From NCBI RefSeq assembly GCF_900105765.1, contig NZ_FNTX01000001.1:310001-374000 (forward strand): a stretch of 64,000 bases of DNA, read 5' to 3'. Positions within the stretch are counted from its first letter, which is position 1. Each line of letters begins with the position of its first letter. Under the pieces are notes generated by a model. It worked only from the letters and a program-made list of their open reading frames with translations. It did no database searches and had not been told where the DNA came from. Shown here piece by piece: positions 1 through 64,000 of this stretch. Position numbers and translations under genes: made by a program. This stretch comes from Ruania alba. GTDB taxonomy: Bacteria; Actinomycetota; Actinomycetes; Actinomycetales; Beutenbergiaceae.

Positions 1-1634
1 CACGCGAGATCGTCCCGGAAGGCAATACCGCGCGGATGCTGCGGAATGTGCTTGCGGCGGGCCTACTCTCCGAACGTCGCACGGTGAACGGGTCGATGTT
101 TTCTTTCGCTCCGGCGATCCGGACGGCGGTGCTGCGGGTGCTGCGAGACAGTCGGCCCGAGGTAGAGGCGGAGGTACACCGTGCCCTGGTGCACCTATGG
201 GAGGGGAAGCAACGACCCACCCGGGTGCTCTATCACGCGGTGCAGGCGCGCGAGTGGGAGACCGCGTTGGAGGTCGTGGACCAGCATTGGGTCCAGCTCG
301 TGGTGGAGGACCCACTCGCGCTCATCGCGGCCGCCCGGCAGTTTCCAGAAACCATGGTGACCGGCAACCCCCGAGTGCGGGTCGCCGTCGACCATCTCGA
401 CGGGGTGCGACCCGCCCGCGGTACGAACGATCGCTGGCGGGCGATCGAATCCCCGACGCTGCAGGCGGAAATGGCGGCCCACCACGAACGCCTCACGCGA
501 GCGGGGGAGGACGTGCTGCTCGTGCTGCTGCAGTGGGGTTTGACGAGTATGTTGCAGGGCGAGCTCGACCTCGCGCTCTACGCCTTCGCACAAGCGCGTG
601 CTGTGGGCATGATCGACCACGGCAGCGCCGGGGTTGCCGACCTGGGAACCGTCGGTCTGGCCTTGGTCCACGCCGTGCAGGGTGAACCAGCGTCTGCGCT
701 GCGCTGGCTGGACGATCCGGAGGTTCGGGAGCGTCTCAACCGCTCCGCGGCCGATGATGCTCCCGACTTCGTCCGCATCGTCGCAGCGGTGGCTCGTGCG
801 CTCGCGTTGGTGGATGCGGCGTCCCCAGATGCCACCGCAGCGGTTCACGCGATTCCCGAGGGTCGGCACCGCGACGAACTCTGGGCGTTGAGCGTGTTCG
901 TCCGCGTGCACCACGCGGTGCTGACCGGCAACAAGGACGACCTGGTCACGAGGACGAACGAGCTTCGGGCGGCGCTGCGATACATCCGTCGTGGCTCTCG
1001 CACCGAGGCATTGCTCACCGACGCGCTCATCGAGGCATTGCTCGTTGCAGGCATGGGGCAGGTCGCCCGGCAGGTGGCAGCTCGCGTGGAGCCTCAGCGC
1101 CTCGTCCGTGTGGCGCTGATGAAGTTGGCGATGCGGGAGCACTCCTACGACGACGTCCTTCGGATCGCGACGGAGCTGCTGCGCTCGAATCGCCTCACTC
1201 AGCGGACGGCGATGGAGTGCCAGGTGCTCCTGGCGGGTGCGCACGATGCACTGGGGCAGCGTGGCCTTGCCAAGGAGCCGTTTCGTTCCGCGGTCACCAT
1301 CGCGCGCCAGACCGGTCAGCGGCGCCCGTTCGTGCTGATGCGTCGGTACACGTTCAGAGCGCTGGCGGACGACGATCTCGAGATCCTGGCGTTGTGGCCA
1401 CGTCCGGAGGAACGTACCGATCCCGAGCCAGTGGCACACGGGCGCACCCACACGCTGACTGCTCGTGAGAGCGAGGTGCTGATGGCACTGCGGGAGCACG
1501 CCGGCCCGGTAGGGATCGCTGAGGCGCTGGGCATGTCGACCAACACCGTCAAGACCCACCTGCGCACCGTCTATCGCAAGCTCGGGGTCGCGAGCCGGGC
1601 GGGAGCCCTGGCCACCCTGCGGCACCGGGCGTGA
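1..1634 (+). CDS. LuxR-type transcriptional regulator, N-terminus outside the window
   Basis: The frame is open to the left edge (first full codon at position 3), so this is the C-terminal 543 residues of a longer protein. Most of it is helical, TPR-like Ala/Leu-rich sequence, as in the large MalT/LAL-type regulators. The last 65 residues are a LuxR-type helix-turn-helix, starting LTARESEVL with recognition helix NTVKTHLRTVYRKLGV. It stops 3 bases before the next gene, a second regulator of the same kind, so the two are probably co-transcribed. The ligand and targets cannot be read from the sequence. The HTH is clear; the family name for the rest is inference because the N-terminal ATPase region, if present, is off the window. 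Confidence 0.85.
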   Translation, partial: REIVPEGNTARMLRNVLAAGLLSERRTVNGSMFSFAPAIRTAVLRVLRDSRPEVEAEVHRALVHLWEGKQRPTRVLYHAVQAREWETALEVVDQHWVQLVVEDPLALIAAARQFPETMVTGNPRVRVAVDHLDGVRPARGTNDRWRAIESPTLQAEMAAHHERLTRAGEDVLLVLLQWGLTSMLQGELDLALYAFAQARAVGMIDHGSAGVADLGTVGLALVHAVQGEPASALRWLDDPEVRERLNRSAADDAPDFVRIVAAVARALALVDAASPDATAAVHAIPEGRHRDELWALSVFVRVHHAVLTGNKDDLVTRTNELRAALRYIRRGSRTEALLTDALIEALLVAGMGQVARQVAARVEPQRLVRVALMKLAMREHSYDDVLRIATELLRSNRLTQRTAMECQVLLAGAHDALGQRGLAKEPFRSAVTIARQTGQRRPFVLMRRYTFRALADDDLEILALWPRPEERTDPEPVAHGRTHTLTARESEVLMALREHAGPVGIAEALGMSTNTVKTHLRTVYRKLGVASRAGALATLRHRA

Positions 1635-1637
1635 CGG

Positions 1638-4016
1638 ATGGTCACCAGGGGGACTAGTGCCGCCCAGCCCCGTGTGACGCCGGCGTTCGTCCCGCCGGCA
1701 GCGGCCAGCGATCTGGTCGCGGAGCTGCCCGCAGTGACCGTGCTGCGCGCGCCGCGCGGCTGGGGCAAGGCTGGATTCGCCACGTGGCGGATCCGCAACC
1801 TCGGCACGGAAACGGTGCCCATCTGGATCCCGGTGCCGAGCACGGGAAGCCGGCGTCGCTTGTGGCAAACGGTGCGAGAACGGGTGCAGTCGCTCGGTAT
1901 TGAGGTGGGACCCGAGCTCACTGGTGAGGCACTGGGCGCCGTGACGGCGGCCGCACTCGCTCAGCGTGGTGGCCGCATTGTCCTCATCGTGAGCGGATAC
2001 CACCGGCTCGTCGACCGACGATTCGATGAGGAGATCGTTCGGTTTGCCCAGTCGGGCGTAGGCGTGCACGTGATGCTGCTCTCTCGCATGTCCGAACCGA
2101 TCGAGGACCTCGTCTCCCGATTGCCTGACGGCGTCGTCATCGGTCCCGAGCAGCTCGCCCTGGACGGTCCGGACGTGGCGCACCTGGCCCGTGCGCTTGG
2201 GGTCGTGATGGGAGCGGAGGAGGCGCGACAGCTGGCAACGGACACCGGGGGTTGGCCAGCTGTGATCCGACTGCGCCTGCAAGCCGGTGAGCAGGATTCC
2301 GAGCCACTGATCGAGCGATACCTCGCGTCCGTCCTGCAGTCCGGCGAAGCAGCCCATTACTCACACACATTGATGTCCCTCTGCCTCGCCGACCACCTGG
2401 ACGCCCGGTCGCTCCGGGTGTGTCTTGATGCCGGTCAGGACCCCGGAACAGTGCTTCACCAGCTGGCCGACGCGGGTGTGCTCGCACCGGACGGCCAGGT
2501 GCCGAAGGTTGTCCGTAGGGCTGCGGCCGCGTTCATCACCGAGACGAACCCCTCGTGGGCGCGTACCGTGCACCGACGCCTTGCACTGCTGGCCCAGCGC
2601 GACGGTACTCCGGCCAGTGCCCTGCACCACGCCACCAGGGCAGCCGACATCGCACTGACGGAGCACATTCTGCTCGATTCCTGGATGGCGCTGATTGACG
2701 ACCCGGTCGTCGCGACCGCTGCCCTGCAAGGGCTTCCGGGAACGCGCTGGCGCGAGGACGCTCGGCTGGCGATTCTCCACGAGTATGTCTCCGGTGCCGA
2801 GAGCGAGTCGCACGTGCCGCACCGTGGACTCGCCCCGACGGTCGCGGCCCGCATTCCGGTACTGCTGGTGCGGTGGGGAATGAGTCGCCTGCTCGCCGTC
2901 GACCTGATCGGCGCATGCGCCGTGTTCGCCGATGCGTTCCGGGTCGCACAGGACCTCGCTCGCCCCGCGGACTGCCGCACCGCTGCGGCGTGCCACGCAC
3001 TCGGGTGCGCGATGCTGGGGCAGCGCAGGACCGCACAACGGTGGTGCGGTCTCGCTGGAATCCCCGGACCAGAAGAGGACCCGACGGCGGAGGCCGCCAC
3101 CGCACTGGCACTGGTGCGCTGGTTTATGGAAGCCGACGATGCTGCGACCGATCCGCCGGCCCCGGTCGATGTGTCTGGGTGCCCGATCCCCGAGCTGGTC
3201 ACCCTTGCGGAGGTGATGGGGATGACACGACAGATGCGCGCTTCGCAGACCCGCGCGGCTGCCGTCGCCGCCCTCGCGGACCGGTGGGCGACGCTCAGCG
3301 AGCTCGACCGGCCGAACCTCGCAGCCATGGTCGTGTTCTCCGCCATGGTCGACGTCCTGCTCGCCCTCGGTAGGGTCGATGAGTGCCGGACTCTGGTCAC
3401 CACGCCGTGTCGCGCCCTGCGGTCGACCGGCGTGCCTGCGGCGCGAGTAGCGCTCTACGGGGGAGAACTCGAACGTGCCGTGCGCCTCACGGCGGACGCC
3501 GAACAATGGATGGCCACGTTTCCGCGCGGGGCCCTCGAACTCCTCTTGGTGCGTGCCAGTGCCTTGTATCGGCTCGGGCGTCTCGAACGTGCGATCGCGA
3601 CGCTCCAGCTTGCCGTGACGGTCTCCACGCTGCACGACCTGTACCGACCGTTCGCTTCAGTGCCGGCGGCGGACCTGGAGCAGATCGCCCAGGGGAACCC
3701 TCGCATCCAGAGCGCTTTGTCCGCGGCGGGGGTCGGGGATCGGCCGCCGTTCTTCCCAGCGCCCGCGGCCTCGGTGACGTTCACCGACCGGGAGCGACAG
3801 GTGCTGAGCGCTCTGGATGCCGGACTGTCCGTGGAGGCGATCGCGGCGCTCCTGTATGTCTCGGTGAACACGGTGAAGAGCCATCTCCGGGCCATCTATG
3901 TCACCCTGGGCGTGCACAACCGTGTCGAGGCGGTGCGTCACGGTCATTACCTTGGACTTCTCGGGCGCGAGACCGGAGCCCTCCCTCCGGTCGAGAGTCA
4001 CAAGCGGCCCGAATGA
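1638..4016 (+). CDS. large LuxR-type regulator with degenerate ATPase site
   Basis: A 792-residue protein built like MalT/LAL regulators: N-terminal P-loop-like segment, long helical middle, C-terminal LuxR HTH ([15 protein letters not shown], then [16 protein letters not shown]). The P-loop reads APRGWGKAG at residues 38-46, with Ala45 where Ser/Thr normally coordinates Mg-nucleotide. The expected DDYH Walker B element reads SGYHRL. ATP-driven activation as in MalT is therefore doubtful. ATG at 1638 follows the stop of the preceding regulator by 3 bases with no clear ribosome-binding site, so translation is likely coupled. Downstream is infA after a 241-base gap. Confidence 0.85.
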
Positions 4017-4257
4017 GGAAACGTCGGCCTGGCGGCTTCAGTGTGACCGAGGCCGCACTGGCCAGCAGCGGCCCGAACTTTCGCGTGACGTGTCCATGCC
4101 GTACGATGAGCCGTTGGGCGTGCTCTGTCACTCGCATCTGCCTTCGGCTCATGTCACACGAGAGCACCAGCGTCTGTGCTGGTGCGGTCGGTGGTGGCGT
4201 GCCTGGGGGAGTGGGGCGGAGGCGTCGGTCAGAACAGCACTGCAGTTAGCGGAGGAC

Positions 4258-4479
4258 ATGGGTAAGAAGGACGGTGTCATCGAGATCGAGGGCAGCGTGA
4301 TCGAGGCTTTGCCGAACGCGATGTTCCGCGTGGAGCTCAGCAACGGTCACAAGGTTCTCGCTCACATTTCGGGCAAGATGCGTCAGCACTACATTCGGAT
4401 CCTTCCGGAGGACCGGGTGGTGGTCGAGTTGAGCCCGTACGACCTGTCCCGCGGCCGCATCGTCTACCGCTACAAGTAA
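4258..4479 (+). CDS. infA: translation initiation factor IF-1
   Basis: A 73-residue protein of one S1/OB-fold domain: [12 protein letters not shown] at the start, [13 protein letters not shown] in the centre, RGRIVYRYK at the end, all near-invariant IF-1 features. IF-1 binds the 30S A site during initiation. The start is the ATG at 4258, preceded by GGAGG at 4251-4255; the longer upstream frame is not part of the protein. It heads the infA-rpmJ-rpsM-rpsK-rpoA-rplQ cluster. The 241 bases upstream hold no gene; a weak -10-like TACGAT lies at 4102-4107 without a convincing -35. Confidence 0.98.
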
Positions 4480-4561
4480 TAGCCCTCCGAGCACGTCGGC
4501 GAGGCCCGTCTCACCCGGTCTACCGGGTGACCGTCGGTCGCGCGCGGCAAAGGAACTCCCC

Positions 4562-4675
4562 ATGAAGGTCAAGCCGAGCGTCAAGAAGATCTGCGACAGC
4601 TGCAAGGTCATCCGTCGAAACGGGACCGTGCGTGTGATCTGCACCAACCTGCGCCACAAGCAGCGTCAGGGCTGA
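4562..4675 (+). CDS. rpmJ: 50S ribosomal protein L36
   Basis: A 37-residue protein, the usual length for bacterial L36, starting [15 protein letters not shown] and ending RHKQRQG. It has the zinc-ribbon ligands Cys11, Cys14, Cys27 and His32, so this is the zinc-binding form. AAGGA lies a few bases before the ATG at 4562. It sits between infA and rpsM, its standard place. Confidence 0.98.
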
Positions 4676-4820
4676 ATCAACTCACCCGCGTCCATCCAGG
4701 ACGTACCAAGCGCATCATCGACCGCCAGGTATGGCGGCTCACCCCCGGTCGGAGGCCGGGGCCCGGGAGAACCGGGGTGGTGGTGCGGAAGACCTCCGCG
4801 ACTCACAGGAGTGAGAACGA

Positions 4821-5198
4821 ATGGCACGAATCGTCGGTGTCGACCTCCCCCGCGACAAGCGGCTCGAGGTGGCACTTACCTACATCTTCGGTGTCGGGCG
4901 TACCCGCGCCGCTGAGGCCCTGAAGGCGACCGGCCTGAGCCCGGACCTTCGGGTGAAGGATCTGAACGACAACGAGGTCGTCGCGTTGCGTGACTTCCTT
5001 GACGGCACCTACAAGCTCGAGGGTGACTTGCGGCGCGAGATCGCCGCCGACATCCGTCGCAAGGTCGAGATCGGGTGCTACCAGGGCCTGCGGCACCGTC
5101 GTGGTCTCCCCGTGCACGGGCAGCGGACCAAGACCAATGCGCGTTCCCGCAAGGGTCCCAAGCGGACCGTCGCCGGCAAGAAGAAGGCCGGTCGCTAA
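4821..5198 (+). CDS. rpsM: 30S ribosomal protein S13
   Basis: 125 residues, typical for S13, beginning [14 protein letters not shown] with the helix-two-turn-helix RNA-binding region and a basic C-terminal tail ([20 protein letters not shown]). S13 sits in the head of the 30S subunit and contacts the P-site tRNA. ACAGGAGTG precedes the ATG at 4821. It lies between rpmJ and rpsK in a conserved operon order. Confidence 0.98.
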
Positions 5199-5271
5199 GT
5201 AGTCCGTCGACCAGCCTCGGCACACGGGCTGATCCGGACCGACGACCTCACCGAAGAAGAGAGAACACCAC

Positions 5272-5679
5272 ATGCCTCCCAAGACTCGCCAGGCGACCGC
5301 CGCGCGCAAGCCGCGCCGCAAGGAGAAGAAGAACGTCTCCGCAGGAAACGCCTACATCAAGTCCACGTTCAACAACACCATCGTCTCCATCACGGACCCG
5401 TCCGGCGCCGTGATCTCCTGGGCTTCCTCCGGCCAGGTGGGCTTCAAGGGGTCGCGCAAGTCGACCCCGTTCGCGGCTCAGCTCGCCGCCGAGGCTGCTG
5501 CGCGCAAGGCGCAGGAGCACGGAATGAAGAAGGTCGACGTGTTCGTCAAGGGCCCGGGTTCCGGTCGTGAGACCGCAATCCGGTCGCTGCAGGCCACCGG
5601 CCTGGAGGTCGGCTCCATCCAGGATGTGACGCCGCAGGCGCACAACGGGTGCCGCCCGCCGAAGCGCCGGCGCGTCTGA
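5272..5679 (+). CDS. rpsK: 30S ribosomal protein S11
   Basis: 135 residues with the S11 core: [17 protein letters not shown], the [14 protein letters not shown] motif and the C-terminal PPKRRRV. S11 forms part of the 30S platform. The lysine-rich N-terminal extension is usual in actinobacteria. The next gene is rpoA, not rpsD, so the S4 gene must lie elsewhere in the genome. A short hairpin follows at 5709-5736. Confidence 0.98.
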
Positions 5680-5708
5680 GCCTGACGGCTCCACACTCGC
5701 AGCAGGAC

Positions 5709-5736
5709 CCCCTCGTCCGGACCGATGGGCGAGGGG
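5709..5736 (+). terminator. weak hairpin between rpsK and rpoA
   Basis: CCCCTCG (5709-5715) pairs with CGAGGGG (5730-5736) around a 14-base loop and is followed by TTTG. It could partly attenuate transcription into rpoA. The stem is only 7 bp and there is no U-run, so function is uncertain. Confidence 0.35.
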
Positions 5737-5783
5737 TTTGCGCACGGCGTCATATAGCGGACGCCTGCTGAAAGGACACACCC

Positions 5784-6788
5784 GTGCTCATTGCACAGCG
5801 CCCCACGCTCACCGAGGATGTCGTCGACGAGTACCGCTCGCGCTTCGTCATCGAGCCCCTCGAGCCCGGCTTCGGGTACACGCTCGGCAACTCGCTGCGG
5901 CGGACCCTGCTCTCCTCCATCCCTGGCGCGGCCGTGACCAGCATCCGCATTGACGGCGTGCTGCACGAGTTCTCCACCATCGCCGGGGTGAAGGAGGACG
6001 TGACCGAGATCATCCTCAACATCAAGAACATCGTCGTCTCCTCGGAGAACGACGAGCCGGTCGTGATGTACCTGCGCAAGCAAGGCCCGGGTACGGTGAC
6101 CGCCGCTGACATCACCCCGCCGGCGGGTGTTGAGGTGCACAACCCCGATCTGCACATCGCCACCATCAACGCCAAGGGCAAGCTCGAGATCGAGCTGACC
6201 GTGGAGCGTGGCCGCGGATACGTCTCGGCGGCGCAGAACAAGGCCTATGACGCGGAGATCGGCCGGATCCCGGTGGACTCGATCTACTCGCCGGTGCTGA
6301 AGGTGACCTACAAGGTCGAGGCCACCCGTGTCGAGCAGCGCACCGACTTCGACAAGTTGATCGTGGATGTGGAGACCAAGCGTTCTATCGACCCGCGCGA
6401 CGCGCTTGCCTCGGCGGGCAAGACGCTGGTCGAGCTCTTCGGTCTCGCTCGTGAGCTGAACGTCGAGGCCGAGGGGATCGAGATCGGTCCGTCACCGACC
6501 GACTCGGCCCTGGCGGAGGATCTCGCGCTGCCGATCGAGCAGCTGGACCTGACCATCCGGTCCTACAACTGCCTCAAGCGTGAAGGCATTCACACCGTGG
6601 GCGAGCTCGTGGCTCGCAGCGAGGCGGACCTGCTCGACATCCGCAACTTCGGTGCGAAGTCGATCACCGAGGTGAAGGAGAAGCTGGTGGGTCTCGGACT
6701 GTCCCTCAAGGACAGCCCCGCTGACTTCGACCCGACGCTCGTGGCCAGCGCGTACGACGACGGCGACGACTTCGACGCCTACAACTGA
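5784..6788 (+). CDS. rpoA: RNA polymerase alpha subunit
   Basis: 334 residues. The N-terminal dimerisation domain carries the [17 protein letters not shown] motif near residue 35, and the C-terminal DNA- and activator-binding domain is [13 protein letters not shown] followed by [19 protein letters not shown]. Alpha dimerises to nucleate RNA polymerase and its C-terminal domain contacts UP elements and activators. The GTG at 5784 fits the family start and has AAAGGA upstream. rplQ follows after 36 bases, as in most bacteria. Confidence 0.98.
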
Positions 6789-6824
6789 GCCGCGCGGCCC
6801 ATCACAAGAAACTGAGGAAACATC

Positions 6825-7403
6825 ATGCCTAAGCCCACGAAGGGTCCTCGCCTCGGTGGCGGACCGGCGCACGAGCGGCTGATCCTGGCCAACATGGCGC
6901 AGTCCCTGTTCGAGCACCAGAGCATCACCACGACCGAAGCGCGCGCCAAGCGCCTCCGGCCGCTGGCGGAGCGCCTCATCACCAAGGCCAAGCGTGGTGA
7001 CCTGCACGCTCGCCGCCAGGTGCACGCAGTCCTCTCCCGCAAGGACATCGTCCACGTGCTGTTCGCGGAGATCGCCCCCGCCATGGCTGAGCGCCAGGGT
7101 GGCTATACCCGGATCACCAAGGTTGCCCCGCGCAAGGGCGACAATGCTCCGATGGCTGTGATCGAGCTCGTCATGGAGCCGGTGAGCCCGAAGCAGGCCA
7201 CGGTTGCCGAAGCCGAGGCCGCTGCCAAGCGCGCGGTCAAGGAGAGCGCCGCGGCCGAGGAGACGGTCGTGGAGTCGGAGGACACCGCGGACCAGGTCGA
7301 GGAGACCGAGGAAGTCACCGACGACGCCGCGGCCGAGTCCAGCGATGAGGTCGAGGCCGAGTCGACCGACGGCGACGCCGCGGAGTCCGAGGACTCCAAG
7401 TAA
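6825..7403 (+). CDS. rplQ: 50S ribosomal protein L17 with acidic C-terminal tail
   Basis: The first ~120 of 192 residues are L17: [19 protein letters not shown], the [18 protein letters not shown] helix, and [19 protein letters not shown]. The remaining ~70 residues are a low-complexity Ala/Glu/Asp/Ser tail, well beyond the ~120 residues of E. coli L17; such tails are common in actinobacterial L17. L17 binds 23S rRNA near the exit tunnel. It is the last gene of the cluster and is followed by a strong terminator. Confidence 0.97.
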
Positions 7404-7462
7404 GACCGTCCTCCATGTGAGGACACCAGGTGCCGCAGACCCGAACGGTGTGCACACCTGAC

Positions 7463-7502
7463 GAAGGGCCCGTCCCGGGATGACCTCCCGGACGGGCCCT
7501 TC
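7463..7502 (+). terminator. rho-independent-type terminator after rplQ
   Basis: GAAGGGCCCGTCC (from 7463) pairs with GGACGGGCCCTTC (to 7502) across a short loop, with extra G-C pairs inside. It lies 60 bases after the rplQ stop. No U-run follows, which is normal in high-GC actinobacteria. Confidence 0.85.
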
Positions 7503-7517
7503 GCCGTCCCCAGTGGT

Positions 7518-7529
7518 TACAGTGCACAG
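7518..7529 (+). promoter_or_regulatory. -10 box for a leaderless mRNA (alpha/beta hydrolase)
   Basis: TACAGT at 7518-7523 matches TANNNT and is followed by exactly 6 bases and the ATG at 7530. No ribosome-binding site precedes the ATG. This spacing would make the ATG the first transcribed codon. Confidence 0.6.
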
Positions 7530-8237
7530 ATGTCCACCACGGTGCTGCTCGTGCACGGGATCCGCAGCTCACGCACCATGTGGCGCCGGGTCGCGCACGA
7601 GCTCCGCGGCGCCGGAGTTGCCTCCATCGCGGTCGATCTCCCCGGACACGGACAGCGGATGGGCGAGACGTTCAGTCTGGCCGCCTGCGAGTCCGTGCTC
7701 GATGAGACCGCCCGCCGGGCCGGTGGTCCGGTGCTGGTGGTCGGGCTGTCATTGGGCGGGTACCTGGCGTTGCACTGGGCGGCACGAACGTCATTCCCGG
7801 TCCAGGGCGTTCTCGCTGCCGCGTGCAGCACGCGACCACGAGGTGTGCCGCTTTCCGGGTACGAGGCTGTGGCGGGCCTCATCGCACACCTTCCCGATCA
7901 CGGGATGAGATTGCACCAGGTGATGAGTCGGTGGGCCCTCGGCGCCGAGGGAGCCCGTGAGGCGTCTGACGGCGGTGTGGCCCTGGACGTCATGGGTCCC
8001 GCGCTACGTGCGATGCACGCGGTCGATCCCTTGGCGGACCTGGCCCGCCTGAGGGTGCCCGTCTGGGTGGTGAATGGCACGTGGGACCATTTCCGGCTGG
8101 AGGAGCGACGCTTCGTCGCGGCCGCCCGCGTGGGCCGCCTGGTGCGGGTGCGGCGTGCCGGGCACATCATCACCGCCGATCAGCCACAGGTCTTCGCCCG
8201 ACTGACGCGGTCCTTCGTGCGCGCCGTGCAGCAGTGA
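7530..8237 (+). CDS. alpha/beta-fold hydrolase
   Basis: 235 residues with the hydrolase plan: VLLVHGIRSSRTMW (oxyanion region), the nucleophile elbow VVGLSLGGYLAL with Ser74, a late acid in VVNGTWDHF and the catalytic His in RRAGHIITAD. The substrate is not evident; esterase, lipase and haloperoxidase-like members share this fold. It stands alone between the rplQ terminator and a convergent ROK kinase, with stops 3 bases apart, in the place where many actinobacteria have truA directly after rplQ. Start ATG 7530, see the leaderless promoter. Confidence 0.85.
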   Translation: MSTTVLLVHGIRSSRTMWRRVAHELRGAGVASIAVDLPGHGQRMGETFSLAACESVLDETARRAGGPVLVVGLSLGGYLALHWAARTSFPVQGVLAAACSTRPRGVPLSGYEAVAGLIAHLPDHGMRLHQVMSRWALGAEGAREASDGGVALDVMGPALRAMHAVDPLADLARLRVPVWVVNGTWDHFRLEERRFVAAARVGRLVRVRRAGHIITADQPQVFARLTRSFVRAVQQ

Positions 8238-8240
8238 TCC

Positions 8241-8999
8241 TCAGCTCGGTAGCGACCAGACGCGGACCCCGCCGATGATGCCTGCACTGTTCGGCACGAC
8301 CACCACATCGTCACCGAGGCGTTCGAGCACAGCGGGCACCACGCGTCGCGAGTTACCGCCGCCCAGGTACAGCCGGTCCCAGAGATAGACCGGCCGCAGA
8401 GCTTCCACCACGCGCCGGATCCGTCGCGACCACATGGCGTCCCCGAGCCGTAGGCGCTCGTGCTCGCCGATGTACTCGTCGTAGGTCAGCCCCCACCGGA
8501 CCGGGCCCTGGGAGAGCTCCTGGTGCGGGGCGAGCACACCGCCGTCGAACAGCGCATTGCCGAGTCCGGTACCGAAAGTGAGTGTCAGCTCCAGGCCGGC
8601 ACCGGCGATGACGCCGGCTCCGTGCACCTCGGCATCGTTGAGGACCATCGCCGGTCGTTCGAGGCGCTGGGACAGGGCCGCACGCATATCGAAGCCGGAC
8701 CAGGCTGCCACCAGGTCAGGCAGCACGCGTGTGCGGGGACCTGACTTGGTGATGTAGTGCGGCGTGGTGACGACCACACCGTGCCGGATCATCCCGGGCA
8801 TCCCCACTGTCACCCGGCCGGCCGGAGGCAACTGGTCGGCGAGATCGGCGATCACTGCGAGCAGACGTTCCGGAGGCAGTGGGTAGGGCGTCGCTGTGCG
8901 TACCGGCTGCGCGTGCATGGTGCCGGCCGCGTCGAGCACGGACGCCTTGATACCACCACCGCCGCAGTCGACGGCGAGCGTGGCGGGAGTCTCGTGCAC
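8241..8999 (-). CDS. ROK-family sugar kinase, polyphosphate-glucokinase-like
   Basis: A 252-residue ROK protein. It has the phosphate-binding loop DCGGGGIKASVLD at the N-terminus, LTFGTGLGNALFDGG in the centre and YLGGGNSRR then SAGIIGGV at the end, an arrangement like actinobacterial polyphosphate/ATP glucokinases. The catalytic segment reads LNDAEVHGAG, where those enzymes usually have NDAD; the preceding catalytic Asp is kept. The ROK zinc motif is absent, as in polyphosphate glucokinases. Glucose as substrate is inference. The GTG at 8999 was chosen because a -10 box sits 6 bases upstream; a GTG at 9017 is the alternative. Confidence 0.85.
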   Translation of the reverse strand: MHETPATLAVDCGGGGIKASVLDAAGTMHAQPVRTATPYPLPPERLLAVIADLADQLPPAGRVTVGMPGMIRHGVVVTTPHYITKSGPRTRVLPDLVAAWSGFDMRAALSQRLERPAMVLNDAEVHGAGVIAGAGLELTLTFGTGLGNALFDGGVLAPHQELSQGPVRWGLTYDEYIGEHERLRLGDAMWSRRIRRVVEALRPVYLWDRLYLGGGNSRRVVPAVLERLGDDVVVVPNSAGIIGGVRVWSLPS

Positions 9000-9005
9000 G
9001 GTGGC

Positions 9006-9011
9006 ACTGTA
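9006..9011 (-). promoter_or_regulatory. -10 box for a leaderless mRNA (ROK kinase)
   Basis: On the minus strand TACAGT (9011 to 9006) is followed by 6 bases and the GTG at 8999. It is the same hexamer and spacing as the hydrolase promoter at 7518. There is no ribosome-binding site. Confidence 0.55.
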
Positions 9012-9047
9012 CGCCACTGGCGCGAACGGATGTGATGGACTGGGACA

Positions 9048-9911
9048 GTGCCCGAACACGTGAACACACCCACGATCCGCATCCGGCTCGACCTTGGATA
9101 CGACGGGACGGAGTTCTCCGGATGGGCCGCCCAGCCTGGACGTCGCACGGTCGAAGGCGAGCTCGCCGCCGGGATGGCGCGGGTACTGCGGTTGCCGTCG
9201 GTGCGCCTCACCGTGGCGGGGCGTACTGACGCGGGGGTGCACGCACGTGGCCAGGTGGTCCACGTGGATCTGCCCGAGCAGGCATGGGCTGCAGCGCCGG
9301 GGCGTAGTGACCGCACGCCCGGGGTCGCCCTGGTGCATCGGCTCGCGGCCGTCCTGCCGAGGGACATCGTGGTGCGTCACGCCGAGCGCGCACCAGACGG
9401 GTTCGATGCCCGCTTCTCGGCGATCTGGCGCCGCTACGCCTACCGGATCGCCGACGACGCCCAGCACCGCGATCCGCTCACCCGTGCCTGGGTGACCTGG
9501 CACCGGAGGACGCTCGACGTGTCCGCCATGGACCTCGCTGCGCAACTGCTCCTCGGCGAGCACGACTTCGCCGCCTACTGTCGTCCCCGGGAAGGGGCGA
9601 CCACGATCCGCACCCTCCTGGATTTCCGGTGGTCCCGCGATGAGCACGACCTGGCGGTCGCACACGTGCGTGCGGATGCTTTCTGCCATTCCATGGTGCG
9701 TGCCCTGGTCGGGGCGAGCCTCGCCGTCGGGGAGGGCAGACGTGAGGTCTCGTGGCCTGCAGAGGTCTTACGCGCCGGGGTACGGGATTCGGCCGTCGGC
9801 GTCGCGCCTGCGCGCGGGCTCGCCCTGGAGGAGGTGCGATATCCCGACGACGCCCGGCTCGCCGAGCGGGCTCGTACGGCTCGATCGGTGCGCACCCTCC
9901 CACCGACGTGA
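9048..9911 (+). CDS. truA: tRNA pseudouridine(38-40) synthase TruA
   Basis: 287 residues with TruA hallmarks: RLDLGYDGTEFSGWAAQPGRRTVEGEL, the catalytic Asp in VAGRTDAGVHARGQV, RRYAYRI, and FCHSMVRALVGA near the C-terminus. It makes pseudouridine at positions 38-40 of the anticodon stem-loop. The gene is divergent from the ROK kinase with under 50 bases between starts. GTG 9048 is used; a GTG at 9060 would also fit. Confidence 0.96.
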   Translation: MPEHVNTPTIRIRLDLGYDGTEFSGWAAQPGRRTVEGELAAGMARVLRLPSVRLTVAGRTDAGVHARGQVVHVDLPEQAWAAAPGRSDRTPGVALVHRLAAVLPRDIVVRHAERAPDGFDARFSAIWRRYAYRIADDAQHRDPLTRAWVTWHRRTLDVSAMDLAAQLLLGEHDFAAYCRPREGATTIRTLLDFRWSRDEHDLAVAHVRADAFCHSMVRALVGASLAVGEGRREVSWPAEVLRAGVRDSAVGVAPARGLALEEVRYPDDARLAERARTARSVRTLPPT

Positions 9912-9945
9912 GTGGCAGGACTCCCACGCTGTCACGGGTCCGCGG

Positions 9946-10335
9946 CTAGGAGGGGTCGTCCTCGATGTATGGCCGGTCGACGTCGGAGGTGATATGCATG
10001 GCCGCCTCCTCAGCGCCTGCACCGCCACCCGCTATGCCGACGTCCCTCGCATCGACATCGGCTCCTGCTTCAAGACGACCTGCCCGGTCCGGTTGCCGGG
10101 AGACGGACGGCGCGCTGGAATCGTCCGGCTCCTCCTGCGCGAGGCGCTCCTCGAGCGGCTCGCCCTCGATCTCTTCCCTGCTGGTCTCGCCCCACCGGTG
10201 GTTGTGCGGTCGATCCGGTGGCGAGTAGCCCTCGTCGAGGATGTCGTCGACGCCTCGATCGAGCAGCGTGTCCTCCTGAGGCAACTGGTTGGAGTCGGGT
10301 TCCGGACCCTGGGCCCCGCCGTCGATCGTGCTCAT
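9946..10335 (-). CDS. DUF5709-type acidic protein
   Basis: 129 residues, hydrophilic and rich in Asp/Glu, no signal peptide or membrane segment. The segment DTLLDRGVDDILDEGYSPPDRP followed by a conserved Trp-Gly (HRWGETSREEIEGE) is typical of DUF5709 proteins, which are common in actinobacteria and have no assigned role. The start is ATG 10335, preceded by CAGTCT and 6 bases, a near-match to the leaderless layout seen elsewhere in the window. It is convergent with truA and divergent from rplM. Confidence 0.75.
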   Translation of the reverse strand: MSTIDGGAQGPEPDSNQLPQEDTLLDRGVDDILDEGYSPPDRPHNHRWGETSREEIEGEPLEERLAQEEPDDSSAPSVSRQPDRAGRLEAGADVDARDVGIAGGGAGAEEAAMHITSDVDRPYIEDDPS

Positions 10336-10431
10336 CTGTCCAGACTGGCACGCGCGTGCTCCCTCCGCACGATGAGCAGGTGCGCCGGCTGGGGAGTGAC
10401 GCAGATCGCGTGGGGAGCAGGGCTCTACGCT

Positions 10432-10461
10432 TTGACCGCTGCGGTCGGCGCACAGTACTCT
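10432..10461 (+). promoter_or_regulatory. sigma-A-type promoter of rplM-rpsI
   Basis: TTGACC (10432-10437), an 18-base spacer and TACTCT (10456-10461). A second -10-like TATGCT lies at 10480-10485. The distance to the rplM GTG leaves a leader of about 170 bases, enough for ribosomal autoregulation, although no specific structure was identified. Confidence 0.7.
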
Positions 10462-10636
10462 TATGAGTCGTTGTGCGTCTATGCTCGCTGGTCGGTGCCT
10501 CCCACTCACCGCACCCGGTACTTCCGCAGACGCTCACCACCGTAGAAGTGACCAGAGGGGTCGATGACTCTCGCGCGCACACCGCGCAGACGAGGGACGG
10601 CCCCCGCAGACCAGCAGAGAAACGAAGGCTACGACC

Positions 10637-11080
10637 GTGCGTACGTACACCCCCAAGCCCGGCGACACCGAGCCCACCTGGTACGTCATCGACGCTACCG
10701 ACGTGGTGCTCGGGCGACTGGCGAGCCACGTTGCCACCTTGTTGCGTGGTAAGCACAAGCCCACCTTCGCGCCGCACGCGGACGGTGGCGACTTCGTCAT
10801 CGTCGTGAATGCGGACAAGGTCGCGCTGACCGGCGCGAAGCGGGAGCAGAAGATCGCCTACCGGCACTCCGGCTACCCGGGCGGCCTCAAGGCGACCAAC
10901 TACGTCGAGCTCCTCGAGAAGCACCCCGAGCGTGCCGTGGAGAAGGCGATCCGGGGAATGATCCCCAAGACGCGTCTGGGCCGGGCCCAGTTGCGCAAGC
11001 TCAAGGTCTACGCCGGTTCTGAGCACCCGCACGGTGCCCAGAAGCCCGAGGCCTTCGAGATCACCCAGGTCGCGCAGTAA
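10637..11080 (+). CDS. rplM: 50S ribosomal protein L13
   Basis: 147 residues, the normal length, with [28 protein letters not shown] at the N-terminus, HSGYPGGLK and the conserved [14 protein letters not shown]13 is an early assembly protein of the 50S subunit. Start GTG 10637 (V/M-R-T-Y-T-P). It forms an operon with rpsI 38 bases downstream. Confidence 0.98.
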
Positions 11081-11118
11081 CGCGGCGGACTGACGCGAAC
11101 ACTGAACTGAGGAGAACC

Positions 11119-11610
11119 GTGTCCGAGACCACTGCCGAGATCGATGAGCTCGAGGGCGACGCCCTGAGCACCTACACCTCCGAGAGCACCGCACCGGCCA
11201 CCGGTGGCGGTAGTTCCCTGACTGCCCCCGGACAGGCCCTGGGCCGCCGGAAGGAAGCCATTGCCCGCGCACGCCTCGTGCCCGGCACCGGCACCTGGAA
11301 GGTCAACGGGCGCACGTTGGAGGAGTACTTCCCCAACAAGCTCCACCAGCAGCTGGTGAACTCGCCGTTCACCCTGCTCGACCTCGAGGGTCGCTTCGAC
11401 GTCGTCGCACGGATCGATGGCGGGGGCGTCTCCGGCCAGGCCGGCGCGCTCCGTCTGGCGATCGCCCGAGCGCTGAACGAGATCGACACCGAGTCCAACC
11501 GTGCAGCGCTCAAGCGGGCGGGCTACCTGACCCGTGACGCGCGAGCGACCGAGCGCAAGAAGGCCGGTCTGAAGAAGGCCCGGAAGGCGCCGCAGTACTC
11601 CAAGCGCTGA
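11119..11610 (+). CDS. rpsI: 30S ribosomal protein S9
   Basis: 163 residues. The C-terminal ~125 are S9: [50 protein letters not shown] and the terminal [11 protein letters not shown], whose tail reaches the P-site tRNA. The ~38-residue acidic, Ser/Thr-rich N-terminal extension is common in actinobacteria. GGAGAACC precedes the GTG at 11119. A perfect palindromic terminator follows. Confidence 0.98.
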
Positions 11611-11621
11611 CGCGCTACCCA

Positions 11622-11659
11622 TCGGCCCCGAGCAACCACGCGTGGTTGCTCGGGGCCGA
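11622..11659 (+). terminator. terminator after rpsI
   Basis: A perfect 38-base palindrome with 19-bp arms meeting at 11640/11641 (centre ACCACGCGTGGT). It folds into a stem with a minimal loop and lies 12 bases after the rpsI stop, between rpsI and glmM. Confidence 0.88.
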
Positions 11660-11709
11660 ACGCGTATCACCTGTGCTGTGCAGGCGATGAGAAGAGAGAG
11701 GGGCCACTG

Positions 11710-13062
11710 GTGGCTCGACTATTCGGGACCGATGGTGTGCGAGGACTTGCCAATCGAGAGGTGACGGCGTCCCTTGCCCTGCGCCTGGGAACGGCGGCCG
11801 CCCATGTGGTGGCGGAGAAGGGGTTGTTCGATGGGCACCGGCCGCGGGCCATCGTGGGACGTGATCCGCGGGTGTCGGGCCAGTTCCTCTCGGCCGCTGT
11901 GATCGCGGGCCTGGCGAGCGCCGGCGTGGACACCGAGGATCTCGGTGTGATCCCCACCCCGGCCGTGGCGCATCTGACCGGCGCGGACGATGTCGACCTC
12001 GCCGTGATGATCTCGGCTTCGCACAACGCGATGCCCGACAACGGCATCAAGTTCTTCGCCCGTGGCGGCGTGAAGCTCGACGACGCGATCGAGGACGCGA
12101 TCGAAGCACAGCTCGACGCCGAGTGGGAGCTGCCGATCGGCGCCGATGTTGGACATGTCAGCATGAATCGCGGATCGGCCGGAGATGCCTACGTGGAGCA
12201 CCTCCTCGGCAGCATCGACTCTGACCTGTCCGGTCTCCGGATCGCCGTCGACTGTGCGAACGGCGCTGCCAGCGACGTGGGGCCGGCCGCGCTCCGTGCG
12301 GCGGGTGCTGACGTGGTGGTGATCAACGCTTCGCCGGACGGACGCAACATCAACGAAAAGTGTGGATCGACCCACCCGGAACAGCTGCAAGCCGTGACGG
12401 TCGCGTCCGAGGCCGACTTCGGTGTGGCCTTCGACGGCGATGCCGACCGATGTTTGGCAGTGGACCACACGGGGAACCTGATCGACGGTGACCAGATCAT
12501 GGGGATCCTCGCTGTGGCGATGAACGAGGCCGACGCACTCGCTGACAGCACGCTGGTGGTGACGGTGATGAGCAATCTCGGCCTGACGCTGGCGATGCGG
12601 GAGGCGGGGATCGAAGTCGTGCGCACCGGGGTAGGGGACCGGTACGTCTTGGAGAAGATGCGCCAGGGTGGCTACTCCCTCGGCGGGGAGCAGTCCGGAC
12701 ACATCATTCTCGCCAAGCATGCGACGACGGGGGATGGTGTGCTGACCGCGCTACACCTCGCCGCGCGGGCCGCTCAGACTGGGCGGACTCTGGCCTCGCT
12801 CGCCTCGGTGATGACGCGGCTGCCCCAGGTGCTGGTGAACGTACGAGGAGTCGACAAGGCGCGCGTCACGACTGACCCGACGGTCACGGCGGCCGTCGAG
12901 AGTGCTGAGGCGCGCCTGGGAGGAAGCGGTCGCGTCCTGCTGCGCCCGTCCGGCACCGAGCCGCTGGTTCGGGTGATGGTCGAGGCGGCCACCCAGGACC
13001 AGGCTGACCAGGAAGCTCGCCAGCTCAGTGACGTAGTGAGCAGGGAGCTCGCGCTGGACTGA
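11710..13062 (+). CDS. glmM: phosphoglucosamine mutase
   Basis: 450 residues with the full family layout: [11 protein letters not shown] at the N-terminus, the phosphoserine loop [13 protein letters not shown] (Ser104), the metal loop AFDGDADRC, the sugar loop GGEQSGH and the phosphate-binding [12 protein letters not shown]. It converts glucosamine-6-P to glucosamine-1-P, the step after GlmS, encoded 10 kb further on, toward UDP-GlcNAc for peptidoglycan. Start GTG 11710, with an AG-rich stretch (GAGAGAGGGG) upstream. It is monocistronic, with terminators on both sides. Confidence 0.97.
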
Positions 13063-13090
13063 TCCGTGGGGTGAGCCCGACATGAGATTC

Positions 13091-13132
13091 CGACGAATGC
13101 GCCCCCGCGTTGCTCCGGGGGCGCATTCGTCG
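13091..13132 (+). terminator. terminator after glmM
   Basis: A perfect 17-bp stem (13091-13107 with 13116-13132, arm core GACGAATGCGCCCCCG) around an 8-base loop, followed by TTCCC. It isolates glmM from the rRNA operon. Confidence 0.9.
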
Positions 13133-13522
13133 TTCCCGGGCGTTCCACGCCAGGGATAGCGGGGACCGAACGCGGCGCCTCTGCCGGCGAGACGACCATG
13201 TCGCCACCGTCTCGTGGCCGGGTGGTGGGGTCTCGTCTCGGCCGCCCATTGAGTCAACAGACGCGAGGCGCCTCCCCGGGCCCGTTCCGATGGTCGAGCT
13301 GCGCGTGCTCCGGATGTGGCGCCCGCCACGTCGACCGCGACTGTGTGCTGAACCACATCACGCGGCCGAACGTGGCGCCACTGGCCGATTACCCCCTTCC
13401 TGAAGCCGCCCGCTGGGCTCAGCATCGGGTACCGCGAAGCGCGCGATTGCAACGGAAACTCGTCGTCGTGGCCCTGCGCGACGTGCCGCGGAGGGCGCCA
13501 CGTCGAACTCGGCTCACAAGAT
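13133..13522. other. non-coding stretch upstream of the rRNA promoter
   Basis: About 390 bases between the glmM terminator and the rRNA promoter. Short frames exist on both strands but none has a plausible start with a ribosome-binding site or recognisable protein character. I see no repeat or RNA gene here. Confidence 0.6.
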
Positions 13523-13551
13523 TTGACCCACCCCCCAGGGATGCGTAATGT
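13523..13551 (+). promoter_or_regulatory. strong sigma-A promoter of the rRNA operon
   Basis: TTGACC (13523-13528), a spacer of exactly 17 bases, and TAATGT (13546-13551). It is the best promoter match in the region. A second -10, TAGAGT at 13693-13698, may be a downstream promoter but lacks a clear -35. Confidence 0.8.
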
Positions 13552-13925
13552 ATCCACTCGTTGCCCCAGTGAGGGAGGAGCGGACACCGACTCGGTGGCC
13601 GATCCCCACAGGGCAGACTCGGGTCGAGATTCTTCCTGCAGAAGTGTGAGAAGATGTAGACCGGCCAACTGGAGTCCGGACGTCAAGTCCGGTAGAGTAG
13701 GCCAGCCGAGGAACGGTAGCCCCGGAGAGGGCCCTGTGATAAGGGTGTTCGCGGTGCGCGTTCGTTGTTTGAGAACTCAACAGTGTGTTTGTAAGTGATT
13801 GATGCCAGTTTTTTATTGGTTGGGTGTGCGCTCCTGCCTCGTTGGGGGTGTGCGCCTGGCTGGGATTTTTTTCGTATGGTTGTTGGTGCTTCTGGCCTTT
13901 TGGGTTGGGGGTGCTGTTTCAGCTT
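13552..13925 (+). other. rRNA operon leader
   Basis: The transcribed leader before 16S. It contains TTTGAGAACTCAACAGTGTG at about 13768-13787, a sequence type that recurs before actinobacterial 16S and 23S genes and takes part in RNase III processing stems. A related element, TTGAGAACTGCACAGTGG, lies in the 16S-23S spacer at about 15749-15766. No protein gene is supported here. Confidence 0.65.
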
Positions 13926-18915
<4,990 letters not shown>

Positions 18916-19054
18916 CACAAGTCAAAGAATTATTGTGCGCGTCCACTGTGCGGTTCCCGAGATACCGGCACACCCCCGACCCCCAACACACGGGGGTCGC
19001 CCCGGGGTGACACCGCGGAACACACACCCACCGGTGTGTGAATATCTCCATAGA
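18916..19054 (+). other. 23S-5S spacer with right arm of the 23S processing stem
   Basis: CGCGTCCACTGTGC at 18938-18951 is the exact complement of 15758-15771 upstream of 23S. The rest of the spacer has local dyads, for example CACCCACCGGTGTG, and no gene. Confidence 0.8.
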
Positions 19055-19174
19055 GTTACGGCGGCCATAGCGAGGCGGGAAACGCCCGGTCCCATTCCGA
19101 ACCCGGAAGCTAAGCCCCTCAGCGCCGATGGTACTGCACCCGCGAGGGTGTGGGAGAGTAGGACACCGCCGGAC
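19055..19174 (+). rRNA. rrf: 5S ribosomal RNA
   Basis: About 120 bases starting GTTACGGCGGCCATAGCG, with the conserved GAACCCGGAAGCTAAGCC and GGGAGAGTAGGACACCGCC. The order 16S-23S-5S is standard. Ends are approximate. Confidence 0.95.
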
Positions 19175-19182
19175 ACCCATTC

Positions 19183-19240
19183 CAACAAGGGCCACCAGGC
19201 CGCCCCTCACACCAGGGGCGACGCCAGGTGGCCCTTGTTG
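19183..19240 (+). terminator. rRNA operon terminator
   Basis: CAACAAGGGCCACC (19183-19196) pairs with GGTGGCCCTTGTTG (19227-19240), and the intervening 30 bases contain an inner hairpin GCCCCT/AGGGGC. It lies directly after 5S. Confidence 0.88.
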
Positions 19241-19330
19241 CATTCCACCACCGGATGAGCGTTCGCAGTGGTGATGAGGGAGCGGCGATTCGTGGTGCCA
19301 GTGACCGGCATGATTGGTGTCGTGATGCTC

Positions 19331-19366
19331 GATGGCGGCGATGGCGGCGATGGCGGCCATGGCGGC
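19331..19366 (+). repeat. short 9-bp tandem repeat (GATGGCGGC)
   Basis: Four consecutive copies of GATGGCGGC, the fourth with C for the first G. A 17-codon frame starting ATG 19325 would read it as Asp-Gly-Gly repeats, but there is no support for translation. The ~270 bases between the rRNA terminator and dedA otherwise hold nothing recognisable. Confidence 0.6.
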
Positions 19367-19511
19367 GATGCGCGGTGACCGGACGTGAGATCGAACCACG
19401 GGTGGACGACAGCCGGTTCAGGAATCGGGGATGATTCAGGGAGTCCCCGGATGACGAGACGCCTGCGGCTGCGTAGCGTGGACCGTCCCGGTCCGAGAAC
19501 GAGGAGCGTTC

Positions 19512-20195
19512 GTGTTCGAAGCAATCCAGGAGCCAGTGCTGGCTATGGCGGCCTCGCCGTGGGTGCTGCTCGTGCTCTTCGCCGGGTGTGTGATCGACGG
19601 GTTCTTCCCGCCTGTTCCCAGTGAATCCCTGGTGATCGCGTTGACCAGTCTGGCGATCTCCCACGAGGCCCCGAACCTGTGGTGGATCGGCCTGGTCGCG
19701 GCGGCAGGTGCCTTTCTCGGTGACAACATCGCGTACGCGATCGGGACGAAGCTGCCGATCCATAGCTTCCGGATCTTCCGCTCACGGCGCGGTCAGAAGA
19801 CACTGGCCTGGGCTGAGCGCGCCCTGGCCAAACGTGGTGCGGTCTTCATCCTCGCGGCCAGGTACATCCCGATCGGACGCGTCGCCGTGAACATGACCGC
19901 GGGTGCCGTGGGGTATCCCTATCGGCGTTTCGTTGTGGTTGCGGCGATCGCGGCGGTGATGTGGTCGGGGTACTCGATCGGTCTGGGAGCGAGCGCCGGT
20001 GCCGCGTTGCATGCGAACCCTCTGCTCGGAGTTGGCGCGGGCGTCGTTCTCGGTGTGGTGATGGGGGTCTTGGTGGATGGTGTGGTGCGACTGGTGTTGC
20101 GCCGTCGGGGGATCGACCCGATCGAGCAGATGCACGAGGTGGTGCATCAGCGTGAGGAGTCAGAGGACCCTCAGGCGCTTGAGCCGCGTCACTGA
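19512..20195 (+). CDS. DedA-family membrane protein
   Basis: 227 residues with several membrane helices and the DedA/SNARE-associated core: the acidic pocket VIDGFFPPVPSESLVIALT, FLGDNIAYAIG, and the FILAARYIPIGRVAVNMTAGAVGYPYRRF motif with its essential Arg. DedA proteins are linked to undecaprenyl-phosphate or phospholipid flipping; the substrate here is unknown. The C-terminal ~30 residues are hydrophilic. GAGGAG precedes the GTG at 19512. It is convergent with the esterase remnant. Confidence 0.9.
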   Translation: MFEAIQEPVLAMAASPWVLLVLFAGCVIDGFFPPVPSESLVIALTSLAISHEAPNLWWIGLVAAAGAFLGDNIAYAIGTKLPIHSFRIFRSRRGQKTLAWAERALAKRGAVFILAARYIPIGRVAVNMTAGAVGYPYRRFVVVAAIAAVMWSGYSIGLGASAGAALHANPLLGVGAGVVLGVVMGVLVDGVVRLVLRRRGIDPIEQMHEVVHQREESEDPQALEPRH

Positions 20196-20206
20196 TCCGC
20201 AGCGGT

Positions 20207-21720
<1,514 letters not shown>

Positions 21721-22692
21721 TCAGATCTTCCGGAGCCCGAAGCGGCTCAACCGGTGGTCGGCGTCCTTGGTCAGCACCAGGGTGGCCCGTCCGCGGGTGG
21801 GGAGCACGTTCTCCACCAGGTTGGGTTCGTTGATCGACTCCCAGATCTGCATCGCGCGTTCCCGTGCGGCGTCGTCGTCGAGCCCGGCATAGCGGTGGAA
21901 ATAGGAGCGTTCGTCCGCGAACGCGGTCTGCCGCAGGTCGAGGAAGCGGTCCACGTACCACTGCTTCACGTGGTCGGTGGCGGCATCGATATAGATGGAG
22001 AAGTCGAAGAAGTCGCTGACGGCGAGGCTTGCCTCCCCGTCCGCCGTCACCCGTGCCGGGGCGAGCACGTTCAGACCCTCCACGATCAGTACCTCGGGCG
22101 AGCGCACCTCCACCGTGGCATCAGGCACGATGTCGTAGGTGAGGTGGGAGTACACCGGCGCCGTCACCCGTTCTGCTCCCGCCTTCACCTGGGTGAGGAA
22201 CTCCAGGAGCGCGCGCCTGTCGTAGGACTCCGGGAACCCCTTGCGCTCCATCAGGCCACGCCGCTGCAGCTCCGCGTTGGGATGCAGGAAGCCGTCCGTG
22301 GTCACCAGCTCCACCCGCGGAGTCTCCGGCCAGCGCCGCAGCAGTTCGCGCAGCACCCGGGCCGCCGTCGACTTGCCCACCGCCACCGATCCCGCGATGC
22401 CGATCACGAACGGCGTCCGGTGCGCCCGCTCGCCCAGGAAGGTCGAGGTCGTGGCACGCAGGCGCTGCGAGGCGGCCACGTACAGGGTGAGTAGACGAGA
22501 GAGCGGGCGGTAGGCGGTGTCCACCTCGGCGAGGTCGATCGGATCGCCCAACCCGCGCAGGCGCTCCACATCGTCCGCGGTCAGCGGGAGTGGGGTGGAC
22601 GCGGACAGCCGGCTCCAGGCCGCGCGGTCGAACTCCACGTACGGGCTCACGGTCGTTGAGCCGGTCGCCAGAGCAAGGTCAGATGTCGCCAC
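21721..22692 (-). CDS. coaA: pantothenate kinase, type I
   Basis: 323 residues: P-loop [56 protein letters not shown] and VEGLNVL match CoaA. It phosphorylates pantothenate, the first committed step of CoA synthesis. GTG 22692 gives the expected N-terminus ([14 protein letters not shown]). The gene is divergent from glmS; the -10 candidate TAGCGT on this strand (22744-22739) overlaps the glmS -10 on the other. Confidence 0.95.
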
Positions 22693-22737
22693 ACGCCTAC
22701 TCTTCCACTCTCGGCCGCGATCTGCGTACTCGGCAGT

Positions 22738-22743
22738 TACGCT
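22738..22743 (+). promoter_or_regulatory. -10 box for a leaderless glmS mRNA
   Basis: TACGCT followed by 7 bases and the glmS ATG at 22751, with no ribosome-binding site. The complementary strand reads TAGCGT, usable as -10 for coaA, so the two genes may compete for polymerase. Confidence 0.55.
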
Positions 22744-22750
22744 AACCCGT

Positions 22751-24610
22751 ATGTGTGGAATCGTCGGATATGTCGGGGCCAAGGTGCCCAGCTCCCGTCC
22801 CCTCGACGTGGTCATGGAGGGGCTCGGTCGACTCGAGTACCGCGGCTACGACTCGGCCGGGGTGGCAGTCGCGACACCGGAAGGGCTCGCCTCGGCGAAG
22901 AAGGCGGGCAAGCTGACCAATCTGGTGGGCGAACTGGAGCAGCGGAACCTGCCCGAGGGTACGGCAGCGATCGGCCACACTCGCTGGGCGACCCACGGCG
23001 CCCCCACGGACGTCAACGCCCACCCGCACCTGGCGGGAGAGGGGCGGATCGCCGTCATCCATAACGGCATCATCGAGAACTTCCACGCGCTGAAGAACGA
23101 GCTCACCGCCGCCGGTGTCACCTTCGTGTCCGAGACCGACACCGAGGTGGTCGCCCACCTGCTCGCTCGCGCCTACGACGACATCGGCAACCTCACCGAG
23201 GCGATGCGCTCCACGGTGGGTCGCCTGGAGGGCGCCTTCACGCTGCTCGCCCTGCACGTCGACTCCCCGGGAACCGTCGTCGCGGCACGCCGCAACTCGC
23301 CGCTGGTGATCGGCCTCGGTGAGGGGGAGAACTTCCTCGGCAGCGACGTCTCCGCGTTCATCGCCTCCACCCGCGAAGCGATGGAGATGGGACAGGACCA
23401 GATCGTCACCATCACCGCCGACGACGTGGTGGTCACCGACGTCGACGGTGGTCGGGTGGAGCCGCGCCGATTCACCGTGGACTGGGACGCGGATGCCGCC
23501 GTCAAGGGCGGTTTCGCGACCTTCATGGAGAAGGAGATCCACGACCAGCCGCAGGCGGTGGCGGACACGCTGCTCGGCCGCGTCGACGCCGAGGGCCAGC
23601 TGATGCTGGACGAGATGCGTATCCCCGAGTCCGTGATGCGTTCGATCGACAAGATCGTGGTGATCGCGTGCGGGACCGCCTCCTACGTGGGGCACGTGGC
23701 CAAGTACGCGATCGAGCACTGGTGCCGGATCCCAGTGGAAGTGGAACTCGCCCACGAATTCAGATACCGCGACCCGGTGGTGAGCGAGAAGACGCTGGTG
23801 GTCGCGGTCTCCCAGTCCGGGGAGACGATGGACACCATCATGGCCATCCGGCATGCCCGCGAGCAGGGGGCGAAGGTCCTCGCGATCGTGAACACCCACG
23901 GGTCCACGATCGCCCGCGAGTCCGACGCGGTGCTGTACACCCACGCCGGCCCCGAGGTCGCGGTCGCCTCGACGAAGGCGTTCCTCGCCCAGATCACCGC
24001 CTGCTACCTGCTCGGGCTCTACCTCGCCCAGCTGCGTGGGAACAAGTTCCCCGACGAGATCCGCGAGACGCTCGAACAGTTGCGGCAGATGCCGGACAAG
24101 GTCAAGCGAGTGGTGGACGCCGAGGAGCAGGTGCAGACCATCGCGGCAGAGATGAAGGACGAGCGCACCGTCCTCTTCCTCGGCCGCCACGTGGGCTTCC
24201 CAGTCGCCCTGGAAGGTGCGCTCAAGCTCAAGGAGCTCGCATACATCCACGCCGAAGGGTTCGCCGCCGGTGAGCTCAAGCACGGCCCGATCGCCTTGAT
24301 CGAGCCGGGGCAGCCGGTGTTCGTGATCGTCCCTTCGCCGCGCGGCCGGGACGCACTGCACGCGAAGGTGATCTCCAACATTCAGGAGATTCGTGCCCGC
24401 GGTGCCCGCACCCTGGTGATCGCCGAGGACGGGGACACCGACGTGGAGCCGTTCGCCGACGTCGTCTTCCGGGTGCCGCGGACCCCGACCCTGCTGGCAC
24501 CGTTGGTGACCGTGGTACCCCTGCAGATCTTCGCCGCCGCGCTCGCCACCGCGAAGGGGCTCGACGTGGACCAGCCGCGCAACCTGGCCAAGTCCGTCAC
24601 CGTCGAGTAG
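22751..24610 (+). CDS. glmS: glutamine-fructose-6-phosphate aminotransferase
   Basis: 619 residues. Cys2 (MCGIVGYVG) is the nucleophile of the N-terminal glutaminase domain, with EYRGYDSAG and HTRWATHG. The C-terminal half has two SIS domains with [27 protein letters not shown] and terminal NLAKSVTVE. It makes glucosamine-6-P, the entry to UDP-GlcNAc, and feeds GlmM encoded upstream. The ATG at 22751 is fixed because the mature protein must start at Cys2. No glmS ribozyme is visible in the short upstream region. Confidence 0.98.
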
Positions 24611-24622
24611 CGATGTGATCGC

Positions 24623-24973
24623 GTGATTGTGGGCGTCGGGATCGACGTGGTGGACGTCGACCGGTTCACCAGCACCCTCGAGCGGGCTGCGGGTCTGCGC
24701 GAGCGGTTGTTCACCCCCGCCGAGCGGGAGCTGGCACCGGCGTCGCTCGCGGCCCGGTTCGCCGCGAAAGAGGCGATCGCGAAAGCACTCGGTGCTCCCG
24801 GCGGGATGAGCTGGCAGGACGCGACCGTGCACCGGGTGGTCGGCGGCGCACCCATCGTCGACCTGTCCGGCACGGTGCTCGCTGCCGCCGAGGCACGCGG
24901 CGTCCGCTCCTGGCACCTGTCCATCTCCCACGACGCCGGGATCGCCTCCGCGGTGGCCATCGCCGAGGGGTGA
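24623..24973 (+). CDS. acpS: holo-acyl-carrier-protein synthase
   Basis: 116 residues with the two AcpS signatures: [12 protein letters not shown] at the N-terminus and [14 protein letters not shown] in the middle, which supply the Mg-binding Asp and Glu. It attaches the 4'-phosphopantetheine of CoA to acyl carrier protein. GTG 24623 lies 12 bases after glmS, and nnr follows 4 bases downstream, so the three form an operon. Confidence 0.95.
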
Positions 24974-24977
24974 GCGC

Positions 24978-26582
24978 ATGATCCGCGGATACGGGGCAGA
25001 GGAGGTCCGCGCGGCCGAGGCGCCGGCGCTCGCGGCCGGTGTGCCGTTGATGCTTTGGGCCGCCCGCGGTGTGGCGGCGGCCGTGCGGCAGGTGCTCACC
25101 GAGCGGCGGGTGTCACGGAGATCGGCCAGGGTACTGGTGCTGGTCGGCGGCGGGAACAACGGGGGAGACGGGCTGCACGCCGCGGCACTGCTCGCCGAGC
25201 GCGGGATCACGGTGACCGTCGCACTCGCACGGGTCGAGGTACACGCCGAGGGGCTCGCCCACGCGCGGGCACGGGGCGTGCGGATCGTCGACGTTGCCGA
25301 GGGTCCCGACGGCGGCCCCTGGGTTGCCGAGGCCGAGCGCTCGCACGTGTGGGTGGACGCCTTGGCAGGCATCGGCGTGCATGGCGGACTGCGGGGGGTG
25401 AGCGCTGCCGTCGTGGAGCGTCTGGACCAGGTGCGCTGCGGGCAACGGGTGATCGCCGTGGACACCCCGAGCGGGGTGGGCGCCGACTCCGGTGCGGTGG
25501 CCGGCCCGGTGCTGCACGCCGACCGAACGGTGACGATGGGCGCGATGAAGGCGGGACTGCTGCTCCCGCCTGCAGCGGGGATGGCCGGATCCGTGCAGGT
25601 GCTCGACCTGGGTCTGGGGGCAGCGTTCGCAGCTCAGGCTGCGGCGGTGACCCGGCTGGAGGTCTGCGATGTGGCCCGGCTGTGGCCGGTGCCCGGCCAG
25701 GCCGATCACAAGTACAGCCGTGGGGTGCTCGGGGTGGTCGCGGGATCGGCGCGATACCCGGGGGCAGCGGTGCTCACCACTGGTGCGGCGTTGCGCACCG
25801 GGTGCGGCATGGTCCGCTACCTCGGGCAGGAGCCTGCGGTAGCCGACCGGGTGCTGGACCACTACCCGGAAGCGGTGACGGCGCCGGGCCGCGTGCAGGC
25901 GCTCGTGGTGGGCCCTGGCCTCGCCGGCGTGAGCGACCGGGGACGGGTGGTCGCGCAGATCGAGGCGGCCGATCAGGCAGCCGTCCGGGCCGGCGTGCCA
26001 CTGCCCGCCGTGGTGTGGGACGCCGGGGCGCTGGCAGCGCTGCCCACCGACCCCGAGGTGAACCGGCGCCGCCGCACCGTGCTCACGCCGCATGCCGGAG
26101 AGCTGGCCGAGCTGCTCCGGGCTCGTCGTCACCCGGTTGATCGCGCCGCGATCGAGTCCGACCCGGCCCGATGGGTGCGCACCGCTGCCGAGGTCACCGG
26201 TGCGACCGTGCTGCTCAAGGGGGCGGTGACCCTGGTGGCGGCCCCGGACGCATCCGACTCCCGTTCCGGCGGTGGAAGCCGCGTCCGGCCGTCCGGAACG
26301 GGATTTGATGGCGGGAACGGGATTCCTCCTGATGATCTCCCTCTGCTGAGCCAGGCCGACGGACCGCCGTGGTTGGCCACGGCCGGCTCCGGTGACGTGC
26401 TCGCCGGGATCCTCGGTGCTCTGCTGGCCACCAGTGACGCCCCGGCCCCGGAGCTGGCCGCCGCGGCCGCGCTGGTGCACGGACGTGCCGCCCAGGCGGC
26501 GAACCCGGGCGGGCCAGTGACGCCGTCGGACCTGGTGGCGGCACTGCCTGCCACCGTGGCGGACCTGCTCACCGCTCGCTGA
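24978..26582 (+). CDS. nnr: bifunctional NAD(P)HX epimerase/dehydratase
   Basis: 534 residues. The N-terminal epimerase domain (to ~215) has LVGGGNNGGDGLHAA and VDTPSGVGADSG. The C-terminal ADP-dependent dehydratase has HKYSRGVLGVVAGS, LTPHAGELAELL and the catalytic-loop TAGSGDVLAGILGALLA. It repairs hydrated NADH/NADPH. Between the last strand and the catalytic loop there is a ~40-residue Ser/Gly/Pro-rich insertion (around SDSRSGGGSRVRPSG), longer than in most homologues and probably a surface loop. It overlaps none of its neighbours; alr starts 51 bases on. Confidence 0.95.
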   Translation: MIRGYGAEEVRAAEAPALAAGVPLMLWAARGVAAAVRQVLTERRVSRRSARVLVLVGGGNNGGDGLHAAALLAERGITVTVALARVEVHAEGLAHARARGVRIVDVAEGPDGGPWVAEAERSHVWVDALAGIGVHGGLRGVSAAVVERLDQVRCGQRVIAVDTPSGVGADSGAVAGPVLHADRTVTMGAMKAGLLLPPAAGMAGSVQVLDLGLGAAFAAQAAAVTRLEVCDVARLWPVPGQADHKYSRGVLGVVAGSARYPGAAVLTTGAALRTGCGMVRYLGQEPAVADRVLDHYPEAVTAPGRVQALVVGPGLAGVSDRGRVVAQIEAADQAAVRAGVPLPAVVWDAGALAALPTDPEVNRRRRTVLTPHAGELAELLRARRHPVDRAAIESDPARWVRTAAEVTGATVLLKGAVTLVAAPDASDSRSGGGSRVRPSGTGFDGGNGIPPDDLPLLSQADGPPWLATAGSGDVLAGILGALLATSDAPAPELAAAAALVHGRAAQAANPGGPVTPSDLVAALPATVADLLTAR

Positions 26583-26633
26583 CACCACGCGTGGAGCCGT
26601 CACCGGTGGGGCGCTGGTGGCAGACTGGGACGT

Positions 26634-27770
26634 GTGAACTACTACCCGGGACGCGCCGTCGTCGATCTCGACGCGATCCGTGACAACGTCACCGTGCTGC
26701 GCGAGCGCGCCCCGACCGCTCAGGTGATGGCCGTCGTCAAGGGGGATGCGTACGGGCATGGCCTGGTGCCGGCCGCACGAGCGGCGCTGCGCGGCGGCGC
26801 CACCTGGCTCGGTGCCGCTCAGGTGCCCGAGGCGCTCGCGCTGCGTGCCGCCGGGATCACGGCGCCGGTTCTCACCTGGCTGTACGGTCCCGGTGCCCCT
26901 CTGGCTCAGGTGCTCGAGGCGGGTATCGACATCTCCGCCCCGGCTCCGTGGGCACTGGCCGAGATCGCCGACGCCGCCCGGAGCACCGGTCGTACCGCGC
27001 GGGTGCACCTGAAGGTGGACACCGGACTGGCTCGTGGCGGCTCCTTCCTGGAGGACTGGACGGCGATGCTCACCAGAGCCGTGCAGCTCCAGGCCGACGG
27101 TGTGGTCTCGGTGGTCGGTGTCTGGTCCCACCTGGCTCGCGCCGACGAGGTGGACCACCCCAGCGTGCTCGAGCAGTTCGACGTCTTCGCCGAGGCCGTG
27201 CGCCGGGCCGAGGCTGCGGGTGCGGCCCTCGAGGTGCGGCACCTGGCCAACTCGGCCGCCACTATCGCCGTGCCGAAGGTGCACTACGACCTGGTCCGCC
27301 CGGGGATCGCCGTCTACGGGCTCTCCCCGATGCCCCTCACACATCCGTCGCCGCAGGTGGGCCTGGTGCCGGCGATGCGCCTGGAGGCGGACCTGCATGT
27401 GGTCAAGGATGCCGGACCCGGCCAGGGCGTCTCCTACGGCCACACCTACACCACGTCCTACCCGACCACCTTGGCCACCGTGCCCCTCGGGTACGCCGAC
27501 GGCATTCCCCGGCGGGCCAGCAACGTCGCCCCGGTGCAGGTGGCCGGTCGTCAGGTGCGGATCGCCGGGCGGGTGTGCATGGACCAGTTCGTGCTGGATG
27601 TGCGTGACCTGTCGGTGGCGGCCGGCGACACGGCGGTCCTGTTCGGCAGTGGTTCTGACGGCGAGCCGACCGCGCAGGACTGGGCGGACGCCGTCGGGGG
27701 GATCAGCTACGAGATCGTGACGCAGATCGGCCCGCGGGTGCCGCGGGTGTACCGAGGAGAGGATGCATGA
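26634..27770 (+). CDS. alr: alanine racemase
   Basis: 378 residues. PLP-binding Lys36 lies in AVVKGDAYGHG, with HLKVDTGLARGG, NSAATIAV, the second-subunit region VPLGYADGIPRR and GRVCMDQFVLDV. It makes D-alanine for peptidoglycan. GTG 26634 gives the family N-terminus; CAGACT plus 7 bases precedes it, a slightly weak leaderless-type -10. Its stop overlaps the tsaE start (ATGA), so the t6A genes are translationally coupled to it. Confidence 0.96.
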   Translation: MNYYPGRAVVDLDAIRDNVTVLRERAPTAQVMAVVKGDAYGHGLVPAARAALRGGATWLGAAQVPEALALRAAGITAPVLTWLYGPGAPLAQVLEAGIDISAPAPWALAEIADAARSTGRTARVHLKVDTGLARGGSFLEDWTAMLTRAVQLQADGVVSVVGVWSHLARADEVDHPSVLEQFDVFAEAVRRAEAAGAALEVRHLANSAATIAVPKVHYDLVRPGIAVYGLSPMPLTHPSPQVGLVPAMRLEADLHVVKDAGPGQGVSYGHTYTTSYPTTLATVPLGYADGIPRRASNVAPVQVAGRQVRIAGRVCMDQFVLDVRDLSVAAGDTAVLFGSGSDGEPTAQDWADAVGGISYEIVTQIGPRVPRVYRGEDA

Positions 27771-28279
27771 CGGTGGAGACCAGCGTGAGCCTCCAGCTCA
27801 CCGATGCCGAGGCCACCACGGCGTTCGGGCGACAGTTGGCCGGTGTGCTGCGGGCCGGTGACCTGGTGATCCTCACCGGTGACCTCGGCGCGGGTAAGAC
27901 CACGCTCACTCAGGGCATCGGCGACGGGCTCGGGGTGCGCGGGCGAGTCGCCTCACCCACGTTCATCATCGCCCGCGAGCACCAACCGGTCGGCGCCGGG
28001 CCCGGTCTGATCCACGTGGACGCCTACCGGCTCACCTCGATCGCGGAGGTCGACGCCCTCGACCTGGACAGCTCGTTGGAGGAGTCGGTGACCGTGGTCG
28101 AGTGGGGTGCCGGCCTGGTCGAAGGGCTCGCGCAGGACCGGCTCGAGATCCACCTGGAGCGCCCTCGCGGTGGAACTGCGGCGGAGGCCGGTGAGGACCA
28201 GCCACGCCGCGTGCAACTGCGCCCGGTCGGGCAGCGGTGGACCGGGGTGGACCTCGGCGCGCTGGCGCCGCACGCGTAA
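27767..28279 (+). CDS. tsaE: tRNA t6A modification ATPase TsaE
   Basis: 170 residues with Walker A GDLGAGKTT (residues 38-46), VASPTFIIAREH, LIHVDAYRL and VVEWGAGL. TsaE is the ATPase that supports the TsaB-TsaD complex making threonylcarbamoyl-adenosine in tRNA. Its ATG overlaps the alr stop by 4 bases. Its own stop TAA is the first half of the -10 box for tsaB. Confidence 0.95.
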   Translation: MTVETSVSLQLTDAEATTAFGRQLAGVLRAGDLVILTGDLGAGKTTLTQGIGDGLGVRGRVASPTFIIAREHQPVGAGPGLIHVDAYRLTSIAEVDALDLDSSLEESVTVVEWGAGLVEGLAQDRLEIHLERPRGGTAAEAGEDQPRRVQLRPVGQRWTGVDLGALAPHA

Positions 28280-28282
28280 AGT
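28277..28282 (+). promoter_or_regulatory. -10 box for a leaderless tsaB mRNA, overlapping the tsaE stop
   Basis: TAAAGT is followed by 7 bases and the tsaB GTG at 28290. The TAA of this hexamer is also the stop codon of tsaE. No ribosome-binding site precedes the GTG. Confidence 0.5.
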
Positions 28283-28289
28283 ACCGCCC

Positions 28290-28991
28290 GTGATCACTCT
28301 CTGCCTGGACACCTCCGATGGTGCGGCCGTGGCGGTGCTGCGTGACGGCGCCACGTTAGCCGCCGCCCGCAGCACCGACCCGCGTCGTCACGTGGAGACG
28401 CTCACCCCGATGATCGTCGCCTGCCTCACCGAGGCCGAAGTGGCACCCGATGAGGTGACGGCCGTGGCGGTGGGCACCGGACCGGCGCCGTTCACCGGGC
28501 TGCGCGTGGGACTGGTGACCGCGCGCACCTTCGCCCTGGCGCGTGGGATCGAGGCGTACGGAGTGAGCTCGCTGGACGCCATCGCCGACGAGGCGCTCGA
28601 GCAGGCGGGCGAGGAGGTGCTGGTGGCCACGGACGCGCGCCGCCGGGAGGTGTACTGGGCTCGATACCGCCGATCTGCCGTCGGAGGGCTGGAACTGATG
28701 GCAGGCCCCGGTGTGGAGTCCGCCGACGTGGTGGCAGCCGAGCACAATGACCTCGTGGCGGCTGGTGCCGTGGTGGGTCGTGGCGTGGCCCTCTACCCCG
28801 ACGTGCTCGCACCGGAGGCGATCGAGGAGGACCGCCTCCGCCGCGCGGCACTCACCGTCGACCCGGTCCGCCTCGGTGCATTGGCCGCCGAGCGTGCGGG
28901 GCAGGGCGCCGACCAGCCGACCGAGGCGCTCTACCTGCGCCGGCCCGACGTGCACGTGACTCCGGGCGCAGGCAGCAGCCGAGCGTCGTGA
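28290..28991 (+). CDS. tsaB: tRNA t6A modification protein TsaB
   Basis: 233 residues, an ASKHA-fold paralogue of TsaD: ITLCLDTSDGAAVAVL, the conserved GTGPAPFTGLRVGLVTARTFAL, and DARRREVYWARY. It is the partner of TsaD in t6A synthesis. GTG 28290 was chosen over longer frames because the protein must begin at this strand and a -10 box lies 7 bases upstream. Its stop overlaps the next start (GTGA) at 28988. Confidence 0.95.
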   Translation: MITLCLDTSDGAAVAVLRDGATLAAARSTDPRRHVETLTPMIVACLTEAEVAPDEVTAVAVGTGPAPFTGLRVGLVTARTFALARGIEAYGVSSLDAIADEALEQAGEEVLVATDARRREVYWARYRRSAVGGLELMAGPGVESADVVAAEHNDLVAAGAVVGRGVALYPDVLAPEAIEEDRLRRAALTVDPVRLGALAAERAGQGADQPTEALYLRRPDVHVTPGAGSSRAS

Positions 28992-30361
28992 CACGTCCGG
29001 GCGCGCTGAGCCTGCGGCCGCTCGCTCCCGCCGACCTGGACACGGTGATGGCGCTCGAGCCGGAGCTGTTCGGCCGCGGCGCCTGGAGCCGGGCGATCTA
29101 CGACGACGAGCTCCGCCGGGCCGACCGGTACTACGTGGCGGCCACGGATGGGGGCCGGCTGGTCGGCTACGCCGGGCTTGCCACCGGCCCGGACGCGACG
29201 ATCATGACGATCGGTGTGGCCCCTGGTCATCGTCGCCGTGGACATGCCGCCCGGATGCTCGCCGAACTGGTGGGGCAGGCGCGCTGCGTCGGAGCTGAGG
29301 CCCTCTTTCTCGAGGTGCGGGCCGACGACGAGGGCGCGCAGGCGTTGTACCGCGGGTTCGGGTTCATCCCGCTGGGAGTGCGCCGCGGCTACTACCAGCC
29401 CGAGGGCGCGGATGCGGTGGTGATGCGGTTACCGTTGAGCACGCGGCAGGGCCCCGGCCCGATCGGGTCCGAGATGATCGAGGAGGACACCCGCATGGCT
29501 GATCTCGACGTGCGCCACCGCGTGCTGGTTACGGCGACCGAGCTGCACGAGCTACTCGCTGGGCCTGAACGCCTGGTGGTGCTCGACGTGCGCTGGTCGC
29601 TCGCCGAGCCGGACGGGCGCAAGTTCTACATCGCCGGGCACATCCCGGGGGCACAGTTCGTGGACCTCGACCGCGACCTCGCCGGTCCGCCCTCCGGGGA
29701 AGCAGGCCGTCACCCACTGCCTGACCTGGCCGATCTGCAGATGGCCGCCCGGCGGTGGGGGATCGACGACGGTGACTCCGTGGTGGTCTACGACGACACC
29801 GGGGGAACGTCCGCCGCGCGTGCCTGGTGGCTGCTGCGCTGGGCGGGGCTGGAGGACGTGCGGATCCTGGACGGTGGCCTGCACGCATGGAGCGAGATCG
29901 GCGGCATCCTGGAGGACGGGGACGTCCTGGTCGAGCCCGGGACCGTGACCCTTTCCGCGGACCACATGCCGGTGGCGGACGCCGGCGACGCCGCATCCGC
30001 GCCCGCTCGTGGCGTCCTGCTGGACGCCCGGGCCCGGGAGCGCTACGCGGGTGAGACCGAGCCGGTGGACCCGCGTGCCGGGCATATTCCCGGTGCCGTC
30101 AGTGCACCTACGGCGGAGAACCTGGACGCGGAGCGCAGATTCCGGCCGAGCGAGCAGCTCACCGAGCGGTTCGCCTCCGTCGGTGTGCCCGAGGCAGACG
30201 ATGTGGTCGTCTACTGCGGGTCCGGGGTGACCGCGGCGCACGAGGTCGCCGCGCTGGCAGCGATCGGCGTGCCGGCGCGCCTGTACACCGGGTCGTGGTC
30301 GCAGTGGTCGGCCGACGAAGCCCGACCGGTCGCCACGGGCCTGCAACCCGCCACCGACTGA
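28988..30361 (+). CDS. RimI-type N-acetyltransferase fused to a rhodanese sulfurtransferase
   Basis: One unbroken frame of 457 residues. Residues 1-150 are a GNAT of the RimI class, normally next to tsaB, with acetyl-CoA loop [15 protein letters not shown] and ALYRGFGF. Residues 175-457 are a two-domain thiosulfate/mercaptopyruvate sulfurtransferase with [29 protein letters not shown] and the active-site loop [14 protein letters not shown] stands just before ATG 29495 (Met170), so the sulfurtransferase may also be made alone from an internal start. RimI acetylates ribosomal protein S18 in E. coli; the target here is unproven. The fusion could be a lost stop codon or a true two-domain enzyme. 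Confidence 0.85.
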
Positions 30362-30390
30362 GCTCCGGCTGCTGACTCCCTCCCGCAGGT

Positions 30391-30452
30391 CGCCGAACGC
30401 AACCCGGTGCGGCATCCGCCGGCTAGAACGCCGCACAAGGTTGCGTTCGGCG
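30391..30452 (+). terminator. long hairpin between the fusion gene and tsaD
   Basis: CGCCGAACGCAACC (30391-30404) pairs perfectly with GGTTGCGTTCGGCG (30439-30452). After two mismatches GTGCGGC pairs with GCCGCAC, giving a 23-bp stem around a 16-base loop. It probably ends the alr-to-fusion transcript. Confidence 0.75.
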
Positions 30453-30474
30453 AGGGTGGGTGGGTGCTCGGGCG

Positions 30475-30480
30475 TAGGCT
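30475..30480 (+). promoter_or_regulatory. -10 box for tsaD
   Basis: TAGGCT followed by 8 bases and the tsaD ATG at 30489. It lies directly after the hairpin, so tsaD probably has its own, near-leaderless transcript. Confidence 0.45.
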
Positions 30481-30488
30481 TGGTGGAC

Positions 30489-31553
30489 ATGGCAACAGAG
30501 CATGATGACGCCCCCATCGTCCTGGGCATCGAGACCTCCTGTGACGAGACCGGGATCGCCCTGGTCCGCGGACAGGAGCTGCTGGTCGACGTCACCGCTT
30601 CGTCGATGGATGAGCACGCCCGCTTCGGTGGGATCGTGCCGGAGGTGGCGAGCCGGGCGCACCTGGAGGCCTTCGGCCCGACCCTGACGGCCGCCGTCGA
30701 GCGGGCTGGACTCACCCTGGGCGATATCGATGCGGTGGCGGTGACCTCCGGACCGGGGCTGGTCGGTTCGCTCACCGTGGGGGTGGCCGCGGCGAAGTCC
30801 CTCGCGCTCGGCCTGGGCGTGCCGTTGTACGGGGTGAACCACATCCTCGGGCACGTGGCCGTGGACGTGCTCGTGGATGGCCCGTTCCCGGAAGAGTTCC
30901 TCGGCCTCGTGGTCTCCGGTGGGCACTCGAGCCTGTTGCACGTACGCGACATCGCCACCGACGTGGTCGAGCTCGGTCAGACCCTCGACGACGCCGCCGG
31001 TGAGGCCTTCGACAAGGTGGGCCGCCTGCTCGGCCTGCCGTACCCGGGCGGCCCGCACGTGGACAAGCTCGCCCAGCAAGGTGACCCAGAGGCGTTTGCC
31101 TTTCCCCGCGGGCTCTCCAAGCCGAAAGACCTCGCCGCACACGCCTACAACTTCTCCTTCTCCGGGCTGAAGACCGCTGTGGCACGGGTGGTGGAGGGGT
31201 TCACCGATCGCGGCGAGGAGGTGCCGGCCGCCGACGTCGCAGCCTCCTTCTCCGAGGCCGTCGCCGACGTGCTGGTCACCAAGACCCTCGCTGCCTGCGC
31301 CAAGCACGACGTGCGGTGCGTGGTGATCGGGGGCGGCTTCTCGGCGAACAGTCGGCTGCGTTCGCTCGCTACCGAACGGTTCGGTGACGCAGGTATCGAG
31401 GTGCGGATCCCCCCGATCCGCTACTGCACGGACAACGGCGCCATGATCGCCGCCCTCGGCTCGGCCGTGGTGACAGCCGGTCTGCCGCCCTCGGACTTCG
31501 CGATCACCATCGACTCCCAGATGCCCCTCACGCAGGTCCTGGCGACCGCATGA
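30489..31553 (+). CDS. tsaD: tRNA threonylcarbamoyltransferase TsaD
   Basis: 354 residues: [24 protein letters not shown], the metal-binding HILGH (His118 and His122), [32 protein letters not shown] and [10 protein letters not shown]. It transfers the threonylcarbamoyl group to A37 of ANN-decoding tRNAs, with TsaB and TsaE encoded just upstream. Its stop overlaps the start of the GH3 lipoprotein gene (ATGA). Confidence 0.97.
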
Positions 31554-33262
31554 GGGGACTGACGACGGCGACCAGCAGGTCACGGCGACGTTCTCGCCTG
31601 ACCGCACTGGCCGCCGTCGGGGCGCTCGCCTTGGCGGCATGCACCTCACCGAACGGGCCGGGGGAGGGGGACCCCACGCCGTCGGAGACGACGACGGCGG
31701 GCGAGGAGACCAGCGAACCTCCCGAGCTGACCCCGACGCCGAGCCCGACCGCCGAACCGCTCGCCTGGGGGCCCACCGAGGACGATGTGGCCGCTGCGAT
31801 CGACATTGCCGCGGAGATGACGCCCGAAGAGGTGGCCGGGCAGGTGATCCTGGCTCGGTTCCCCGGCACCGACCCGGCCGACGCGGCGGCCGTGCTCAGC
31901 CGTGACCATCTCGCGGGTGTGGTGGTGTTCGGGGCGAACGTGGGCTCCGCCGAGCAGGTGGCCGACACGGCCGAGGCCGTGCAGGAGGCGCAGCGTGAGC
32001 TCGGCCGGGACTGGCCGGCGATCGTCTCGGTGGACAACGAGGGTGGACGGGTGCAGCGGCTCTCGGCTCAGGCCGGGGACTGGAGCTCGTTCCCGCCGTT
32101 CATGGCCGCCGGCGCCGCGGACGACGCCGAGGTGGTGAGTGCCGCCGCCGAGGCGATGGCCACCGAGCTGCGTGCCACCGGGGTCAACTACGACTTCGCC
32201 CCCGTGGCGGACGTGACCATCGGCGCGGCCGACCCGATCGTCGGGGATCGTGCACCCGCCGGGGACCCGGATCGCGCGGCCCGCGCGGTGGAAGCCGCCG
32301 TGCAGGGGTTCGCCGACGGGGCCGTGATCTCCAGCATCAAGCACTTCCCCGGGCACGGCTCGCTCACCGTGGACTCGCATGAGGCTCTCCCGGTGCAGGA
32401 AGCGAGCACGGCGCAACTGAGCGACCGTGACCTGGTGCCGTTCCAGGCAGGGATCGACGCCGGGGCGCCGACGGTGATGATGGGCCACATCGCGGTGGAG
32501 GCGTGGGACCCGGGCGTACCCGCATCGCTCTCGGCGGAGGCATACCGGGTGCTGCGCGAGGACCTGGGCTTCACGGGGGTGGCGATCACCGACGGGCTCG
32601 ACATGGGGGCGCTCACGCAGAGCCGGACGGCTGACGAGATCGCGGTGGAGGCGCTCGCGGCGGGGGCGGACCTGCTGCTCGGCCCGACCGATGTGGCGGG
32701 CGCGCACCACGGGATCGTGACCGCGCTCCAGGACGGGTCGCTGGAGCGGGAGCGGGTGAACGAGGCGGCCGGTCGCGTGATCGCGCTGATGCAGTGGCAG
32801 GCTGCCGAGGCCGAGCGTGTGGGCGCGGTGGAGCTCGCGCAGTCCAGCTCGGGAGGCGAGGCATCGGCAGCGCTGAGCGCGGCAGCGGTGACCGTGGTGC
32901 AGGGGAGCTGCGAGGGCCCGCTCGCGGGTCCACGGATCCACGTGCGCGGTGGGACCGCGGACGACTGGGACGCGTTCGTGGATGCCGCGGAGGGCGAGGG
33001 CCTTCAGGTGGTGCCGTTGGAGCAGCCGGCGGATACCAGCGTGCGGCTGATCACCTCGGCCACACCCAGCGGGACGGGCGACGTGGCGGTCTCCCTGGAC
33101 GCGCCGTGGCTGCTCACCGGGACCGATGCGCCCGTGCGGCTAGCGGCCTTCGGGCGGACGGCCGGGGCGTTCCAGGCGGTCGCGGCGGTGCTGGCCGGGG
33201 AAGCGTCGGCGCCCGGGAACCTGCCGGTCGAGGTGCGAGGGCTGGCCGCGACTGCCTGCTGA
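31550..33262 (+). CDS. GH3-family lipoprotein, NagZ-like beta-N-acetylhexosaminidase
   Basis: 570 residues. A basic N-terminus and hydrophobic stretch end in lipobox LAAC (Cys31), followed by a Thr/Pro/Glu-rich linker, so the enzyme should be tethered outside the membrane. The GH3 domain has [11 protein letters not shown], the NagZ-type KHFPGHG motif carrying the catalytic His, and the nucleophile Asp in [10 protein letters not shown]. The C-terminal ~150 residues are a second, less conserved domain. A role in muropeptide or GlcNAc recycling is inferred from the family. It is translationally coupled to tsaD. Confidence 0.88.
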
Positions 33263-33414
33263 GGCGGTAGGGGCGCGCCCAAGGGTGGCGGTCGTCTCCG
33301 AGTTCGTCGATCTCGCGTGACTTCGTGGGTGCGCACCAACCACGTCATGCCCAACCGACGACGTCGCCGACGGCATTGGGTCCTCTGCCGAGCGCTCTTG
33401 CCGTATGCGGCATA

Positions 33415-33445
33415 GCCAGGTACCTTGTGGCGCATGGTACCTGGC
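33415..33445 (+). promoter_or_regulatory. palindromic operator over the padR start (probable PadR site)
   Basis: GCCAGGTACC (33415-33424), an 11-base spacer and GGTACCTGGC (33436-33445) form a perfect 10-bp inverted repeat. It covers the -10 box TACCTT (33421-33426) and the ATG at 33434, which follows the box by 7 bases. A dimer bound here would block initiation of its own leaderless transcript. Confidence 0.75.
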
Positions 33446-33775
33446 GAGGAGAGCATCCTCACGAACCTGAGGCGCGGCGCGCTGGAGTATTGCGTGCTCG
33501 CCTCGCTGCGGGGTGGCGCCTCCTACGGTCGGGACATCGCTCGGCAGCTCACCGAGGACGGTGTGCTCGCGGGCGGGGAGGGCACGCTCTACCCGCTGCT
33601 CGCGCGGCTACGGAAGTCCGGCATGGTGGAGACCCGGTGGCAGGAGTCCACCTCCGGGCCGCCCCGCCGCTACTACACGGTCACACCCGACGGCGAACGC
33701 GCCCTGGACGTGTTCGTGCGGGCTTGGGAACCGTTCCGCACGGCCGTGGACACCACTGTGGGGAAGGGGACGTGA
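33434..33775 (+). CDS. PadR-family transcriptional regulator
   Basis: 113 residues, one winged-helix domain with the PadR pattern: NLRRGALEYCVLASLRGGASYGRDIA, GTLYPLLARLRKSGMVETRW and GPPRRYYTVTPDGERAL. ATG 33434 is chosen over an in-frame TTG at 33425 because of the -10 spacing. Its stop overlaps the start of a HAAS/DUF1700-type gene (TGATG), the usual PadR partner. Autoregulation is likely from the palindrome on its start codon. Confidence 0.93.
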   Translation: MVPGEESILTNLRRGALEYCVLASLRGGASYGRDIARQLTEDGVLAGGEGTLYPLLARLRKSGMVETRWQESTSGPPRRYYTVTPDGERALDVFVRAWEPFRTAVDTTVGKGT

Positions 33776-34413
33776 TGACACCTGCGATCGAACGGACGCA
33801 GCGCTATCAAGATGACCTGGCCCGGTTGCTCGCCGCCCTGGAGCCGGCCGAGCGGGCGGAGGTGCTGGACTCGGTGCGCGAGCACATCGATGCCGCGCTC
33901 GCGGAGGTGGGGAACGAGCCCACCGAGGAAGACGTGAACCGCATCCTCTCCGAGCTCGGCTCGCCGGGGGCGGTCGCGGAGGCGGCGCTGGCGGAGCGGC
34001 CGGGACCGACGTCTCGTGGACCTGCGACGCCGGGTGCATTCGGTGGTACGTGGCGGGAGCAACTGATGCGGCGGTGGGTGCCACCCACCGTGACGATTGG
34101 GCTCTTTCTCGGCGGCCTTGTCTCGATTAGTCCTGCGGGATGGCTCCCGTTGGCTGCGCTGATCGCACTTCTGATCCTCTCCGGTCTGTGGACAGTCCCG
34201 GAGAAAGCGCTGGGCGCAATCGTCCCCGCCGTGGGGCTTCCGATGGCCACGATCGGAGTGCTCACCGGAACGGACCGGGTTCTGATTCCGGGGCTCGTGC
34301 TGCTGCCGGTAGCAATTGCCATCCTCATCGTCCTCGCCATCCGCGGCGGCCGCCGCGCCGCCCGGCACGCCCGCACCGTCGCGGCGACCACCCCCTCGGG
34401 AGAGAGCTCATGA
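33775..34413 (+). CDS. HAAS/DUF1700-type membrane protein, intact copy
   Basis: 212 residues. The N-terminal HAAS-like domain (RYQDDLARLLAALEPAERAEVLDSVREHI, then EEDVNRILSELGSPGAVAEAAL) is cytoplasmic. It is followed by several membrane helices and a basic tail (RGGRRAARHARTVAA). Such proteins accompany PadR regulators and are thought to relay membrane or envelope signals to them; the mechanism is unknown. It is the only intact one of three tandem copies. Its stop overlaps the start of copy two (ATGA at 34410). Confidence 0.85.
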   Translation: MTPAIERTQRYQDDLARLLAALEPAERAEVLDSVREHIDAALAEVGNEPTEEDVNRILSELGSPGAVAEAALAERPGPTSRGPATPGAFGGTWREQLMRRWVPPTVTIGLFLGGLVSISPAGWLPLAALIALLILSGLWTVPEKALGAIVPAVGLPMATIGVLTGTDRVLIPGLVLLPVAIAILIVLAIRGGRRAARHARTVAATTPSGESS

Positions 34414-35059
34414 CTATGACCACCGACCGCACCGCCCGCTACCTGGTCGACCTCGCCCGCCTCCTCGACGGTATGGACCCTGCCGAGCGCGCGCCGAGGT
34501 TCTCGACTCGGTGCGTGAGCACATCGGTGCTGCGCTCGCGGAGGTGGGGAGCGGGGCCTCCGAGGAGGATGTGAACCGCATCCTGAGCGAGCTCGGCTCA
34601 CCGGGGGCGGTCGCGGAGGCGGCTCTGGCGGAGCGGCCCACAGACAACGGGCACGGGATCAGCACCGCGCCGGATAGCCCTCCAGCCGGGGCCGTCGCCA
34701 CCTCAAGGCGGGAACGGCTGCTGGGGCGTTGGGTGCCGCCCGTGGTCGCGATCGGACTGTTCATTCTCGGAGCGCTCTCACTCTTTCCGATGGGCTTGCT
34801 ACCGTTGGCGGTCGTCGTGGCCCTGTTCATCGCGTCCGGCCTGTGGACTCCGCTGGAGAAGGTGCTGGGCGCTGCGGTAGCGCCGATCGGGTTGGCGAGC
34901 ACCACGTTCTACGCGCTCACCGGGCGGTTCGAGTTGGCTCCGGTTCTTGGCCTGATCGCGCTCATCATCCTGTTCATCCTCGCCATCCGCGGCGGCCGCC
35001 GTGCCGCCCAGCACGCCCGCACCGTCGCGGCGACCACCACCTCGGGAGAGAGGGCATAA
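34410..35059 (+). pseudogene. second HAAS/DUF1700-type copy, frameshifted at a GC repeat
   Basis: This copy starts with ATG 34410 (DRTARYLVDLARLLDGMDPAERA) and continues in another frame (EVLDSVREHIGAALAEVG to the end at 35059). Compared with copy one, the tract after GAG has (GC)4 at 34487-34494 where three units keep the frame. One 2-bp unit has been gained, which suggests slippage. The rest of the copy, including membrane helices and the basic tail, is intact, so a one-unit change would restore it. Confidence 0.8.
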
Positions 35060-35184
35060 CCAGGGTCCTCGACCGCACCAGCCCCTACCTGGACGACCTC
35101 GCCCGCCTCCTCGAGGCATGGACTACCGCTGCCGACCGGAGCCTCCGCGGGATCTGTCGCGCGGCGGCCTGGCCGCCAGCCTGA
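35056..35184 (+). pseudogene. third HAAS/DUF1700-type copy, truncated remnant without start codon
   Basis: The junction that reads ATGA between copies one and two reads ATAA here, so the start codon is lost. Then DRTSPYLDDLARLLEAW matches the first ~20 residues of the family, and homology ends by about 35130. It is a clear fragment of the same tandem array. Confidence 0.7.
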
Positions 35185-35188
35185 GCAG

Positions 35189-35488
35189 TCAGACCGCGAC
35201 GAGGAACGTCAGGTCCGAGTGCGGCTCCACGATCAGCGGGGTCAGGTCCTCGTTGAACACCCGCCCTTCCTCGGTGTCGAGGTGTGCCTGGAATACGGCC
35301 TCGTCGCGGTAGATCTCGTAGACGAAGAACTTCTCCGGCACCTCTCGCAGCCGTGAGACGTCGAAGACCACGTTCCCCGGCTCGGTCCGGACGAACTCCC
35401 CGTACTCGCGAATCAGGTCGGCCACCCGGTCCGCTTCGCCCGGCCGGGCCGTGAAGGTCGCGGTCAGGATCACGCGCTCGTCGCTCAT
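35189..35488 (-). CDS. ABM-domain protein, putative quinol monooxygenase
   Basis: 99 residues, one antibiotic-biosynthesis-monooxygenase (dimeric ferredoxin-like) domain: VILTATFTARPGEADRVADLI, GNVVFDVSRLREVPEKFFVYEIYRDEAVFQAHLDTE. Members include the YgiN and LsrG families; a cofactor-free oxygenase or isomerase role is possible, with substrate unknown. GAGGAG precedes ATG 35488. It is convergent with the decaying HAAS array and 34 bases downstream of the ybdK-type gene on the same strand. Confidence 0.85.
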   Translation of the reverse strand: MSDERVILTATFTARPGEADRVADLIREYGEFVRTEPGNVVFDVSRLREVPEKFFVYEIYRDEAVFQAHLDTEEGRVFNEDLTPLIVEPHSDLTFLVAV

Positions 35489-35522
35489 CGTCGGCTCCTC
35501 GTCATTGCGTCGACACTACTGT

Positions 35523-36674
35523 TCAGGCTGGGTCCAGCGGGCGGCCGGCGTGGAACTCGCGCACCAGGTGCCCCACCACCGGCGCCAGGTCGCCAGGTGC
35601 CGACGCCGCCGCGATCATCCGTTGCCGTGCCGCGGACCCACCGGTGCGGATGATCTCCCGCACCCCGTCCAGCGCAACCTCGCAGCCCAGGTCCGCGGCG
35701 ATCGGGGCCAGGTCCGCGAGCACGGCCTCGAGCGCGTCGGTCACCAGTTCCTCGTTGCCCGCCTCGTCCAGGATGATGATCGCCTCCATCCCGTACCGGG
35801 CCGAACGCCACTTGTTCTCCGCCAGGAACCACGCCGGCATCTGTGGCAGCGGCTCACCGGCATCGATCATCCGGGAGAACTTCTCCACCAGGCAATGGGT
35901 GAGCGCCGCCACCGCGGAGAGCTCCAACGCGTTCGAGATGCCGTCGCAGATGCGCATCTCCAGGGTGCCGAACTTCGGTGAGGGACGCAGGTCCCATCGC
36001 ACCTCGTCGAAGTCGTCGATCACGCCGGTGAGCAGCATGTCGTCCACATAGTGCTCGAGGTCCGCCCAGGTGCGCACGGTCGTGAACGGAAGCCCCGCCG
36101 TCGGGAGCTGTTGAAAAAGCAGCGCGCGGTTGGAGGCGTATCCGGTGTCCCGCCCGTCCCAGAACGGCGACGACGCCGAGAGGGAGAGCAGGTGCGGGTA
36201 GTACGAGAGCAGCGCCCCGAGGATGGGCAGCACCTTCTCCCGGCTCTCGATCCCCACGTGCACGTGCACCCCGTAGATGAGCATCTGCCGCCCCCACCAC
36301 TGGGTGCGGTCGATCAGGGTGGCGTAGCGCTCCTTGTCGGTGACCTTCTGCGAGCCCCAGTGCCCGAACGGGTGCGTGCCCGCGCACATCAGCTCCACCC
36401 GGAGCGGGTCGGCGACCTCCCGTACCAGGGCGGTACTGCGAGCCAGGTCTGCCATCGCCTCCGGCACGGTCCGGCACACTCCGGAGACGATCTCCACCGT
36501 GTTCAGCAGCAGCTCCTGGCGGATCGTCGGGTGCTGCGACCCGTCCGCCGGGGCCACCGCGTCCAGCACCGTCTGGGCCACCTGACGCAGGTCCCCGGTA
36601 TCGGTGTCCACCAGCGCGAGCTCCCACTCGATGCCGAGCGTGGAGCGTGCGGAGGGGGAGAAGTCGATCGTCAC
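35523..36674 (-). CDS. YbdK-type carboxylate-amine ligase (glutamate-cysteine ligase family 2)
   Basis: 383 residues with STLGIEWELALVD at the N-terminus, QELLLNTVEIVSGVC, GVHVHVGIESREKVLPI, and LRPSPKFGTLEMRICDGISN. These are the metal- and ATP-binding signatures of the GCS2 family. Members have weak glutamate-cysteine ligase activity or unknown substrates, so a specific product is not claimed. GTG 36674 gives the standard N-terminus. Confidence 0.9.
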   Translation of the reverse strand: MTIDFSPSARSTLGIEWELALVDTDTGDLRQVAQTVLDAVAPADGSQHPTIRQELLLNTVEIVSGVCRTVPEAMADLARSTALVREVADPLRVELMCAGTHPFGHWGSQKVTDKERYATLIDRTQWWGRQMLIYGVHVHVGIESREKVLPILGALLSYYPHLLSLSASSPFWDGRDTGYASNRALLFQQLPTAGLPFTTVRTWADLEHYVDDMLLTGVIDDFDEVRWDLRPSPKFGTLEMRICDGISNALELSAVAALTHCLVEKFSRMIDAGEPLPQMPAWFLAENKWRSARYGMEAIIILDEAGNEELVTDALEAVLADLAPIAADLGCEVALDGVREIIRTGGSAARQRMIAAASAPGDLAPVVGHLVREFHAGRPLDPA

Positions 36675-36712
36675 CCGGTCATCTTTCCATCGCGAGGGCC
36701 TCGCGTCGCCCG

Positions 36713-37909
36713 TTACAGCGGGTCGACTACGAGCACGCTCTGCTTTCCGCGCAACCGGGTGAGCACGATGGTCGCCTCGTTCTCCCCGCGGAGGGCCAGC
36801 TGCTGTCGCAGCTGGTCCGGCACGACGGCGGTGCCTCGCTTCTTGATGGTCAGTCGCCCCACGTTGCGGGTGCGCAGGTAGGCCCGCAGCCGCTTCAGAC
36901 CGAAGTCGAAGGAGTCCAGCACCCGATATCCGACGGCGAACGGGGTGCTCCGGTGCGTCGGTGTGGTGATGTAGGCGATCGACTCGTCCACGAGGGTGCC
37001 CTCGAGCTGCTCGGCCACCCGCGCCACCAGGCCCGAACGGATCACGGCACCGTCCGGCTCATACAGGTAGGCGCCGAGATCGCCGGCCGGAGCCTGAGCA
37101 GCGCGCGCATCGGCGTCACCGGGGGCGGCGACGGTGTGCGCCTGCCCGCCGGCCAGCAGCAGGGCGCTGCGGCCTGGGCCCTCCGGGGCCAGTGCGCCGA
37201 ACCACAGACCGGCCTCCACCACGGCGCCGTCCACGCTCACCCACTGCGCGTGCGTCTCGGAGGGGAGTGCGGTGTACGGGATGCCGGGACCGACCTTCAG
37301 GCCGAGATTCGGCACCTGGGTGCGCAGCCCCAGCAACGTGTCCAGGTCGGGCGAGTACGCCCGCGGGTCGAACACCCGGGTGCCGGACCGGGTGCGCCGC
37401 GCCGGGTCCGCGAACACCGCATCCACACCCTCGGCGTGCGGGTCGAACGTCGCTGCATCTCCCAGGCGCACCTGTGCCTGGTCGAAGGCGCGCAGGTTCA
37501 CCGTGGCGAGCGCCGCCGTCTCCTCCTCCAGCTCGAGGGCCAGCACTCGCAGTCCAAGGCCGGCCATCGCCATCGCGTCACCACCGAGACCGCACCCCAG
37601 GTCGGCCACGTAGCTCACGCCGGCCTCGGCGTACCGGCGGGCGTGCCGTGCGGCCACCACCAACCGGGTGGCCTGCTCCAGGCCGGCGTCAGTGAACAGC
37701 ATCTCGTCGGCGAACTCACCGAACTTCGCGCGTGCCTTGGTGCGCAGGCGACTCTGCGTGAGGGCACCGGAGACGAGGTCCGGATCGAGGCCGCGGGCGC
37801 GTAGCCCCTCGGCCAGCTGCAAGGCCTGCTTCTCCTCGTACGGGGGAAGCTGGGCAAGGAGCATCCACCCTTCGGGGGAGAGCAGCTGGGCGAGAGTTCG
37901 GCGGTCCAC
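36713..37909 (-). CDS. class I SAM-dependent methyltransferase with THUMP-like C-terminal domain
   Basis: 398 residues. The Rossmann SAM-binding loop VADLGCGLGGDAMAMA lies near residue 105, with VLALELEEETAAL and an AVFADPARR motif (DPxRR) typical of this actinobacterial family. The C-terminal ~90 residues form the THUMP-like domain (YRVLDSFDFGLKRLRAYLRTRNVGRLTIKKRG). An RNA base methylation role is inferred from the THUMP-like part. AGGA precedes GTG 37909. It is divergent from the PrsW gene. Confidence 0.88.
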   Translation of the reverse strand: MDRRTLAQLLSPEGWMLLAQLPPYEEKQALQLAEGLRARGLDPDLVSGALTQSRLRTKARAKFGEFADEMLFTDAGLEQATRLVVAARHARRYAEAGVSYVADLGCGLGGDAMAMAGLGLRVLALELEEETAALATVNLRAFDQAQVRLGDAATFDPHAEGVDAVFADPARRTRSGTRVFDPRAYSPDLDTLLGLRTQVPNLGLKVGPGIPYTALPSETHAQWVSVDGAVVEAGLWFGALAPEGPGRSALLLAGGQAHTVAAPGDADARAAQAPAGDLGAYLYEPDGAVIRSGLVARVAEQLEGTLVDESIAYITTPTHRSTPFAVGYRVLDSFDFGLKRLRAYLRTRNVGRLTIKKRGTAVVPDQLRQQLALRGENEATIVLTRLRGKQSVLVVDPL

Positions 37910-37980
37910 CAGACGATCCTGTCACGGGCACTGGGGACCTCAGCCCATCGTGTCCCCTCGCTCGAGCGCGCCAAAGCCGC

Positions 37981-37986
37981 TAGCGT
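37981..37986 (+). promoter_or_regulatory. -10 box for a leaderless prsW-type mRNA
   Basis: TAGCGT followed by 7 bases and GTG 37994. No ribosome-binding site precedes the GTG. Confidence 0.5.
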
Positions 37987-37993
37987 GCGCGCT

Positions 37994-39514
37994 GTGAGCA
38001 CTCAACCGCCGAATCAGTCAGGACCGGGTCACCATCCCGAGGGCCAGCCGCCGCAGCCAGCTCCCGGACAGTACCCACCGCAGCAGGGCTACCCGCAGCA
38101 GGGGCCGCCGCAGCAGGGTCAGTACCCCCAGGGCCCACCGCAGCAGGGTCAGTACCCCCAACAACCGGGCCAGATGCCGCAGGGTCCGCCGCAGCAGGCC
38201 CCGCAGCCCCAGCAGCCCCCGCAGCACCAGGGACAGCACCCCCAGCAGCCGGTCCAGCAGGGACTGCCTCGGCAGTACCACGCGAACTACGGCGGTGCCC
38301 CGAACCCCGGTCAGTCCGCGTACGGTGTGCAGGCGGCACCGGCGCCGGTGTCGGTGTCTCCGCCGTCGGCCCAGTACGCTCCGGCGGCCCAGCAGCCGTG
38401 GGGACGGCAGGCCCAGCAGCCTCGGCGGAAGCGTCGGGTCGTCTTCGAGATCATCCTGCTCTCGCTCGGCACTCTCGGCGTGCTCTCCATCGTGGCGTTG
38501 ATGGCGCTCGGTATGGGCGTGGGCAGCATTGTGGTCGCCACCTTCCTCTCCCTCATCCCCCTCGCCATCGTCGGCTTCGCTGTGCTCTGGGTGGACCGCT
38601 GGGAACCCGAACCACGGTTGTTGATGGCCGCCGCGTTCGTCTGGGGCGGCGGTATCTCGGTCTGGCTCGCCAGCCTGATGAACGCTCCGTTCGGCCTCTT
38701 CCTGGGTGGGATATTCGCCCCGTCGATGGCGCCGGAGCTGATGCCGGCCATCTTCGGCGCCCCCATCATCGAGGAGGCGTGGAAGGGCCTCGGCGTGCTG
38801 CTGATCTTCCTGATCCGGCGCCGGCACTTCAACGGCCCCGTGGACGGGATCGTCTACGCCGCCGTGGTCGCCGCCGCTTTCGCCTTCGTGGAGAACATCC
38901 AGTACCTCGGCGGCGCCGGTGATGGTGTGGCGTTCACCTTCGTGCTGCGCGGCCTGGCCTCGCCGTTCGGCCACTTGATCTACACGGCATGCATCGGCGT
39001 GGCCCTCGGCGTCGCCTCCCGGCACAAGAGCAAGCTGGCATGGCTGTGGCTGATGCCGCTCGGCTACATCGGCGCCGTGGCTCTGCACATGGCGTGGAAC
39101 GGGTTCGCCAGCTTCGCCGATGGCCTGGGTGGTCTGGTGGCACTGTTCGTCTTCGTGAACTGGCTGCCGCTGGTCGTGTGGGCGATCATCCTGGTCTGGT
39201 TGCGCAAGAACGAGGTCAAGCTCGTCGGCGAACGGCTCAGCGAGTACGTGCCGTCCGGGTGGCTGGTGCCGCAGGAGGTGACCATGCTGACCTCGATGCA
39301 GGGACGCCGCCAGGCGAAGACCTGGGCGGCGCGTGGCGGTCCGGCCGCGGCCACTGCGATGAAGAAGTTCCAGAAGGCCGCAGTAGCGCTGGCCTACGCC
39401 CGGCAGGATCTGTACACCGGGCACACCGGGATCCGTGCCCGGCAGGACGAGTTGGCGCTGCTGGAGCAGATCGGGCAGACCCGCGCACAGTTCAAGTCTG
39501 CTCTTGGAGTATGA
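37994..39514 (+). CDS. PrsW-family intramembrane metalloprotease with Pro/Gln-rich N-terminus
   Basis: 506 residues. The first ~130 are disordered Pro/Gln/Gly/Tyr repeats (YPQQGPPQQGQ type). The rest is a polytopic membrane domain with the three PrsW motifs: the paired Glu in IIEEAWKG (260-261), FVENIQYL (Glu300) and the His in FGHLIYTACIG (His327); LHMAWNGF follows. In Bacillus PrsW cleaves an anti-sigma factor at site 1; the target here is unknown. The C-terminal ~110 residues are cytoplasmic and helical. GTG 37994 is preferred over GTG 37985 because of the -10 spacing. Confidence 0.88.
   Translation: MSTQPPNQSGPGHHPEGQPPQPAPGQYPPQQGYPQQGPPQQGQYPQGPPQQGQYPQQPGQMPQGPPQQAPQPQQPPQHQGQHPQQPVQQGLPRQYHANYGGAPNPGQSAYGVQAAPAPVSVSPPSAQYAPAAQQPWGRQAQQPRRKRRVVFEIILLSLGTLGVLSIVALMALGMGVGSIVVATFLSLIPLAIVGFAVLWVDRWEPEPRLLMAAAFVWGGGISVWLASLMNAPFGLFLGGIFAPSMAPELMPAIFGAPIIEEAWKGLGVLLIFLIRRRHFNGPVDGIVYAAVVAAAFAFVENIQYLGGAGDGVAFTFVLRGLASPFGHLIYTACIGVALGVASRHKSKLAWLWLMPLGYIGAVALHMAWNGFASFADGLGGLVALFVFVNWLPLVVWAIILVWLRKNEVKLVGERLSEYVPSGWLVPQEVTMLTSMQGRRQAKTWAARGGPAAATAMKKFQKAAVALAYARQDLYTGHTGIRARQDELALLEQIGQTRAQFKSALGV
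38101..38160 (+). repeat. 30-bp tandem repeat coding for the Pro/Gln-rich region
   Basis: 38101-38130 and 38131-38160 differ at only two bases and each encode PPQQGQYPQG/Q. Related CCGCAGCAGGG units flank them from about 38080 to 38270. The repeat can expand or contract without changing frame. Confidence 0.8.
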
Positions 39515-39952
39515 CGTTCGCGACCCGACCAACGGGCCAGATTTCGGGCGTAAGGACCGGACTTGTGGCTGCTACCGATGCTACGGGCCCCTGGGTGCTC
39601 GCCGCGCTGTTCTGACGGCGTGGTATGCGCTCGCCACCCGTGTGCCGGGCGTCCTGAGTCGCTCGTGATCGGCCAGGTCCGCTGGTGATTGTGACGGCGC
39701 TGACTGTGACGGCGCGCGTGAGTGGGTAGACCGGGGGAGGTGGGGCCGTGGTTCCTACTGGCAGGCGCGTTCTTGTGGAGGGGTGGTGGCAACGGTACCC
39801 GTCCATCCTCTGGTCGGCCGAGTGATCGACTCGGTCGTGCAAATAGTGGAGGTTCTCGCCGACCTTGTTGGTGAGGCGGTCGCCTGTCCAGTACTTCCGC
39901 GTTCCCGTGTTGGCCGGGGATTCTCAGATTCGTGTCGTGTTCTGCAAGATCG
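39515..39952. other. non-coding stretch between prsW-type gene and unknown gene
   Basis: About 440 bases with no supported gene. GTGACGGCGC occurs twice within 25 bases near 39690-39715. No terminator-quality hairpin or attachment site was recognised. It is the start of a less GC-rich stretch. Confidence 0.5.
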
Positions 39953-40810
39953 TCATCGTCGGGTTGGGAGTTGCATGCGTTCGATGTCGTCCAACTGGTT
40001 CCGGAGTTTGGCGTCGGCCTCGGCAGCCTTGATCGCCCGGGTGAGGTTGGGTCGGTCCGTGTGTAGCGAACGGGCGAGTTCGGCGATCGACACGTCGGCA
40101 TCGGTGTCAGGGCTGGTGTGTTCATGCATGCGCGCTTGCGCGGCAAGGCCGAACTTCAGGGACGCGCGTGCCTGATCGAGTTGCGCCTGAGCCGCTTCGC
40201 GCATCAGCCATGCCTGCACGATGTTCGGCGTGAGCGGTTCGAGCGGTGCGGTGTCGGGTATCGAGATGCCGGCGGCCAGGTTCTCGTCGGTGGAGCCAAA
40301 TTCGTTCGCGAGTTGGTTGACCCACCTCGCGTAGGTCGAGTACGCGTCGAGCACGTTGTACGTGTGGGTTCGCTCGAGAGTGCCGTCTGCAAGCGTGCGG
40401 ATGATCTTCGATTCCTTGGCGCCAACCTCTTCAGGGATCAGCGCGACGATTCGTTCACGCCAGCCTGCGAACCGCTCCGCTCCGCCGTTGGTGAGGCTCT
40501 GTGATAGGAACAGCCGCACAGCGTCGTCGGCGGTCGCATCTTCGTCGTTGGTGTCGAACAGGTAAACGCGAGGTGTTCCCGCTGACTCCCACCCGTAGTC
40601 GTCTGCTACTCGGATCGCGCCTCCGTACAGGACGTGCTCGCCCGTGGATGTCTTCCACGCCAGGACGCGCCCTTGTCGGGATATGAAGCCAGTGGTGACT
40701 TTGGTGCCAGTGTCGGATTCAGTCCGGGCAAGTGCGATGACCTCGGCTGGCTCCTCCACCTCAACGGCATGGCGGAGGGCGAGCACAGCATCCAATCGAG
40801 AGTGTGTCAT
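39953..40810 (-). CDS. unrecognised protein in a lower-GC islet
   Basis: 285 residues, soluble, no signal peptide. I do not recognise the family. The N-terminal half looks like a mixed alpha/beta fold (TGFISRQGRVLAWKTSTGE, PRVYLFDTNDEDATADDAV). The C-terminal half is helical, and its last third (DVSIAELARSLHTDRPNLTRAIKAAEAD) resembles a helix-turn-helix, so DNA binding is possible. ATG 40810 is preceded by TAGTGT and 6 bases, the leaderless layout. Codon third positions are less GC-biased than in neighbours, which suggests transfer. Confidence 0.6.
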   Translation of the reverse strand: MTHSRLDAVLALRHAVEVEEPAEVIALARTESDTGTKVTTGFISRQGRVLAWKTSTGEHVLYGGAIRVADDYGWESAGTPRVYLFDTNDEDATADDAVRLFLSQSLTNGGAERFAGWRERIVALIPEEVGAKESKIIRTLADGTLERTHTYNVLDAYSTYARWVNQLANEFGSTDENLAAGISIPDTAPLEPLTPNIVQAWLMREAAQAQLDQARASLKFGLAAQARMHEHTSPDTDADVSIAELARSLHTDRPNLTRAIKAAEADAKLRNQLDDIERMQLPTRR

Positions 40811-40816
40811 GAGTAC

Positions 40817-40822
40817 ACACTA
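40817..40822 (-). promoter_or_regulatory. -10 box for a leaderless mRNA (unknown gene)
   Basis: On the minus strand TAGTGT (40822 to 40817) then 6 bases then ATG 40810. The same strand carries GTGTAGTGTGTAC around it, a partly repetitive stretch that could be an operator. Confidence 0.5.
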
Positions 40823-41442
40823 CACTTGGAGGCTGCGCACGGGTCAGGTCAGCAAGTTCCCACAAGGCGACCCACCCGTCGGTCATCGCGACGTTGCTGA
40901 CAGACATCGATCATGCAAAGCGCGGTGGTGGGGCCGAGTGCCTACGCGATGATCACAACGCCGGGACTGGTCGCGGGCACCGGCCTGGGACGCGCCGTTC
41001 GGCGATGCCCCACGCTGCTCGGCTGAGTGGTCCCACCGCTTCGGACGCTCATGCGCCTGTGCCTCTGCGCGCGCCCGATGCCGCCCATGCTTCTGCGGCA
41101 GCGCGTTCGTTCGGCTCGCAAATCGTTCTCGCGTGCCGAGGCACGACCCGCGGGCGCCGATCGCTGAGATCACCCGCCATCTATCCATCCACCGGGACCG
41201 GGTCGAGAAGGTGCTGACCGCGCTGTCCTACCTGGACGGCGCTGTGCTCGCTCGGCAGATTCAGGCGCCGGTGCGGTTCTCGTGGCACTCACGAACGAGG
41301 TCGAGCTGCTCGCGACCGTCTCGCCGCCTTCAAAGCGATGCCCGCCGACGAGGAGATCGTGGTACGGCTTCAACGGGGACGAAGGGGAGCGTTCCGTCAG
41401 TGGCACTGCCAGGTGGAGTGACTGCGCGCCCGCTGGTTCGGG
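40823..41442. other. gene remnants between the unknown gene and lacZ
   Basis: About 620 bases without an intact gene. On the plus strand a frame from about 41133 reads ITRHLSIHRDRVEKVLTALSYLDGAV, an HTH-like segment. After about 41275 the sense seems to pass to another frame ending RLAAFKAMPADEEIVVRLQRG to a stop at about 41400. This looks like the frameshifted tail of a lost gene. The assignment is weak. Confidence 0.35.
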
Positions 41443-44582
<3,140 letters not shown>

Positions 44583-44619
44583 GAAGGGGTCCACGCAGCC
44601 AGGCGACGAGGAGGCCCAC

Positions 44620-45360
44620 GTGCCGGAACCGAGCGCGCTCGACCCTGCGGCACAAGCGGGTGGACCCGGCATCGAGCACGGCGCCGGCCGAGGTCGCCGC
44701 GGGCCGTACCGCAAGTCCGCCGAGCGGCGCCGGCGGATCGTGGATGCAGCGGTCGAGGTGTTCTCCGAGCAGGGGTACCGGGGTGCCACGATCCGCACGA
44801 TCGCGGCGCGAGCGGGGATCAGCCCGTCCAGCCTGCTGCACTTCTATGCCACCAAGAACGAGCTGCTGTGGGCCACGATGACCCACCGGGACTCGGTACG
44901 TTTCACCGGACCGGAGCACTCCTTTCCCGATCGGGTGGTGGGTCAGGCGATCGCGAACGAGGATGTGCCGCACCTGGTGCGTCTCTACGGGGTGCTGACC
45001 GCCGAGGCGGCCACCCAGGACCATCCGGCTCGCGGCTACTTCGCGGGGCGGTTCGCCGTGCTCCGCGGGCAGTACGCCGACGAGTTCGAGGCGCTCGCCG
45101 ACGCGGGCCTGCTCCGCCCGGACGTGGATCCTGCGGTGGCCGCAGTGACCGTGGTGGCGCTCTGGGACGGCGTGCAGCTCCAGGCGCTGTACGACCCCGA
45201 GGTGATCCGGGCAGCGGACGTGCTGCGCGACTACTTCCGCCTGGTGCTCACCGATCCCGGCGTGCTGGCCACCCCGGACCAGCTCGGTCGCTGGTGGCAA
45301 GAACGCCGGCCGAGCGGCGCTGATGTCATCGCCGACGGCGACACGAACGAGACGCTTTAG
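44620..45360 (+). CDS. TetR-family transcriptional regulator
   Basis: 246 residues. The N-terminal HTH is RRRRIVDAAVEVFSEQGYRGATIRTIAARAGISPSSLLHFYATKNELL. The C-terminal ligand domain is unassigned. GAGGAGG precedes GTG 44620. It is divergent from lacZ, which suggests control of beta-galactoside use. Its stop codon TAG (45358-45360) lies inside the CIRCE element of groES. Confidence 0.9.
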   Translation: MPEPSALDPAAQAGGPGIEHGAGRGRRGPYRKSAERRRRIVDAAVEVFSEQGYRGATIRTIAARAGISPSSLLHFYATKNELLWATMTHRDSVRFTGPEHSFPDRVVGQAIANEDVPHLVRLYGVLTAEAATQDHPARGYFAGRFAVLRGQYADEFEALADAGLLRPDVDPAVAAVTVVALWDGVQLQALYDPEVIRAADVLRDYFRLVLTDPGVLATPDQLGRWWQERRPSGADVIADGDTNETL

Positions 45361-45397
45361 CACTCACCTTGACCGAGTGCTAATCCGTGCCTAGATT
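45357..45397 (+). promoter_or_regulatory. CIRCE operator and sigma-A promoter of groES
   Basis: TTAGCACTC (45357-45365), 9 bases, GAGTGCTAA (45375-45383): a perfect CIRCE, the HrcA binding site. TTGACC at 45369-45374 lies inside its loop and is followed by a 17-base spacer and TAGATT (45392-45397). HrcA binding would cover the -35 directly. Confidence 0.95.
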
Positions 45398-45537
45398 AGT
45401 CCCTGAGGTTCCTCCCTCGTGGAGGAGCGTTCACCCACGTGCTGTGGTGCATGCCCGACCCCCGCGACGGCGGACGGCACCGAGGCCGGGGGAGACCCTT
45501 GTCATTGTTCACCACTCATGCGAAGGGGAGGTCCGCA

Positions 45538-45834
45538 GTGTCGGTCTCCATCAAGCCGCTCGAGGACCGGATCGTCGTCAAGACGCTCGAGGCCGAGCAG
45601 ACCACCGCGTCCGGGCTCGTTATCCCGGACTCTGCCAAGGAGAAGCCGCAGGAAGGCGAGGTCCTGGCCATCGGCCCGGGTCGCGTCGACGACAACGGCA
45701 ACCGTGTGCCGCTGGACGTTGCTGTCGGTGACGTTGTCATCTACAGCAAGTACGGAGGCACCGAGGTCAAGTACGCCGGCGATGAGTACCTCATCCTCTC
45801 GGCGCGCGACATCCTCGCGGTTGTCGACAAGTGA
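45538..45834 (+). CDS. groES: co-chaperonin GroES
   Basis: 98 residues, standard length: [45 protein letters not shown] and the C-terminal [15 protein letters not shown]. It caps the GroEL chaperonin. GTG 45538 has GGGGAGG upstream. The leader is about 135 bases from the promoter. No groEL follows; a strong terminator and an opposing whiB gene come next. Confidence 0.97.
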
Positions 45835-45849
45835 TTCACGCCTGAAGGC

Positions 45850-45894
45850 ATGACGAAGGCCCCGGTCCCTGCGTGGGACCGGGGCCTTCGTCAT
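45850..45894. terminator. bidirectional terminator between groES and whiB
   Basis: A perfect 20-bp stem (45850-45869 with 45875-45894, core GACGAAGGCCCCGGTCCC) around a 5-base loop. It lies between two convergent genes and can serve both. Confidence 0.92.
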
Positions 45895-45918
45895 GTGCCG
45901 GGCGTCTCGCCATGCTGG

Positions 45919-46209
45919 TCAGCTGGCCGCCGGAGTCTGCTGAGCCAGGATCGCGGTGCGCTCGTCCTCGGAGAGTCCTCCCCACACCCCGTACGGTTCG
46001 CGTACCCGCAAGGCGTGCTCGCGGCACTGCTGAATGACGGGGCACCGGGCGCAGACCGCCTTGGCGTTGGCGTCACGCCGACGCCGCGATGCGCCCCGCT
46101 CGCCCTCCGGATGGAAGAACTGTTCGTCGCCGGTCTCCCGGCAGGCGCCTTCGTACTGCCAGTCCCAGAGGTCCATGATCGGCCCCGGGAGCCTTGAGAG
46201 TTCGGCCAT
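45919..46209 (-). CDS. WhiB-family iron-sulfur regulator, WhiB3/WhiD-like
   Basis: 96 residues from ATG 46209. Four cluster ligands Cys23, Cys53, Cys56 and Cys62 (C-x29-C-x2-C-x5-C), the beta-turn GVWGG (74-78) and the basic-acidic tail fit the family. DLWDWQ, FFHPEGERG and EPYGVWGGLSEDER match the WhiB3/WhiD branch, which binds a redox-sensitive [4Fe-4S] cluster and the principal sigma factor. AAGGGTGGG precedes the ATG; a longer frame from TTG 46320 adds residues unlike the family. Confidence 0.9.
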   Translation of the reverse strand: MAELSRLPGPIMDLWDWQYEGACRETGDEQFFHPEGERGASRRRRDANAKAVCARCPVIQQCREHALRVREPYGVWGGLSEDERTAILAQQTPAAS

Positions 46210-46334
46210 GGTGCCCACCCTTCTGTTCGTCTGTCGTCGGCCGCTCCCTGCGGCGGTCGGCGATTCCGCTGTCGCCGCGATGCCCTCCCCTGAGTCGTCA
46301 CCGTGGCGATCTGTGTTCAACCTACAAGCGTTTC

Positions 46335-46413
46335 AGAAGTTGTTCAAGACCCGGTCAGAAACTGGTGGAGCTGCTCCGTAGAAGTTGTTCGACATCGATT
46401 CCGGACGTAGGCT
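46335..46413 (+). promoter_or_regulatory. merR promoter with direct repeats
   Basis: TTGTTC (46385-46390), 17 bases, TAGGCT (46408-46413). AGAAGTTGTTC occurs at 46335-46345 and again at 46380-46390, where it contains the -35. The 11-bp direct repeat is a candidate regulator site, in the gap shared with whiB. Confidence 0.55.
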
Positions 46414-46455
46414 GCCAGCGCAGTTGTCCCCCTTGGCCGCCGAGAGGAGGACCGG

Positions 46456-47388
46456 GTGCCCGTGGCACGATCCGGTTCGGACGAGCGCGAGCGTGCTCGG
46501 ATTCGCCTGACCGTGGCCGCTGTCGCCAAGCGGCTCGGAGTGGCCGCATCGACGCTGCGCACCTGGGATCGCCGCTACGGCCTCGGCCCGTCCAGCAGGA
46601 CGGCCGGCCAGCACCGCCGGTACAACGCCGAGGACGTGACCAGGCTGGAGACGATGCGCCGGCTCACCCGCGAAGGGGTCGCCCCGGCTGATGCCGCGCG
46701 CCTCGCCCGCGGTCTGGAGGCGGACGAGGCAGCTCCTGACGACGACGATGCCGGCGTGGCCGACATCCTTGACCCGCTCTCGCTCGCGGCCGCCGCGGTG
46801 GAGACCGACGAGCGCCGCCTGCACCGGATGGTGCACCGGGCTGCGGCGCAGTCCGGCGGATTGAGCGCGTGGCAGAACCTGGTGCGTCCGGCTCTGGACC
46901 TCCTCGAGGCGCGTGATCACGGAGACCGGCCGGGGCGTGACCCGGTGGCTGCGCTCGGCGCCGCATTGCTGGCAGCCGTGCGAGATCACGCGCACGGATC
47001 GAGGTCCGAGGACAACCTGGTGGTGATGATCTACGCCGACCTCGACCACCACCTCGACGCCCACGTCCTCGCCGGGGAGCTGGTGGCTCGCGAGATCGGC
47101 GCCCGGGTGCTCCGGCCGGCGCGACGCACCCGGACTTCTGAATCGGTGTCGGTCGGCTCGGACCCGCAGGTGCAGATGGCGGTGCTGCTCGGCGAACCGC
47201 GCGATGGGCAGGCAGTGGCGGAGGCGATGCACGCCACCGATCGCCTCGCCTTCGTGATCTCACTCACGGGTGTGCACTCGCAGCTGGCCGACCTCCCTCG
47301 CGCGCGAACGCTGGCAGGAGCGGTCCACGAGATCGAGAGCCTGCTCGCAGACCGGGCTGCGCTGCACCCGTCCGGCTTCTCCGGCTGA
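46456..47388 (+). CDS. MerR-family regulator with large C-terminal domain
   Basis: 310 residues. Residues 15-85 are a MerR winged helix: LTVAAVAKRLGVAASTLRTWDRRYGLGPSSRTAGQHRRYNAEDVTRLETMRRL. The ~200-residue C-terminal part (VVMIYADLDHHLDAHVLAGELVAREIGARVL) has the size and rhythm of the cobalamin-binding fold in CarH/LitR proteins, but I see no DxHxxG motif, so B12 binding is doubtful. GAGAGGAGG precedes GTG 46456. It stands between whiB and guaB. Confidence 0.8.
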   Translation: MPVARSGSDERERARIRLTVAAVAKRLGVAASTLRTWDRRYGLGPSSRTAGQHRRYNAEDVTRLETMRRLTREGVAPADAARLARGLEADEAAPDDDDAGVADILDPLSLAAAAVETDERRLHRMVHRAAAQSGGLSAWQNLVRPALDLLEARDHGDRPGRDPVAALGAALLAAVRDHAHGSRSEDNLVVMIYADLDHHLDAHVLAGELVAREIGARVLRPARRTRTSESVSVGSDPQVQMAVLLGEPRDGQAVAEAMHATDRLAFVISLTGVHSQLADLPRARTLAGAVHEIESLLADRAALHPSGFSG

Positions 47389-47410
47389 GCCTGTTGCCGG
47401 TTCGCGCGGT

Positions 47411-47416
47411 TATGAT
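47411..47416 (+). promoter_or_regulatory. -10 box for a leaderless guaB mRNA
   Basis: TATGAT, a near-consensus -10, then 6 bases, then GTG 47423. There is no ribosome-binding site and no convincing -35. Confidence 0.6.
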
Positions 47417-47422
47417 CGGTGA

Positions 47423-48961
<1,539 letters not shown>

Positions 48962-48968
48962 GCGGGGC

Positions 48969-50783
48969 TCAGCCCACCACGTCGTAGGTCTTCAGGCGCT
49001 TGCGGTCGGCGGCGCTCGCGGAGTTCTGCAGGGCGAGCAGCTCGGCGTAGATCCTGCCTGAGGCGGCCAGCTCGTCCGGGGTGCCGATCTCGTCGATGCG
49101 CCCGTCGCGCAGGGTGATGATGCGGTCTACCTCGGCGATCGTGGAGAGCCGGTGGGCGATGATCAGCGAGGTGCGCTCATGCATCAAGTTCTCCAGACCG
49201 GCCTGCACGAGCCGCTCGGACTTGGTGTCCAACGCGCTGGTGGCCTCGTCCAGCACCAGGATCGGCGCATCCTTCAGCATCGCCCGGGCGACTGCGATCC
49301 GCTGCTTCTGCCCGCCCGAGAGCTTCATGCCACGTTCCCCGATCACGGTGTCGTAGCCGCGGGGGAACTTGCGCACGAATTCATCCACGGCTGCCCGCCG
49401 CGCTACGTCCTCGATCTCGGCCCGGGTGGCGTCCGGCCGGCCGTAGGCGATGTTCTCAGCCACGGTGCCGGAGAAGAGTGACGGGTCCTGGAAGACCACA
49501 CCGATGCTGCGACGCAACGCCTCCACGTCGGCACCAGCGCCGGCCACCTCGATTGATCCGGAGCGTGTGTCGTACAGCCCCATCAGGAGGTTCATCAGGG
49601 TGGTCTTGCCGCCGCCGGACTCGCCCACGAAGGCGACCCGTTCACCTCGGCCCACCTCGAAGGACACCCCGGAGAGAACGTCGCCGTCGTTGTCGTACCC
49701 GAACCGGACGTCGGTGAAGCGAATCGTGGCACCGTCGCCGCCCGTCGAGGGAGCGGGGGACGGCTCCCGCGGTGGCGTTCCACCACCACCGATGCTCGCC
49801 TCGTCCAGCTCCATCACCTCGAAGTAGGACTTCGACCCGGCGATGGCCCGCTGCGCGGTGTCCACCACATAGCTCAGGCTGGTGACCGGCTGGCGCGCCA
49901 TCGCCATCAGCTGCACGAGCATCACCATGTCACCGGGGGAGAAGTGGCCCTGAACGGTGCGGACGAAGATCATCGCGTACAGCACGAAGAAGATCACGTT
50001 CAGCACCGCGCGCCGGATCACGTCCATCCGGTGCCAGTGCCGGGACTGCTCATCGGTGAGACCGATGGTGGCGTCGAAGTGCTCGGTGAAGTGGCGCAGC
50101 TCGCTGCGCTCGCGGGCGAAGGACTTCACCACCCGGATCTGCCCGATCACCTCGGTGAACCGGCCGGAAGCGATGTCCACGTGCTCGTTCTTGCGGCCTT
50201 CTAGGCGTTGCCACTTCGCTGACGTCAGGGCCGTCAACCACAGGTACAGCGGGTAGGCGATCAGCAGCAGCACCGCGAGCGGCCAGTAGTGCCAGGCGCT
50301 GATCACCAGCACCGCGATCGTGGTCATGATCAGCGTGACGAACATGTTCGACATCGACTTCATGAAGTTGGTGATCTCCGCGATCGACCGGTTCAGCCGG
50401 GCCACGATGGTGCCGGTGAGCTCATTGTCGAAGTAGCGCTGGGGCAGCCAGAGCAGCTTTTCGAAGTAGCGGCTGGACAGGATGGTGCGCATCCGCGCGC
50501 TCATCACGTCCCCCCAGTAGCCGCCGATGTTGCTGACCAGCGTGTCCACCAGCTCGGCGAGCAGCAACGCAGCAGCGAGCAGCAGCACGGTCCGGATCGT
50601 CGCCCCGAGCACGTCGTCACCGCCACCGGAGTCCAGGGCGTCCACGATCACGTCGGTGGCCCGCCCGGTGATGAACGGCACGGCCAGCCCGGCCCCCGTC
50701 ACTACAGCGGCGGCGAGCATGATGCCGACGTAGTACAGCCTCAGGGAGCGGGTGAACCGCAGGATGCGCAGCAGCGCGGACAT
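48969..50783 (-). CDS. ABC exporter, fused permease and ATPase
   Basis: 604 residues. Six membrane helices (about 15-310) are followed by an ATPase domain with Walker A VGESGGGKTTLM, signature LSGGQKQRIAVARAML, Walker B ILVLDEATSALD and H-loop AHRLST. This is an MsbA/LmrA-type half-transporter that should work as a homodimer; the substrate (drug or lipid) cannot be told. AGAGG precedes ATG 50783. Confidence 0.93.
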   Translation of the reverse strand: MSALLRILRFTRSLRLYYVGIMLAAAVVTGAGLAVPFITGRATDVIVDALDSGGGDDVLGATIRTVLLLAAALLLAELVDTLVSNIGGYWGDVMSARMRTILSSRYFEKLLWLPQRYFDNELTGTIVARLNRSIAEITNFMKSMSNMFVTLIMTTIAVLVISAWHYWPLAVLLLIAYPLYLWLTALTSAKWQRLEGRKNEHVDIASGRFTEVIGQIRVVKSFARERSELRHFTEHFDATIGLTDEQSRHWHRMDVIRRAVLNVIFFVLYAMIFVRTVQGHFSPGDMVMLVQLMAMARQPVTSLSYVVDTAQRAIAGSKSYFEVMELDEASIGGGGTPPREPSPAPSTGGDGATIRFTDVRFGYDNDGDVLSGVSFEVGRGERVAFVGESGGGKTTLMNLLMGLYDTRSGSIEVAGAGADVEALRRSIGVVFQDPSLFSGTVAENIAYGRPDATRAEIEDVARRAAVDEFVRKFPRGYDTVIGERGMKLSGGQKQRIAVARAMLKDAPILVLDEATSALDTKSERLVQAGLENLMHERTSLIIAHRLSTIAEVDRIITLRDGRIDEIGTPDELAASGRIYAELLALQNSASAADRKRLKTYDVVG

Positions 50784-50919
50784 GGGAGCAACCTCTTTCG
50801 AACGGTGGATCTCACTTCATGCAACGCGTGTGCAGCGAAGTGATTCCGCCATCGCGTCCGGGTGGCGGGATCGTGGTGTGACGTGGCACACCATCGGGGA
50901 GGGTGCGGTACTGCGGGGC

Positions 50920-51666
50920 TCAGGCCGGGATGGGTCCCGGCCGTGCCCTCCCGGGCACGTTCTCGGCGGTAGGTAGCGGCCACTCGATGCTGGTGCCGGG
51001 GTCCACGCCCTGCCTCGAGCGTTCGGCGTTGCGTCGCTCCGCCCACCGCTGGTGCTGATCGGTCTGCCACTCGTGCAATTCCCCGAGGGAGCGTTCCACC
51101 AGGTCCGGGTGCTCGCGGACCTGCGCGGCGAGCACGTCCAGGGTCGCCTCCACGTCCACGTCGGCGGTGTGCAGTCGGCCGGACTCCTGCACGCCGTAGT
51201 ACCCGCACAGGTCGACCAGTCGACGCGCGCCCGGTCGAGAGTGCTCAAGCCCGCGATCCAGCAGCAGCGGATCCAGCACCGGGGCGAGCGGACGGCCGAG
51301 TCGTTCGCCGATGGTGGGCAGACCGTGCCGTTCCAGCTCGCGCTCGATGATGGTGAGGTCGAAGGCGGCGTTGAAGGCGACCACAGGAACCCGGAACCGG
51401 AACGCCGTCGTCAGTTCGTCCGCGATCTCGGCCAGGGCCCGGCGGGGTGCCATCCCGTGCTTGCGGGCATAGGAGGTACTGATGCCATGGATGGCGGACG
51501 CCTGCTCCGGGATCTCCACACCGGGATCGATCAGCCAGGTGCGCTGCTGGGTGCCGTTCGCCCCACGGCCCACCAAGGCCGCCGTGACGATCCGGTCCCG
51601 GAACGGGTTCACGCCGGTGGTCTCGGTGTCGAAACCGAGCAGTGGCCCATCGAGCCATGTCGTCAT
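50920..51666 (-). CDS. DEDDh-type 3'-5' exonuclease
   Basis: 248 residues with the DnaQ-fold motifs in order: GFDTETTGVNPFRDRIV (ExoI), VVAFNAAFDLTIIERELE (ExoII) and HTADVDVEATLDVL (ExoIII, with the DEDDh His). The stand-alone form resembles the actinobacterial exonucleases annotated as epsilon-like proteins. The C-terminal ~60 residues are a non-catalytic extension. GGAGATG precedes ATG 51666. It runs behind the ABC exporter on the same strand, separated by 136 bases. Confidence 0.9.
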   Translation of the reverse strand: MTTWLDGPLLGFDTETTGVNPFRDRIVTAALVGRGANGTQQRTWLIDPGVEIPEQASAIHGISTSYARKHGMAPRRALAEIADELTTAFRFRVPVVAFNAAFDLTIIERELERHGLPTIGERLGRPLAPVLDPLLLDRGLEHSRPGARRLVDLCGYYGVQESGRLHTADVDVEATLDVLAAQVREHPDLVERSLGELHEWQTDQHQRWAERRNAERSRQGVDPGTSIEWPLPTAENVPGRARPGPIPA

Positions 51667-51802
51667 CTCGCGCTCATCTCCAGAAACCTCCCGAACGTGG
51701 TGCCTACGCAACCACACGGCACTGACACCGACGATGGGCACACGCCGGGCCCACCATGGTCAGCCGGTGAGCAGATCGCTGCGGGAGACGATGGCGCCCT
51801 GC

Positions 51803-52519
51803 TCATCGGGAAGTGGCGGGCATCCCCGTCTCGGTGTCGCGGTCAGTGATGCAGTAGCGCGACCCGGCTGGGTCGACGAGCACGGTCCACCACTGGTGAA
51901 CGCCCTCGACGCGTGCACCGAGCGCCTCGTGGCGTCGGCTCTCGGCCGCACGGTCGTCGGTGGCGAGATCCACGTGCGCCGTCACGCGAGGGCGGTCGTC
52001 GAGCACGCGCTGCAACAGCACCCGGATCGGCTGACCCTGGGGGCGGACCAGGGATCGGAAGTCCGTGTGCACGGTCGACCCGTGAAGCGCCCAGCCGGTC
52101 AGCTCGCTCCAGAAGGCGCACTCGTCGTCGTAGTGGCGCGCGGGGATGTCGAGGCAGATCTGATCGACGATCGACCGGTGGCCGCCTGGCCACACCGAGG
52201 CGGCCGGGCGTCGGGACTCGGGTCCGGGAACGACGCAGTAGGCCATGCCGCCGGGAGAGCGGCGCACGTCGAACTCACGGCCCGGCAGGTGCACGTCGAG
52301 GTGAACGCCGCTCGGGCGGTGCTGCAGGCGCTGCACCCGGAGGAACGGGTCGCCGTCGGCAGGGAGCAAGGTGGCGAACTCGTCGTGCTCGCCGCGAGGT
52401 GGAGACAGGTCAGATCCGGTGACGTGCTGCCAGAACTGCACCCCCACGTCGAAGCGGGCGGGGTCGAAATCGAGGAAGACGGTCAGCCAGGTCGGGGCCA
52501 CGAGGCCACCGTAATTCAC
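51803..52519 (-). CDS. VOC-fold protein, two glyoxalase-like domains
   Basis: 238 residues made of two similar halves: WLTVFLDFDPARFDVGVQFWQHVTG with HLDVHLPG, then QICLDIPARHYDDECAFWSELTGW with TAHVDLATDD and the closing WTVLVDPAGSRYCIT. Such tandem betaalphabetabetabeta modules are found in bleomycin-resistance and glyoxalase-type proteins. Ligand unknown. The start is GTG 52519, divergent from guaB3; GTG 52501 is an alternative. Confidence 0.82.
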   Translation of the reverse strand: MNYGGLVAPTWLTVFLDFDPARFDVGVQFWQHVTGSDLSPPRGEHDEFATLLPADGDPFLRVQRLQHRPSGVHLDVHLPGREFDVRRSPGGMAYCVVPGPESRRPAASVWPGGHRSIVDQICLDIPARHYDDECAFWSELTGWALHGSTVHTDFRSLVRPQGQPIRVLLQRVLDDRPRVTAHVDLATDDRAAESRRHEALGARVEGVHQWWTVLVDPAGSRYCITDRDTETGMPATSR

Positions 52520-52557
52520 TCGCCCTGAAAGGGCGCGGCACCGGGGCGTGCAGCCGG

Positions 52558-52563
52558 TAGCCT
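52558..52563 (+). promoter_or_regulatory. -10 box for a leaderless guaB3 mRNA
   Basis: TAGCCT, 7 bases, then GTG 52571, with no ribosome-binding site. It is the same layout as at guaB. Confidence 0.5.
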
Positions 52564-52570
52564 GTGGGGC

Positions 52571-53695
52571 GTGAGCAACGAGATCGAGATCGGCCGAGGC
52601 AAGCGAGGCCGCCGCGCGTACTCCTTCGACGACATCGCCGTGGTGCCCTCGCGGCGTACCCGGGATCCGGAGGAAGTGTCCATCGCATGGCAGATCGACG
52701 CCTACCAGGTGGAGCTGCCGGTGCTGGCCGCGCCGATGGATTCGGTGATGAGCCCGGAGACCGCGATCCAGCTCGGCGAGCTGGGCGGAATCGGCGTACT
52801 CGACCTCGAGGGCCTGTGGACCCGGTACGAGAACCCCACCGCGCTGCTGGCCGAGATCGCCGAACTCCCTCCCGAGGGTGCGACGGCGCGGATGCAGGAG
52901 ATCTACGCGGCGCCGATCATGCCGGAGCTGATCACCGCCCGGCTGCAGGAGATCCGTGCGGCCGGGGTGACCGTCGCGGGAGCACTCTCTCCGCAGCGCA
53001 CCCAGGAGCACTGGCGCACCGTGGTGGACGCCGGGGTGGACCTGTTCGTGATCCGCGGCACCACGGTCTCGGCCGAGCACGTCTCCGGCCATGCCGAACC
53101 GCTGAACCTCAAGCGGTTCATCTATGAGCTCGACGTCCCGGTGATCGTGGGCGGGGCCGCCACCTACACCGCAGCCCTGCACCTGATGCGCACTGGTGCC
53201 GCCGGAGTACTCGTCGGATTCGGCGGAGGTGCCGCGCACACCACCCGGCAGACCCTGGGCATCCACGCCCCGCTGGCCAGCGCCGTCGCCGATGTGGCGG
53301 CCGCGCGGCGGGACTACCTGGATGAGTCCGGCGGCCGGTACGTGCACGTGATCGCCGACGGCGGTGTGGGCCGCAGCGGCGACCTGGTGAAGGCGATCGG
53401 ATGCGGGGCCGACGCCGTGATGCTCGGTGCCGCGCTCGCCCGCGCGAGCGAGGCCCCCGGCAAGGGCTGGCACTGGGGGCCCGAAGCGCACCATCCGCAG
53501 CTGCCGCGCGGTGAGCGGGTGCACGTGGGAAGCGTCGGGAGCCTCGAGGAGATCCTGCTCGGGCCCGGCAACCGCGCCGACGGGACGCTGAACATGTTCG
53601 GTGCGCTCCGCCGTGCCATGGCCACCACCGGATACTCCGACCTCAAGGAGTTCCAGCGTGTGGAGGTCGTGGTCTCGCCGTACACACCCCGGTGA
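52571..53695 (+). CDS. guaB3: GuaB3-family IMP-dehydrogenase-related protein lacking the catalytic Cys
   Basis: 374 residues: the (beta/alpha)8 barrel of the IMPDH/GMPR family without CBS domains. YSFDDIAVVPSRRTRDP, PVLAAPMDSVMSP, VIADGGVGRSGDLVKAIGCGADAVMLG and GKGWHWGPEAHHP mark the actinobacterial GuaB3 branch. The catalytic loop reads GGGAAHTTR, so His223 stands where IMPDH and GMPR have their nucleophilic Cys (compare Cys324 in the guaB product). Canonical chemistry is therefore unlikely, and the actinobacterial function is unsettled. It overlaps the next gene by 4 bases. Confidence 0.92.
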   Translation: MSNEIEIGRGKRGRRAYSFDDIAVVPSRRTRDPEEVSIAWQIDAYQVELPVLAAPMDSVMSPETAIQLGELGGIGVLDLEGLWTRYENPTALLAEIAELPPEGATARMQEIYAAPIMPELITARLQEIRAAGVTVAGALSPQRTQEHWRTVVDAGVDLFVIRGTTVSAEHVSGHAEPLNLKRFIYELDVPVIVGGAATYTAALHLMRTGAAGVLVGFGGGAAHTTRQTLGIHAPLASAVADVAAARRDYLDESGGRYVHVIADGGVGRSGDLVKAIGCGADAVMLGAALARASEAPGKGWHWGPEAHHPQLPRGERVHVGSVGSLEEILLGPGNRADGTLNMFGALRRAMATTGYSDLKEFQRVEVVVSPYTPR

Positions 53696-54108
53696 CCACA
53701 GCGGCACGAGAGGCACACGCCGAGGACGCCTCCGCCGTCGTCGGCCTGTGGCACGCCGCCGGCCTGACCCGGCCGTGGAACAACCCCGAGGCGGACTTCG
53801 CCACGGCCCTGGCCACGCCGAGTTCCACGGTGCTGGTGCTGCACGACGGCGCAGGTCACCTGTGCGGGACCGTGCTCGCCGGGTATGAGGGCCACCGCGG
53901 GTGGATCTACTACCTCGCCGTGGCGCCGGACCGGCAGCGGGAGGGGCATGGCCGCCGCCTTGTGGTGGCCGCGGAGGCATGGCTCGCCTCGCATGGAGCG
54001 CCGAAGGTGAACCTCATGGTGCGCGAGGGAAACCCCGCGGGAGAGTTCTACGCCTCACTCGGCTACGAGGCGCAGGACGTCACCGTGTGGGGGCGCTGGC
54101 TGGGTTAG
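53692..54108 (+). CDS. GNAT-family N-acetyltransferase
   Basis: 138 residues, YpeA-like: AREAHAEDASAVVGLWHAAGLTRPWNNP, acetyl-CoA loop VAPDRQREGHGRRLV, VNLMVREGNPAGEFYASLGYE. Substrate unknown. GTG 53692 overlaps the guaB3 stop (GTGA), so translation is coupled. Its stop shares bases with that of the convergent DUF1304 gene (TTAG at 54105-54108). Confidence 0.9.
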   Translation: MTTAAREAHAEDASAVVGLWHAAGLTRPWNNPEADFATALATPSSTVLVLHDGAGHLCGTVLAGYEGHRGWIYYLAVAPDRQREGHGRRLVVAAEAWLASHGAPKVNLMVREGNPAGEFYASLGYEAQDVTVWGRWLG

Positions 54109-54500
54109 TTCATCAGCAGCACGACCGTGAGGAGGGTGAGCGCGAGCGCTGGTGCTGTGCCCTGGACAACTGCCGCACGAGCCATCGCCCGGTTCTTCGT
54201 CACCAGCACCACGGCAGCCAGGAGCATCGATCCGGCACCCGCGTAGATCAGGGCAGGTCCCGCTCCTGCCGGGCCGGTGCTCGCGGCCATGAGCACCACA
54301 CCGACCGTGGTGACCAGTGCCAGGAACAAGTTGTAGAAGCCCTGGTTGTAGGCGAGTTCCTGGGTGGCTCGGGCTTGCTCCCGGGTGGTTCCGAACGTGG
54401 CTCGCCCGCGCGGGGTGTTCCACGCGAGCGCCTCCAGCGCGAAGATGTACACGTGCAGCAGCGCCGCGAGGGCGGCGAGCACGAGGGCGACGGTCAGCAT
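54105..54500 (-). CDS. DUF1304 membrane protein
   Basis: 131 residues with four predicted membrane helices. The family core is LHVYIFALEALAWNTPRGRATFGTT, followed by ELAYNQGFYNLFLALV. Function unknown. ATG 54500 with AGGA upstream gives the expected start; the longer frame is excluded. It is convergent with the GNAT gene and divergent from the LuxR gene. Confidence 0.88.
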   Translation of the reverse strand: MLTVALVLAALAALLHVYIFALEALAWNTPRGRATFGTTREQARATQELAYNQGFYNLFLALVTTVGVVLMAASTGPAGAGPALIYAGAGSMLLAAVVLVTKNRAMARAAVVQGTAPALALTLLTVVLLMN

Positions 54501-54611
54501 GAGTCGTCCTGATGATCGGTGTCCGAGGGTTCGGACGGGTGGCCCACGGTACCGCTGCGGGCGGTGGGCCGTCCGGCGACCGGTCGACGAGAGACCTGCC
54601 GGCGACGGGAG

Positions 54612-54644
54612 TACGCTCGATGCACCCGCTGACCGGTGCGGAGG
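54612..54644 (+). promoter_or_regulatory. promoter and ribosome-binding site that set the start of the LuxR gene
   Basis: TACGCT (54612-54617) is a -10 candidate. GGAGG (54640-54644) stands 5 bases before GTG 54650. The ATG at 54620 is too close to the -10 to be translated from this promoter, so GTG 54650 is preferred. Confidence 0.5.
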
Positions 54645-54649
54645 CGACC

Positions 54650-56305
54650 GTGACGGACGACCCACCCACTCGATGCCAGGGCCTGCTCGATGCGGGACGA
54701 TTCCAGGAGGCTCGCGACGCCTTCGAAGAGATCCTCGCCGGCGGCCCGGATGCGATCGCCCTGGAGGGACTGGCCACGGCGTGCCGCGTGCTTGACGACA
54801 TCCCCGCCACCAGGGGCGCTCTGGAACGGGCCTACCGGTGCAGGCGTGCCGAGGGGCACGCCGGGGCGGCCGCCGTGGATGCGCTCACCTTGGCCGATGT
54901 GACGCTCGAGCACTCCGGAACCCTCTCGGTGGCCCGGGGCTGGCTCTCCCGGGCCGACCAGCTGATCGCGGGACTTCCCGAGGAGTCCGCGCACGTGCGG
55001 CTCGCGGGGATGCAGGCCTATGTCGCCCTCGCCTACGACAAGGACCCCGCCGGCGCTCGCGGCCACGCCGTCGCCGCGGTGCAGGTCGCCGAGCGGCTCG
55101 GCGCGCAGGAGGACATCCTGGTGGGCCAGGCGTATCTCGGCCTCATCGACGTGATGCTGGGCGACCTGGACGGCGGGATGCGGAAGCTCGAGTGCGTCGC
55201 GACCGCGGCCGCCGCGGGGGAACTGTCGGTGACCGATGCCTTCGACACCTACTGTCTGTTGCTGACGGCGTGCGAACGTATCCGCGACGCCGGGCGGGTG
55301 GTGCAGTGGGCCGAACGGGTGATGGCCGTGGCCGAAGCCGGTGGGGACACCTTCGGTGCCTTCGCCCGCACCCAGTACGCCGGGGCGATGCTGCTGGCCG
55401 GCCGGTGGGTGGAGGCGGAGGCCGCGCTGGAGCAGACGGTGCGGGACGGGCAGCGGCGTCCGCTTACCGTGGCGATGAGCCTCATCACCCGGGCCAGGTT
55501 GCGGCTCCGCCAGGGTCGCGCCGATGAGGCCGACCGTGATCTCTCGGTCGCGGAGCGGGAACCGTACCGGCGAGCGGTCCGGCACCTGGTGCTGGTGGGC
55601 CGCGCCGCTCATGAGCTGGCCCGCGGTGAAGCAGAATCCGCCGCCGACCTGGCCGAGCGCTATCTGCGGATGGTCTCGCCGGAGGACGTGATCGAGCGGG
55701 TCGATGGTCTCGAGGTACTGGTGCGGGCCCGGCTCGCCCTCGGGGACCTGGAACGGGCCGACCAGGCGGTCGAGGAGCTCACCAGCACGGCGCAGCGCGT
55801 GCCGACAGCTGGGATCCGTGGGACCGCCGGACTGTGCCGGGCGCGCGTCGCTGGGGAGCGGGAAGGCCCCGAGGCCGCCGTGCCGCTCCTCGAGCAGGCG
55901 GTGGACGACCTCGACGAGTCGGGCCTCGCGTTCGAGACCATCGAGGCACGGATCGCCCTGGCCGAAGCGCTGTGCGGGTGCGGGCACTCCGGGAGCGCAC
56001 GCCGGGAGGCTGCGCAGGCACGGGCCGCTGCGGAGGAGCTGGGGGCCGGTGGGGTCGTGGCGCTTGCCGCCCAGATCGAGGCCACCTTGCGTCCCGCCGA
56101 CGGCGGAGCCCTCACCTCCCGGGAGGTCCAGGTGCTGCGCCTGGCGGCGCAGGGACTGACGAACGGGGAGATCGCCGAACGCCTGGTGCTGTCGGTGCGC
56201 ACCGTGGAGCGGCACCTGTCGAACATCTACCTCGCCGTGGGGGCGACCGGGTCGGCCGCTCGCTCGGTCGCCATCGCCTACGCGCACCGGACGCACCTGA
56301 TCTGA
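54650..56305 (+). CDS. TPR-type regulator with LuxR HTH
   Basis: 551 residues from GTG 54650. It is almost all helical repeats (TPR-like: CQGLLDAGRFQEARDAFEEIL, LAYDKDPAGARGHAVAAVQVAERLG). The C-terminal LuxR HTH is LTSREVQVLRLAAQGLTNGEIAERLVLSVRTVERHLSNIY. There is no ATPase domain. The next gene, 215 bases on, is a methyltransferase and may be its target. A start at ATG 54620 would add 10 residues. Confidence 0.85.
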   Translation: MTDDPPTRCQGLLDAGRFQEARDAFEEILAGGPDAIALEGLATACRVLDDIPATRGALERAYRCRRAEGHAGAAAVDALTLADVTLEHSGTLSVARGWLSRADQLIAGLPEESAHVRLAGMQAYVALAYDKDPAGARGHAVAAVQVAERLGAQEDILVGQAYLGLIDVMLGDLDGGMRKLECVATAAAAGELSVTDAFDTYCLLLTACERIRDAGRVVQWAERVMAVAEAGGDTFGAFARTQYAGAMLLAGRWVEAEAALEQTVRDGQRRPLTVAMSLITRARLRLRQGRADEADRDLSVAEREPYRRAVRHLVLVGRAAHELARGEAESAADLAERYLRMVSPEDVIERVDGLEVLVRARLALGDLERADQAVEELTSTAQRVPTAGIRGTAGLCRARVAGEREGPEAAVPLLEQAVDDLDESGLAFETIEARIALAEALCGCGHSGSARREAAQARAAAEELGAGGVVALAAQIEATLRPADGGALTSREVQVLRLAAQGLTNGEIAERLVLSVRTVERHLSNIYLAVGATGSAARSVAIAYAHRTHLI

Positions 56306-56520
56306 CCCACGAGACAGGTCCGACGCCGGATTCCTGGGAACGTCCGGTGGTGCCGGCTGCCCTGGGAGGTGGGGCAGACGCTGGCAACCCGGGTACCGCC
56401 GACCCGTGTCGGGGTGCCTACGTGTGCTGCCGGGGATAGTACGTGTGCGGACGGTATCGCCGACGTCCGGGAGCGAGAAGCCTTGGTCTCACCCACACCC
56501 CCTGCAGACCGGAGGTCATC

Positions 56521-57597
56521 ATGTCCGCGCAAGCCACCGCCGTCGGGACGGTTGAACGAGCTGAGGCGTTCGCTGAACGCATCCTCGGCGGCCTCGACGA
56601 TGCCGCCCTCGTGCTGCTGATCAGCCTCGGGCACCGCACCGGGCTGCTCGACACGCTCGCCGCTCTCGATGCCCCCGCCACCAGCACCCAGGTGGCCCGT
56701 GCGGCCGCCCTCGACGAACGGTACGTGCGGGAGTGGCTCGGCGGCATGGTGGTCGGCGGGGTCGTCACCTTCGACCCGGACGACCGTACGTACCGGTTGC
56801 CTGCCGAGCACGCCGCCTGCCTCACCACCGGTGCCGGTGTGGACGACCTCTCCCTGTTCACCCGGTACGTGAGCCTGATGGGCACCATCGAGCCGGAGAT
56901 CGCCCGGGTGTTCCGCGAGGGCGGAGGCGTCGGCTACGAGGCGTACGACACCTTCCAGGAGCTGCAGCGGGACGAGACCGCCCGTGTCTACGACGTTGCC
57001 CTGGTCTCCGACATCCTCCCGCTCGCCGACACCCTCGTGCCCAGGCTGGAGGCCGGAGCCCGGGTGCTCGACGTGGGTACCGGCGCCGGGCACGCGGTGA
57101 ACGTGATGGCGAGGGCGTTCCCGAACAGCCGGTTCACCGGGCTGGACATCTCCACCGAAGGCATCGGGTTGGCCCGGGCCGAGGCCGAGCAGTGGGGGCT
57201 GGAGAATGCCACCTTCGAACTCGGCGACGCCGCCGAGCTCACCGGTTCCTACGACGTGGTCACCGCCTTCGACACGATCCACGACCAGGCGCGGCCGGCC
57301 GACGTGCTCGCCGGGGTGCGAGGCGTGCTCAACGACGATGGCGTGTTCCTGATGGGGGACATCGATCTCTCCTCCCGGCTGGAGGAGAACGTCGGTGCAC
57401 CGATGGCGCCGCTGGCGTTCGCCTTCTCGGTGTTCCACTGCATGACGGTCTCGCTCGCCTACGGTGGCGCCGGACTGGGGACTGCCTGGGGTCGGCAGCG
57501 TGCCCAGGAGATGCTCACCGACGCCGGATTCGGGCTCGTCGAGGTGACCAAGCTGGAAGACGATCCGCTGAACGTGTACTTCGTGGCGCGACCCTGA
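56521..57597 (+). CDS. SAM-dependent methyltransferase, Rv2258c-like
   Basis: 358 residues. The N-terminal ~90 form a winged-helix dimerisation domain ([41 protein letters not shown]). Then comes a class I fold with [37 protein letters not shown] and [14 protein letters not shown]. The layout matches Mycobacterium Rv2258c, whose natural substrate is not established; a small molecule is likely. GGAGG precedes ATG 56521. Confidence 0.87.
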
Positions 57598-57682
57598 GGA
57601 GCGCTCTGCTCCGGCGTGCTCATGTCGCTCGAACCGGTGGAATACTGGCGCGTGGCAGCGACCGCCCGACGACGGAGCAGTG

Positions 57683-59074
57683 ATGACGCAGGAGATCGAG
57701 TACCGCATCGAGCACGACACGATGGGTGAGGTGAAGGTCCCGAAGAACGCCACCTATCGGGCGCAGACCCAGCGAGCGGTGGAGAACTTCCAGATCTCCG
57801 GCAGCGGGATCTCCCGCCACCACATCGCCGCGCTCGCGCACATCAAGCGTGCCGCGGCGCAGGCGAACGCCGAGCTGGGGGTGCTGGATGAGGCTCGCGC
57901 GCAGGCGATCGGCGCCGCCGCGGACCGCGTGATCGCCGGTGAGTTCGACCACGACTTCCCGATCGATGTCTTCCAGACCGGCTCGGGCACCTCCTCGAAC
58001 ATGAACACCAACGAGGTGATCGCCACCCTCGCCAGCACCGAGGCGCTGGACGTGCACCCGAACGACCACGTGAATGCCTCGCAGTCCTCCAACGACACTT
58101 TCCCCGCTTCGATCCACATCGCCGCCACCCAGGCCGTGATCGAGGAGCTGCTGCCCGGGCTGGACACACTGGCCCGATCGCTGGAGGCGAAGTCCGACGA
58201 GTTCGCTGCCGTGGTCAAGTCCGGCCGCACGCACCTGATGGACGCCACGCCGGTGACGCTCGGTCAGGAGTTCGGCGGGTACGCCCAGCAGATCCGCAAC
58301 GGGATCGACCGGGTGAACGCCGCGCTGCCGCGGCTGGCTGAGCTGCCGCTGGGCGGGACCGCGGTGGGCACCGGGATCAACACCCCGCCCGGGTTCGCCC
58401 CCCGGGTGATCGAGCTGATCGCCGAGCGCACCGGGCTGCCGCTGACCGAGGCGCCGAACCACTTCGAGGCCCAAGGGGCGCAGGACTCTCTGGTGGAGAC
58501 CTCCGGTCAGCTGCGCACGATCGCGGTCTCGTTGGTGAAGATCTGCAACGACATCCGTTGGATGGGTTCCGGCCCGCGCACCGGTCTCGGCGAGATCGCC
58601 CTGCCCGACCTGCAGCCGGGTTCGTCGATCATGCCCGGCAAGGTGAACCCGGTGATCCCAGAGGCCACCCTGATGGTCTCCGCCCAGGTGATCGGCAACG
58701 ATGCTGCGGTCGCGTTCGCCGGAGCCTCCGGTTCGTTCGAGCTGAACGTGATGCTGCCGGTGCTCGCCCGGAACAGCCTGGAGTCGATCACTCTGCTCGC
58801 GAACGCCTCGACCCATCTGGCTACCAAGTGCGTGGACGGGATCACCGCCAACACCGAGCGCGCGCTCCAGCTGGCCGAGTCCTCACCCTCGATCGTCACC
58901 CCGCTGAACCGGCACATCGGGTACGAGGCGGCCGCGAAGATCGCCAAGCACTCGGTGGCCGAGGGCATCACGATCCGGCAGGCCGTCGAGGACCTCGGGT
59001 ACGTCGAGCGGGGCGAGATCACCACCGAGGTGCTCGATCAGGCGCTCGACGTCTCCACGATGACGCACCCCTGA
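57683..59074 (+). CDS. fumC: fumarate hydratase, class II
   Basis: 463 residues: [72 protein letters not shown] and the signature [11 protein letters not shown] with the catalytic Ser. It interconverts fumarate and malate in the citric acid cycle. ATG 57683 has GGAG at 6 bases; GTG 57680 is the alternative. Its last 192 bases lie opposite the 3' end of the wecB frame. Confidence 0.97.
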
Positions 59075-60196
59075 TTCCATCGGTTCGCCCTGCCCGGCGC
59101 CGATCAGGCGCATCGTGGCCGCGACGATGTGCTCGGCCGCGCGGCGGTCACCGTACGGGCTGGCCGTTGCACGCAGCCGCTGAGGAAGTCCTGAGTCGGC
59201 CAGGAGCCGCTGCGCCACGACGCTGATGCCGGGGCCGGGTGGTACCAGGTGCGCAAATCCGGCGTCCACCGACTCGGGACGTTCGGTGGAGTTGCGGACG
59301 ACGATCAATGGCTTCTTCAGCACGGTGCACTCTTCCTGCAGGCCACCGGAATCGGAGACCAGCAACACGCAGCCGCTGGCGGCGGCGAGGAACTCCGCGT
59401 GCCCGAGCGGACCGGTGACGGTGAGGGGGTCGCTCAGATGCTCCAGGCGGTGCCGGGCGAGGAGGGCGCGGGTGCGGGGGTGCAGGGGGAGGAGGACCGG
59501 TAGCCCGATCCGGGCGAGCTGATCCAGGATCACCTCCAGCCGCGCGGGGTCGTCGGTGTTCTCCGGCCGATGGATGGTGGCGAGGACGAAGTCGCCGGCC
59601 ATCCACTGCCGCCCGGCGATGGCGGGGGCCCACCGCTCGAGCATGCGCTCGACGGAGGGCACGATCGTGTTTCCGGTCAGGACGATCCGCTCGGCCGGCA
59701 CTCCTTCGGCGCGCAAGTTCTGCACGTTGTGATCGGTGGCGGCGCAGTGCAGGTCGGCGAGCGCGCCTACGAGGAGCCGGTTCAGCTCTTCCGGCATGGC
59801 CCGGTCGTGGCTGCGCAACCCGGCCTCGACGTGGATCAGGGGAATGCCGTGGTAGCTGGCCGCCTGGGCACCGGCATTGGTGGAGTTCGTGTCTCCCTGC
59901 ACGATCACCGCGGCCGGGCGCTCAGCCGTGAACAGGTCATCGAGCTGGCCGAGGCTGACGGCGATCTGCTGCGTACGGGTGCGACCGCCCACGCCAGTGA
60001 GCACGGTCTCGGGCGCCCGGAGCCCGGCCCCGGTATAGCAGTCGTCGGCCAGGTTCGCGTCGTAGTGCTGGCCGGTGTGGATCACCCACGCCCGCCTGCC
60101 CAGCTCCCGGATCACCGGGGCCAGCTTGATGATCTCCGGTCGGGTACCGAGCACGACGGCGATCCGGCCCGGGGGTGTGGACGTTGCGGTGGTCAT
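58883..60196 (-). CDS. wecB: UDP-N-acetylglucosamine 2-epimerase, non-hydrolysing, with extended C-terminus
   Basis: 437 residues. The first ~370 are Wec[58 protein letters not shown] and [21 protein letters not shown]. It makes UDP-ManNAc for surface glycans. The frame runs on ~65 residues past the normal end, antisense to the 3' end of fumC; those residues (from about [13 protein letters not shown]) look like antisense sequence, not a domain. Start ATG 60196. It follows the surface-protein gene after a strong hairpin, and probably supplies or modifies sugar for the same glycan. Confidence 0.9.
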
Positions 60197-60238
60197 GACG
60201 TCGCTGTGCCTTCCTTGGTCGGCATGCGGGGCGTGGGT

Positions 60239-60277
60239 GCACCGCCGGGCGGGTACTGGGAACCCGCCCGGCGGTGC
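60239..60277 (-). terminator. hairpin between the surface-protein gene and wecB
   Basis: A perfect 16-bp stem (60239-60254 with 60262-60277, core CACCGCCGGGCGGG) and a 7-base loop. It stands 12 bases after the surface-protein stop. It may end the exosortase operon or reduce read-through into wecB. Confidence 0.8.
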
Positions 60278-60289
60278 GGCTTGGGTGGG

Positions 60290-61324
60290 TCAGGTGGGCG
60301 TCTGGCCTGCGCGCTGCCGGCGGCGGAGCAGGAGACCGCTGCCGAGGACCAGGGCGAGCGCCCCGGCACCGATCCCGGCCTGCGCCGAGACGATGGACGC
60401 CCCGGCCTCGGGTGGAGTGAAGATCGGGTAGACGTCGTTGGACGGATCGTTGCCTTCCCAGCCCGCCGGGAACGCGATCGTCTGGGCGAATACCTGCGTG
60501 TCGGGGGGAGTGCCTCCCGCCACTGCGTAGCCGATATTCGTGGAGCCGATGACGTCGCCCTGGTCGGCGTGCCCGGTCCCGGTGACGGTGCAGCTGATGT
60601 CGGTGGTGGTCACCTGGCAGCTGCCGATGCCCGTCTCGCCGTTGATGTAGACGGTGTTGGTGCCAGCGTTGAACGACCCGCCATTCATCGCCTGGTCGGT
60701 GATCGTCATTCCCGGCCCGTAGTCGCAGCCCTCTGCCGAGAGGCAGGTGAAGGCGACGTCGTAGTACGCGGTCCTTCCCGGCTCCATCAGGCCGCTGCCG
60801 GGCTTGCCCCAGTCGCCGGACCCCGTCTCGGGACCCACCACAGTGATGGGCACCGTGTGGCTGTCGTTCGCCGGTTCCGGATCCTCAGGGACGACGACAT
60901 GGGCCGCGGTGATGACGTCGGTGCCGGGTGCAAGGCCGGTGACGGTCATGATCGCGCTGAAGGTGAACCCGGCACCCAACCCGGTGCCGGTACAGGTGAC
61001 AATTCGTCCGTCCACGGTGCACTCGCCCTGAGGCGAATCGACGCCCTCAAGAACCGGATCGGGCGCGATGATGTCGGGCAGAGTGATGGTCTGGGTCCAG
61101 TCCCCGCTGTCCACGGTGCCGCGGTTGAACACGTTGACGTACACAGTTCCCTCGCCGCCAACCTCCACAGGATCGGTCACGAAAGTCGTTTCCGACTCCA
61201 GGTCGGTGGGGTCAGCAGCCTGCGCGGCCGGGGCGGTGACGGAGCCGATCCCGAGCGCCAGGACCGCTCCGGTCAGTACGGTCAACGCCCGCCTGGCTCC
61301 GTGTTGGTGCGTTCGTGCATTCAT
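60290..61324 (-). CDS. secreted surface protein with C-terminal anchor, likely exosortase substrate
   Basis: 344 residues. A signal peptide (basic N-terminus, hydrophobic core, APAAQA with cleavage near Ala36) leads to two DUF11/CARDB-like beta domains (VFNRGTVDSGDWTQTITLPD, and the second around YYDVAFTCLSAEGCDYGPGMTITDQ) with Cys pairs that could form disulfides. The C-terminus has a short Pro/Gly/Ala linker (TPPEAGAS), a membrane helix (about 316-333) and RRRQR. There is no LPxTG or PEP motif; the tripartite tail is nevertheless of the kind removed by sorting enzymes. It stands 21 bases after the exosortase gene. AGAGG precedes ATG 61324. Confidence 0.85.
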   Translation of the reverse strand: MNARTHQHGARRALTVLTGAVLALGIGSVTAPAAQAADPTDLESETTFVTDPVEVGGEGTVYVNVFNRGTVDSGDWTQTITLPDIIAPDPVLEGVDSPQGECTVDGRIVTCTGTGLGAGFTFSAIMTVTGLAPGTDVITAAHVVVPEDPEPANDSHTVPITVVGPETGSGDWGKPGSGLMEPGRTAYYDVAFTCLSAEGCDYGPGMTITDQAMNGGSFNAGTNTVYINGETGIGSCQVTTTDISCTVTGTGHADQGDVIGSTNIGYAVAGGTPPDTQVFAQTIAFPAGWEGNDPSNDVYPIFTPPEAGASIVSAQAGIGAGALALVLGSGLLLRRRQRAGQTPT

Positions 61325-61345
61325 CAGTGATTCCTCTCCCTTGGG

Positions 61346-61909
61346 TTATCCGAGGTGCGGTGCCGGCCGGTGCCGACCCGTCGGTGAGGCCCCGGCGATC
61401 TTCAGGAAGACCATCGCCGCGACGACGAAGCCGGCGATCGCGAAGATCGAGCCGATGACGGTGTGACTGAGCGCGTAGCCGTCCATGCCCCAGCGCTGCA
61501 GGGAGACGGCGATCATGGCGAGGCGGAGCTGGTTCACCGCGACGATCAGCACGAGCGCGAGGGCGAGGCCGGTGACCAGGCGGTGCCAGGGGATCCGCGT
61601 CAGGGCCAGCAGCACCGCACCGATCCCCAGCAGTGGCCCGGCGAGCAGGGCGACGGTGCACTCCCACGTGTTCCGCAGCCCGATCAGCTCGCCGCCGGTC
61701 CAGGAGAAGTAGATGGCATCCCGGTTCGTGTGCGTCGATCCGGCCAGCACCAGGTCGAACCAGGTGCCGGCCAGACTCATCTCGCCGTAGCGGACCTGTT
61801 GCTGCCAAAAGAGCATCGCGGCGGCCGCGCCGAGCAGCACCAGCGCGGCGGTGATGCGGACGAGCCTGCGCCCGAGCGGGTAGTCGCCGGACGTCGTGGG
61901 TGCGCGCAT
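61346..61909 (-). CDS. exosortase/archaeosortase-family transpeptidase
   Basis: 187 residues, mostly membrane helices. The family triad is visible and correctly spaced: Cys84 in NTWECTVALLAGP, Arg129 in AVNQLRLAM and His149 in YALSHTVIG. Exosortases cleave C-terminal sorting signals outside the membrane and are usually linked to exopolysaccharide synthesis. They are rare in actinobacteria compared with proteobacteria; the subtype cannot be named here. AAGGAGG lies 9 bases before ATG 61909, inside the end of the glycosyltransferase gene, whose stop is 4 bases upstream. The surface-protein gene follows. Confidence 0.82.
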   Translation of the reverse strand: MRAPTTSGDYPLGRRLVRITAALVLLGAAAAMLFWQQQVRYGEMSLAGTWFDLVLAGSTHTNRDAIYFSWTGGELIGLRNTWECTVALLAGPLLGIGAVLLALTRIPWHRLVTGLALALVLIVAVNQLRLAMIAVSLQRWGMDGYALSHTVIGSIFAIAGFVVAAMVFLKIAGASPTGRHRPAPHLG

Positions 61910-61913
61910 CGGT

Positions 61914-63266
61914 TCATGCCTCCTTGGCGGTCGCGCCGACGGTGAGGTTCTCCCCGTTCCGGCGCGTCTTGGCCCAGCCACCGCGCCGCAAGGCGATGCG
62001 GACGAACGCCCGGGTGACGGAGACGTACATGTAGTAGATGTAGAGCCACAGGCCGAGCCCCCAGAGGATCGACTGCCACCGGGTGGCCCGCGGTTCGCAC
62101 GTCGCGCGGTAGATCGGTCCCCACATGGCGAACGGGGCGACGCTCATCAGGAAGAACAGCGCGAGCAGCCACCACGAGCTCGCCAGCCAGTTCACGACCC
62201 CACCCGGTACCTGCAGGGTCCCGCTCACGGTGAGCACCGCCAGCGTCGGCCACAGGAACAGGCCGAGCATCTGGATGAACGGCAGCATCAGGTAGTACCC
62301 GGACTCCAGGACTCCGCCGGAGGTGAAGTGTGGTGACCGCACGATCTGCGGCAGGTACTTGATGCACTGGATGTTTCCCTGCGACCACCGGGTGCGTTGG
62401 GTGAACAGTCGCTTGAGGTCCGTCAGCCCCTCCTGGGAGACGTAGCTGTCGGCCACGAACCGGATCTCGTGGCCGGTGAGCAGCACATGCACACCGAGCT
62501 CGAAATCCTCCAGCAGGGCGCCGTGCCACGGCCGCCCCGCCTGGGTGGCGATCGCGTCGAGCACCGTCAGGCGGGTGAACTGACCGTTGCCGCCCAGTCC
62601 GACGCTGCGGGTCTGGGTGCGTAGGGCCTGCATCGCACAGATCGAGGTCCGGAACTCGATGTCCTGCATCCGCACCAGGTACCGGGATAGGGCGTTCGCG
62701 GCCCGCCCCTTGCTCGGCCGGGGTCGGTGATCGTCGCGGTTGCGCATCTGTACCGAGATTTGTGCGGCACCCACGCGTGGGTCGCCGAAGACCTTCGTCC
62801 CCGCGACGTGGTCCAGTGCGTCGCCCGCCATCTGTCCGTCCGCATCGACCACGCACACGATCACCCGGGTGCGGTCACAGCCGGCCGGAAGGAACGCGTT
62901 CAGGCGGTGGTAGGCGGAGTTCAGCGCGTCTCCTTTTCCGGTGCGGGCGTGCGGACGGCGCCGCTGCACCAGGTGCACCATCGGGTCGGTCGCAGCCCGG
63001 GAGCGCACCACGTCCGCGGTGGCGTCGTCACTGTCGTCATCGATCACCCACACGTGTGCGCCGGCGAAGGTGGCGCGAAGGCGATCGATCGTGGCGCCGA
63101 TGACCACGTCCTCGTCCCGGCACGGAACGAACATGTGCCACTCGAACGCCTCCGCATCGCCGGGCTGGTCCGGCAGGCGGCGAAAGAAGGCCCGGGCGAT
63201 CGTGGCCAGGTAGGACAGGAACGTCACCACGATCACCAACGAGATGCCGATCAGGAGTGAACCCAT
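61914..63266 (-). CDS. processive family-2 glycosyltransferase
   Basis: 450 residues. An N-terminal membrane helix leads to a GT-A domain with the D,D,D,QxxRW pattern: DDDSDD (76-81), DAD (141-143), LEDFE (Asp254) and QRTRW (290-294). At least four C-terminal membrane helices follow. This is the plan of cellulose, hyaluronan and poly-GlcNAc synthases, which polymerise and export a beta-linked glycan. The sugar is unknown; nearby wecB suggests N-acetylhexosamine. ATG 63266 shares its A with the stop of the 50-residue gene upstream, so translation is coupled. Confidence 0.9.
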   Translation of the reverse strand: MGSLLIGISLVIVVTFLSYLATIARAFFRRLPDQPGDAEAFEWHMFVPCRDEDVVIGATIDRLRATFAGAHVWVIDDDSDDATADVVRSRAATDPMVHLVQRRRPHARTGKGDALNSAYHRLNAFLPAGCDRTRVIVCVVDADGQMAGDALDHVAGTKVFGDPRVGAAQISVQMRNRDDHRPRPSKGRAANALSRYLVRMQDIEFRTSICAMQALRTQTRSVGLGGNGQFTRLTVLDAIATQAGRPWHGALLEDFELGVHVLLTGHEIRFVADSYVSQEGLTDLKRLFTQRTRWSQGNIQCIKYLPQIVRSPHFTSGGVLESGYYLMLPFIQMLGLFLWPTLAVLTVSGTLQVPGGVVNWLASSWWLLALFFLMSVAPFAMWGPIYRATCEPRATRWQSILWGLGLWLYIYYMYVSVTRAFVRIALRRGGWAKTRRNGENLTVGATAKEA

Positions 63267-63418
63267 CAGTGCTCGACCCGCTTCAGATGTGCGGTGCGGA
63301 CGAGCAGCAGACCGGCGATGATCACCACGAGCGCCACCAGCAGGTAGAACCCGGTGGCGACACCGGTGTAGGCGAGGGCGGCAGTTGCGCCGATCCCTGG
63401 CCCTCTGCTCGCGTACAT
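63266..63418 (-). CDS. 50-residue protein consisting of an LAxTG-type sorting signal
   Basis: The frame has an in-frame TAG 10 codons before ATG 63418, so the protein is truly short. Residues 1-14 are a polar, Gly-rich head. Residues 15-19 are LAYTG, matching the LAxTG motif of class E sortases. Residues 20-40 are a hydrophobic helix and 41-47 a basic tail (RTAHLKR). There is no N-terminal signal peptide. AAGGAG lies 14 bases before the ATG, rather far. It heads the glycosyltransferase-exosortase operon. It could be a membrane microprotein, a sortase substrate or a subunit of the synthase. Confidence 0.75.
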   Translation of the reverse strand: MYASRGPGIGATAALAYTGVATGFYLLVALVVIIAGLLLVRTAHLKRVEH

Positions 63419-63516
63419 GAGCTGCTGTGTCTCCTTGCGTATCTAACGTCCACGGCCGGCGCCCTCGCCGACCAGTCCTTCGGTCAGCTCACGGTGGCAA
63501 GGCACCGACGACGTCG

Positions 63517-63577
63517 GGTCACCGCGCGGTCACCGGCACGCACACCCCGGTCACCGGGCGGTCAACAACGGGTCGGC
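63517..63577 (+). promoter_or_regulatory. SARP-type operator, direct heptamer repeats
   Basis: GGTCACC at 63517-63523 and 63528-63534, GGTCACC at 63549-63555, GGTCAAC at 63560-63566 and GGTCGGC at 63571-63577. Starts are 11, 21, 11 and 11 bases apart. Heptamers with 4-base spacers are the known form of SARP binding sites. They lie between the divergent operon and the SARP gene. Confidence 0.7.
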
Positions 63578-63633
63578 CACGCCGCCGGCACCGCCCGGCA
63601 GCACCTCGAACTGCCCCCTGCCCACTCGCCCCT

Positions 63634-63651
63634 GGTGACCCGGCGGTGACC
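63634..63651 (-). promoter_or_regulatory. second SARP-type operator in the opposite orientation
   Basis: On the minus strand GGTCACC reads at 63651-63645 and 63640-63634, again 11 bases apart with a 4-base spacer. It points toward the exosortase operon. TACGCT at 63672-63677 is a -10 candidate for the SARP gene on the other strand. Confidence 0.65.
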
Positions 63652-63775
63652 GAGGGAGCCAGCGGCCCGGCTACGCTGACGGCCGGCGACCGGCGCGGCG
63701 ATCGTGCCGATGACGATCCGTGGAGGGAGCAGGGGCCGGCTCAGCGAGCGTGCGAGTGAGTACCCCGGACAGCGA

Positions 63776-64000
63776 ATGGTGCGTATCGATGTGCTCGGCC
63801 CGCTCAGGGTCACCTCCGGGCGGCGGCCGGCCGACATCGGCGGACAGCGTGTGGAACTGCTCGCCTGGCTCGTGATGCACGCGAACCGCCCCCTTCCGAT
63901 CGGCGAGGTCTCGCGCATGCTCGGCGATGGCGCTCGCCACGGCACGGCCCCACAGGTCCGGATTCAGTTGCGCAGGTTGGCGGTCGCACTGCCCAACGGC
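63776..64000 (+). CDS. SARP/BTAD-type regulator, N-terminal part only
   Basis: 75 codons to the window edge. MVRIDVLGPLRVTSGRRPADIGGQRVELLAWLVMHANRPLPIGEVSRML is the typical OmpR-like winged helix that opens SARP regulators. It should be followed by a bacterial transcriptional activation domain outside the window. ATG 63776; the adjacent GTG 63779 would also do. Divergent position and matching heptamer repeats suggest that it controls the glycosyltransferase-exosortase operon and perhaps itself. Confidence 0.85.
   Translation, partial: MVRIDVLGPLRVTSGRRPADIGGQRVELLAWLVMHANRPLPIGEVSRMLGDGARHGTAPQVRIQLRRLAVALPNG

Follow-up and report, generated by a model that had tools for sequence, protein, structure and literature searches.

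Four genes, here called SMALL, GT, Xrt and SEC, form a compact leftward operon at 60290–63418 of the window, the whole 64,000-nucleotide stretch of Ruania alba DNA that was analysed, as read from the open reading frames. An earlier note on this DNA had described such a tightly packed set, and all four genes were found at the coordinates claimed, with an overlap or gaps of 1–21 nt: the SMALL and GT frames overlap by 1 nt, GT and Xrt are spaced by 4 nt and Xrt and SEC by 21 nt. A hairpin and then wecB follow, the latter 93 nt from SEC, and two SARP genes are divergent from the operon. The gene order is the same in both other Xrt-bearing genomes of the source genus and is kept, without wecB, in Occultella, while the core of the set was found again across Actinomycetota. 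Because of this recurrence the locus is more than a chance arrangement. For comparison, 82 loci anchored on GT were used, of which 53 carry Xrt (Xrt+) and 29 do not (Xrt−).

Genes and features of the locus

GT (61914–63266, minus strand) is a processive-type GT2 glycosyltransferase that scored 651 bits against NF053846 (glyco_with_XrtP, 'XrtP-associated glycosyltransferase'), above the cut-off of 520, and 78.5 bits against PF13641. The motifs DDDS, DADG, ED and QRTRW, which we take to be marks of processive-type GT2 enzymes, are invariant in the family alignment, and hydrophobic segments lie at both the N- and C-terminal ends. Comparison with solved structures by sequence gave no match at 1e-5. 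The wecB gene (58883–60196, minus strand), which falls outside the 60290–64000 range of the earlier note, encodes a non-hydrolysing UDP-GlcNAc 2-epimerase (TIGR00236, 284 bits, cut-off 210). It is a locus-specific copy, as every Xrt+ genome of the source genus has a further wecB elsewhere; the locus copies of these genomes are 76–77% identical to that of the window, and the best copies of the five Xrt− genomes of the genus 37–40%. A wecB-type gene (>150 bits) was missing from the examined flank in 14 of the 53 Xrt+ loci, that of Occultella among them, and accompanied GT in 27 of the 29 Xrt− loci.

Xrt (61346–61909, minus strand) is a protein of 187 aa that passed the curated cut-off of TIGR04178 (39.7 vs 23 bits) and thus belongs to the exosortase/archaeosortase family. 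The search with exosortase models proposed earlier was upheld by this model but not by Pfam Exosortase_EpsH (PF09721), which gave 19.6 bits for Xrt, below its cut-off of 25.7, and had no match in the source genome at E 0.001. Xrt also scored under the cut-offs of all three named subtypes (XrtS 114/145 bits, the best; XrtP 80.6/200; XrtR 76.9/150), the XrtS cut-off being passed by one Arthrobacter (176 bits) and one Curtobacterium relative (183 bits). Its hydrophobic sequence and AF2 model (pLDDT 93; long helices at residues 12–34, 36–54, 86–103 and 108–173) are those of a multi-helix membrane protein; no solved structure was retrieved with the model by Foldseek at 0.001. Cys84 (61658–61660), Arg129 (61523–61525) and His149 (61463–61465), all on the minus strand and presumably the catalytic residues of the exosortase family, are positioned as the earlier note had placed them and are conserved, in 50, 53 and 50 of the 53 Xrt+ loci respectively.

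SMALL (63266–63418, minus strand) is a 50-aa protein with an MY...LAYTG start, one hydrophobic helix and a basic tail. Its LAYTG motif occupies residues 15–19 (63362–63376, minus strand), and by eye no separate signal peptide is seen, the 14 residues ahead of the motif having no hydrophobic stretch. SMALL thus has the pattern of LPXTG-type sortase substrates (L[AP]xTG, helix, basic tail) apart from the N-terminal signal peptide, and we infer an N-out topology. It scored 27.2 bits against NF058583 (LAXTG_small), below the cut-off of 65; at E 0.1 this family matched 18 of the 28 SMALLs of the aligned set, that of the window among them. The motif was present in 45 of the 49 SMALLs of Xrt+ loci, three having none and one being cut by a contig end.

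SEC (60290–61324, minus strand) is a secreted protein whose signal peptide was recognised by eye; two beta-rich regions are predicted, and its AF2 model is of low confidence (pLDDT 63). It scored 20.3 bits against DUF11, below the cut-off of 24.6, and at E 0.1 none of the NCBIfam families, PVV-CTERM and CoaP among them, matched it. Among 20 SECs scanned at that threshold, PVV-CTERM was matched by 5, CoaP by 2, choice-of-anchor G by 5 and choice-of-anchor P by 3. The C-terminus (60290–60418, minus strand) carries a sorting-like signal, TPPEAGASIVSAQ - hydrophobic - RRR, as found with an HMM built on 27 C-terminal sequences, all from Xrt+ loci. The motif ahead of the helix is [PS]-[IM]-[VA]-S in Ruaniaceae, and the window has Ser at its first position where nearly all relatives have Pro. 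SEC is the probable substrate of Xrt.

The hairpin past SEC (60239–60277, minus strand), reported earlier as lying ahead of wecB, is GC-rich, with a 16-bp stem, no T run, a folding energy of -50.1 kcal/mol and a z of -6.0. It recurs after SEC in the remaining three Ruaniaceae loci (L035, L036 and L037) at weaker z of -2.3 to -4.7 and is a probable transcript end or stabiliser. The divergent SARP gene, likewise noted before, is cut by the window edge, leaving its N-terminal part (63704–64000, plus strand); the 99 residues inside the window matched no Pfam family on their own. The genome encodes a 250-aa BTAD protein here, and an alternative ATG at 63776 would give 226 aa. It is followed, beyond the window, by a 1105-aa SARP-type regulator with BTAD/AAA, the two SARPs scoring 65.5 and 68.5 bits for BTAD (cut-off 22.1).

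Distribution and co-occurrence

The association of the genes was evaluated across the 82 loci. In 51 of the 53 Xrt+ loci the Xrt frame touches that of GT or lies within 16 nt of it. SMALL was found in 49/53 Xrt+ loci vs 3/29 Xrt− loci and the SEC signal, by the signal HMM, in 45/53 vs 0/29. An untrained helix-plus-RK filter applied to the Xrt− loci gave just two matches (L109 and L122), neither resembling the SEC signal. Among the eight Xrt+ loci in which the signal was not found are three with a degenerate Xrt and two that are only ~10 kb long. Co-occurrence in relatives, as the earlier note had envisaged it, accordingly held for GT2, Xrt, SMALL and SEC, which travel together, but not for SARP genes, which were divergent at 4 of the 82 loci, all in Ruaniaceae (in L051 the contig ends within the first SARP). 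LuxR-type regulators lie near three other loci inspected. Control of the operon by SARP, as put forward in the earlier note, is hypothetical.

The reverse search, started from Xrt, found a GT of >300 bits in the locus for 9 of 12 genomes. GT occurred without Xrt in 29 of the 82 loci, mostly in Streptomyces, and is not specific to exosortases. TIGR04178 matched nowhere in the genomes of these 29 loci, nor did a wider exosortase alignment of our own (A6) among the matches listed (the best 101 candidates in 27 of the 29 genomes), its five controls, two degenerate Xrt among them, all being matched.

Of the eight genomes of the genus, the same three, and no others, have Xrt, a GT that passes its cut-off and the locus wecB, along with strong matches to the SMALL and SEC-signal models. 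The SMALL model, which includes the rows of the source and G007 and leaves out G003, gave 60–62 bits in these three and at most 34 elsewhere; the SEC-signal model, with the source and G003 rows in and G007 out, gave one strong match (60–68 bits) per Xrt+ genome and at most 28 bits elsewhere. SEC-signal distances tracked those of Xrt beyond GT (partial Mantel 0.25, p 0.0002, 26 loci) and those of GT almost equally (0.24, p 0.0008). The tree holds only 4–5 changes of Xrt, not enough to reach significance.

In three related Microbacterium loci (L064, L065 and L067) Xrt is degenerate: it has other residues in place of Cys and His and has lost a stretch of sequence. GT and wecB are kept and SMALL and SEC are absent. 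The only other locus without both is L062, in which Cys, Arg and His are kept. Family membership, operon structure, conservation, co-occurrence, the conserved residues and this co-loss in one lineage are what the data show for this actinobacterial exosortase locus. Its probable function is to synthesise a sugar chain of the cell surface and both to cut and to attach one particular surface protein encoded beside it.

Proposed mechanism and alternatives

Our best reading, to which we give a probability of roughly 0.5, is that GT and WecB make a glycan and that Xrt is a transpeptidase that would cut SEC and join it to an acceptor, plausibly that glycan, with SMALL as a membrane partner. The locus-specific WecB would feed GT, and an aminosugar chain would be made at the membrane. 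SEC would be exported via its signal peptide and then held by its C-terminal helix, where Xrt, as a multi-helix Cys-Arg-His enzyme, may cut near the short motif ahead of the helix and pass the new C-terminus via Cys84 to the acceptor, most plausibly the glycan or the lipid that carries it. The outcome would be the joint display of one adhesin-like protein and one glycan. SMALL would be an N-out single-helix partner whose LAxTG would make it a substrate for wall anchoring by the host's class E sortase; in the part of the family that has lost the motif, the membrane role alone would remain. We counted for this reading the family membership and conserved residues of Xrt, its closeness to GT, the co-occurrence in the 82 loci and in the genus, the lack of exosortase matches in the Xrt− genomes, the Mantel result for Xrt, and that the three loci whose Xrt lost Cys and His are also without SMALL and SEC. 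Against it we counted the 29 of 82 loci with GT and no Xrt, the missing SEC signal in 8 of 53, the Ser for Pro in the SEC of the window, the near-equal Mantel value for GT, the training of the SEC model on Xrt+ loci, the 14 Xrt+ loci in which no wecB-type gene was seen, the few changes of Xrt on the tree and the absence of structural matches for GT and Xrt. As precedents, ArtA, for which an active-site Cys is reported, is modelled in PMC7157517 as cleaving via that Cys and attaching lipid, and cargo of the type IX secretion system (T9SS) is described in PMC7468200 as joined at its C-terminus to a Wbp-pathway sugar, its authors speculating that the exosortase acceptor may likewise be a modified sugar.

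A minor but real possibility is that the acceptor is a membrane lipid, in which case Xrt would lipidate SEC, and SEC would merely bind a glycan made separately. The GT genes without Xrt would fit, as would ArtA, the studied family member, which PMC7157517 links to lipid attachment and phospholipid-synthesis genes; however, no phospholipid-synthesis gene was noticed on reading the listed neighbourhoods and the constant neighbour, adjoining Xrt in 51/53 loci, is a glycosyltransferase. We consider it unlikely that SMALL is instead a class E sortase substrate that ties the glycan synthase, or what it makes, to peptidoglycan, with Xrt only releasing SEC from the membrane. LAXTG is given as the class E signal in actinobacteria in PMC5148588, and sortases (class unspecified) were matched in 8/8 genus genomes and 34/34 Xrt+ genomes examined, the latter representing 35 Xrt+ loci out of 53, including three whose Xrt is degenerate. 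In the genus, however, sortases do not discriminate, since they occur with and without Xrt; 12 of the 45 motif-bearing SMALLs have LPxTG in place of LAxTG, and release alone leaves the constant GT unexplained.

That SMALL rather than SEC is the main substrate, its L[AP]xTG being recognised and its short Gly-rich N-terminal peptide ligated to the glycan, seems quite improbable to us. SMALL does follow Xrt closely in occurrence, its distances track Xrt (0.33, p 0.0002) and hardly GT (0.11, p 0.06), and in L048, outside of the 82 loci, a single open frame encodes both SMALL and Xrt. Yet two genomes in which no exosortase model matched (L101 and L108) also have SMALLs with LAxTG, the SMALLs of L054 and, in a second lineage, of L119 and L123 are without the motif despite intact Cys, Arg and His, and the sortases present in the Xrt+ genomes count against it as well. 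It is very improbable that Xrt is a degenerate membrane protein serving only as a scaffold for GT: degenerate forms are kept beside GT in the Microbacterium loci, but Cys and His are kept in all other Xrt+ loci, the window included, and apart from L062 it is exactly the Cys/His-less loci that have neither SMALL nor SEC.

A bolder reading, which we regard as doubtful, is that two unrelated chemistries of protein anchoring meet in this locus: the host sortase would attach SMALL (N-out, Met-Tyr start, LAxTG) to peptidoglycan, where it would prime or tether the chain made by GT, and Xrt would link SEC to that chain as well. Wall, glycan and adhesin would then be one covalent structure, and Xrt and SEC of the window would make up a fourth subtype in actinobacteria, next to XrtP, XrtR and XrtS.

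Comparison with known systems

Anchoring of this type is known mainly from microbes other than actinobacteria, and no bench study of it in actinobacteria was found in the literature. The exosortase acceptor is called an unidentified compound in PMC7468200; in a minimal locus that pairs a single enzyme with a single likely substrate and a single glycosyltransferase, in a cell that has no outer membrane, the acceptor question would become directly testable. Close Microbacterium relatives, whose Xrt is intact, devoid of Cys and His, or absent, offer a natural comparison, and a second point of interest is the conserved MY..L[AP]xTG micropeptide.

SMALL shares its L-A-Y-T-G, helix and basic tail with class E sortase/LAXTG anchoring but is encoded in an exosortase operon, has only 14 residues ahead of the motif and lacks a hydrophobic stretch of its own at the N-terminus. 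The sortase of the T9SS is an enzyme unrelated to exosortases. It resembles the proposed scheme in joining a C-terminus to an aminosugar, from the Wbp pathway (PMC7468200), but belongs to Gram-negatives and serves only as an acceptor precedent. PEP-CTERM/EpsH systems, as outlined in PMC12188702, likewise have an exosortase by polysaccharide genes and a motif-helix-basic signal, whereas SEC has no PEP motif, Xrt falls below the Pfam EpsH cut-off and each Xrt+ genus genome has one strong signal match, beside the enzyme. With XrtS/P/R (NF033767, NF012139, NF012138) and NF053846 the locus shares the small exosortase type and the GT family, but Xrt lies below all three subtype cut-offs and SEC is without an NCBIfam match.

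The earlier note knew of no described system of this composition. It is not entirely undescribed, as NCBIfam has names for the XrtP-associated glycosyltransferase, XrtP/R/S, LAXTG small proteins, PVV-CTERM and choice-of-anchor proteins, and XrtG, a Firmicu-CTERM protein and two GTs are named as a system in L. plantarum (PMC12854382). The XrtG system of Firmicutes likewise combines a Gram-positive exosortase, GT and one C-terminally signalled protein, but its description in PMC12854382 names no MY..LAxTG SMALL, and the XrtG models gave 16.0 vs 102.75 bits for the window Xrt and 13 vs 363.95 bits for GT (TIGR03111). With its parts mostly named already in NCBIfam and the Firmicute XrtG system in print, the window locus is a variant.

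Gene order, family assignments and regulators

The core of the locus consists of four tightly spaced, leftward open frames: SMALL, a 50-residue one-helix protein with an LAYTG motif (63266-63418), GT, a processive-type family 2 glycosyltransferase (61914-63266), Xrt, an exosortase-family protein of 187 residues (61346-61909), and SEC, a secreted protein with a C-terminal helix-RRR signal (60290-61324). SMALL and GT overlap by 1 nt, and the gaps that follow are 4 nt (GT/Xrt) and 21 nt (Xrt/SEC). The UDP-GlcNAc 2-epimerase gene wecB (58883-60196, leftward) lies 93 nt further on, beyond a hairpin 3' of SEC. The gene set reported in the earlier note is real and its main parts were correctly read; chance as the origin of the operon is ruled out by the recurrence of the set in other genomes. 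wecB also overlaps tail to tail, over 192 nt (58883-59074), with a fumarase-like gene recognised by eye on the + strand (57680-59074), the final ~60 residues of wecB being antisense to it. An apparent similarity of wecB to the fumarase region of two compared loci (L035 and L036) is explained by this antisense overlap.

Assignment of the 61346-61909 product to the exosortases was upheld by TIGR04178 (39.7 bits, cut-off 23), despite a score below the Pfam EpsH cut-off (19.6/25.7 bits). Since the Pfam EpsH search of the window's genome gave no match whereas TIGR04178 recovered Xrt, the Pfam model is too narrow here. Xrt remained under the cut-offs of the named subtypes XrtS (114/145 bits), XrtP (80.6/200) and XrtR (76.9/150). 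GT passed NF053846, "XrtP-associated glycosyltransferase" (651/520 bits), wecB passed TIGR00236 (284/210 bits), and SMALL showed a weak relationship to NF058583, "LAXTG motif-containing small protein" (27.2/65 bits). The SEC of the window matched no NCBIfam family at E 0.1; the 20 SECs scanned at this threshold gave matches to PVV-CTERM (5), CoaP (2), choice-of-anchor G (5) and choice-of-anchor P (3). Sequence searches of the PDB returned a single match to an unrelated protein for Xrt (E 0.059) and nothing at 1e-5 for GT, and Foldseek with the predicted Xrt model gave 0 matches at E 0.001. The predicted SEC structure model was poor.

The window's genome groups with Ruaniaceae, the nearest named GT relatives being those of Candidatus Ruania gallistercoris and Occultella gossypii. 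The GC-rich stem 3' of SEC has no T run and recurs in 3 other Ruaniaceae loci, including that of Occultella, where wecB was not found in the examined stretch. It is more likely that the hairpin ends or protects a four-gene transcript than that it links this transcript to wecB. Consensus scans found 0 promoters and 2 terminator-like sites, the latter near expectation (shuffled mean 1). The divergent SARP gene (+ strand, start at 63704 or 63776) runs past the window edge; in the genome it encodes 250 residues and is followed by a SARP-type protein of 1105 residues, both with a BTAD domain. Putative control of the operon by SARP is plausible in Ruaniaceae only, and SARP as a component of the system is ruled out outside that family.

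Co-occurrence of the genes across genomes

Co-occurrence was evaluated in loci gathered around relatives of GT. A scan of an 84,980-species collection yielded 275 relatives, and the best 80 of these, the window's locus and L035 gave a set of 82 loci that are not independent of one another; L036-L038 and L040-L050 were left out as duplicates, as short or, for L038, as coming from a separate search. Xrt was present in 53 of the 82, and in 51 of these 53 the GT and Xrt open frames overlapped or lay at most 16 nt apart. SMALL accompanied Xrt in 49/53 loci and occurred in 3/29 without Xrt, while a SEC-type C-terminus was found in 45/53 and 0/29, respectively (SEC hits in frames of 31-47 residues in L057, L104, L115 and L125 were discarded as chance). 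The claim that GT, Xrt, SMALL and SEC occur together was thereby borne out. A wecB-type gene above 150 bits was observed in the flank in 39/53 loci with Xrt and 27/29 without, and no more than 200 nt from the GT frame in 17/53 and 26/29. The wider pair is therefore wecB and GT, on top of which Xrt, SMALL and SEC form a further layer.

The proposition that every such GT has an exosortase is ruled out. TIGR04178 had no match in the genomes of the 29 loci without Xrt, and our own wider Xrt alignment matched 0/29 (for 27 of the 29, among 101 first-look candidates) while finding 5/5 controls, of which L064 and L067 are degenerate. Changes of state of Xrt on the GT tree numbered 4, compared with a shuffled mean of 24. 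In four independent pairs, which are too few to reach significance, intact Xrt went with SEC in a mean of 3.3 and with SMALL in 2.0, the opposite direction giving 0.0 and 0.1.

Among the 53 Xrt proteins, Arg129 was kept in 53 and Cys84 and His149 in 50 each, both being lost in the same three loci (L064, L065 and L067), which come from an isolate of Microbacterium oxydans and from two relatives. Their Xrt (about 9350-9856) has Ser for Cys and Leu for His and lacks a stretch ahead of Cys84; GT and wecB are kept while SMALL and SEC are both absent. The set is complete in L068 and L070, which are close relatives, and L071, a metagenome-assembled genome of the same clade with GT kept, gave no Xrt match in the examined stretch or in the genome. 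As this decay series falls within one lineage, it amounts to roughly one or two events. The sole other Xrt-containing locus lacking SMALL and SEC, L062, retains the Xrt residues and has ~0.7 kb of contig beyond GT.

Within the genus, Xrt was found in 3/8 genomes, and GT exceeded its cut-off in the same three and in 0/5 others. These three also held the strong matches to SMALL (60-62 bits, the other five at most 34) and to the SEC signal (60-68 bits, one per genome, the other five at most 28). The SMALL profile includes sequences of the window's genome and G007, and the SEC-signal profile those of the window's genome and G003; the genomes outside each profile, G003 for SMALL and G007 for the SEC signal, scored equally high. 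Some wecB was present in 8/8 genomes, with two matches in each genome with Xrt (one of those in G003 cut by a contig end), one match in three of the remaining genomes and two in the other two (one copy a fragment). Locus copies of wecB were 76-77% identical to that of the window, compared with 37-40% for the best copies of the five genomes without Xrt (second copy of G002 left out), and the locus wecB therefore belongs with the set. At class level, TIGR04178 matched in 12/394 genomes; GT exceeded 300 bits in the locus of 9 of these 12, and L041 and L044 showed weaker family 2 matches.

Several individual loci were also observed. Arthrobacter sp. AZCC_0090 carries two separate sets (L066 and L075); both contain a GT, an Xrt, a SMALL and a SEC signal of their own. 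Mainly in Streptomyces (L091-L130), the wecB-GT pair occurs without an exosortase and could show the glycan alone. L038 (5674-10437, genome G016) has a GT over the cut-off (557 bits) but no TIGR04178 match, with a wecB-type gene and, by eye, a putative UDP-sugar dehydrogenase gene nearby. L106, on a contig filed as a Saccharibacteria metagenome-assembled genome, has GT, a wecB-type gene and a small protein starting Met-Tyr without the motif, by horizontal transfer or mis-binning.

Candidate signals in SEC and SMALL

Most SEC C-termini follow the form [small]-P-[VILM]-[VIA]-[DSNA]-x, then a helix and RRR, which resembles other exosortase signals. In the window the signal (60290-60418) reads A-S-I-V-S, Ser replacing the Pro found in its three Ruaniaceae relatives (G-P-M-V, A-P-I-A), and this is a point against a strict motif.

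SMALL begins with Met-Tyr and continues with a Gly-rich stretch, the motif L[AP]xTG, a helix and Arg. Among the 49 SMALLs of loci with Xrt, the motif was present in 45, absent in 3 and cut by a contig end in 1, and 48/48 readable SMALLs started with Met-Tyr (start codon ATG, GTG or, once, TTG). These frequencies are biased upward, as the search began from a pattern demanding [MVL]Y and L[AP]xTG before an HMM built from those hits and inspection by eye. LAXTG is the signal of class E sortases (PMC5148588); sortase presence was uninformative as to who handles LAxTG, sortases being found in all genomes tested. SMALLs with LAxTG occur in L101 and L108, whose two genomes gave no exosortase match, and the motif is lost in three loci whose Xrt keeps its residues (L054, L119 and L123). 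These observations speak against cleavage by Xrt at LAxTG. Counting against this conclusion, in partial Mantel tests, which are known to overstate significance, on 26 loci (45 complete minus near-copies), SMALL distances track Xrt once GT is accounted for (0.33, p 0.0002) and hardly track GT once Xrt is (0.11, p 0.06); SEC-signal distances track both (Xrt 0.25, GT 0.24). In a single case, L048 (1114-1818, in the 68%-complete genome G173), an LPYTG SMALL and Xrt share one uninterrupted frame, through either a natural gene fusion or an error in the sequence.

Proposed mechanism and comparison with known systems

On the best reading, Xrt would act as an exosortase on the neighbouring SEC, with the acceptor supplied by its constant neighbour GT. 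WecB, as a 2-epimerase, would fit an aminosugar product. The archaeosortase ArtA has been modelled to use its Cys like a sortase and to attach lipid (PMC7157517). Cargo of the T9SS is linked to a sugar of the Wbp pathway, and the authors of that work speculate that the exosortase acceptor might be a modified sugar (PMC7468200). In other bacteria, exosortases and PEP-CTERM proteins help to keep exopolysaccharide on cells (PMC12188702).

No paper on an actinobacterial exosortase system was found among the matches listed in the open-licence literature. The composition, for which the earlier note knew of no described system, is not wholly undescribed: most of this system type has already been named by NCBI curators, NCBIfam covering most of the parts, and an analogous system of Firmicutes, that of XrtG, has been published (PMC12854382). 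The system in the window, unstudied at the bench in the literature searched, is a variant below the named subtypes and not a new kind.
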